DNA of 33,415 nt, taken from NCBI GenBank assembly GCA_944375765.1, contig CALWAR010000050.1:1-33415 (forward strand). The letters run 5' to 3'. Made by a program: the position numbers and the translations under genes. Every line of letters begins with the position of its first letter. The stretch's first letter is position 1. This DNA comes from an uncultured Mediterraneibacter sp. GTDB taxonomy: Bacteria > Bacillota > Clostridia > Lachnospirales > Lachnospiraceae. The notes below the pieces were generated by a model, which had not been told where the DNA came from, did not search any database, and worked only from the letters and a program-made list of their open reading frames with translations. Shown piece by piece: positions 1-33,415 of this stretch.

Positions 1-10
1 TGGAACGGGG

Positions 11-42
11 AGAAAGATGGTTGTCGTTAGCCATCTTTTTCT
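11..42 (+). terminator. Rho-independent terminator of an upstream gene
   Basis: An 8-bp stem (AAAGATGG at 13-20 with CCATCTTT at 31-38) encloses a 10-nt loop and is followed by a T-rich run. It would end a + strand transcript entering from left of the window. The gene itself is not visible. Confidence 0.6.
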
Positions 43-51
43 CTTTTAGAG

Positions 52-206
52 GATAAAACAGGGGCAGGCGTGACTCATGCGAGTCACGCCTGCCCCTGTT
101 TGGAACTATCTATTTCCCGACAGCCCCGCACCCGACATCTTCTCCAACACATCAGCTGCGGCTGTGTGTCCTCAGATGATTACATTTTTAGTTTTCCGCT
201 CAGACC
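52..206 (-). ncRNA. Putative small RNA gene of about 155 nt
   Basis: A near-perfect sigma-A promoter (213-240, - strand) fires away from the asparagine synthase stop codon into DNA with no convincing reading frame, and a 21-bp perfect hairpin with a following T run closes the unit. The expected start is near 206 and the end near 52. The RNA could fold locally: ACACA and TGTGT segments flank a CAGC-rich stretch. No known RNA family was recognised (not 6S, SRP RNA, tmRNA or RNase P). The alternative is a leader of a very short peptide, but no start codon with a well-placed ribosome site was found. Confidence 0.4.
56..101 (-). terminator. Perfect 21-bp hairpin terminator
   Basis: Positions 56-76 and 81-101 are perfect reverse complements around a 4-nt loop (ATGC). 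On the - strand the right arm runs into CTGTTTTATCC, a short T tract, so it should end the putative small RNA and any read-through from the asparagine synthase gene. On the + strand only three Ts follow. Confidence 0.6.
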
Positions 207-212
207 TCTCCT

Positions 213-240
213 ATTATAATACTTACATTTCTAATGTCAA
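213..240 (-). promoter_or_regulatory. Strong sigma-A promoter, TTGACA-N16-TATAAT
   Basis: On the - strand the -35 hexamer TTGACA (235-240) and the -10 hexamer TATAAT (213-218) are both consensus, with a 16-bp spacer. It lies just beyond the asparagine synthase stop codon and has no gene downstream on that strand before the 56-101 hairpin. Confidence 0.6.
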
Positions 241-262
241 CATGTTTTTTGTATTTTGGGTA

Positions 263-2116
263 TCAAAAGATAATCTGAATCTGATATTTATCCAGCCAGT
301 AATTGACCTGGAGCATATAAGCCAGCATCTGAGGCCCTGCCATGAGCTGCCCATACCACGGACGTCCGTAATCAGACGGGGTATCCAGAAACTGCTTCAG
401 CTTTTTCCCGTCAATCAGGCCGCGGATCGGCGCGGCAGGATCATGCATAACCTCAAGCAGTATTTCGCCAAGCCGTTTCTCGTATTCCGGATGGTACGTC
501 TTAGGATAAGGGCTTTTTCTGCGGAAGAGCACTTCGTCCGGGAGCTTTCCTTTTCCGGCATTTCTCAGCAGACCTTTCACAAGTCCATCCGGACACTTCA
601 TCTCCCAGGGTACATTCCATACATACTCTATAATACGGTGATCAGCCAGAGGCACCCTGGCTTCCAGTCCCGAGTACATACTCGTGCGATCCATCCGGTC
701 AAGAAGCGTTACCATGAACCACTTCAGATTCAGATAGGCGATTTCTCTTCGTCTTTGCTCCTGTGCAGTATCTTCGCTGCACACCGGAGTCTCCCGCACT
801 GTCCTTTCATACGCTGCTGATGCATATTCTTCCATCGGCAGTTCCCGGATCAGATCATCCTTAAGCAGCGCCTGCCGTGCCGCCATATCGTTCGACCATG
901 GAAAAGCCGCCGTCTCGAATGATTCTTTCCTGTGAAACCACGGATAACCTCCGAATATCTCATCTGCACATTCTCCTGTCAGAGTGACCTTATTATATTC
1001 CACCACTTTTGAACAAAAGTAGAGCATGGATGATTCTACATCCGCCATGCAGGGGAGATCTCTCGCGTCTACCGCCCGGAAAAGATTATCAGTCAGATCC
1101 GTATTGTTACATTCCAGATAACGGTGATTTGTTCCACAGTATTCCGCCATTTTTTCTACCCACGGCCTATCCTGGCTGGGCTGGAACGAATTTGCCTTAA
1201 AGTACTTCTGATTTTCTGCAAAATCAAAAGAAAATGTATTGAGTATCTTCCCCTGCTTCTTTAACTCTGAAGCGCAGATTGCTGTAACAAGGCTGCTGTC
1301 CACCCCGCCGGACAGGAATGTACTGATCGGAATATCTGAGAGCATCTGCTTCTTCACAGAATCCTCGACAAGCCATGCTGTCTTCTCTACTGTTTTCTCA
1401 AAGGAGTCCCCGTGTGGCCGGCTCTCCAGCTTCCAATAACAAATATCTTTCACCGAGCTCTCCCGGCAGACAAGATAATGTCCGGGGAGCACCTCCGATA
1501 TTCCCCGGAAAACTCCTTTTCCATATGTCTTCGCAGGTCCAAGGGCAAAGATCTCGCATAATCCCTCCCTGTCGACAGCCGGACGAATCCCGGGAAAAGC
1601 GAAGATTCCTTTTAGTTCGGAGGCAAATACCAGCGTATCTTCCTGCCGGGTGTAGAACAGAGGTTTCACGCCGACACGGTCCCGAAACAGATATAACGTT
1701 TCTTCCAGAGCGTCCCACAATGCAATGGCAAAAATCCCATTTAACTTCTTTACATACTCTTCGCCATGTCTTAGATATCCCTGCAGGATCACCTCTGTAT
1801 CGCTGTCAGATTCAAACGCCGCGCCTTCTTGCTCCAGCTCTTTTCGCAGCTGCGGCATATTGTAGATTTCCCCGTTAAAAGAGACAGTGCAGGTTCTGCC
1901 TGCCACGCTTCTTGTCATCGGCTGCCTGCCCCTGTTCAAATCAATGATAGAAAGCCTCACATGCGCAAGTCCGCAGTGATCGTTAAGGCAGACTCCTTCT
2001 TCATCCGGTCCACGGCGCTTCTGAGAGCGGTTCATACTTTCCAGAACTTTCCGCCACCGCTCACTTTCCTGCGTATAGCTGTGTCTGCTGCTATAAAATC
2101 CCGCAATTCCGCACAT
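263..2116 (-). CDS. asnB: Asparagine synthase (glutamine-hydrolysing)
   Basis: The 617-residue protein makes asparagine from aspartate, glutamine and ATP in the cytoplasm. It begins MCGIAGF, so Cys2 is the class II glutamine amidotransferase nucleophile once Met1 is removed; the glutaminase domain covers about residues 2-210, with RLSIIDL near 54-60 and NGEIYN near 81-86. The synthetase domain follows, with the ATP-pyrophosphatase loop SGGVDSS at 269-275. Length and layout are normal for AsnB. The start is supported by AAAGGAGAAGAAGAT before the ATG. It lies 46 bp behind spoVFB on the same strand with no terminator between, so it is probably co-transcribed with the dipicolinate synthase genes. 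Bacillus has a sporulation-specific asparagine synthase (AsnO); a similar role here is inference from context only. Confidence 0.93.
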   Translation of the reverse strand: MCGIAGFYSSRHSYTQESERWRKVLESMNRSQKRRGPDEEGVCLNDHCGLAHVRLSIIDLNRGRQPMTRSVAGRTCTVSFNGEIYNMPQLRKELEQEGAAFESDSDTEVILQGYLRHGEEYVKKLNGIFAIALWDALEETLYLFRDRVGVKPLFYTRQEDTLVFASELKGIFAFPGIRPAVDREGLCEIFALGPAKTYGKGVFRGISEVLPGHYLVCRESSVKDICYWKLESRPHGDSFEKTVEKTAWLVEDSVKKQMLSDIPISTFLSGGVDSSLVTAICASELKKQGKILNTFSFDFAENQKYFKANSFQPSQDRPWVEKMAEYCGTNHRYLECNNTDLTDNLFRAVDARDLPCMADVESSMLYFCSKVVEYNKVTLTGECADEIFGGYPWFHRKESFETAAFPWSNDMAARQALLKDDLIRELPMEEYASAAYERTVRETPVCSEDTAQEQRRREIAYLNLKWFMVTLLDRMDRTSMYSGLEARVPLADHRIIEYVWNVPWEMKCPDGLVKGLLRNAGKGKLPDEVLFRRKSPYPKTYHPEYEKRLGEILLEVMHDPAAPIRGLIDGKKLKQFLDTPSDYGRPWYGQLMAGPQMLAYMLQVNYWLDKYQIQIIF

Positions 2117-2162
2117 ATCTTCTTCTCCTTTTTTAAATAATTTCCCACAGGCGGTTTACAGT

Positions 2163-2741
2163 TCACCGGATTACAGGCTGATACTGCCGCTCCTCCAGCG
2201 CTGCCTCCGCAGCCGGAATCAGCGTCTCTGTTCTGGCAGTCATAGAATTCGGTTTTTTCTCCGAATCATCCTGTCCAAAGGGGACAAAAAAGACATGCTT
2301 TACATTAAGCAGGATCCCGATATTTTTCATATTCATCCCAAGGGCGTCGTTTGTAGATATGGAGATCAGCAGCGGTTTTTCATTCCGCAGATGCGCCTTT
2401 GCCGCCATAAGGACCGGTGAATCTGTGATGCCGTTAGCCAGCTTCGCCGCAGTATTCCCGGTACACGGCAGGATAATCAGCAGATCCAGCAGACTCTTTG
2501 GTCCGATGGGCTCTGCCTGGCTGATCGTAAGCAATGGACGGGCCCCGGTGATTTTTTCTGCTTCTTTCATGAAATCTTCCGGGCTGCCGAATCGGCTGTC
2601 TGTTGTCTGCGACGCATCAGAAAAGATCGTCACGATCTCCGCTCCCTCTTCTTTTAGTTTCCTGAGCTGTACAAATGCCTTTTCATAAGTGCAGAACGAT
2701 CCTGTAAGCGCTACGCCAATCTTTTTTCCTTTCAGCTTCAT
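2163..2741 (-). CDS. spoVFB: Dipicolinate synthase subunit B
   Basis: This flavoprotein-fold subunit works with SpoVFA in the mother cell to oxidise dihydrodipicolinate to dipicolinic acid, the calcium chelate of the spore core. Recognisable family segments are MKLKGKKIGVALTGSFCTYE at the N terminus, a LPCTGNTAAKLANGITDSPV segment, ISTNDALGMN and the FFVPFGQDD-KPNSM region near the end. The frame is open upstream to a TTG at 2750, but that codon sits only 3 nt behind AGAAGGAG; the ATG at 2741 has a 12-nt gap and starts the family-typical MKLKGKKIG, so 192 residues is preferred. It follows spoVFA with a short gap. Confidence 0.93.
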   Translation of the reverse strand: MKLKGKKIGVALTGSFCTYEKAFVQLRKLKEEGAEIVTIFSDASQTTDSRFGSPEDFMKEAEKITGARPLLTISQAEPIGPKSLLDLLIILPCTGNTAAKLANGITDSPVLMAAKAHLRNEKPLLISISTNDALGMNMKNIGILLNVKHVFFVPFGQDDSEKKPNSMTARTETLIPAAEAALEERQYQPVIR

Positions 2742-2774
2742 AAATGCCAACTACTCCTTCTATCCGGGACAGAT

Positions 2775-3644
2775 TCAGCGCAGTCCAATCCTGCTCTCTA
2801 TAAAATCAGCAAGAATCTCAGCGGAAGAAGCAGGCGCATATCTGTCGGGGAGACCGGGCAGCAGAACAGCATTGACCGACAGAGCCTCTGCAACTCTGTA
2901 ATCCACACCGCCCGGAGCCGACGCAATATCAAGGATCCATGTATTCTTCCCCACATGCCGGAGCCTCTCTTCTGACAGGATCCTCTCAGGCGCTGTATTA
3001 AAAATAAAATCAACATTTCCCGCCACATTCGCCAGCTCAGCTTCGGACACAATGCCGTCCGCCAGTACAAATGCATCCGCAGCCCTTGTCTTGTCTTTTT
3101 CAGAAACAAGCACCTTGCAAAAGAAAGACTTCAAAAGCCGTGTCAGTACTCTTCCGCACCTGCCGTAACCAAGAACCAGGCACCTGCTCCCCGTCAGGTT
3201 GACAGAGCTTCTTGCGATTGCTTCAGCAACCACCCCTTCAGCAGTCGCAACGGCGTTCCTTGCCGCCACAAACTCATCTTTCATCATGTCATATACTCTG
3301 ATTTTCTTTCCCTCTGCATATCTTCTTACCTCATCCGGGATATTCCCGGCAAAAAAGACCGAATTCTCCGGCAGCTCTTCAAAGAGCATTTCTACATTCA
3401 TGTCCGGAATCTCACACGTCCCCACGATCTTCCCTGACCTGATAAAAGGCACAGGACCTACGGCGGCATCCGCCTCTTTTAAAGCTTCTTTCAATGATGC
3501 CGCTTCTTGTATCCTTTCATCACGCACTCTTTCACAGAGTCCATATATAACGGCCTTATATCCTTTCTTCGCAAGGATACGTGCCAGATACACCTGTCTT
3601 TTGTCACCGCCGATCAAAGCGATTTTATAAGAATCTGCTCTCAA
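2775..3644 (-). CDS. spoVFA: Dipicolinate synthase subunit A
   Basis: The 289-residue partner of SpoVFB. The N terminus (YKIALIGGDKRQVYLARILA) is typical of the family and a dinucleotide-binding loop follows in the middle (CLVLGYGRCGR, about residues 154-164). The start is a TTG at 3644 preceded by AAAGGAAAAAGACAGA; no in-frame ATG lies nearby, so a weak start codon is the best reading. A 16-A run on the coding strand lies immediately before the ribosome site. The gene heads a probable operon with spoVFB and asnB, and a sigma-K-like promoter can be drawn upstream. In Bacillus this operon is made late in the mother cell. Confidence 0.93.
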   Translation of the reverse strand: MRADSYKIALIGGDKRQVYLARILAKKGYKAVIYGLCERVRDERIQEAASLKEALKEADAAVGPVPFIRSGKIVGTCEIPDMNVEMLFEELPENSVFFAGNIPDEVRRYAEGKKIRVYDMMKDEFVAARNAVATAEGVVAEAIARSSVNLTGSRCLVLGYGRCGRVLTRLLKSFFCKVLVSEKDKTRAADAFVLADGIVSEAELANVAGNVDFIFNTAPERILSEERLRHVGKNTWILDIASAPGGVDYRVAEALSVNAVLLPGLPDRYAPASSAEILADFIESRIGLR

Positions 3645-3657
3645 TCTGTCTTTTTCC

Positions 3658-3673
3658 TTTTTTTTTTTTTTTT
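3658..3673. repeat. Homopolymer T16 (A16 on the - strand)
   Basis: Sixteen consecutive T on the + strand, read as A16 in the leader of spoVFA directly before its AAGGA ribosome site. Such a tract can slip during replication or transcription, and it is also a common place for assembly error. Confidence 0.9.
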
Positions 3674-3694
3674 ATGCATAAAAAAATATCAGGT
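3673..3694 (-). promoter_or_regulatory. Candidate sigma-K promoter of spoVFA
   Basis: On the - strand AC (3693-3694), 16 bp, then CATA (3673-3676) matches the core spacing of sigma-K promoters (AC-N16-CATAnnnTA), although the terminal TA of the -10 element is AA here. Known sigma-K control of spoVF in Bacillus makes this the most likely promoter; the match is short and could be chance. Confidence 0.35.
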
Positions 3695-3712
3695 GAAACC
3701 ATGCATGATATC
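3679..3712 (-). terminator. Weak terminator behind the LysR gene
   Basis: On the - strand GATATCA pairs with TGATATT (one G-T pair) around a 14-nt loop, followed by a run of seven T. It sits just after the stop codon of the LysR gene and overlaps the candidate spoVFA promoter. Confidence 0.4.
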
Positions 3713-3725
3713 CATGTATCTAATG

Positions 3726-4610
3726 TTAATCCATCTGCAATGCTTTTCTGGCGTATTGTATAAATTTCTCCGTCGCGATCCCGAACGGCTGCTGCCGCTT
3801 CCACGCAAAAGCGCATGTTTCCGCCAGTTCCGGCTTTAACGGCCGGTATGTAAGTTTAGTCTGATCCCAGAAATCAACAGAACCGCATGTATTGATCGAA
3901 TATGCAAGCTGTTGATTCGACATGACCGCGCTGCCGGACGGAAGATTACTCGTAAAGAGCACCTGTATCTTGTCATAGTACTCCCCGAACCAGTTGGCGA
4001 TCTCACTTTTTATATTCGCTCTTCTCGGCATGATAAGCGGCACGCCGACCAGATCTTCCGGCGTAATGTACTCTTTTGCCGCAAGAGGCGCGTCCGGATG
4101 CATAGTGACCACGCATCGCTCAAGCCCCGCCAGCCGGATGAAATCATATTTCTCCAGGTCCACAGGCTCCAGCAGGAGTCCGATATCGATCAGCCCCCGG
4201 TCCATCAGCTCCGTCACCACATCTGCCGTCGCCGTATACAAATCAAAGGTTACAAGAGGATATTTCTCATGGAATGAACGGATCAGCTCCGGCAGCCTCT
4301 GCACGGCTCTCAGGTCTCCGCATCCGATAGAGACAATTCCCTCCACCTGTTCCTCCTGCTCGGTCAGTTCCCTCTCTGTCTTATCGACCAGCTCCAGTAT
4401 CTCCTCCGCCCTGCGCCGGAGCAGAAGCCCCTCATTTGTAAGCTTTATCTTCCGCGTTCCACGGATAAACAGCTTCACGCCCGTCTGCTCCTCCAGCTGT
4501 GAGAGCTGGCGGCTCAGGGTAGGCTGCGTGATATGGAGCATTGCCGCCGCCCGCGTGATGCTCTCCTCCCTTGCCACAGCCAGAAAATATCTCAGTACTC
4601 TTATCTCCAT
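3726..4610 (-). CDS. LysR-family transcriptional regulator
   Basis: A 294-residue regulator with the standard layout: winged helix-turn-helix in residues 1-60 (FLAVAREESITRAAAMLHITQPTLSRQLSQLEEQTG), a linker helix, and a periplasmic-binding-protein-like effector domain from about 90 to the end. The length is normal. The start follows AAGGAGGT. It lies behind a terminator, downstream of the broken alcohol dehydrogenase and the MATE gene on the same strand, so its target is not obvious; LysR proteins often control an adjacent divergent gene, and there is none here. The ligand is unknown. Confidence 0.9.
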   Translation of the reverse strand: MEIRVLRYFLAVAREESITRAAAMLHITQPTLSRQLSQLEEQTGVKLFIRGTRKIKLTNEGLLLRRRAEEILELVDKTERELTEQEEQVEGIVSIGCGDLRAVQRLPELIRSFHEKYPLVTFDLYTATADVVTELMDRGLIDIGLLLEPVDLEKYDFIRLAGLERCVVTMHPDAPLAAKEYITPEDLVGVPLIMPRRANIKSEIANWFGEYYDKIQVLFTSNLPSGSAVMSNQQLAYSINTCGSVDFWDQTKLTYRPLKPELAETCAFAWKRQQPFGIATEKFIQYARKALQMD

Positions 4611-4726
4611 CGTTCGACCTCCTTGTTACCGCCGGACAGATTGCCGCTTCTGAATTATAAAACTGCTTTTCACAACACTTATATTTTACTACAGATACCG
4701 CGGCAGGCAAGCCAAAAATCCGGACG

Positions 4727-4764
4727 AAAAAAGGAGCCTTTCTTCTTCGGAAGAAATGACTCCT
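4727..4764 (-). terminator. Terminator behind the alcohol dehydrogenase remnant
   Basis: On the - strand AGGAG-TCA-TTTCTTC, loop CGAA, GAAGAAA-GG-CTCCT and then six T. The two stem blocks (5 and 7 bp) are at 4732-4736 with 4760-4764 and 4739-4745 with 4750-4756. Confidence 0.75.
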
Positions 4765-4823
4765 GTCTGATTAAACGTCGCGTCAGCAAAATATGATTCC
4801 GTATATTATATTTCCAATTTTTA

Positions 4824-5941
4824 TCAGCGGTAGGACTTCTCATAGATCGCCGCGCACTCTTCATCCGTCATCTGGACCGGATCTGCCATGAACAGGCCGC
4901 CCATGGTAGCGCGCGCGTTCTTCGCCAGCGTCATACACTCCTCTTTCTGAATTCCGTAGTCGGACATCTTCAGATCCGCCACGCCGCATGCCTCCTGCAG
5001 CTCCACAAGGGCTGTCACAAAGTCCATGGGATCTTTTGCGTCGGTCTTGCCCAGAGCCTGCGCCATACGGATAAAGCGCTCGTCGCAGCAGTGTTTGTTT
5101 ATAAAGTGTGTGTAGTACTCTTTCGAGATCATGATCAGTCCCGCGCCGTGGGGCAGTTCCTGATGATATGCGCTCATGGCGTGTTCCATCGCATGTTCGC
5201 TTGTGCAGGCTCCCACTACCATAGAGTAGCCTGACATTGTGTTTGCGAATGCAACATGCTCACGGGCTTCCATATCGCTGCCGTCTTTTACTGCACGGGC
5301 AAGATATTTTCCGATATTCTCGATCGCCGCAAGCTGGACCATATCGCCCATCAGGCTGGTCATTCCTGAAATATATCCCTCTGTGGAATGGAACAGCGCG
5401 TCAAATCCCTGATATGCCGTAAACTTCGGCGGAACTGTTGCCATCAGCTCCGGATCCACCACTGCGAGCACCGGGAAAAGACTGTCCATACCGCCGCAGC
5501 CGATCTTCTCATTTGTCTCCGGATTCGTCACTACGCCCCACTGGTCAACCTCAGAACCCGTTCCGGCTGTCGTCGTGATCGCGATGAGCGGAAGCGTCGG
5601 ATTTACAAGGGGCTGCATCTTACCGGTAGCTCCCGCCACATAGTCCCATAGATCTCCCGGCTGGAGGGCATACATCGCCATGATCTTCTGTCACGGGCAA
5701 ACCTTCCGCCCTCTTCCACTGCGGATTTCAGCGGATTTGCTCCGACCTTGTCAAACAGTACCGTCTCCACTCCCGCCTGATGCAGTTCGTTCATGGTACG
5801 GTTCAGCGAACCGTTCTCCCTTGTTGATTTCCCGTTTGAAATGACTACCATTGCTTTCTTTCCCGGCATCGCCTGCTCGTGAAGATGATTAAGCTGTCCT
5901 GCGCCGAAAAGTACTCTTGTAGGATTAAAAAAGTTATACAT
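4824..5941 (-). pseudogene. Iron-containing alcohol dehydrogenase, internal deletion and frameshift
   Basis: Two overlapping frames together read as one group III (Fe-dependent) alcohol dehydrogenase. The first 84 residues start MYNFFNPTRVLFGAG behind CAGGAGG and end at FARD (5690). The second frame resumes at KIMAMYALQPGDLWDY (5687 downwards) and keeps TTAGTGSE, DALFHSTEGYIS and the C-terminal His motifs (EHAMEHAM, LPHGAG) that supply metal ligands. Between them family members carry about 17-18 residues including GGGS-x-x-D, which binds the NAD(P) pyrophosphate; that stretch is absent and the phase shifts by two extra bases. The pieces add up to 371 residues against the usual 385-390, so a deletion of roughly 52 bp fits. 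The C-terminal frame has no ribosome site of its own. Probably non-functional. Confidence 0.85.
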
Positions 5942-5996
5942 TGCCGTCTGCCTCCTGTAATAAATTTTTATCTGTATAATAAAACCATGCCTTCTT

Positions 5997-7439
5997 TTAT
6001 CCGATCACCCGGAACTCTTTCCATTTTCCTCTGCGGAAACGGATCCAGAAAAATGCCGCCCGGATCATCCAGTCCAGGCACATGGCAAATGCGACGCCGA
6101 TCACGCCCAGATCCAGGCAGATGCCGAACAGGACCGAAAATACGACTCTGCACCCGATCGTAGAAAACAGGCTGACATACATCGTATATTTCACATCACC
6201 CGCCGCCCGCAGACCGTTCGCAAGCGCGCCCGAGAGCGGATAGAGCAGAGCATTAAATATATTGTGTATAACGACCAGGATCACGACCAGATGCGCCGCC
6301 TCACCGGAAATCGCATAACCCCTAAGTACCAGCGGAGTCGCCAGCAGGATCAGTCCGTTCCACAGGATAGAGGCAAGGAATGTGATCCGCAGAAGCCTGC
6401 GCATATAATACTCTGCCGCTTCCGTATCGCCTGCTCCCATGCACTGTCCGATCACCGTAACTGAGGCAAGTCCCAGGGCGTTTCCCATCAGAGCCGCCAC
6501 AGACCAGAAGCTCTGGGACACCCCGTTGGCCGCGATCTGTACCGTTCCGAAAAGAGCTGTGATACTGCTTAAGCCCACTTTCGTAAGCTGGAACAGTCCG
6601 TTTTCGATCCCGTTTGGCACTGCGATCCCCAGGATCCGTCTTACCATGCCGCTTTCCCATCGGAAAATATTTCTCCACTCAAACCGCACACAGACCTGAT
6701 CCAGAGAAGCATCCTGTTCCCGCTGCCCGCGCTTGTGAGCTCTGTAATCTTTCTTACGGAAGCAGAGCGCCAGAATAACTGCTGCGGAAAATGTCCTGGC
6801 GATCAGCGACGGATAGGCGACTCCCGCCACACCGGCATGGAGCCCAAACACACCGATCGCATTCCCGGCAATGTTGATCCCGTTCGCCGCAAGGGAAATA
6901 TTCATGGTCACACCGGTCTTTCCCATACTCCGGTATATGGCGGCGCCGGCATTGTAGACTGCGATCGCGGGATAAGAGTAAGCAGATATCCTGAGATAAG
7001 TCACACAAGCTTCCATCACATCCTGATCCACCTCTCCGAACAGGAGCCTTAAAAGCTGCCGGTTCAGTACAAGGGAGAAGATCATCACAGCTACGGAAAA
7101 GACTGCGGCGATCATCACAAGCTGTCCTGCGGACAGATTGCCGTTCTTCTCATCCCGTCTTCCGATGTACTGGCTCACCACCACGGCGCCTCCTGCCGCC
7201 AGCGCAGAGAACAGGTAGATAAATACCGTATTGAACATATTGACGAGGGAAACGCCTGACACAGCCGCCTCTCCTGCGTAACTCACCATAAACGTATCGG
7301 ACACGCCAACCAGCACTTCCAGAAGCTGCTCCAGAAAAAGCGGCAGGATCAGAAGCTTCAGGTCATGGTCTGAAAAAATTTTTCTCGCATCCGGTATGGA
7401 CATCGCCGGCTCTGTGAGCCGGTATATCAGCTGTTTCAT
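5997..7439 (-). CDS. MATE-family efflux transporter
   Basis: A 480-residue integral membrane protein of the multidrug and toxic compound extrusion family, which exchanges Na+ or H+ for organic cations or other small molecules. About twelve hydrophobic segments are visible in two halves, split near residue 235 by a charged loop (FRKKDYRAHKRGQREQD). Family features include PLFLEQLLEVLVGVSDTFMV in helix 1 and the related PNGIENGLFQLTKVGLSS in the second half. The length is typical. The ribosome site before the ATG is weak (GGCGGTG). The gene lies 55 bp upstream of the dehydrogenase remnant and is divergent from a LysR remnant, a common regulator-transporter pairing. The substrate cannot be told from sequence. 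Confidence 0.9.
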   Translation of the reverse strand: MKQLIYRLTEPAMSIPDARKIFSDHDLKLLILPLFLEQLLEVLVGVSDTFMVSYAGEAAVSGVSLVNMFNTVFIYLFSALAAGGAVVVSQYIGRRDEKNGNLSAGQLVMIAAVFSVAVMIFSLVLNRQLLRLLFGEVDQDVMEACVTYLRISAYSYPAIAVYNAGAAIYRSMGKTGVTMNISLAANGINIAGNAIGVFGLHAGVAGVAYPSLIARTFSAAVILALCFRKKDYRAHKRGQREQDASLDQVCVRFEWRNIFRWESGMVRRILGIAVPNGIENGLFQLTKVGLSSITALFGTVQIAANGVSQSFWSVAALMGNALGLASVTVIGQCMGAGDTEAAEYYMRRLLRITFLASILWNGLILLATPLVLRGYAISGEAAHLVVILVVIHNIFNALLYPLSGALANGLRAAGDVKYTMYVSLFSTIGCRVVFSVLFGICLDLGVIGVAFAMCLDWMIRAAFFWIRFRRGKWKEFRVIG

Positions 7440-7520
7440 CGGAATTCACCGCCAGACACTGTTTCTTACCGTTCAAGTATAATTCTTTGATTTCAAAATA
7501 TCCAATACTTAGTTTTCATA

Positions 7521-7850
7521 TTGTTTTATGCCCTGGAAGCATGCCTCTACGTCCCCGTCACCGGCATGATGCAGGAGCATCAGATCGATATATCAAGATG
7601 GTGCGGAGAAAAGACCGACGCCCTGAACCTCACCGGCACACTGAACCTGGCCTGCAACGATTCCGTATTTGTCAGAGAGGGACTGGGATATATGCTGACG
7701 TTTGATAAGCTCGTAAATACAGGACCTAAAAGCGGGCTGTGCTTCCGCCCGCTGGAGCCTGTAAGAGTCGTCCGCGGTAAAAATATTGTAATGATCCGGG
7801 ATATTTTAGGAGATTTTCACAGATATTATTTCTCTGCCGGTTGCAATTGG
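7521..7850 (+). pseudogene. Remnant of a LysR-family regulator (C-terminal part)
   Basis: Only the end of the effector-binding domain survives. The frame from 7521 reads EHQIDISRWCGEKTDALNL, NLACNDSVFVREGLGYMLTF and then DKLVNT with GLCFRPLEP, a pattern characteristic of Firmicute LysR C termini. After about 7770 the homologous text moves to another frame: a stop codon stands where family members have Trp, followed by KKYCNDPGYFRRFSQILF, which resembles the usual VWKKYQ-type ending. There is no DNA-binding domain upstream and no ribosome site. Divergence from the MATE gene suggests that it once regulated that transporter. Confidence 0.7.
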
Positions 7851-7869
7851 CTGGTTTATTGGCTATAAT
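7841..7869 (+). promoter_or_regulatory. Sigma-A promoter of the response regulator, TTGCAA-N17-TATAAT
   Basis: TTGCAA (7841-7846), a 17-bp spacer and a consensus TATAAT (7864-7869). It would give a leader of about 95 nt before the response regulator start. It lies at the 3' edge of the LysR remnant. Confidence 0.6.
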
Positions 7870-7904
7870 AACTATCAGAGGATAACAATCCTGTACAACG
7901 AAAA

Positions 7905-7936
7905 TATGGAAGTATCAGACGACCGGCACTTCCATA
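7905..7936 (+). repeat. 9-bp inverted repeat in the response-regulator leader
   Basis: TATGGAAGT (7905-7913) and ACTTCCATA (7928-7936) are perfect reverse complements with a 14-nt loop. No T run follows, so it is not a simple terminator. It lies in the predicted leader, about 20 nt before the ribosome site. Confidence 0.6.
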
Positions 7937-7969
7937 GGAAACTTAATTATCTGCTGGGAGGTTTGATAT

Positions 7970-8377
7970 ATGAAAAAAATCATGGTTGTTGACGATTCTT
8001 ATATGACAGTAAAGGAGCTCCAGTTCCACCTGCGCGCTCAGAATGACTATGAGATTGTCTCGCACTACACAAGAGGAGAGGAAGCTCTGCAAAATATCGA
8101 GACGGACAAGCCGGATATTGTCATGATGGACATTGTCATGCCGGGGATTGACGGTCTGGAGACAACGAAGAAACTCCTGGAAAAGTATCCTCAGGCCCGG
8201 ATCATCATACTTACGTCTATGGTATACAACGATACTGTGCTGGAAGCAAAAGAGGCCGGTGCGTCAGGATTCCTCTGTAAACCGCTGGAACTGGCCGAAG
8301 TCATCTCATGTCTCGACCATCTGCGTACCCGTCCTCAGACTGACTTCTTTCTTCCTACCGTTCTCCGCCCTTCATAA
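7970..8377 (+). CDS. Stand-alone response regulator (receiver domain only)
   Basis: A 135-residue CheY-like protein made of a single receiver domain. Acidic pocket D8 and D9, phosphoacceptor D54 (VMMDIVMPGIDG), T82 and K104 (FLCKPLE) are all present, so it should accept a phosphoryl group. There is no output domain and no histidine kinase gene nearby, so its partner is unknown. A weak Ser/Thr/Pro-rich tail follows residue 120. GGGAGGTTTGATAT precedes the ATG. It converges on the FapA-like gene with a shared hairpin between the stop codons. It may act in motility, c-di-GMP or stress signalling by protein contact; none of this is shown by the sequence. Confidence 0.88.
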   Translation: MKKIMVVDDSYMTVKELQFHLRAQNDYEIVSHYTRGEEALQNIETDKPDIVMMDIVMPGIDGLETTKKLLEKYPQARIIILTSMVYNDTVLEAKEAGASGFLCKPLELAEVISCLDHLRTRPQTDFFLPTVLRPS

Positions 8378-8407
8378 TGCCATGTCCGGTCGGACAGACC
8401 GACACAA

Positions 8408-8460
8408 CAATGTAAGCCGGGGCGGGAGATCCTGATGATCTCCCGCCCCGGCTTACATTG
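8408..8460. terminator. Perfect 24-bp hairpin between convergent genes
   Basis: Positions 8408-8431 and 8437-8460 are exact reverse complements around a 5-nt loop (CTGAT). It begins about 30 bp after the response regulator stop and ends 10 bp from the FapA-like stop. Neither side has a clean T tract, so it may act as a two-way terminator or an mRNA 3'-end block. Confidence 0.6.
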
Positions 8461-8469
8461 AGCAGGTTC

Positions 8470-10137
8470 TTATTTCATGCCTACTTTTATCCCGTCGGAG
8501 TCTCTGAACAGTCGAACCGAATTTTCTTCTCTCTCGATTATCCTGGACATTCCCTCAAATGACACTTCTGCCACCGGATAGATGATGTCTGCGATGATCT
8601 GACCGTTTTTGGTCATCTTCTCGCGTTCTTCCATCTCCTCGATCATTTTTTTCAGTGTTTCCTTTCTCTGCTTCCTGTCCTCTCTCTCCGCACTGCCGCT
8701 GATATCGGCGTACTCGATGCCGAGCTGCATCTTGACCTCCTGGAAATGTATGCTCGGCTCGATCTGGAGTACTGTGCTGCCATGTGCTCTGTTCCCTATG
8801 GTCTTCGCCTCTATCCTGTCCATTGCAAGAAGTCTTCCGCCAATGATAGCGCCTCTCTCAAGATTGACAAGGATCGATCCGTCGCAGCTCACCTGAGAGT
8901 TCACGATACTTCCGGCGATCACATCGCCTGTGGCACGAACATGGACGTTTTCCAGATATTTGCACCGCACTGTACCGCCGGCGTCAAGAGTTCCGATCCC
9001 TCCGCCCGCCATACCGTATGCGATATAGACGTCTTTTCCCGCTATCACCGTACTCCGGTCGACCATGCCTTTTACTATGATACTTCCAAGAGATTTTACC
9101 GTATAACCGCTCAGTATGCTCCCGTGGATCAGGACGTCGCACTGAGCGTCAATATTCCCTGTAGCCGTGGCAACGTCTCCTCTGATCTCCAGCAGCTCGG
9201 CAACATGGAATTTCCCGTTTCTGTAGGACAGAAGCCCGTCTGCCATTGAGATAACACGGCCGTTTTTCTCCTCTACCGCCGTATTCTTTCCATCAGGAAG
9301 CTTTATGTCTCTTCCGTTTCCGGCTTTAACCGGTTTTCCGAATATGTCTCTCCCGTCCACGCCCCTGGTAGGACGGGTAAACTTGCAGATCTCGTCTCCT
9401 TTGGAAATCTTGATCAGCCAGTTCAGTTCATGAAAATCAACTTTGCCTTCAGAATCTTCGACAAACTGAGGCGTTCCGGCACTGTGAGGATAGTTCTCGC
9501 TCAGCGTGCCGTCAACCCCGTATTTTGGCGGGATACCCTGTGCGATCCTGATCCATTTCATAGATGATTCTTCTTTCAGGGCCAGCCCGATCTGGTCGTT
9601 CTGGATCCCCGTCATGATCCCTCTTGCAGCCATCTCCGCTGTGAAGTCCCCCAAAGAAAGAGTTCTTCCGCCGTTTAACGCAGGGAATACAAAGCACCAT
9701 GCAGAGAGCCCGTCCCGTGCAGTCTCGACGATCAGATCTGCGTCAAGGCTGTCGTCTTCCTCGTTTACTTCCATCCTCCTGTCTCTCTCATCAAGGAGCT
9801 GCTCCGCTCTCTTCGCCGCTTTTTCCATCCACAGTATAACGTCATCCTGGGGAATGTCTTCATCATACACGAAGCTTCGCAGAGAGACAATGCCGTCCAT
9901 CTGCAGCGTTCCCTGCCACTTCACCTGATAGGAAAGGAGCGAACTGCCTACAGGCGTGTCGAGAATATCCGTCACATCATATTCTGTCGCTGTCTCCGGC
10001 CCTTTTTTCTCTTCCTGCTTTTCTGCTTTCGCCGTCTCCTCAGGCTGCTCGCGTCCTTTTATACTCACCAGCCTCTGGAACAACGACCAGAGAAAGCTGT
10101 CAGATCCACTGTTTTTCACATTTTTCTCCTCTTTCAT
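8470..10137 (-). CDS. FapA family protein (DUF342)
   Basis: A 555-residue protein of the FapA/DUF342 family. A charged, low-complexity N terminus (to about residue 75) leads into a domain of about 170 residues, then a repetitive valine- and glycine-rich region (GDVATATGNIDAQCDVLIHG onward) typical of the right-handed beta-helix part, and a coiled coil near the end (REDRKQRKETLKKMIEEMEE). Family members have been tied to flagellar placement and surface-associated signalling, but many occur in non-motile clostridia and the biochemical role is not settled. The frame is open to an ATG at 10167, but AAAGGCGG lies 9 nt before the ATG at 10137, so that start is preferred. No flagellar genes are nearby; the convergent neighbour is a lone receiver protein. 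Confidence 0.82.
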   Translation of the reverse strand: MKEEKNVKNSGSDSFLWSLFQRLVSIKGREQPEETAKAEKQEEKKGPETATEYDVTDILDTPVGSSLLSYQVKWQGTLQMDGIVSLRSFVYDEDIPQDDVILWMEKAAKRAEQLLDERDRRMEVNEEDDSLDADLIVETARDGLSAWCFVFPALNGGRTLSLGDFTAEMAARGIMTGIQNDQIGLALKEESSMKWIRIAQGIPPKYGVDGTLSENYPHSAGTPQFVEDSEGKVDFHELNWLIKISKGDEICKFTRPTRGVDGRDIFGKPVKAGNGRDIKLPDGKNTAVEEKNGRVISMADGLLSYRNGKFHVAELLEIRGDVATATGNIDAQCDVLIHGSILSGYTVKSLGSIIVKGMVDRSTVIAGKDVYIAYGMAGGGIGTLDAGGTVRCKYLENVHVRATGDVIAGSIVNSQVSCDGSILVNLERGAIIGGRLLAMDRIEAKTIGNRAHGSTVLQIEPSIHFQEVKMQLGIEYADISGSAEREDRKQRKETLKKMIEEMEEREKMTKNGQIIADIIYPVAEVSFEGMSRIIEREENSVRLFRDSDGIKVGMK

Positions 10138-10182
10138 GCATACATTCCGCCTTTCTGCAATAGTCATCCCTATCTTAGCATT

Positions 10183-10211
10183 ATTTTAACGCAAATCCTC
10201 GATATAATCAA
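10183..10211 (-). promoter_or_regulatory. Promoter of the FapA-like gene, TTGATT-N17-TAAAAT
   Basis: On the - strand TTGATT (10206-10211), 17 bp, TAAAAT (10183-10188), about 45 bp before the chosen start codon. Confidence 0.5.
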
Positions 10212-10251
10212 GACATAGCGGATGCTTTTATACTGAAAAATCAGCAATCCT

Positions 10252-12537
10252 TTAATGACATTTGCTCCATCCGCAGCACTTACATATATTGCATCCCTCT
10301 TCAAACACCATAGGTTCTCCGCACTCAGGACAGTACATCTTGTCCGTCTCTGTGCTGACGGCTTTCGGCTTCGGCGTTTTCTCAGTCTTCCGGGCTTTCT
10401 TTACATTCGTCGCGCCCCCGGCCTCCTTAAGTTCCGACTGCATCTCATTGTACATATCCATGAGTGCATTTCCGACTGCCATCGGACAGCACGCTCCCTT
10501 GCTCGTGTCTTTTCTGGAGACGCGTCTGGCCGTATAGGACGGACAGGAGCCGCTTGAATTGAGCTGATCCACGATCGTCTCTATGCCGATGCCGCCTCTC
10601 GCGCTGATGGATATCATACGTGAGAGCCCGACCATGAAATTATTGCATCCTCCTGTGGAGCCCTTGCTCAGATATGTCTCAAGCAGCTCTCCTGTGTGGG
10701 GTTCAAACAGGGCGATGCAGTGCAGGCTTCCGCATCCTGTCGTCAGTTTTCTCTTCTTGCCGACAACGTCGTCTGTAACGAGCAGGATCTCGCCTCTCTT
10801 CAGCCCTTCCCCGGCAGATAATTTCTTTGTGTCTTTCTTTTCGCCTGTGTTGAGTATACCGATCCTCCTGCACCCGTCACGGAAGATCGTGATGCCCTTT
10901 AAACCTTTCTCATAGGCATACATGTAAAGCCCTTCCGTCTCTTCCACCGTAAAGCGGTTCGGCACGTTCACAGTAGAACTGATGGACGCGTCAATATGCG
11001 TCTGCCATACAGACTGCATGTCGATCCTCTGGCGATACTCCAGCGTCATCGCCGTCACAAAATAGTCCGGCAGCTCGGAATCATTTTTCAGTCCGTGCTG
11101 TCTCATATAATTCTCCACGATCTTTGTGTATACTTTATAGTATACGTCGGTCCCGTGCAGGGATTCTGTCTTGCGCTCATAGTAGTTCGCATAGACAGGC
11201 TCGATGCCGCCTGAGATACCGAGCATGGTGGAAAGCGTTCCCGTCGGCGCGATCGTGAGGAGCTGGGAATTTCTCAATCCGTACCTGCGCACAAGCTCTT
11301 TCGTCTTCTTTGATGTGTTCGCCTCAAAATATGGCGTAGACATGATCTCGTCTATATTGCATTTTGCGAAAGGGCCGCTCTCTTTCGCCAGCCTTGCGGA
11401 GGCTGCGATCGCAGAGTCCGCCATTGCGAATCCGATGTCGTCGCACATACTGACGGCGTCTTCCTCCCCGTAGGTGAGCCCCAGCTTGATGAGACAGTCT
11501 GCCAGTCCCATGATACCCAGACCGATCTGTCTCCACTCTTCCACACTGTCGCTCTGCTCTTTAAGGGGATGGAGGGGAAGCCCTTCTTCCAGCACTTCGT
11601 TGAGAGCGCGGACAGAGACTTCCACGCAGCGCTTAAACTCCTCAAATTCAAACTCCGCATGGTCTGTAAACGCATTCTTCACAAACTCTGACAGATTGAT
11701 ACTTCCAAGCAGACAACTCCCGCCTGCCGGGAGAGGCTCCTCCGCGCACGGGTTGACTCCTGCATAAGAAAACTCCTCTGTGTTGCTAAGGAGGTTCCAG
11801 TTCTCTATGCGGTCCCAGAACAGAGCGCCCGGCTCCGCATAATCCCAGTTCGTCTCGGCAATACGCCGGAACAGTTCCCTGGCATTTACTGTCTTTTCGA
11901 TGACCTCCCCCGTCACTTCCCGCGTATAATGGAGCCGATAGTCTTCGTCATTCTTTACCGCTTCCATAAAATCACCATGGATGCGGACCGAGATATTTGC
12001 TTTTGTCACTTTCTCAAGATCTGTCTTCAGATCGATGAACTCCTCTACATCCGGATGCGAACAGTCGATAGAGATCATGAGCGCTCCGCGGCGTCCGTTC
12101 TGTCCGATCAGCGCCGTCACAAGAGAATAGAGTTCCATAAAGGATACCGCTCCGCTCGTCTCTTTCGCCGCATTGTTTATCCTGGCTCCGCGCGGACTGA
12201 GCCGGGAGATGTCCACTCCGCAGCCGCCGCCGTAGCTGTACGTGCGAGCCAGTTTTTTCGCGCAGTCAAAGATGCTCTCGATATTGTCTTCCGGCGGATC
12301 GATGACGTAACAGTTAGAGTAAGTCACTTTCCTTCCCTGCTGATCCAGTCCTCTGTTCGAGAGGATCCGGCCTCCGAACAGGAATTTCTTTTGCCTGATA
12401 TACTCAGCGATACTTTCGTTCCCTCCGCTTACCCGGTGCAGCCACTGCTCAAAATCTTCCCCGTTATTACAATACTTTCTGGTCCAGATATCTGTCCCGA
12501 GCTGGTTTTCTTCACCCAGCCATCTTTCTACCGTCAT
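10252..12537 (-). CDS. nrdJ: Adenosylcobalamin-dependent ribonucleotide reductase (class II)
   Basis: The 761-residue class II enzyme reduces ribonucleotides to deoxyribonucleotides with a radical made from coenzyme B12, so it needs neither oxygen nor a separate activase. Visible family features: NCYVIDPPEDN near residue 91 with the first redox cysteine; the GGGCGVDISRLSPRGA phosphate-binding region; NPCAEEPLPAGGSCLLGSIN with the radical-site cysteine and partner glutamate; PTGTLSTMLGISGGIEP; and a C-terminal Cys-rich tail (CPECGEP-CNICKCCGWSKCH) that shuttles electrons from thioredoxin, joined by a Lys-rich linker. Length fits the family. The start follows AGAGGTATGGCAAA. Two tandem NrdR boxes and a leader hairpin lie upstream. 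No cobalamin riboswitch is seen. Confidence 0.95.
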   Translation of the reverse strand: MTVERWLGEENQLGTDIWTRKYCNNGEDFEQWLHRVSGGNESIAEYIRQKKFLFGGRILSNRGLDQQGRKVTYSNCYVIDPPEDNIESIFDCAKKLARTYSYGGGCGVDISRLSPRGARINNAAKETSGAVSFMELYSLVTALIGQNGRRGALMISIDCSHPDVEEFIDLKTDLEKVTKANISVRIHGDFMEAVKNDEDYRLHYTREVTGEVIEKTVNARELFRRIAETNWDYAEPGALFWDRIENWNLLSNTEEFSYAGVNPCAEEPLPAGGSCLLGSINLSEFVKNAFTDHAEFEFEEFKRCVEVSVRALNEVLEEGLPLHPLKEQSDSVEEWRQIGLGIMGLADCLIKLGLTYGEEDAVSMCDDIGFAMADSAIAASARLAKESGPFAKCNIDEIMSTPYFEANTSKKTKELVRRYGLRNSQLLTIAPTGTLSTMLGISGGIEPVYANYYERKTESLHGTDVYYKVYTKIVENYMRQHGLKNDSELPDYFVTAMTLEYRQRIDMQSVWQTHIDASISSTVNVPNRFTVEETEGLYMYAYEKGLKGITIFRDGCRRIGILNTGEKKDTKKLSAGEGLKRGEILLVTDDVVGKKRKLTTGCGSLHCIALFEPHTGELLETYLSKGSTGGCNNFMVGLSRMISISARGGIGIETIVDQLNSSGSCPSYTARRVSRKDTSKGACCPMAVGNALMDMYNEMQSELKEAGGATNVKKARKTEKTPKPKAVSTETDKMYCPECGEPMVFEEGCNICKCCGWSKCH

Positions 12538-12576
12538 TTTGCCATACCTCTTTCCAAATTAATCACCGTAAAAATG

Positions 12577-12618
12577 TACCCTCTGTCACAGGAATATATA
12601 CGCCTGTAGAAGAGGGTA
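12577..12618 (-). other. Two-step hairpin in the nrdJ leader
   Basis: An outer 8-bp stem (TACCCTCT with AGAGGGTA) and an inner 5-bp stem (ACAGG with CCTGT) stack around an A/T-rich loop, about 40 nt before the nrdJ start codon. In the coding direction it is followed by CATTTTTACGG, so it could be an attenuator, an mRNA stabiliser, or the terminator of the upstream ROK gene. Confidence 0.55.
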
Positions 12619-12672
12619 TCATCTTAAAAGGAAAATATCAAGTCTTGACAAACAGAAAAAACAGTATTCCGA

Positions 12673-12720
12673 CCACAAAATATAGTGTTTATCAAATCTT
12701 TTTTATACATTTTATTGTTT
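12673..12720 (-). promoter_or_regulatory. Two tandem NrdR boxes upstream of nrdJ
   Basis: On the - strand ACACTATATTTTGTGG (12673-12688) matches the NrdR box consensus (acaCwAtATaTwGwgt) at 14 of 16 positions, and AAACAATAAAATGTAT (12705-12720) at 12 of 16. They are separated by 16 bp, giving the three-turn spacing known for NrdR box pairs. NrdR is the ATP/dATP-sensing repressor of ribonucleotide reductase genes; its gene is not in the window. Confidence 0.7.
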
Positions 12721-12728
12721 TCTGACCG

Positions 12729-13628
12729 CTATCTCAGCCGCGTCATCGGAAGCATCGCCGCGCCGATGATACCCGGCTCCTCAAGCATGGCTTCTTTAAA
12801 TACAACGGACTGCATACCGTCGTGTATCATAGAACGGTAGTGCGACTCCATTTTGTCAAAGAACACATCCTTTGCTTTCATCACTCCGCCGCCCACGACA
12901 AATACATGAGGATCCACGACATGGCCGATCGCGCTGAACATCACCGCCAGATCGTACGCCATATCCTCTACGATCTTTCCGGCTCTCTCATCTCCCGAGC
13001 GCGCCAGATCGAAGACATCCCCGGCATTTTGTATCCGGTCGCCAAAGACTTCCTGTCCTTTTCTGGTGATCGCCGTTCCGCTCGCTTCGTTTTCCACCGC
13101 GCCCACATTGAGGATATTGTACTTTTCTCTCGCTCTGTCGATACAGATATTCCCGATCTCTCCCGCATGTCCGTTCTGACCGCTTATCACTTTCTGATCG
13201 ATGACGAGCGCGCCGCCTATCCCTGTCGAGATCGTCACATAGTACACGATCGGCATCCCTTTTCCGGCTCCCTGCACAGCTTCCCCGAGAGCCGCCACTT
13301 TCACGTCATTGTCCATATACGCCGGCTTCTGAAAATGTTCCTGTATGTATGCCGCTATCGGAAAGCCGATAAGTTTCGGCAGATTGGTCGATACTATGAT
13401 CTTTCCCTGCGCCGTATCGATCGGCCCCGGTATCCCCATGCCAATCCCCTCGCAGTCTTTCCATCCGTCAAGACTTTCGATCAGGGACGCCATCGTCTCC
13501 ATGACCGCCTCTGCGCCTCTCTGAGGCCGGCTCTGCGTCTTCTTCATGCATACGATCTGTCCGTCCTCCTGCACCACTGCGGCGCGGATGTTTGTTCCGC
13601 CGAGATCCACACCGATGTATTTTTTCAT
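12729..13628 (-). CDS. ROK-family sugar kinase (glucokinase-like)
   Basis: A 299-residue kinase of the repressor/ORF/kinase family, which phosphorylates glucose or a related hexose with ATP. GVDLGGTNIRAAVV at residues 5-18 is the phosphate loop, GIGIPGPID follows near 78, MDNDVKVAALGE carries the catalytic Asp, and GGALVIDQKVISGQNGHAGE the sugar-binding segment. The usual CxCGxxGCxE zinc motif is missing: the matching stretch reads YNILNVGAVENEASGTA. No DNA-binding domain is present, so it is a kinase rather than a repressor. The frame opens upstream, but AGAGGTGTTCAT before the ATG at 13628 sets the start. It is divergent from an AraC regulator that may control it. The true substrate is uncertain. 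Confidence 0.85.
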   Translation of the reverse strand: MKKYIGVDLGGTNIRAAVVQEDGQIVCMKKTQSRPQRGAEAVMETMASLIESLDGWKDCEGIGMGIPGPIDTAQGKIIVSTNLPKLIGFPIAAYIQEHFQKPAYMDNDVKVAALGEAVQGAGKGMPIVYYVTISTGIGGALVIDQKVISGQNGHAGEIGNICIDRAREKYNILNVGAVENEASGTAITRKGQEVFGDRIQNAGDVFDLARSGDERAGKIVEDMAYDLAVMFSAIGHVVDPHVFVVGGGVMKAKDVFFDKMESHYRSMIHDGMQSVVFKEAMLEEPGIIGAAMLPMTRLR

Positions 13629-13736
13629 ATGAACACCTCTTTTCCCTGATATACCGCTATTTCTAGCATATCTCATTCCGCTCTTTTCTTCGATACAGAT
13701 ATTGCCGTTTATTTTATAATTATTGCTGTGTTTTTC

Positions 13737-13766
13737 TTGCTTTTACAATGTGGTTTTTTGTATAAT
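13737..13766 (+). promoter_or_regulatory. Promoter of the AraC-family gene, TTGCTT-N18-TATAAT
   Basis: TTGCTT (13737-13742), 18 bp, and TATAAT (13761-13766). The -10 element sits inside the dyad TTGTATA-ATA-TATACAA (13758-13774), which could bind a regulator but is also simply A/T-rich. Confidence 0.5.
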
Positions 13767-13837
13767 ATATACAACGTAGTTTTACCGGCGTCTCTGCACG
13801 GCCAGGAAAAAACCGCGCGATATAAAGGAGGCATACT

Positions 13838-14692
13838 ATGAGTCACAGACATTATTCTATCAATGCAAAAGATATACCGAAGATGAATTCAAAACTGCTC
13901 TCCATCTCCCGTTCAAAGGACGACAAAGACTGGCAGAGCGTATTCCATACCCATCCTTTTACAGAGCTCTTTTTCGTGCTGAACGGGGAAGGGAAGTTTC
14001 TCTTCCGCAATGACGTCCATTCGATCAAGACCGGAGACCTCATCCTCATCCCGCCTTATCTGGAGCATACCGAGCAGTCCATCCCCGGCATGCCTCTGGA
14101 ATACTATGTCATCGGGATAGACGGGATCGCCTTTCAGACAGAGGAGGACAGCAGCTCCACAGCGCAGATCTTCTGCAATTTTGATAACCGTACGCTGATC
14201 GCCGATCTGTTCGCTCAGATCTACTATGAAGTCAAAGCGAAAAAATACGGTTCCGACATGATCTGCCAGCATCTCCTTGAGATCCTGATCTTAAGGATCG
14301 TGCGCTCCCGGCATGTCGTCCCCGTCCAGATCGGCTCCGTCCGTATGACAAAAGAATGTGCCCAGATCAAGGAATATCTGGACACAAACTACTCGGAACA
14401 TATCACGCTGGAGACACTCACCGGCCTGACACATATGAACAAATATTACATGGCACATTCTTTTACAAAATTCACAGGCCTCTCCCCGATCCAGTACCTG
14501 AACCAGAGACGCCTGGAGACCGCCTGCCAGCTTCTGCGGGATACGGATTTCTCGGTGTCTGACATCTCCAGTCAGACCGGCTTTTCCTCTCAGTCGTATT
14601 TTACGCAGATATTCCGGAAATACTATGGGATCACTCCCATTAAATACCGACAGTCCCATGCAAAAGACAGGTCAGACTTTGACGCTCCTTGA
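13838..14692 (+). CDS. AraC-family transcriptional regulator with cupin sensor domain
   Basis: A 284-residue protein with an N-terminal cupin-like sensor domain (HTHPFTELFFVLNGEGKFLF and GDLILIPPYLEHTE, about residues 30-90) and a C-terminal pair of helix-turn-helix motifs (about 180-280; LSPIQYLNQRRLETACQLL and SQSYFTQIFRKYYGITPIKY). Proteins of this form usually sense a sugar and switch on a nearby uptake or breakdown gene. AAAGGAGGCATACT precedes the ATG. It is divergent from the ROK kinase, its likely target, and converges with the radical SAM gene: the last 21 bp of the two genes overlap on opposite strands. No sugar transporter is in the window, so the ligand is open. Confidence 0.9.
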   Translation: MSHRHYSINAKDIPKMNSKLLSISRSKDDKDWQSVFHTHPFTELFFVLNGEGKFLFRNDVHSIKTGDLILIPPYLEHTEQSIPGMPLEYYVIGIDGIAFQTEEDSSSTAQIFCNFDNRTLIADLFAQIYYEVKAKKYGSDMICQHLLEILILRIVRSRHVVPVQIGSVRMTKECAQIKEYLDTNYSEHITLETLTGLTHMNKYYMAHSFTKFTGLSPIQYLNQRRLETACQLLRDTDFSVSDISSQTGFSSQSYFTQIFRKYYGITPIKYRQSHAKDRSDFDAP

Positions 14693-15796
14693 GTATTGCG
14701 CGATCTCCTGCAGCTGCCTGCCGCATTTGTCAAAGAACATCCTGTAGCCCCCGCACAGGCTGTTTATGTATCCGTCTTTCTCTCCGTCTCTGATCCGGCA
14801 TCTCTGGCATCCGCATCTGCACAGGCTGTACCATTCGCACGCTCTGCATTCTGCGGAGATGTTAAGAGATCTTCTGACAAACGCTTTTGCGGCCGCGCAC
14901 TCCGTCATCTGCCGTATGTCGTTCTCCCCGTAATCTCCCAGCCTGTACTCATCCAGAACATAAAAGTCGCACGGGTAGGCGCTCCCGTCCGCCTCGGCGA
15001 CACACTGCACGCTGCACACTCCGCACTGCTCGCACGCCTCCGGCGCATATCCGTTGAGCATCCCGATATAGTTCTCAAACTGACGGATATACGGAGCTTT
15101 TCCGCGCCGCCAGTCTTTATGCCACATGCGGAACAGCTTCGTGAGGAATCTGCCGTATGCCTCCGGCGTGAGCGAATAATCCTGCTGCCCCGGCGGAGCG
15201 CCAATAGGATCCAGGCAGGCGATGTACTGCTGGTACTGCCATCCGTTCTTTCTGTATTCCCCGTAGATCTCTTCGATATGTTCTGCTGTCTGCGCTGTCA
15301 CAACAGTGAGGATATTAAACCTTACCCCGAATTCTTCCAGCAGCTTTATACTCTCTGTCACCCTCCGGTAAGTCCCGCCTCCCCCAGGACCGTGCCGGTA
15401 CGTGTCGTGACATCTCTTTGTTCCATCCAGAGACACCCCCACCAGGAAATCATGCTCTCTGAAAAAGCGGCACCACTCTTCATCCAGCGCAAGCCCGTTT
15501 GTCTGAATCGAATTCAGCACCCGTGTATGTCCCGTATTGAAGCGTTTCTCCAGCTCTATCGCCCTGGAATAGAAGTCGAGCCCCCGCAGAGTAGGCTCTC
15601 CGCCCTGAAAGGCAAAGCATATCTCCTCTCCTGCCTGGCGCATCGCTCTTCGTATCACGTTTCGGAGCGTCTGTTCGGACATCCGTCCGTAAGACGCCGT
15701 GCTCCGGTTCTTCATCTCATCACAGTAAAAACAATAATCACACTGCATATTGCACTGGCCGGAAACCGGCTTTATCAGGACCGTATATAAACGCAT
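14672..15796 (-). CDS. Anaerobic sulfatase maturase-type radical SAM/SPASM enzyme
   Basis: A 374-residue radical S-adenosylmethionine enzyme closely like anSME, which oxidises an active-site Cys or Ser of sulfatases to formylglycine. The radical cluster motif is C15-x3-C19-x2-C22 (CNMQCDYC); FAFQGGEPTL, NSIQTNG and VGVSLDGT follow in order. The C-terminal SPASM part has CGVCSVQC, then YPCDFYVLDEYRLGD with the Asp expected to act as base, and CRACEWYSLCRCGCQRC, enough Cys for two auxiliary 4Fe-4S clusters. It ends a tight operon: its ATG stands one base after the stop of the HgdC-like gene (TGATATG). No sulfatase gene is in the window. The possibility that it modifies another operon product is speculation. 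Confidence 0.88.
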   Translation of the reverse strand: MRLYTVLIKPVSGQCNMQCDYCFYCDEMKNRSTASYGRMSEQTLRNVIRRAMRQAGEEICFAFQGGEPTLRGLDFYSRAIELEKRFNTGHTRVLNSIQTNGLALDEEWCRFFREHDFLVGVSLDGTKRCHDTYRHGPGGGGTYRRVTESIKLLEEFGVRFNILTVVTAQTAEHIEEIYGEYRKNGWQYQQYIACLDPIGAPPGQQDYSLTPEAYGRFLTKLFRMWHKDWRRGKAPYIRQFENYIGMLNGYAPEACEQCGVCSVQCVAEADGSAYPCDFYVLDEYRLGDYGENDIRQMTECAAAKAFVRRSLNISAECRACEWYSLCRCGCQRCRIRDGEKDGYINSLCGGYRMFFDKCGRQLQEIAQYSRSVKV

Positions 15797-15797
15797 A

Positions 15798-16748
15798 TCA
15801 GCTCACCGCCCCGTTGTCGCACCGATTCCCCCAGGAATCGATCAGTCTGCTTTCCCGGTACACACAGATGATCTCACAGTGGTTTGCACACTTCCCGCAG
15901 ATGATCTCCCGTGTCCTGAACTCCATATCAGCCACGTCGAAAGAGAACCCGGCATCCTCCTGCTGCTCTCCCGCCAGTACGGCGATGCCGAACGCGCCCA
16001 TAAGATGTCCTCTCTCATCTACAAGAACCGGCATCCCCAGTTCCTCTTCAAACATACGCACTACGCCCGCATTTTTGCTCACTCCTCCCTGGAACACGAC
16101 AGGAGCGGCGATCTTCTTGCCTTTTGCCACGTTGTTCAGATAGTTGCCTGCCACCGCCTTGCACAGTCCGGCAATGATCTCTTCTTTCGGACATCCCACC
16201 TGGAGCTTGTGCACAAGGTCCGACTCTGCGAACACAGTGCACCGCGCCGCGATCGGCGCCGCTTTCTTCGCTCTCAGGGCGATCTCTCCGAACTCTTCCA
16301 CCGCCACGCCGAGACGGTGGGCCTGGCTTGACAGGAACGCGCCTGTCCCGGCCGCGCACAATGTGTTCATGGCATAATCCACTGCCACGCCGTTCTCCAC
16401 GCAGATGATCTTAGAGTCCTGACCGCCGATCTCCAGTATCGTCCGCACGTCCGGGTGGAGCGTTGTTGTCCCCACAGCATGGGCGGTGATCTCATTTTTC
16501 ACGACCTGAGCCCCGATCATACTCCCCACCAGTTTTCTCGCGCTCCCTGTTGTCCCGGAAGCCACTATGCGATAGCCTGCGTCGTCAAACTGTTCCTTTA
16601 ACCTGCAAAGTACGTTTTTCGTTGCCTGCATGGGGTTCCCCTCTGTCCAGAGATAACACTCTGCGAGGAATTCATTTTCCTCACTGATGATAACGCCTTT
16701 TGTCGAGATGGAACCGATATCGATCCCCAGATATGCTTTTTTCTTCAT
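15798..16748 (-). CDS. HgdC/BadF-family ATPase (acyl-CoA dehydratase activase-like)
   Basis: A 316-residue ASKHA-fold ATPase of the HgdC/BcrAD/BadFG family. Such proteins use ATP to push one electron at very low potential into a partner Fe-S protein. LGIDIGSISTKGVI (residues 7-20) and EIGGQDSKII (106-115) are the nucleotide-binding motifs. Cys131 (NTLCAAGTGAF) and Cys170 (ARCTVFAESD) match the two ligands through which a homodimer holds a shared 4Fe-4S cluster. A Cys-rich tail (CGKCANHCEIIC, from about 284) is extra compared with short HgdC proteins but is usual in the longer activase-related group. Its start overlaps the stop of the HgdB-like gene by 4 bp. The partner is most likely that gene product and the DUF2229 protein. 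Confidence 0.87.
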   Translation of the reverse strand: MKKKAYLGIDIGSISTKGVIISEENEFLAECYLWTEGNPMQATKNVLCRLKEQFDDAGYRIVASGTTGSARKLVGSMIGAQVVKNEITAHAVGTTTLHPDVRTILEIGGQDSKIICVENGVAVDYAMNTLCAAGTGAFLSSQAHRLGVAVEEFGEIALRAKKAAPIAARCTVFAESDLVHKLQVGCPKEEIIAGLCKAVAGNYLNNVAKGKKIAAPVVFQGGVSKNAGVVRMFEEELGMPVLVDERGHLMGAFGIAVLAGEQQEDAGFSFDVADMEFRTREIICGKCANHCEIICVYRESRLIDSWGNRCDNGAVS

Positions 16749-17827
16749 CGCATCACCTTTTTCTTCCTCTCCAGCATGTCGTAAAATGCTTCCAGTCTCG
16801 TGTCAAGTCCAGTATCGCTCTCCTGCGTGTCATAGCTCAGATACAAGACGGGAATACGATAGTCCCTGCTTATGTTCTGAAGCAGAGGGATCGCATCCAT
16901 CTCCGGCGTACATCCGAAAGACTTCACATGGATGATCCCGTCAAACCCCTGTTTCGCATAGTCCAGCGCCGCATTGACAGTCCACGTGGTCGTCGGTCCC
17001 ATATTGTAATCCGCATACGCTTTGATCCTCGGCCTCAGCGTCGGCTCTTTTGCCCGGAAATGGCAGTTTGTCACATTCAGGAACCGGTGGACGGACGCGC
17101 CAAGACGCACCAGTTTCTCCTGCAGGAACTGGTTGGAGTGCTCGTCCATGATCGTGAAATACTCTCCTACAACGCCGATCCTGACCGGCCTTTCAGGTTT
17201 CCTCATCCCGATCCCGTCAAACGCCTGCTTCACCTCCTGATATCCCGCTCTTATCTCCTGCCAGTCCTCGGCAGTCTGCATCTTCAGGAGGAACTTGCGA
17301 TACGCTTTTCTGTAGCTGCCTTTCTCCGTCTCAAAAGCAGCGTTCTGATAATAGACGGCCTCGATCTCATCCATGTACTCTGCCATCTTTACGCCCTCAT
17401 AAGCTCCGGTCGTAAACCTGGCCGGCTTCAACTTCGGACTTAAATGCCTTGCCAGTTTCAGCCATTCCTTTTTCTTCCCGCTCATATACTCCGCCAGATT
17501 GATAAACTCGCATTTGTATCCGAGTTCCCGGATGATCTCTTTTTGCAGAGCCCCGTAATAGTCCAGCCTGCACAGCCCGCCGGTCTCCACCAGAACCTCC
17601 GCCCCTGCCTCAAGCGCCTCGATGAGACTCCCAAGCGAGTGTTTGAAAGGCGCGCACGCGTAGTCCGGACTGTATTTGCTCCCAAGCTCCGCGGTCTTCT
17701 TCGTCGCAGGCGGGAGCAGGACATACTCTGCCCCAAGCCCCTGTTCGACAATATACTTTATCGCATAGCCGTAGTGGCTGATCCTTGGAAACGCTATTTT
17801 TCTTCTGTTATCTATCCTTATTTCCAT
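16745..17827 (-). CDS. 2-hydroxyacyl-CoA dehydratase-like (HgdB/HGD-D) protein
   Basis: A 360-residue protein related to the HGD-D family, whose members carry 4Fe-4S or double-cubane 8Fe-9S clusters and are reduced by an HgdC-type ATPase. Three conserved Cys are visible: C58 (YACAPFKHSLG), C86 (ETGGLCRLDYYG) and C306 (KSFGCTPEMDA), the pattern expected of cluster ligands. The C-terminal segment (LSYDTQESDTGLDTRLEAF) parallels the end of the next protein upstream in the operon, so the two are paralogues. It overlaps the DUF2229 gene by 20 bp and the HgdC-like gene by 4 bp. Whether it dehydrates an acyl-CoA or reduces another small substrate, as the double-cubane proteins do, cannot be decided from sequence. 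Confidence 0.82.
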   Translation of the reverse strand: MEIRIDNRRKIAFPRISHYGYAIKYIVEQGLGAEYVLLPPATKKTAELGSKYSPDYACAPFKHSLGSLIEALEAGAEVLVETGGLCRLDYYGALQKEIIRELGYKCEFINLAEYMSGKKKEWLKLARHLSPKLKPARFTTGAYEGVKMAEYMDEIEAVYYQNAAFETEKGSYRKAYRKFLLKMQTAEDWQEIRAGYQEVKQAFDGIGMRKPERPVRIGVVGEYFTIMDEHSNQFLQEKLVRLGASVHRFLNVTNCHFRAKEPTLRPRIKAYADYNMGPTTTWTVNAALDYAKQGFDGIIHVKSFGCTPEMDAIPLLQNISRDYRIPVLYLSYDTQESDTGLDTRLEAFYDMLERKKKVMR

Positions 17828-18752
17828 AGCCGCCTGCTTTCTGATACCGGATAATATCTATAAAACTCTCCATCCTCGTCTCCACTCCTGCCGTCCCGCT
17901 CTGTGCGTCCAGCGTCAGGCTTAAGACCGGGATGTCTTTCAGTTTCCTGACCAGCATGTCATTGACAAGCGCATCCGGCCCGCACGGATATGCGCTCACA
18001 AGGATGATCCCGTCCACTTTCCTCCTGAGCATAAACAACGCTCCTGTGATCTCCCTGTTGATGAGCCAGGGCATCACCCGGGAGAGATCGTAGCTCTTCC
18101 GCAGAGCGCCCTCCCGGTCCGCATAGTCCGTATAGATCACTTCCACGTCCATTTTCCGCAGGATGCGTGCAAGTTCCCCTCCCATATACGCGTCGTGCAG
18201 GACATACGGATGACCGGCCAGCAGGACTTTGATCTTTCCGCCCTCCAGCGCGTGATCCTGCTCCCTCTCCTTTACTTTCAGCCATGCCTCCTGACGCTTC
18301 CTTGCATGGCCGTATGCTTTCTTTGTCTCTTTTTTCGACTTCCCGAGGAGTGCGCCAAGCTCCAGATATACTTTCTCCTCTGTCGTCTTTGTATACCAGT
18401 CATAGCTGACCGTGAGCACCCGGATCTGCTCGTCGCGGAAAATATTTCGGACCAGATCCGGCAGAGCCTCATATCTGGTGCACATCTTTTCTCTCGTATC
18501 ATATCCTCCCATCCGGGGAATGAAGATGACGTCGCATTTCCCGATGAGCCATATCACATGTCCGAGGTACATCTTAAACGGAAGGCAGGTCTCATCCACA
18601 GCACATGCCGTCCCTTTGCCGAGCAACTCTCTGTCGCTTTTGGGACTCACGGCGCACACAAATCCCAGTCTCTCAAAAAACTCTTTCCAGAGCACCCCGT
18701 CCCGGTAAGCCATAAGCCCCCGCGGGATGCCTATCGTCCGAATCTCTCTCAA
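17808..18752 (-). CDS. DUF2229, acyl-CoA dehydratase activase-related protein
   Basis: A 314-residue protein of the DUF2229 group, in many anaerobes a domain of very long activase-dehydratase fusion proteins but separate here. Family features are TIGIPRGLMAYRDGVLWKEF near the start, three conserved Cys (C50 and C56 in TACAVDETCLPFK, C257 in SAYPCGPDALV) and a TLDAQSGTAGVETRMESF end. A TTG at 18752, 7 nt behind AAGGGGGAG, is preferred over the ATG at 18770, which has no ribosome site and would place the GGGGGAG inside the gene. It is the first gene of the four-gene operon, with a promoter (18834-18862) and a hairpin (18779-18801) just upstream. It probably forms a cluster-bearing complex with the HgdB-like protein. 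Confidence 0.82.
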   Translation of the reverse strand: MREIRTIGIPRGLMAYRDGVLWKEFFERLGFVCAVSPKSDRELLGKGTACAVDETCLPFKMYLGHVIWLIGKCDVIFIPRMGGYDTREKMCTRYEALPDLVRNIFRDEQIRVLTVSYDWYTKTTEEKVYLELGALLGKSKKETKKAYGHARKRQEAWLKVKEREQDHALEGGKIKVLLAGHPYVLHDAYMGGELARILRKMDVEVIYTDYADREGALRKSYDLSRVMPWLINREITGALFMLRRKVDGIILVSAYPCGPDALVNDMLVRKLKDIPVLSLTLDAQSGTAGVETRMESFIDIIRYQKAGGYGNKDR

Positions 18753-18778
18753 AATATCTCCCCCTTGCATATAGGAAC

Positions 18779-18801
18779 GGCAGCGTCCGCCAGACGCTGC
18801 C
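18779..18801 (-). other. 9-bp leader hairpin before the DUF2229 operon
   Basis: GGCAGCGTC and GACGCTGCC are perfect complements around a 5-nt loop, between the promoter and the ribosome site of the operon. No T tract follows on the - strand, so it is a leader structure rather than a terminator. Confidence 0.55.
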
Positions 18802-18833
18802 TGTATCTGTATTCTGATGAATTATACAGTAGT

Positions 18834-18862
18834 ACTATACACTTCTTTTCTGCAAAATGCAA
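18834..18862 (-). promoter_or_regulatory. Promoter of the HGD-like operon, TTGCAT-N17-TATAGT
   Basis: On the - strand TTGCAT (18857-18862), 17 bp, TATAGT (18834-18839). It lies in the 123-bp gap behind the Fe-S protein gene, so the four-gene operon can be made on its own. Confidence 0.5.
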
Positions 18863-18875
18863 ATCCAAAATAAAA

Positions 18876-19478
18876 CTATTCCCCGAGTATGCGTCCGTCC
18901 GTGGTGATCGTCACGACCGACCAGGGGATGATCTTGCCGCTGTTTTCCAGCGCCGTCTTCGCTGCGTATTCCAGCCCGCCGCAGCACGGGACCTCCATGC
19001 GTACGATCAGCACGCTCCTGATATCGTTATTTCTGATGATCTCTGTGAGCTTTTCCGCATAATCCACCTGATCGAGCTTCGGGCAACCTACCAGAGTGAT
19101 ACGCCCCCGGATAAACTTCTCATGGAAGCTGCCGTATGCAAAGGCCGTACAGTCTGCAGCGATCAGAAGTTCCGCCCCGTCAAAGTACGGCGCGTTCACC
19201 GGCACCAGTTTGATCTGCACCGGCCACTGGGAGAGCCTGCTGCCATGCTTGTTCCTCATGACCGCCTCATGGTCGTAGGCGGCGGCCTCCCGCTCTACAA
19301 ATGTAATAGCGTCTGTCGGGCATGCCGGGAGACAGTCCCCCAGCCCGTCGCAGTAATCGTCTCTTAAGAGTTTCGCTTTTCCGTTCACCATTCCGATGGC
19401 TCCCTCATGGCAGGCACTTGCACATGCGCCGCATCCGTTGCATTTCTCTTCATCGATCTGTATGATCTTCCTTATCAT
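18876..19478 (-). CDS. Ferredoxin-like 4Fe-4S protein with C-terminal Cys domain
   Basis: A 200-residue cytoplasmic Fe-S protein. Residues 13-23 hold a complete C-x2-C-x2-C-x3-C cluster motif (CNGCGACASAC). The second motif is incomplete, with only C43, C49 and C53 (CDGLGDCLPACP), as in a known subgroup of such proteins. The C-terminal part adds C110, GCPKLD at 131-136 and VPCCGG at 164-168, which suggests a further redox site. AGAGAGG before the ATG at 19478 sets the start; a longer frame to 19529 lacks a ribosome site. It lies upstream of the HGD-like operon on the same strand and could feed it electrons, but it has its own control region and the link is inference. Confidence 0.8.
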   Translation of the reverse strand: MIRKIIQIDEEKCNGCGACASACHEGAIGMVNGKAKLLRDDYCDGLGDCLPACPTDAITFVEREAAAYDHEAVMRNKHGSRLSQWPVQIKLVPVNAPYFDGAELLIAADCTAFAYGSFHEKFIRGRITLVGCPKLDQVDYAEKLTEIIRNNDIRSVLIVRMEVPCCGGLEYAAKTALENSGKIIPWSVVTITTDGRILGE

Positions 19479-19559
19479 ATTTCCATTCCTCTCTTTCTCC
19501 ACATCGTTTACGCCTTTCTCATCGGCCATAGTCTATTATGACATAAAAAATAAATTTTT

Positions 19560-19577
19560 CTGTTGTAATGACAACAG
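19560..19577. promoter_or_regulatory. Palindrome CTGTTGT-N4-ACAACAG, possible CRP/FNR-type site
   Basis: A perfect 7-bp dyad with a 4-nt centre, in the divergent region between the Fe-S protein gene and the lipoprotein gene. The TTGT-N4-ACAA core has the geometry of CRP/FNR-family operators. It is 80-120 bp from either start codon. Confidence 0.45.
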
Positions 19578-19611
19578 GCTGAAAAATTTTTACCTAATTA
19601 CCTCATTTATC

Positions 19612-19640
19612 TTGATAACATGCCGCCTATGTGTCATAAT
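19612..19640 (+). promoter_or_regulatory. Promoter of the lipoprotein gene, TTGATA-N17-CATAAT
   Basis: TTGATA (19612-19617), 17 bp, CATAAT (19635-19640), 36 bp before the lipoprotein start codon. Confidence 0.55.
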
Positions 19641-19676
19641 GTCTCTGACGGAAAAGTTAAAAGGAGGAAAAATACT

Positions 19677-20228
19677 ATGAAAAACAAAATCCGTAAAACA
19701 CTTTTACTCGTATGTGCCATGATGCTGGCATTTGCACTCGCGGCATGCAGCGGTTCGGAAGGTTCTGACACAACAGGCGACAGCTCTGCTCAGACAGAGG
19801 AAGACGCGTCCGCAGGGGATGACGCGGCGGCAGATGATGCGGCGGCAGATGATGCGGCATCTGATGACGCAGCAGTAACTGGAAAATTCGGTTCGATCCA
19901 GGAGTTCATTGATTCTGATATGATGCAGACAGAACTTGAGACTCAGACGGCTGCCCTGGAAGGCACAGGAATGTCCATCGAGATCACAGGTGAGGACAAC
20001 AAACTCATCTACAGCTTCAAGATCGATGATCCTGATATGTCCGCTATGATGGATACAGCAACACTGGAGTCCACTCTTGCATCCCAGGCTTCCACTTTCG
20101 AGTCTGTTGCAGGCATGCTGCCGACAGCGATCGAGGTTGAAAATCCGGTCGTCGTTGTACGCTATGTCGGAAGCGACGGACAGGAGCTCGTATCAAGAGA
20201 GTTTTCTGCTTCCAGCGCAGCAGAGTAA
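19677..20228 (+). CDS. Lipoprotein with Asp/Ala-rich linker (DUF4854-like)
   Basis: A 183-residue exported lipoprotein. A basic N terminus (MKNKIRKT), a hydrophobic core and the lipobox LAACSG give a clear type II signal peptide with Cys22 as the lipidated residue. A low-complexity linker made of repeated Asp-Asp-Ala-Ala units (about residues 45-65) joins it to a domain of about 115 residues that resembles DUF4854; its function is unknown. AAAGGAGGAAAAATACT precedes the ATG. It is a single gene with its own promoter and a strong terminator, so nothing about partners can be read from context. Confidence 0.85.
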   Translation: MKNKIRKTLLLVCAMMLAFALAACSGSEGSDTTGDSSAQTEEDASAGDDAAADDAAADDAASDDAAVTGKFGSIQEFIDSDMMQTELETQTAALEGTGMSIEITGEDNKLIYSFKIDDPDMSAMMDTATLESTLASQASTFESVAGMLPTAIEVENPVVVVRYVGSDGQELVSREFSASSAAE

Positions 20229-20282
20229 AAACATATAACAGGGATACCGCAGCTTTCGTGCTGCACTGTCCATGTCGATATC

Positions 20283-20318
20283 AGAGGATGTTCCGGTCCG
20301 CCGGAACATCCTCTTTTC
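20283..20318 (+). terminator. Terminator of the lipoprotein gene
   Basis: AGAGGATGTTCCGG (20283-20296), loop TCCG, and its exact 14-bp complement (20301-20314), then TTTTC. Confidence 0.9.
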
Positions 20319-20416
20319 ATATCTGTACATACCCTGCTTTCCCCGTATTTTTCCTCAAAACATCATCCCGTCAAAGCAGCATACACTAAAAAATTCAAAA
20401 CTGTATATATTTAATA

Positions 20417-20445
20417 TTGACAGATAGTACAATATCTGTTATGCT
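20417..20445 (+). promoter_or_regulatory. Promoter of the ABC operon with an internal operator
   Basis: TTGACA (20417-20422), a 17-bp spacer and TATGCT (20440-20445). The spacer is filled by a perfect dyad, ACAGATA (20420-20426)-N6-TATCTGT (20433-20439). This is the expected place for the operator of the GntR-family repressor encoded in the operon; a protein bound here would block RNA polymerase directly. Confidence 0.65.
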
Positions 20446-20487
20446 GTGCTTATCAAACAAGTACAGTATAAACAAAGGAGCAGAAAA

Positions 20488-21339
20488 ATGAGTGAAACAT
20501 ATATCTCTATCGACCACCTCTCTAAGAAATACGATAAAGACTTCGTATTAAAAGACGTCAGCGCCGTTCTCCACAGCGGAGAGATCCTCGGCTTCTTAGG
20601 ACCAAGCGGCGCAGGAAAGACCACTACGATCAAGATCCTGACCGGACAGCTCCTGCCCACCTCGGGCACAGCCAAAGTCCTCGGCATCGACTGCCGGAAG
20701 ATCGACGAGCGCATCTATGAACAGATCGGCATCGTCACAGATTCCAGCGGCGTATACGAGCGGATGACAGTCTTCGACAACCTGAAATACTTTGCCCGGA
20801 TCTTAAACGTCCCTCTTGAGAACATCGATCCGCTCCTGAAGCGCATCGGGCTCTATGACCACAGGAAGAAACCGGCGTCAAAGCTCTCCAAAGGGCAGAC
20901 CCAGAGGCTCATCCTTGCCAGAGCGCTCCTGCATAAGCCGAAAGTCCTCTTCCTCGACGAGCCAACCAGCGGGCTGGACCCGTCCACTGCCCTTGAGATC
21001 CACCGCATCCTGAGAGAACTGAAAGAAGAGGGCATGGCGATCTTCCTGACTACGCACAACATGGAGGAGGCCACAAAACTCTGCGACCATGTAGCGCTCT
21101 TAAATGAAGGCGTAATCGTGGAGTACGGCGCTCCGGAGGAGATCTGCCTGAAGTATAACCGGATCAAGAAATACCGGGTGCAGCTCACCGACGGCACAAA
21201 ACACGTCCTCATACAGGGCTCTGAGACTGCCGGACGCATCAGCTCATGGATGAACGAAGATAAGATCGAGACGCTCCACACCTGCGAGCCTACGCTTGAA
21301 ACCGTATTTTTAGAAGTAACAGGGAGGGAATTACAGTGA
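20488..21339 (+). CDS. ABC transporter ATP-binding protein
   Basis: A 283-residue ATPase subunit. Walker A is GPSGAGKTTT, the signature is LSKGQTQRL, Walker B is VLFLDEPTSGLD and the switch His is in TTHN. Its form fits drug- or peptide-export ATPases of the BcrA/YtrB type, with a C-terminal extension of about 60 residues. AAAGGAGCAGAAAA precedes the ATG at 20488; an upstream in-frame ATG at 20446 lies in the promoter -10 region and is not used. It is the first gene of a five-gene operon and overlaps its permease by GTGA. The cargo is unknown; antimicrobial peptides or cell-wall precursors are usual for this class. Confidence 0.9.
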   Translation: MSETYISIDHLSKKYDKDFVLKDVSAVLHSGEILGFLGPSGAGKTTTIKILTGQLLPTSGTAKVLGIDCRKIDERIYEQIGIVTDSSGVYERMTVFDNLKYFARILNVPLENIDPLLKRIGLYDHRKKPASKLSKGQTQRLILARALLHKPKVLFLDEPTSGLDPSTALEIHRILRELKEEGMAIFLTTHNMEEATKLCDHVALLNEGVIVEYGAPEEICLKYNRIKKYRVQLTDGTKHVLIQGSETAGRISSWMNEDKIETLHTCEPTLETVFLEVTGRELQ

Positions 21340-22139
21340 AGATCACAGCAGACACCACAACAAAATCTACAGGAAACAAAAAAGCAGACAGACGCCGGGC
21401 GCTCACACTCAAACCCGTGCACATGAGAAAGCTTGCCGCCATCATAGACGTAAAAGGGCGGGCGCTTTTCAGCAAGAACTTTATCATCATGCCCATCTTC
21501 TCTCTGGGATTTACATTCCTGATGCAGGTCATCTATGAGAGAGCCTCCGGGGGCATGGCTGAGATGAACGCCTACGCCCTCGCTATGGGAATGCTCATGA
21601 ACGTCTCCATGATGGGCTTCTACTGCACTGCCGCTTCTCTTGCCGAGGAAAAGGAAAAGAACACACTGCGCACCCTGATGACATCCTCTGTCAACGGTCT
21701 TGAGTTCTTCCTCGGAAGCCTCATCCCGGTCGTACTGATGACCGAAGTCGTCAATGTACTGTGCGTCTTCATCGTACAGATGACCATGAGCCCGATGCAG
21801 TGGGCCGCTTACCTTGCAGTTACCACTACTGTTTCCGTCATCGCATCTGTAGGCGGGATGCTTCTCGGGATCTTTGCGAAGAATCAGGTATCGGCAAGCA
21901 CGCTTACCACGCCTGTGGTGCTCGTGTTCATGATGATCCCCATGTTTACCGGATTCAGCGAGACGCTCCAGAAGATCAGCATGTTCTTCTTTACCGGGAT
22001 CGCGTTCGACGCTATTTCAAACATCTCAAACGGGCTTCCCGCAGTGGATGTGAGAGGGATCGCCGTACTTGCGGCAGAGTTTATCCTGTCCGTGATACTT
22101 TTTCTCGTCCTTTACCGCAGGAACGGATTCGAGAGGTGA
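21336..22139 (+). CDS. ABC-2 type transporter permease
   Basis: A 267-residue membrane protein with about six hydrophobic segments and a soluble N terminus of about 45 residues. It starts at a GTG overlapping the ATPase stop codon (GTGA), behind GGGAGGGAATTACA. A cytoplasmic stretch reading AEEKEKNTLRTLMTSSVNGLE is typical of ABC-2 permeases, where it contacts the ATPase. It forms the transport unit with the preceding gene. Confidence 0.85.
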   Translation: MKITADTTTKSTGNKKADRRRALTLKPVHMRKLAAIIDVKGRALFSKNFIIMPIFSLGFTFLMQVIYERASGGMAEMNAYALAMGMLMNVSMMGFYCTAASLAEEKEKNTLRTLMTSSVNGLEFFLGSLIPVVLMTEVVNVLCVFIVQMTMSPMQWAAYLAVTTTVSVIASVGGMLLGIFAKNQVSASTLTTPVVLVFMMIPMFTGFSETLQKISMFFFTGIAFDAISNISNGLPAVDVRGIAVLAAEFILSVILFLVLYRRNGFER

Positions 22140-22143
22140 GTAC

Positions 22144-22518
22144 ATGGAAATTATTTTAAGCAACGCAAGCGACCGGCCGATCTACGAGCAGATCACTTCC
22201 CAGATCAAGGAAATGATCATGAAAGGAACTTTAAAGCCCGGCGAAGCCATGCCTTCCATGCGAAAGCTGGCGAAAGATCTCCACGTCAGCGTCATCACCA
22301 CTCAGAGGGCCTACGACGACCTGGCACGGGACGGATTTATCGTCACGGTGCCGGCAAAAGGCACCTTTGTCTCCACACAGAACCAGGACTTCATAAAAGA
22401 GGAGAATCTGCGGCGGATCGAGAAACTGCTCTCGGACGCCGCCGCCCTCGGGCGCGAGAACGGACTGACTCTGGACGAACTGAAAGCGACGCTGGAAGTC
22501 GTGTATGAAGACGAATAA
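22144..22518 (+). CDS. GntR-family regulator, YtrA type
   Basis: A 124-residue repressor with a GntR winged helix (residues 10-75; PIYEQITSQIKEMIMKGTLK, then PSMRKLAKDLHVSVITTQRA) and a short helical tail of about 45 residues instead of a large ligand domain. This is the YtrA layout, found within ABC operons induced by cell-wall antibiotics. GAGAGGTGAGTAC precedes the ATG. It lies between the two ATPase-permease pairs and probably controls the whole operon through the dyad at 20420-20439. Confidence 0.9.
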   Translation: MEIILSNASDRPIYEQITSQIKEMIMKGTLKPGEAMPSMRKLAKDLHVSVITTQRAYDDLARDGFIVTVPAKGTFVSTQNQDFIKEENLRRIEKLLSDAAALGRENGLTLDELKATLEVVYEDE

Positions 22519-22553
22519 ACATCTTAATACTTTCATAATAAAGGAGCAGCATT

Positions 22554-23417
22554 ATGGAATATGCAATCGAAGTCAGAAATCTGACGAAACGTTACAAAGG
22601 CTTTTCTCTGGACGACATCTCGTTCGCACTGCCCCGGGGCACGGTCATGGGCCTGATCGGGGAGAACGGAGCCGGGAAATCCACACTCATCAACTCGATC
22701 CTCGGGATCCTGGACAGCGAATCCGACCTCACGGCGATGCTTGGGCTGGACATGAAGACTCACAGTAAGAAGATCAAGGAGGACATCGCCGTCATTTTCA
22801 ACGACTCTCACTATGACGTCAACCTGACTCCGAAGATCATCGGGCACATCCTCTCCAAAGTATATAAGAACTGGGATGCTCCCCTCTTCCTGGAATATCT
22901 GGAACGATTCAGCCTGCCGGAGAAAAAGAAGATCAAAAAGCTCTCCACAGGTATGCGGGTAAAACTGGAGTTCGCCGCGGCATTGAGCCACCACCCGAAG
23001 CTCCTGATCCTGGACGAAGCCACAAGCGGGCTTGATCCTGTGTTCCGCGACGAGATCCTGGATATCTTAAGGGAGTTTACCGAAGACGAGGACCATGCGG
23101 TGCTCATGTCCTCCCACATCACAAGCGACCTCGACAAGATCGCCGACTATATCGCCTATCTCCATGATGGAAAGATGCAGTTTATCAAGACCTGCGACGA
23201 GATCCGCAGTGACTATGGCATCATCACCTGCGGACAGGAACTTTTCGACAGCTTAAGCCGGGACGACATCGTGGCGTACAAGAAAGAGCCCTACAGCTAC
23301 CGCGTGCTTGTAAAAAACCGCGCAAAGCTGCGTCAGGTATTCCAGGATATCCCGATGGAGAACGCTTCCATCGAAGATATCATGCTATTCTATGTAAAAG
23401 GAGAAAAAATGAAATGA
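22554..23417 (+). CDS. ABC transporter ATP-binding protein (second)
   Basis: A 287-residue ATPase of the YtrB type. Walker A is GENGAGKSTL, the signature is LSTGMRVKLEF, Walker B is LLILDEATSGLD and the switch His is in SSHIT. AAAGGAGCAGCATT precedes the ATG, almost the same leader as the first ATPase of the operon, which suggests duplication. Its stop overlaps the next gene by ATGA. It pairs with the following permease. Confidence 0.9.
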   Translation: MEYAIEVRNLTKRYKGFSLDDISFALPRGTVMGLIGENGAGKSTLINSILGILDSESDLTAMLGLDMKTHSKKIKEDIAVIFNDSHYDVNLTPKIIGHILSKVYKNWDAPLFLEYLERFSLPEKKKIKKLSTGMRVKLEFAAALSHHPKLLILDEATSGLDPVFRDEILDILREFTEDEDHAVLMSSHITSDLDKIADYIAYLHDGKMQFIKTCDEIRSDYGIITCGQELFDSLSRDDIVAYKKEPYSYRVLVKNRAKLRQVFQDIPMENASIEDIMLFYVKGEKMK

Positions 23418-24058
23418 AAGGAATCATGCTCAAAGACTTATATGAGAATTTTTATATTAAGAAAAATCTTGCATCCTACATATTCGGAATACTGTTCGTC
23501 GGATTTGGAATAATATTTATTCATACAGACTTTGCTTTCGCACTTTATACGATGTTCCTGAGTGTCATATTCGGTTCGGCTCTGCTGGAAGCTTCTTATG
23601 AGCAGGATGAAAAAGCGAATTTTGGCAAACTTCAGATCACATTTCCTCTGACCAAGGCAGAAATCGTACTGTCAAAATACCTGCTGGCCCTTATATCTAC
23701 CGGCATCTGCGTGCTGATCAGCCTGGTCTATGCGCTGGTCAACGTATATCTCTGGGATCTGGTCACGCTGACAGAGGCGCTCACGGTCTGGGGACTGAGT
23801 ATCTGCGTATCTCTTGTCTTTACTTCAGTCGTATATATCTTCTACTTCCTGCTGGGGAAAAAGGTCGGTATGATCATATATGTAGTTACCGCCGGGATCC
23901 TGGGCGGTCTGTACGGAAGCTCTTCCATGCTCTTCGGGATAGACAGCTACACTTCAGTGGATATGACAGTCCTCTGCTTCCTCCTGCCGGCTTCTGCCGT
24001 GATCTTTGCACTGAGCTGTCTGCTGTCCATACAGATTTATAAAAAGAAATACTCATAA
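23414..24058 (+). CDS. ABC-2 type permease (second)
   Basis: A 214-residue membrane protein with six hydrophobic segments. The short segment YEQDEKANFGKLQITFPLTK after the second helix is the usual cytoplasmic coupling region of this permease group (ABC-2 membrane 5 type). It begins at an ATGA overlap, 10 nt behind AAAAGGAG, and is the last gene of the operon, closed by a strong terminator. Confidence 0.85.
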   Translation: MKGIMLKDLYENFYIKKNLASYIFGILFVGFGIIFIHTDFAFALYTMFLSVIFGSALLEASYEQDEKANFGKLQITFPLTKAEIVLSKYLLALISTGICVLISLVYALVNVYLWDLVTLTEALTVWGLSICVSLVFTSVVYIFYFLLGKKVGMIIYVVTAGILGGLYGSSSMLFGIDSYTSVDMTVLCFLLPASAVIFALSCLLSIQIYKKKYS

Positions 24059-24111
24059 AAACCCTGCGGATATGGAAAACATCTTTTATCTCTCCATACC
24101 CGCAGGGTTTT
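24057..24111. terminator. Two-way terminator between the ABC operon and the P-type ATPase
   Basis: AAAACCCTGCGG (24057-24068) pairs with CCGCAGGGTTTT (24100-24111), and TATGGA with TCCATA inside, with one mismatch. A runs on one side and T runs on the other serve both converging transcripts. The left end overlaps the permease stop codon. Confidence 0.85.
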
Positions 24112-24164
24112 CTTCCACTTTATATTCCCGTTTTTTACCGCTCCGGTCTGACATCGAATCCCGG

Positions 24165-26252
24165 CTAAACTTCCTCCTCCGGCAGGAGATTCTGCATGCT
24201 TTTCAGACTGATCGCCAGCGTCGAAGTATTGTGCAGGAGCGCCGACGTCGTCGGCTGGATCATCCCGCCCACGCCAAGAGCGATAAGTCCCGAATTGATG
24301 CCAACGATCCCTCTGTAATTACGGTGGATTCGTTTCATCATGGCATTGGCCAGTTTTTTGAGCGTTACGATCACGCGCAGGTCATCTGCCGCAATAGTGA
24401 TATCCGCGATCTCCCGGGCGATCTCTGCCCCGTCGCTGATGGCAATACCTGCATCCGCAGCAGAGAGAGCCGGGGAATCGTTGATCCCGTCCCCGATCAT
24501 GATGACTTTCCTGCCGGATGCTTTCTCCCGCTCTACGAACCGGGCCTTATCTTCCGGCAGGACTTCCGAGTAGTACTCATCCACGCCCACGCGTCTCGCG
24601 ATGGACGCTGCCGTGCGCTCGCTGTCTCCTGTCATCATCACTACCTTTTTCAGTCCCTCTGCTTTCAGCAGCCTTACCATGTCCTCCGCCTCTTCCCTGA
24701 GCGGATCCTCGATGCAGATGACCGCCGTCAGCTCGCCGTTGATAGCGAGATACAGATGGGAATATTCCGGGGAAAGTGCGTCAAACTTCTCCCGCATCTC
24801 CGGGCGGACCGTACATGTTTCATCTTCAAAGACAAAATGGCTGCTGCCGATGACGACTTTCTTCTCTTCTATATAGGAAGAAATGCCGTGAGCCACTATA
24901 TACTCCACTTTCGAGTGCATCTCTTCGTGGTAGAGCTTTCTCTTCTTCGCCGCGTCCACAACCGCTTTCGCCATCGAGTGAGGGAAGTGCTCTTCCAGAC
25001 ACGCCGCGATGCGGAGCGCTTCGTCTTCAGGATAGTCTCCGAAGACGACTACCTCTTTCACCGTCGGCTTTGCTTTTGTCAGCGTACCGGTCTTGTCAAA
25101 TACGATTGTATCGGCCTCTGCCACTGCCTCCAGATATTTTCCGCCTTTCACTGTGATGCCGTGCTGACCGGCTTCCCGGATGGCAGAAAGCACTGCGATC
25201 GGCATGGCGAGCTTCAGCGCGCAGGAAAAGTCCACCATCAGAACAGAGAGCGCTTTCGTCGCGTTGCGGGTGACAAGGCCGACAATACCTGTGCCGAGAA
25301 GTGTATACGGCACCAGTTTATCCGCCAGATGTTCCGCCTTGCTCTCCAGTGCGGATTTCAGTTTCTCAGAGTCTTCGATCATAGTCACGATCTTCTCGAA
25401 CCTTGTCGAACCGGATACCGCTTTCACAAAGATCTCAAGCTCTCCTTCTTCCAGGACGGTTCCCGCATAGACAGTTTTGCCTGTTTCTCTTCTTACCGGA
25501 AGCGACTCGCCGGTAAGCGACGCCTGGTTTACCATCCCCTCTCCGCCGGTCACTTCTCCGTCAAAGGGGATCACATTTCCCATGTGCACGACCACCGTAT
25601 CACCCGGCCGGATATCCGATGCATTGACGAGCACTTCCTGCTCCTCTTTCTTAAGCCATACTTTCTTTACATTAAGAGACATGCTTCGTGCAAGATCCCC
25701 TACAGATTTTTTATGAGTCCACTCTTCAAGGAGCTCTCCTACTCCCAGCAGGAACATGACAGATCCCGCTGTGCTGAAGTCTCCCCGGATCACAGACACT
25801 CCGATCGCCGTCGCGTCGAGGACAGGCACCTCGATCTTCCGTCTTGCAAGGCACTTAAGTCCTTTCCATATATAGCGCAGCGCCTTGAACGTCAGCCATA
25901 CCTTTCGGATCGGATACGGAACGATGAGCTTACTGCCGTAATGCAGGATCACCCTTGTGATCAACTGCTCCCGAAATGATGAATTCAGCTCTCTTCCGGA
26001 GCTTGACAGTACATTCTCAGGAACATCCGTATTCTCATAGCTGAAGCTCTTGAGCGCCGCGATCACCTCTTCGCGGTCCCCTGTGTAACAGATAACGGCG
26101 TCTGCGGTGCGCTCATATACCTTTGCATCTGTCACATATTCCTGTCTGCCGAGAAACCAGCAAAGAGTATCCGCCTGCGCACACGTCATTCTTCCCTGAA
26201 CAACGTGAATACGCAGACGGCCTTTGATCTCATGCTTTATTATGAATTTCAT
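24165..26252 (-). CDS. Heavy-metal P-type ATPase with a non-standard metal motif
   Basis: A 695-residue P1B-like pump that moves a metal ion across the membrane with ATP. Present in order: an N-terminal HMA-like fold without CxxC (residues 1-60), TGES at 247-250 (actuator domain), the membrane metal motif, phosphorylated D386 (DKTGTLT), an HP-type segment (EHFPHSMAKA, 421-430) and GDGINDSPALSAADAGIA. The metal motif is FSCALKLAMP (342-351): where copper and zinc pumps have CPC, this has F-S-C, so the first Cys and the usual Pro are lost. The ion is therefore hard to assign; the setting among feo genes points to iron or manganese. No ribosome site precedes the ATG, so translation is probably coupled to the DUF6110 gene that ends 6 bp before. 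Confidence 0.88.
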   Translation of the reverse strand: MKFIIKHEIKGRLRIHVVQGRMTCAQADTLCWFLGRQEYVTDAKVYERTADAVICYTGDREEVIAALKSFSYENTDVPENVLSSSGRELNSSFREQLITRVILHYGSKLIVPYPIRKVWLTFKALRYIWKGLKCLARRKIEVPVLDATAIGVSVIRGDFSTAGSVMFLLGVGELLEEWTHKKSVGDLARSMSLNVKKVWLKKEEQEVLVNASDIRPGDTVVVHMGNVIPFDGEVTGGEGMVNQASLTGESLPVRRETGKTVYAGTVLEEGELEIFVKAVSGSTRFEKIVTMIEDSEKLKSALESKAEHLADKLVPYTLLGTGIVGLVTRNATKALSVLMVDFSCALKLAMPIAVLSAIREAGQHGITVKGGKYLEAVAEADTIVFDKTGTLTKAKPTVKEVVVFGDYPEDEALRIAACLEEHFPHSMAKAVVDAAKKRKLYHEEMHSKVEYIVAHGISSYIEEKKVVIGSSHFVFEDETCTVRPEMREKFDALSPEYSHLYLAINGELTAVICIEDPLREEAEDMVRLLKAEGLKKVVMMTGDSERTAASIARRVGVDEYYSEVLPEDKARFVEREKASGRKVIMIGDGINDSPALSAADAGIAISDGAEIAREIADITIAADDLRVIVTLKKLANAMMKRIHRNYRGIVGINSGLIALGVGGMIQPTTSALLHNTSTLAISLKSMQNLLPEEEV

Positions 26253-26258
26253 AAGTCG

Positions 26259-26570
26259 TTATACAGTCTCTTTCCCGAGATCTTCCGCACCTTTGTCCTC
26301 TGCCCCGCTCTCGTCAGCCTGGACAGCCGCTTCTTCTTCCTCTGCTCTCTTCTCGTTGATCTGCTGAGCCTCTGCCAGGATATCCTCTGCATTCTCCTGT
26401 ACGGTCGTAGCCGTCTTCATCACACAGTCCTTTGCGCGCAGAACGGCGGCCGTGCAGTTCGTATATACTTTCTTTGCGTCCTTGCTTGAGAGCACTTTCA
26501 CTCCCGCTGTTCCAAACAGGACGCCTCCTGCAAATAATCCGATCTTTTTTAATGTAGAAACGCTTACCAT
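26259..26570 (-). CDS. DUF6110 family small membrane-linked protein
   Basis: A 103-residue protein. Residues 5-26 (STLKKIGLFAGGVLFGTAGV) form a glycine-rich hydrophobic segment, followed by a conserved stretch KVYTNCTAAVLRAKDCVMKT with two Cys and an acidic Ala/Glu-rich tail. It resembles DUF6110, which I recall as a regular neighbour of this class of metal ATPase in clostridia; its function is unknown. CAGGAGGTATTTTATC precedes the ATG. It lies directly upstream of the ATPase gene and is likely an accessory subunit or chaperone of the pump. Confidence 0.8.
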   Translation of the reverse strand: MVSVSTLKKIGLFAGGVLFGTAGVKVLSSKDAKKVYTNCTAAVLRAKDCVMKTATTVQENAEDILAEAQQINEKRAEEEEAAVQADESGAEDKGAEDLGKETV

Positions 26571-26649
26571 GATAAAATACCTCCTGTCGTATGTTGTGAT
26601 ATTTACTGTTTGCTTATGTCTGCTCTGTTTCCTGAGATGATCCTGGATA

Positions 26650-26730
26650 CTACTTGTGCTTATATCCTGTGTAAAATACCATCACAAAACAAACAACAGC
26701 AGCCCACGCCCAGAATCTGTGCTGTTTCAC
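26650..26730 (-). CDS. 26-residue single-span membrane peptide
   Basis: A short frame begins with GTG at 26728-26730, behind AGAAGGAAGTGATATAACC. It reads MKQHRFWAWAAVVCFVMVFY and then TGYKHK before a TAG stop: a basic start, one hydrophobic span of about 16 residues with a Cys, and a basic end. It lies between the promoter at 26785-26814 and the DUF6110 gene, so it is the first gene of the ATPase unit. The layout recalls very short clostridial proteins filed as DUF6219, though I am not certain of that name. It could be a small regulatory subunit of the pump. Confidence 0.65.
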   Translation of the reverse strand: MKQHRFWAWAAVVCFVMVFYTGYKHK

Positions 26731-26784
26731 GGTTATATCACTTCCTTCTGTAAATAATATGTAAAACCTCCGGGTTCTGTCACA

Positions 26785-26820
26785 ATCATAACAATCTTAT
26801 TTTGGGCTAGTCAATTCTAA
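26785..26820 (-). promoter_or_regulatory. Promoter of the metal-ATPase unit with DtxR-like box
   Basis: On the - strand TTGACT (26809-26814), 18 bp, TATGAT (26785-26790). The dyad-like TTAG-AATTGA-CTAG (26807-26820) covers the -35 element and resembles the boxes at feoA and feoB. Confidence 0.55.
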
Positions 26821-26826
26821 CACCGT

Positions 26827-27243
26827 TTATCGAGAAATCTTATCGATTTTTATTTTTGCTATCTTCTGATCTTTCAGATAACCGCAGTGTCTGAGTCCCT
26901 CGCGTACCACGCTGTTCCATTTGCCCGGAGAGAGATGATACGTCGTGTCGTCGTCCAGCACGATCTCACATCCTTCCTCTCTGGCTTCCACATCGTCAGC
27001 ATCGGGATACCCGACTTTGTACATATTCTTCCGGCTGATCGCCCCGATCTCCTCAAGTGCATTTACCATGCGGTAGACGGTCGCCACACCGATCTTCTCA
27101 TCTTTTTGAGCCGCCTTGTAGTAGATTTCCTTACAGCTCGAACATTCATCCTCCAGGATGATATCTATGAGCATCCGGCGCTGCCTGGTGATGCGGCATC
27201 CATTTTCTTTGAGTTTTTCGATAATCTGTTCTTTCTTATTCAC
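26827..27243 (-). CDS. Atypical Fur-family regulator
   Basis: A 138-residue protein whose N-terminal half is a Fur-type winged helix (CRITRQRRMLIDIILEDE, then KIGVATVYRMVNALEEIGAI). The C-terminal half departs from Fur: the HHxHxxC metal segment is absent, replaced by EEGCEIVLDDDTTYHLSPGK, and the paired CxxC zinc motifs are missing; single Cys lie at 16, 34, 37, 92 and 120. The GTG at 27243, 5 nt behind AGGAG, is preferred over the ATG at 27258, whose ribosome site is too close. It follows the FeoB-associated protein gene and probably belongs to the feo transcript. Its signal and targets are unknown. Confidence 0.8.
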   Translation of the reverse strand: MNKKEQIIEKLKENGCRITRQRRMLIDIILEDECSSCKEIYYKAAQKDEKIGVATVYRMVNALEEIGAISRKNMYKVGYPDADDVEAREEGCEIVLDDDTTYHLSPGKWNSVVREGLRHCGYLKDQKIAKIKIDKISR

Positions 27244-27304
27244 GGCTTCTCCTGACATCTTCCCACCATCTGTGTCCGGCTCTTTTCTCTGTCGGATCCG
27301 GCTG

Positions 27305-27679
27305 TCAGCTAATGCTGACTACCTGGAATCCTGCCTCCTCCACGGCGCGCCTGAGTTCATCTCTGTCGATCTTACGGTCGCAGGATACTTTCGCACTGCT
27401 GTCTTTCAGACTCACTTTTGCAGCGGCTCCGTCGACTGCATTGAGCGCTCTCGCCACACTGTTGACACAGTTCTGGCACTGCATTCCCGAAATCTTGATC
27501 GTATAGTGGCCAGTCGCCCGGCCCCGGAGTTTTTTCTCAGGCATCTTTTTGCTGCCGGGGCAGCTTCCGCCGGCCGGACAGCCGATGCACTTTACGCCGC
27601 TTCGTTTCGCTCTTACGATATATGCGACTGCTGCCCCGACCAGGGCCGCCAGGATAATGACTGCAATGATATCCGCCAT
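27305..27679 (-). CDS. FeoB-associated Cys-rich protein fused to an HMA domain
   Basis: A 124-residue fusion. Residues 1-24 are one membrane span (IIAVIILAALVGAAVAYIV), followed by the Cys cluster CIGCPAGGSCPG (31-42) typical of FeoB-associated membrane proteins. A short basic linker leads to a full heavy-metal-associated domain (about 58-124) with the metal site MQCQNC (C68, C71) and the usual beta-alpha-beta pattern, ending in EEAGFQVVSIS. AAAGGGGTGGTCTT precedes the ATG. It is the next gene after feoB, behind a terminator-like hairpin. The HMA part suggests that it passes or senses a soft metal ion, perhaps copper or ferrous iron, at the FeoB pore; this is inference. Confidence 0.85.
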   Translation of the reverse strand: MADIIAVIILAALVGAAVAYIVRAKRSGVKCIGCPAGGSCPGSKKMPEKKLRGRATGHYTIKISGMQCQNCVNSVARALNAVDGAAAKVSLKDSSAKVSCDRKIDRDELRRAVEEAGFQVVSIS

Positions 27680-27742
27680 AAGACCACCCCTTTCTGAAAC
27701 TTAATTAATACGTATCTCATAAACTGCTTTTCATACAACGTC

Positions 27743-27775
27743 AAAAGGTGGACAAAGCAAGAGTCTCTGTCCACC
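27743..27775 (-). terminator. Terminator-like hairpin behind feoB
   Basis: On the - strand GGTGGACA pairs with TGTCCACC (27747-27754 with 27768-27775) and TTTTG follows. It would cut down read-through from feoB into the next genes. Confidence 0.7.
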
Positions 27776-27797
27776 GCTGATCACTGTGATTACCGAT

Positions 27798-29795
27798 TTA
27801 CGTATGCAGACTGTATTCTGCCGTAAATTCCTTATCCGACTTGCGTATCCGCCATATGATGATGGCTGCGAATACCAGGATCGCGATCAGGCCCGGAACA
27901 AATGCCGTTCCAGGAGCTCCTGTCGTGGCAAGAGTGCCGATCTGGTATACAAAGAACGCCACCGTATATCCGGTCGCAAGCTGCAGGCAGATGCCGCCTA
28001 ACAGCCACTTGCCGCTCTTCATCTCAGAGTTCATCGCTCCAAGGGCCGCGAAGCACGGCGGTGTATACAGATTGAACATCAGGTATGCAAGAGCCGCAAC
28101 CTTTGTAAGTCCCATAACCGTAGCGACTTCATTTCCACTTCCGATCAGTTCAAATTCATCTGTATCGATGAGGTTCGTAACTCCGTAAACGACTGCAAGT
28201 GTACCAACCACGTTTTCTTTTGCGATAAATCCTGTGATCGCCGCCGCTGCGAGCTGCCATACGCCAAATCCGAGCGGGATGAACAGGATCGCGAACGGAT
28301 GTGCAATGCCTGCGAGGATGGAAGTTCCTTCCGCCCCTTCTTCCACAAGCTGGAACTGCCAGTTAAAGCTCTGCATGATCTGTACGACAGTGTTACACAC
28401 AAGGATGATTGTTCCTGCTTTGATAATATACGCTTTACCGCGCTCCAGCATGGATACGCACGCTCTCTTCAGGCTTGGAAGTTTATACTCCGGAAGCTCG
28501 ATGATGAAGAAAGATTTACGGTATTTCTGTCCTGTGATCCTCTTTACGAGCAGAGCTCCCAGAAGAACCAGCACGATACCCATCAGATACATGGTAGCCG
28601 ATACCCACCACGCATCTGCAAAAAATGCTCCTGCAAACAGTGCGATAACAGGGATCTTGGCTCCACACGGCATGAACGGTGTGAGCATGGCAGTCGTCCT
28701 GCGCTCTCTCTCGTTGCGGATCGTACGGGAAGCCATAACGCCCGGGATCGCACAGCCTGTACCGATAACCATGGGGATCACGGATTTACCGGAAAGACCT
28801 ACTCTCTTGAAGATCGGATCGAGCACGACTGTCGCACGCGCCATATAACCGCAGTCCTCGAGAAGAGCGATCAGGAAATACATGACCATTACCAGAGGCA
28901 GGAATCCGATGACTGCGCCGACGCCGCCGATGATGCCGTCAACAAGGAGCGCATACAGAAGCGGGTTCGCGTTCTCCATCAGTCCGCCTACCCATCCCTG
29001 GAAAGTCTCGATCCATGCAACCAGCCAGTCGGCGATCCATGTTCCCACTGTAGTCTGGGATATGTAGAATACAAGGAAGATCACGAGCGCGAAGATCGGA
29101 ATACCGATAATCTTATGCGTAATAACAGCGTCGATCTTGTCCTGTACATTCTTATCTTTTGTAAAGACTTTTCTCTTTTCCACCTGTTTTACAATGCCGT
29201 TGACAAACTCAAAACGCTTTCTGTCGGCTGCTTCAACCGCATTCTTATCGTGCAGGTCGATATCCTCCTGGACATAAGGAGCTTTCTGGCTCTGCCCTTT
29301 TATGGAAGTCGCCGCAGCGACAGCCGCTTTTAACCCTTCATGCCCCGAAGACGTAGAGATCGTCTTGACAACCGGGCAGCCCAGCTTCTCGGAGAGAAGT
29401 TTTTCATCGATCTTTGTCTGTTTCTTCTCTGTGATATCGCTTTTATTCAGAGCTACCACCACCGGTACGCCCAGCTCCAGAAGCTGCGTTGTGAAAAACA
29501 GACTCCTGCTTAAGTTCGTAGCGTCCACAATGTTGATGATCACGTCCGGATTTTCATTTTTTACGTAGCTGCTGGTGATGCTCTCTTCGGAAGTAAAGGG
29601 AGACATGGAGTAAGCCCCCGGCAGGTCCACTGCCACCAGTTCCTCTGCCCCGTCATAATAAGCCTTTTTTATCAGGCTTTCCTTTCGCTCTACCGTAACG
29701 CCGGCCCAGTTGCCAACGCGCTCGTTCCTTCCCGTCAACGCGTTATACATGGTCGTCTTGCCGCTGTTAGGATTTCCTGCAAACGCAATTCTCAT
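27798..29795 (-). CDS. feoB: Ferrous iron transport protein B
   Basis: A 665-residue inner-membrane ferrous iron importer. The N-terminal G domain has GNPNSGKTT (residues 7-15), DLPGAYSMSP and NKSD, followed by the GDI-like helical region to about 190. The membrane part has two Gate motifs with conserved Cys (VIGTGCAIPGVMASR and LYTPPCFAAL) and about ten hydrophobic spans, including the PFMPCGAKIPV segment. Length is in the usual range for Firmicute FeoB. AGGAGG, 8 nt before the ATG at 29795, fixes the start, rather than the ATG at 29816. A DtxR-like dyad (29822-29835) lies directly upstream. Confidence 0.96.
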   Translation of the reverse strand: MRIAFAGNPNSGKTTMYNALTGRNERVGNWAGVTVERKESLIKKAYYDGAEELVAVDLPGAYSMSPFTSEESITSSYVKNENPDVIINIVDATNLSRSLFFTTQLLELGVPVVVALNKSDITEKKQTKIDEKLLSEKLGCPVVKTISTSSGHEGLKAAVAAATSIKGQSQKAPYVQEDIDLHDKNAVEAADRKRFEFVNGIVKQVEKRKVFTKDKNVQDKIDAVITHKIIGIPIFALVIFLVFYISQTTVGTWIADWLVAWIETFQGWVGGLMENANPLLYALLVDGIIGGVGAVIGFLPLVMVMYFLIALLEDCGYMARATVVLDPIFKRVGLSGKSVIPMVIGTGCAIPGVMASRTIRNERERRTTAMLTPFMPCGAKIPVIALFAGAFFADAWWVSATMYLMGIVLVLLGALLVKRITGQKYRKSFFIIELPEYKLPSLKRACVSMLERGKAYIIKAGTIILVCNTVVQIMQSFNWQFQLVEEGAEGTSILAGIAHPFAILFIPLGFGVWQLAAAAITGFIAKENVVGTLAVVYGVTNLIDTDEFELIGSGNEVATVMGLTKVAALAYLMFNLYTPPCFAALGAMNSEMKSGKWLLGGICLQLATGYTVAFFVYQIGTLATTGAPGTAFVPGLIAILVFAAIIIWRIRKSDKEFTAEYSLHT

Positions 29796-29821
29796 TTCAC
29801 AATCCTCCTCTTTCATCCTAA

Positions 29822-29835
29822 TTAGAATAGACTAA
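29822..29835. promoter_or_regulatory. DtxR-like box before feoB, TTAG-N6-CTAA
   Basis: TTAGAATAGACTAA, a near-palindrome with perfect TTAG and CTAA half-sites, between the feoA-feoB terminator and the feoB ribosome site. It would allow feoB to be controlled separately from feoA. Confidence 0.55.
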
Positions 29836-29844
29836 CCTTTGTGT

Positions 29845-29876
29845 AAAAAAATAGCAGACAATCGCTGGCTATTTTT
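29845..29876 (-). terminator. Terminator or attenuator between feoA and feoB
   Basis: On the - strand AAAAATAGC pairs with the CTATTTTT side, with a further CAG/CTG pair and one bulge, and seven T follow. It lies 10 bp after the feoA stop codon. Confidence 0.7.
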
Positions 29877-29885
29877 CTCTGTGTT

Positions 29886-30098
29886 TTATATCGAAATAGC
29901 TTTCGCCAGATCAATGTCGATGTTGTACCTTCCATCCTTGATGGATACCACACAACCGCCCCTCACACGGGAGACTACCGTGATCGGTTCTCCGCTGTAA
30001 CAGCCCAGCGAAAACAGGAACGATTCCATCTCTTCATCATCTGTCAAAATGTCCTTGATGATATACTCTCTGCCCTCTTCAGCATCTAACACGTTCAT
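29886..30098 (-). CDS. feoA: Ferrous iron transport protein A
   Basis: A 70-residue cytoplasmic SH3-like protein that helps FeoB. The FeoA pattern is present: a variable start, MESFLFSLGCYSGEPITVVS in the middle and RYNIDIDLAKAISI at the end. GGAGAGG precedes the ATG by 8 nt. It is divergent from the DtxR-type regulator and is the first gene of the iron operon, with its promoter -10 element inside a DtxR-like dyad. Confidence 0.93.
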   Translation of the reverse strand: MNVLDAEEGREYIIKDILTDDEEMESFLFSLGCYSGEPITVVSRVRGGCVVSIKDGRYNIDIDLAKAISI

Positions 30099-30176
30099 TC
30101 TCTGATCCTCTCCATCACTTTATCTTATTTCTGGCGTATCCAGATATACCAGTTCGATCACTTCCTCTAACATATG

Positions 30177-30207
30177 ATAGTTTAAACTAACATACAATAT
30201 TTGTCAA
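30177..30207 (-). promoter_or_regulatory. feoA promoter overlapped by a DtxR-like box
   Basis: On the - strand TTGACA (30202-30207), 17 bp, TAAACT (30179-30184). The dyad TTAGTTTAAACTAT (30177-30190), with a perfect 12-bp palindromic core TAGTTTAAACTA, covers the -10 element, where a bound repressor would block transcription. Confidence 0.7.
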
Positions 30208-30274
30208 TCCCCTTTGATAAAATTCCCTCAATAGTTCAGCCATCTGACTCTCTTTTTACTTTATTAATTAAAGT

Positions 30275-30303
30275 TTGCCGTCCCTGACCGGATATGGTAT
30301 ACT
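30275..30303 (+). promoter_or_regulatory. Promoter of the DtxR-family gene, TTGCCG-N17-TATACT
   Basis: TTGCCG (30275-30280), 17 bp, TATACT (30298-30303), giving a leader of about 30 nt. Confidence 0.5.
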
Positions 30304-30341
30304 TAGGAAAGTATTTGAATAACTGGAACGAGGTGAAATCT

Positions 30342-30701
30342 ATGCACGGAAATGAATCTGCTGAAAATTATCTGGAAACGATCCTGATCTTAAGCCGGCG
30401 CCTCCCTGTAGTTCGTTCTGTAGATGTTGCGACGGAACTGGACTTCAAGAAATCAAGCGTCAGCGTTGCTATGAAAAAATTAAGAGAGAGCGGACATATC
30501 GTTGTCTCGCCCGAAGGATATATCACTCTCACCGAGGCCGGCCGTGAGATCGCAGACTGTATCTATGAACGGCACACCCTCCTCTCCTCCTGGCTCCAGC
30601 GGCTCGGCGTCGATCCCAGGATTGCTGTGGAAGATGCATGCAGGATCGAGCATGTCATCAGCGCGGAGAGTTTTGAAGCGATAAAAAATCATATACAATA
30701 A
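30342..30701 (+). CDS. DtxR-family iron-dependent regulator
   Basis: A 119-residue metalloregulator with the DtxR/MntR winged helix (residues 8-65; SVDVATELDFKKSSVSVAMK) and metal-dependent dimer helices (70-119), but no C-terminal SH3 domain. Against Bacillus MntR the metal ligands read N9, E12, H78, C100, E103 and H104. The segment ACRIEHVIS copies the ACRWEHVMS of DtxR, where Cys, not Glu, is the ligand; in this family that favours Fe(II) over Mn(II). GAGGTGAAATCT before the ATG at 30342 sets the start. It is divergent from feoA, and three TTAG-N6-CTAA-like sites in the island are likely its targets. Confidence 0.9.
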   Translation: MHGNESAENYLETILILSRRLPVVRSVDVATELDFKKSSVSVAMKKLRESGHIVVSPEGYITLTEAGREIADCIYERHTLLSSWLQRLGVDPRIAVEDACRIEHVISAESFEAIKNHIQ

Positions 30702-30707
30702 AGTTGG

Positions 30708-30746
30708 ACAGGCTGCCTCACCAGACGATGACGGCAGCCTGTTTTC
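30708..30746 (+). terminator. Terminator of the DtxR-family gene
   Basis: ACAGGCTGCC and GGCAGCCTGT (30708-30717 with 30733-30742) form a 10-bp stem, and the right arm runs into TTTTC. It lies between two convergent genes and ends 8 bp before the lactate dehydrogenase stop codon. Confidence 0.85.
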
Positions 30747-30749
30747 TGT

Positions 30750-31694
30750 TCAGTCTCTGATCTGAGAGAGCACTTCTTTCAGCTCGTCCGCCGATCTTTT
30801 CAGCTTTTCTTCCTCTTCCTCGCTCAGATTGATCTCCAGCACCTGCTCAGCCCCTTTATTTCCTATGATGGTGGGGATGCTCAGGCACAGCCCGCTCAGT
30901 CCGTATTCACCGTTCAGGGAGACTGATACAGGTACTACTGTATGGCTGTCTCTGACGATCGCCTCCGCGATCCTGGAGGCCGCCATGCCGATCCCGTAGT
31001 ATGTGGCGCCTTTTCTCTCTATGATCTCATAGGCGCTGTCCCGTACCGCGTGATAGATCTCGTCCATCTCCGCTGAAAAATCATCGAAGCCGCGCAGTCT
31101 GGCAAAGTCTCTGATCCCTATCCCGTATACATTCGCGCAGCTCCACACAGCCAGCTCGCTGTCGCCGTGCTCTCCCGCGATGAACGCATGTACGTTCCTG
31201 CTGTCTACATCCAGTTTCTGACTGAGAAGATATTTCAGTCTCGCCGTATCGAGCACAGTGCCTGAGCCGATCACCCGTTCTTTCGGGAAGCCGGACTCCT
31301 GAAAGGCAACCTGCGTGAGGATATCCACCGGATTCGACACAACGAGGAGGATCCCCTCGCATTTCACACGCTTGATCTCACTGATGATGGATCTCATGAT
31401 CCTTGAATTCTTCTGGACGAGATCCAGCCTCGTCTCTCCGGGCTTCTGGTTTGCTCCCGCCGTGATGATGACGACCGAGGCGTCCGCGATGTCCTCATAG
31501 CTTCCCGCCGTGATATCCATGGAATGTGCGAACGGCAGCCCGTGACTGATGTCCATCGCCTCTCCCTCTTCTTTCGCCTGTACTGCATCGATGAGTACAA
31601 GCTCTGAAAATGTCCCTTTCTGCATCAGTGTATAAGCGATCGTCGATCCTACGAATCCGCACCCGATCACTGCCGCTTTCTGTATGTTTATCAT
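30750..31694 (-). CDS. ldh: L-lactate dehydrogenase
   Basis: A 314-residue NAD-dependent enzyme that reduces pyruvate to lactate to regenerate NAD in fermentation. The Rossmann loop is GCGFVGST (11-18). ANQKPGETR (81-89) carries the specificity residue Q83, which marks lactate rather than malate dehydrogenase. D149 and R152 (LDTARLK) and catalytic H176 (GEHGDSE) are present. Length is standard. AAAGGAGG precedes the ATG by 9 nt. The allosteric fructose-bisphosphate site was not assessed. It is a single gene with its own promoter and a perfect dyad downstream of the start of transcription. Confidence 0.95.
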   Translation of the reverse strand: MINIQKAAVIGCGFVGSTIAYTLMQKGTFSELVLIDAVQAKEEGEAMDISHGLPFAHSMDITAGSYEDIADASVVIITAGANQKPGETRLDLVQKNSRIMRSIISEIKRVKCEGILLVVSNPVDILTQVAFQESGFPKERVIGSGTVLDTARLKYLLSQKLDVDSRNVHAFIAGEHGDSELAVWSCANVYGIGIRDFARLRGFDDFSAEMDEIYHAVRDSAYEIIERKGATYYGIGMAASRIAEAIVRDSHTVVPVSVSLNGEYGLSGLCLSIPTIIGNKGAEQVLEINLSEEEEEKLKRSADELKEVLSQIRD

Positions 31695-31753
31695 TTTTGT
31701 TTTCCTCCTTTTTCCATATTGATATTCTCCTCATATTATTCTTCTGCACTTAA

Positions 31754-31772
31754 TCCTAGTAATTTACTAGGA
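31754..31772. promoter_or_regulatory. Perfect 19-bp dyad in the lactate dehydrogenase leader
   Basis: TCCTAGTAA, one base, TTACTAGGA: 9-bp arms without mismatch. It begins 16 bp downstream of the promoter -10 element, where a bound repressor would block elongation or open-complex escape. It does not match the Rex (TTGTGA-N6-TCACAA) or CcpA consensus. Confidence 0.6.
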
Positions 31773-31787
31773 ATTATTTACAGGTTT

Positions 31788-31815
31788 ATTATATAATATT
31801 TCCCGGAAAAATCAA
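31788..31815 (-). promoter_or_regulatory. Lactate dehydrogenase promoter, TTGATT-N16-TATAAT
   Basis: On the - strand TTGATT (31810-31815), 16 bp, TATAAT (31788-31793), about 95 bp before the start codon. Confidence 0.6.
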
Positions 31816-31903
31816 TAGGAGGCGCGGTATTTTTTTCCATTCATGAAAATGAGAAAAGACGTCGGGAGAAATATTGGAATAGAAACGCAGCATAAAGAAA
31901 AAT

Positions 31904-31932
31904 TTTACTTTATATGTAAATTCGATTATAAT
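31904..31932 (+). promoter_or_regulatory. Promoter of the AAA-ATPase gene, TTTACT-N17-TATAAT
   Basis: TTTACT (31904-31909), 17 bp, and a consensus TATAAT (31927-31932), about 50 bp before the start codon. Confidence 0.45.
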
Positions 31933-31983
31933 AGAGAAAACTGCTGTAGCTCAACTAATAAAACCAGGTAAGGCGGTGATGCA

Positions 31984-33415
31984 ATGGCACGAGTTGTTGG
32001 AATTGGTTTACAGGATTTTTCAAAAATCCAGTATGAGAATGTTTTCTATGTAGATAAAACGAGATTTATTAAAGAATGGTGGGACTCGAAAGACGAGGTT
32101 ACACTGATTACCAGACCGAGACGTTTTGGAAAGACCCTTACTATGAGTATGGTTGAACAGTTTTTCTCTGTTGAATACGCAGAAAATAAGTGTTTCCAGA
32201 ATATGGACATATGGAAAGAACAGAAATATCGGGAACTGCAGGGAACATATCCCGTTATTTCACTTACATTCTCTTCTATTAAAGAAAGAAATTATCAGGA
32301 AAAAAAAAAAAAAATTTGTGCAACAATTCAAATGTTGTATCAAAAGTACCGGTTCCTTATAGACGAAGAAGTTTTAAGCAGGCAGGAAAAAGAAGAGTTT
32401 CTGAGGTTTTCTGCTGATACACCGGAGTATGAGGCTTCCCTGACGTTAAAAAAACTGTCGGCTTATTTAAATCGATATTATGGGAAAAATGTGATAATTT
32501 TACTGGATGAATATGATACGCCTATGCAGGAGGCCTATGTAAAAGGATATTGGCAGGATCTGGCAGACTTTATCAGAAATCTGTTAAATGTAACCTTTAA
32601 AGATAATCCATATTTGGCCAGAGGTATTATGACAGGTATTACCAGAATCAGCAAAGAATCTATTTTCTCAGATTTGAATCATTTGAAAATCGTAACAGCT
32701 ACGTCGAATAAATATGCGGATTGTTTTGGTTTTACTAAGGAAGAAGTTTTAAATTCATTAAAAGAATATGGGCTTGAGGATCGAAAAGATGAAGTGAAAA
32801 AATGGTATAACGGCTTCTGTTTTGGAAATACGAAAGATATTTATAATCCATGGTCTATTCTTAATTATCTGGATAATCGGGCTGCCGCGCCTTATTGGGT
32901 AAATACCAGCAGCAACCATTTGATCGGAAAACTCCTGCAGGAAGGAAATAAACAGGTTAAGGAGTCTTTTGAGAAATTACTTCGCAGAGAATGTATATAT
33001 ACAGAAATTGATGAGCAGATTGTATATGATCAGTTAGATATTGATGAAAATGCTATTTGGAGTTTGATGCTGGCGAGCGGCTATTTAAAAATCAATAATA
33101 GTAGGGTTAAGGAGACAAGCGATGAATGGGATCAGGTTTATGAATTGAGCGTTACGAACTTTGAAGTGCTGGTTATGCTGAAAAAACTGGTGCGCAGTTG
33201 GTTTTCTCCTTCAGCTTCAAATTATAATGAGTTTATTAAAGCATTGCTGCAAGATGACATTAAAGCTATGAACCTATATATGAACCGCATTGCTCTATCT
33301 GTGTTCAGCTTCTTTGACACTGGGAAAAAACCATCTGAGGCAACAGAACCAGAGCGTTTTTATCATGGATTCGTGCTGGGACTTATAGTTGATCTTGAGG
33401 AACGCTATCGTATAA
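31984..33415 (+). CDS. AAA-ATPase-like / PD-(D/E)XK nuclease family protein, partial
   Basis: The frame starts MARVVGIGLQDFSKIQYENV behind AAGGCGGTGATGCA and stays open for 477 codons to the window edge, so the C terminus is missing. FYVDKTRFIKEW, the Walker A-like RPRRFGKTLT, the Walker B-like VIILLDEYDTPM, TGITRISKESIFSDLNHL and WYNGFCFG are hallmarks of the AAA-ATPase-like family (PF09820), whose members normally end in a DUF1703 nuclease-like domain; that end lies beyond the window. These genes are often present in many copies in gut Firmicutes and Bacteroidetes, and their role is unknown. Codon use is richer in A and T than in the neighbours, which suggests acquisition. A 15-A run at 32300-32314 codes for part of a lysine stretch and could cause frameshift switching. 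Confidence 0.85.
   Translation, partial: MARVVGIGLQDFSKIQYENVFYVDKTRFIKEWWDSKDEVTLITRPRRFGKTLTMSMVEQFFSVEYAENKCFQNMDIWKEQKYRELQGTYPVISLTFSSIKERNYQEKKKKICATIQMLYQKYRFLIDEEVLSRQEKEEFLRFSADTPEYEASLTLKKLSAYLNRYYGKNVIILLDEYDTPMQEAYVKGYWQDLADFIRNLLNVTFKDNPYLARGIMTGITRISKESIFSDLNHLKIVTATSNKYADCFGFTKEEVLNSLKEYGLEDRKDEVKKWYNGFCFGNTKDIYNPWSILNYLDNRAAAPYWVNTSSNHLIGKLLQEGNKQVKESFEKLLRRECIYTEIDEQIVYDQLDIDENAIWSLMLASGYLKINNSRVKETSDEWDQVYELSVTNFEVLVMLKKLVRSWFSPSASNYNEFIKALLQDDIKAMNLYMNRIALSVFSFFDTGKKPSEATEPERFYHGFVLGLIVDLEERYRI
32300..32314 (+). repeat. Homopolymer A15 inside the AAA-ATPase gene
   Basis: Fifteen A in a row within the codons for EKKKKI. As given, the frame is kept across it; gain or loss of one A would stop translation soon after. 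Confidence 0.9.

Follow-up and report, generated by a model that had tools for sequence, protein, structure and literature searches.

The best reading of the DUF2229, HgdB-like and HgdC-type ATPase genes described here is that this trio forms a branch in the superfamily of hydroxyacyl-CoA dehydratases and benzoyl-CoA reductases and sits beside an unrelated maturase. The genes lie in a window, by which we mean the whole stretch of 33,415 nt that was analyzed, from the forward strand of contig CALWAR010000050.1 of an uncultured Mediterraneibacter sp. (assembly GCA_944375765.1). Taken as a whole, we consider it probable that the trio is a branch of a widespread ATP-driven reductase and that the adjoining radical SAM gene codes for an unrelated maturase, the two having become neighbors by rearrangement.

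Table 1. Features of the trio and its neighbors in the window.
Feature	Coordinates	Strand	Remarks
DUF2229 subunit (PF09989), 320 aa	17808..18770	-	Invariant C62, C97, C263
HgdB-like subunit, 360 aa	16745..17827	-	Invariant C58, C86, C306; HGD-D similarity only at residues 291-352
HgdC-type ATPase (TIGR00241), 316 aa	15798..16748	-	C131 and C170 at presumed bridging-cluster Cys positions of known activators
ATPase C-terminal Cys tail, C284-x2-C287-x3-C291 ... C310	15819..15899	-	Probable extra metal site (kind predicted)
Anaerobic sulfatase-maturating radical SAM enzyme (TIGR03942)	14672..15796	-	Neighbor, judged outside the module
Two-cluster ferredoxin-like protein	18876..19478 (start may be 19529)	-	Neighbor; beside the trio in no other neighborhood examined

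An earlier note on this DNA had described a tight minus-strand run of four genes with a ferredoxin-like gene just upstream, and the coordinates agree with that description. Specifically, the DUF2229 and HgdB-like genes overlap by 20 bp, the HgdB-like and HgdC-like genes overlap by 4 bp, and the HgdC-like and radical SAM genes meet at a TGATATG junction where one base separates stop and start. The ferredoxin-like gene, whose product has 4Fe-4S dicluster domains in a Pfam search, lies upstream, 105 bp from the start of the DUF2229 gene. The family calls made for the four genes also hold, with Pfam scores above cut-off for the DUF2229 subunit (PF09989, 155.3 bits, cut-off 29.4), the HgdB-like subunit (PF06050, 32.8 bits, cut-off 28.4), the ATPase (PF01869, 158.7 bits, cut-off 31.5) and the radical SAM protein (PF04055, 58 bits, cut-off 29.5).

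The trio is a conserved unit, and we judge that the two genes that flank it in the window are not part of that unit. Outside the genus we fetched 80 neighborhoods and found the HgdB-like frame in 79 of them, where it is accompanied by DUF2229 in 78 and by the ATPase in 65. The ATPase gene is missing beside the remaining 14 DUF2229-HgdB pairs, a few of which lie at contig ends, meaning that the three genes need not be kept together. Neither a radical SAM gene nor a ferredoxin gene occurs near the trio in any of the 79 neighborhoods. Among 12 other genomes of the genus that carry the trio, the radical SAM gene follows it in only one (G674), and the match to the ferredoxin is on another contig in 11 and was not found in one. 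Likewise, no trio genes are present around relatives of the radical SAM gene in 41 named loci. On these neighborhood and congener counts we rejected the radical SAM and ferredoxin genes as parts of the module. Thus, the proposal of a complete low-potential reductase with linked genes stands for the trio, which resembles an ATP-driven reductase, and falls for both links, the adjacency of the radical SAM gene being confined to close relatives.

A role of the radical SAM enzyme in maturing the trio, or in working alongside it, is in our view extremely unlikely, even in this lineage alone. The one observation in its favor is the one-base junction, which is present in the window, in G674 and in a further genome of the genus (G697), where HgdC survives as a shortened remnant next to an identical TGATATG sequence and an open radical SAM gene. 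This junction suggests that the maturase is co-translated in the window and in G674, and formerly was in G697, in what is a real local operon though an unconserved one. G697 retains the HgdC remnant together with the radical SAM gene, which indicates that the maturase outlived the trio. In addition to the neighborhood counts, of 17 genomes with the trio or the pair, 12 gave no TIGR03942 protein at E 1e-40, and in the other five it is always encoded on other contigs.

The radical SAM protein matches the sulfatase maturase family in full, as its earlier description as anSME-type had proposed. It scores 382.2 bits against the equivalog TIGR03942 (NCBIfam cut-off 349.45) and matches PDB 4k36 at E 1.2e-95, although its score against the narrower NF010321 (395.6 bits) is under the cut-off of 441, which counts against this call. 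Relative to the characterized enzymes (4k36, 4k37) it has the same length, and residues C15, C19, C22, C255, C261, C276, D277, C317, C320, C326, C330 and C348 are retained at the same numbering as in 4k36; we take the Cys to be three for the radical SAM cluster and eight for the auxiliary clusters, and Asp277 to be catalytic. One difference is that no sulfatase gene lies alongside. The same genome codes for three Cys-type sulfatases with a C-x-[PA]-x-R motif (L008, L009 and L010), none of them linked to the radical SAM gene, and for a fourth sulfatase match over cut-off that lacks the motif (L011). From its sequence, the gene thus looks like one for an anaerobic sulfatase maturase whose substrates are the sulfatases from other loci. 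A viperin-like defense role was also considered and rejected (PADLOC pVip, 54.4 bits, far below the maturase match). Dropping the radical SAM link ends a false lead, as sulfatase maturation explains this gene.

Turning to the trio itself, the ATPase is an HgdC-type activator by TIGR00241 (192.9 bits, NCBIfam cut-off 125.4) and matches the solved activators 1hux, 4eht, 9gai and 7yyl. Its C131 and C170, which presumably correspond to the bridging-cluster Cys of HgdC, are kept in 48 of 48 aligned rows. The earlier note missed that the ATPase is extended at its C terminus by about 50 residues, four of them invariant Cys. This extension is present in all 65 split ATPases and in all six fused frames long enough to test, and it is absent from the solved activators, whose matches stop before it. 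The tail is probably an additional metal site, and the metal that it binds could be zinc.

The two remaining subunits had been noted to have three Cys each and similar C termini. Both points apply in a modified form: there are six Cys in the DUF2229 subunit and five in the HgdB-like subunit, of which three in each subunit are unchanged in all 53 aligned rows but for a single gap at C58, and the likeness extends over the full length (hhalign E 3.9e-39, 321 columns). Neither subunit gives a full-length HGD-D match in the Pfam profile comparison, as the HgdB-like protein aligns only to positions 280-342 of the 342 in PF06050 and the DUF2229 subunit scores 22.6 bits, under the cut-off of 28.4. Their profiles match solved dehydratases and relatives (the dehydratase beta subunit 3o3m_B, 6eno and 7yyl) over the C-terminal 60-70 residues only, so we assign the cluster type from the number and placement of the Cys. 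With three invariant Cys each, the subunits show the pattern expected of a three-Cys [4Fe-4S] subunit and not of a six-Cys double cubane. Single-sequence AlphaFold models, with mean pLDDT values of 37.7 and 41.2, were too poor to use. A match of the HgdB profile to SAKe6BR was rejected, as it consists of six repeats of a short motif that are each non-significant alone.

That the six Cys might instead meet in one shared cluster, a double-cubane [8Fe-9S] held by three Cys from each subunit, appears very unlikely. The 3 + 3 invariant Cys would suit it, as would the double-cubane proteins 7yyl and 6eno being the best solved matches of the DUF2229 profile; however, no trio subunit has six invariant Cys, and the arrangement would be a misfit with the best known relatives, since the consulted part of PMC11971306 describes BzdN as a subunit whose own six Cys bind a double cubane and BzdO as binding one [4Fe-4S] with three.

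In the reductase reading that we prefer, an ATPase dimer would carry a [4Fe-4S] cluster that bridges its two chains, each of which contributes Cys131 and Cys170. Electrons would enter the ATPase from a general ferredoxin, perhaps via a second cluster on the four-Cys tail, and ATP hydrolysis would drive them singly into a pseudo-symmetric DUF2229/HgdB-like heterodimer. Each subunit of this putative complex would hold one [4Fe-4S] cluster on three Cys, leaving one iron free for chemistry. The maturase and ferredoxin genes would be neighbors by rearrangement in a variable chromosomal slot of the genus.

Comparison with known systems places the trio near several of them. With 2-hydroxyacyl-CoA dehydratase and its activator (1hux, 4eht, 3o3m) it shares an HgdC-type ATPase with two bridging Cys and two homologous partner subunits that have three conserved Cys each and a C-terminal HGD-D segment, whereas its subunits of 320 and 360 aa show detectable similarity only in that C-terminal region, its ATPase has the tail, and fermentation genes are absent from the window proteins profiled. 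Double-cubane proteins and their reductase (6eno, 7yyl) have a related ATPase and a C-terminal segment that, as in the trio, ends in TR-[IL]-EAF, but each trio subunit has three invariant Cys instead of six, the two subunits are unlike, and the ATPase carries the tail. Class I benzoyl-CoA reductase (BzdNO; MbdPQ of 9gai) shares the BzdO-like three-Cys pattern and an ATPase (144 bits to MbdQ); the trio differs in its single ATPase gene, in lacking a six-Cys subunit and in having no aromatic-pathway protein among those profiled in the window. Finally, a fused ATPase-DUF2229 protein of ~1,420-1,450 aa encoded in the same genome (G000:C53) has the same four-Cys tail and contains both a DUF2229 and an HgdB-like region, Cys included, yet it joins two ATPase domains in one chain where the window has separate genes. 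This fused form is known from Ruminococcus MAGs and is called benzoyl-CoA-reductase-like in the consulted part of PMC11362221. We found no functional study of the split trio or the fused form in the consulted portions of the literature on DUF2229 and the activase and dehydratase families, and those portions of PMC11971306, PMC11574389, PMC5322559, PMC3478167, PMC4972977, PMC4153887, PMC3044671, PMC11362221, PMC9686372, PMC11417686 and PMC8760340 report no function for the split trio.

These likenesses, namely the C-terminal HGD-D similarity, the HgdC-type activator and the three-Cys subunits, raise the rather doubtful possibility that the trio acts on a CoA thioester as a variant form of 2-hydroxyacyl-CoA dehydratase or aryl-CoA reductase. 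Thioester chemistry is also hinted at in a four-genus clade where an AMP-binding/carrier/thioester-reductase protein is encoded upstream of DUF2229 (Pfam was run on two of the four genera). However, apart from this protein and an antisense frame, no partner recurs in at least three of 16 window-clade neighborhoods, and over the first two thirds of either subunit, profile comparison gives no match to HAD or BCR chains. CoA-transferases, acyl-CoA ligases and acyl-CoA dehydrogenases are also missing from the 20 window proteins profiled. An unlikely alternative is that a protein-bound metal cofactor, and not a small molecule, is what the trio reduces, which would make it an activase or an assembly device. 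In the part of PMC4153887 consulted, an HgdC-like activase is tabulated next to McrC-type genes in methanogens, and the trio ATPase does score 135.5 bits against methanogenesis marker 15, though this is well under the cut-off of 455.75; against this role, no constant partner metalloprotein gene was seen beside the trio in the neighborhoods examined.

Related copies lie behind sigF-spoVA sporulation genes in 22 families, a raw count that is uncontrolled by matched random genes. The order in many deep lineages is dac-spoIIAA-spoIIAB-sigF-spoVAC-AD-AE, a spoVAF-like gene and then the trio relatives, a synteny that may be inherited gene order. We tentatively raise the possibility that the trio constitutes a distinct and self-contained ATP-driven reductase branch which uses the tail as its electron inlet and which, in many deep lineages, belongs to the forespore program. 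Known relatives of the trio do some of biology's hardest reductions. If the forespore reading is true, then the position of the trio relatives behind the sigF-spoVA run would mean that spores or germinating cells use an extreme low-potential reductase. HgdB-like homologues are widespread, occurring in 276 of 398 sampled genomes of the phylum (E 1e-15), and direct testable predictions for this family follow from the pattern of invariant Cys, from the tail on the ATPase and from the sporulation genes nearby.

The gene junctions and the upstream ferredoxin-like gene claimed in the earlier note are the same in the re-read sequence, which is contig C50 of a draft genome of 2.55 Mb in 134 contigs.

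Features of the window
Feature	Position	Strand	Remark
Ferredoxin-like gene	19478 or 19529 to 18876	minus	first of the run in transcription order
DUF2229 gene	18770-17808	minus	105 bp past ferredoxin-like gene
HgdB-like gene	17827-16745	minus	20-bp overlap with DUF2229 gene
HgdC-like ATPase gene	16748-15798	minus	4-bp overlap with HgdB-like gene
Radical SAM gene	15796-14672	minus	TGATATG junction with ATPase gene
AraC-type regulator gene	13838-14692	plus	tail to tail into radical SAM gene
Dipicolinate-synthase-like pair (DpaA N-terminal domain and flavoprotein)	2163-3644	minus	about 12 kb from the DUF2229, HgdB-like and ATPase genes

Outside the genus we analyzed 80 neighbourhoods picked by score or for spread over families, 79 of which yielded an HgdB-like frame. 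Overall, the DUF2229 gene adjoins the HgdB-like gene in 78 of these 79 and lies 0.7 kb off in the remaining one (locus L108), with an ATPase gene beside the pair in 65. This indicates that the trio of DUF2229, HgdB-like and ATPase genes, proposed in the earlier note as an electron-transfer module, is real as a gene unit. No radical SAM gene was found within 8 kb of the HgdB-like gene, and no ferredoxin gene near it, in any of the 79 neighbourhoods, 14 of which have less than 4 kb of sequence on one side of that gene. A TIGR03942 enzyme (E 1e-40) occurs in 5 of 17 trio- or pair-bearing genomes, each time on a separate contig, and trio genes were absent around radical SAM relatives at all 41 loci, some of them short. 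In a family sample of 250 genomes that includes the own genome, the HgdB-like query matches 149 (E 0.001). Among the matches listed, split orthologues of at least 37% identity occur in at least 11 genomes, the own genome among them, and most others are frames of 1,300-1,550 aa at 23-31% identity. The phylum sample has an HgdB-like match at E 1e-15 in 276 of 398 genomes.

Within the genus sample (58 genomes, own included), absences are soft because at most five candidates were scored per genome. The trio is present in 12 other genomes. In one of these congeners (G674, locus L179) the radical SAM gene follows it; the remaining 11 have 3 kb or more of sequence on the same side and no radical SAM gene there. 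The ferredoxin gene has a match in 45 of the 57 other genomes at up to five candidates each; in the trio-bearing congeners this match is on a separate contig in 11 of 12 and missing in one. Thus, both neighbours of the trio are local, and adjacency of the radical SAM gene in close relatives alone refutes, on the earlier note's own terms, its proposed partnership with the trio. In the genus a variable slot lies between nrdJ/ROK/AraC and DUF4854/ABC genes. It is occupied by the trio alone in three loci (L180, L181, L188), by the trio and the radical SAM gene in the window and L179, and by the radical SAM gene alone in L175. In genome G697 a decayed trio copy is seen, with an HgdC remnant (L191:7930-8320) that keeps its start and end with the middle gone, followed by an open radical SAM gene across the same TGATATG junction as in the window.

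The radical SAM protein scores 382.2 bits against TIGR03942 (cut-off 349.45) and 395.6 against the narrower model NF010321, under its cut-off of 441. It matches the solved anaerobic sulfatase-maturating enzyme 4k36 (E 1.2e-95) with identical numbering of Cys 15, 19, 22, 255, 261, 276, 317, 320, 326, 330 and 348 and of Asp 277, which we take to be the radical SAM Cys, auxiliary-cluster Cys and catalytic Asp of a maturase. The own genome has four matches to the maturase model, the window protein alone being over cut-off, and four sulfatase-family genes over Pfam cut-off, all off the window contig, with C-x-[PA]-x-R in three of the four proteins. The nearest named relatives of the radical SAM protein (66-67%) are from Candidatus Mediterraneibacter, a member of Lachnospiraceae. 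The protein adjoining the radical SAM gene in congener locus L175 (9283-11445), presumably a galactosyl-hexosamine phosphorylase, has a relative (82% over 342 residues) adjoining one of these sulfatases in the own genome (locus L009).

In regards to the trio itself, the alignment of the DUF2229 (PF09989) profile with the HgdB-like one spans 321 columns (hhalign E 3.9e-39) and puts Cys62 opposite Cys58 and Cys263 opposite Cys306. Three Cys per protein are invariant across 53 rows: 62, 97 and 263 in DUF2229, and 58 (one gap), 86 and 306 in the HgdB-like protein. Profile searches of solved structures cover at most 60-70 C-terminal residues, in 3o3m_B, 6eno and 7yyl, and likeness to the dehydratase beta subunit 3o3m_B is confined to that stretch. 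Among class I benzoyl-CoA reductase subunits, according to passages of PMC11971306, BzdO holds one [4Fe-4S] via Cys95, Cys128, Cys380 and a water ligand, whereas BzdN holds a double cubane on six Cys; measured against those passages, the Cys pattern of the DUF2229 and HgdB-like proteins is nearer that of BzdO. We infer putative cluster assignments for the trio from such Cys patterns, and this dependence weighs against the trio reading, as does the absence of an ATPase gene beside 14 of the 79 pairs.

The ATPase matches the activators 9gai_D, 1hux, 4eht and 7yyl_E; its Cys131 and Cys170 are conserved without exception across 48 rows. These activators (solved chains of 243-276 aa) end before a four-Cys tail: the alignments stop at residues 259-265 of the window ATPase, and its roughly 50 further residues carry C284, C287, C291 and C310. 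This motif recurs in all split ATPases compared (65 of 65), in all fused frames of testable length (6 of 6) and in the fused protein of the own genome. The tail may bind zinc; our reading is that it would supply a further Fe-S site through which electrons enter.

In a tree of 86 HgdB-like proteins the window clade, with 23 rows, separates from the remaining 63 at 100/100 support, and one genome (G394) has copies of both types. Besides the split genes, the own genome encodes a fused ATPase-DUF2229-HgdB protein (L001, G000:C53:11033-14692; frame of 1,447 aa) whose tail and Cys match those of the split proteins. PMC11362221 describes the fused form as benzoyl-CoA-reductase-like, so the superfamily placement is not new. 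In a four-genus Lachnospiraceae clade (loci L078:11428-14628, L079, L080, L081) DUF2229 is directly preceded by a gene for a protein of some 1,070 aa, which has AMP-binding, carrier and thioester-reductase domains in the two genera run against Pfam.

At least two sporulation genes lie within 8 kb of 30 of the 63 HgdB-like genes outside the window clade, from 22 families and scattered over several branches; a 24-row clade among the 63 has none so placed. The same count is zero in the 16 window-clade neighbourhoods (15 placed by tree, L077 by identity), with a single SpoVAC match in one. In those 30 (L111:769-11952 and 29 others) the DUF2229-HgdB pair, often with the ATPase, is near dac-spoIIA-sigF-spoVA. 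Specifically, in L111 SpoIIAB, SpoVAC, SpoVAD and SpoVAE pass NCBIfam equivalog cut-offs, SpoIIAA and SigF fall slightly under theirs (SigF does clear the SigB/F/G subfamily model), and DUF2229 starts at most 13 bases from the end of a GerXA/SpoVAF-like germination-protein gene, whose product is well under its NCBIfam cut-off and has a GerA-family (Pfam) counterpart in L108. Pairs beside sporulation genes with no adjacent ATPase gene are seen in L096, L109, L216, L220, L222, L225, L228 and L238. The dipicolinate-synthase-like pair of the window is spore-related in function.

What this analysis contributes is the ATPase tail, the study of the Cys pattern and the link in gene neighbourhood to sporulation, any of which may already have been published. 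The trio is a real and interesting, widespread family with a modified ATPase and a putative role in electron transfer.
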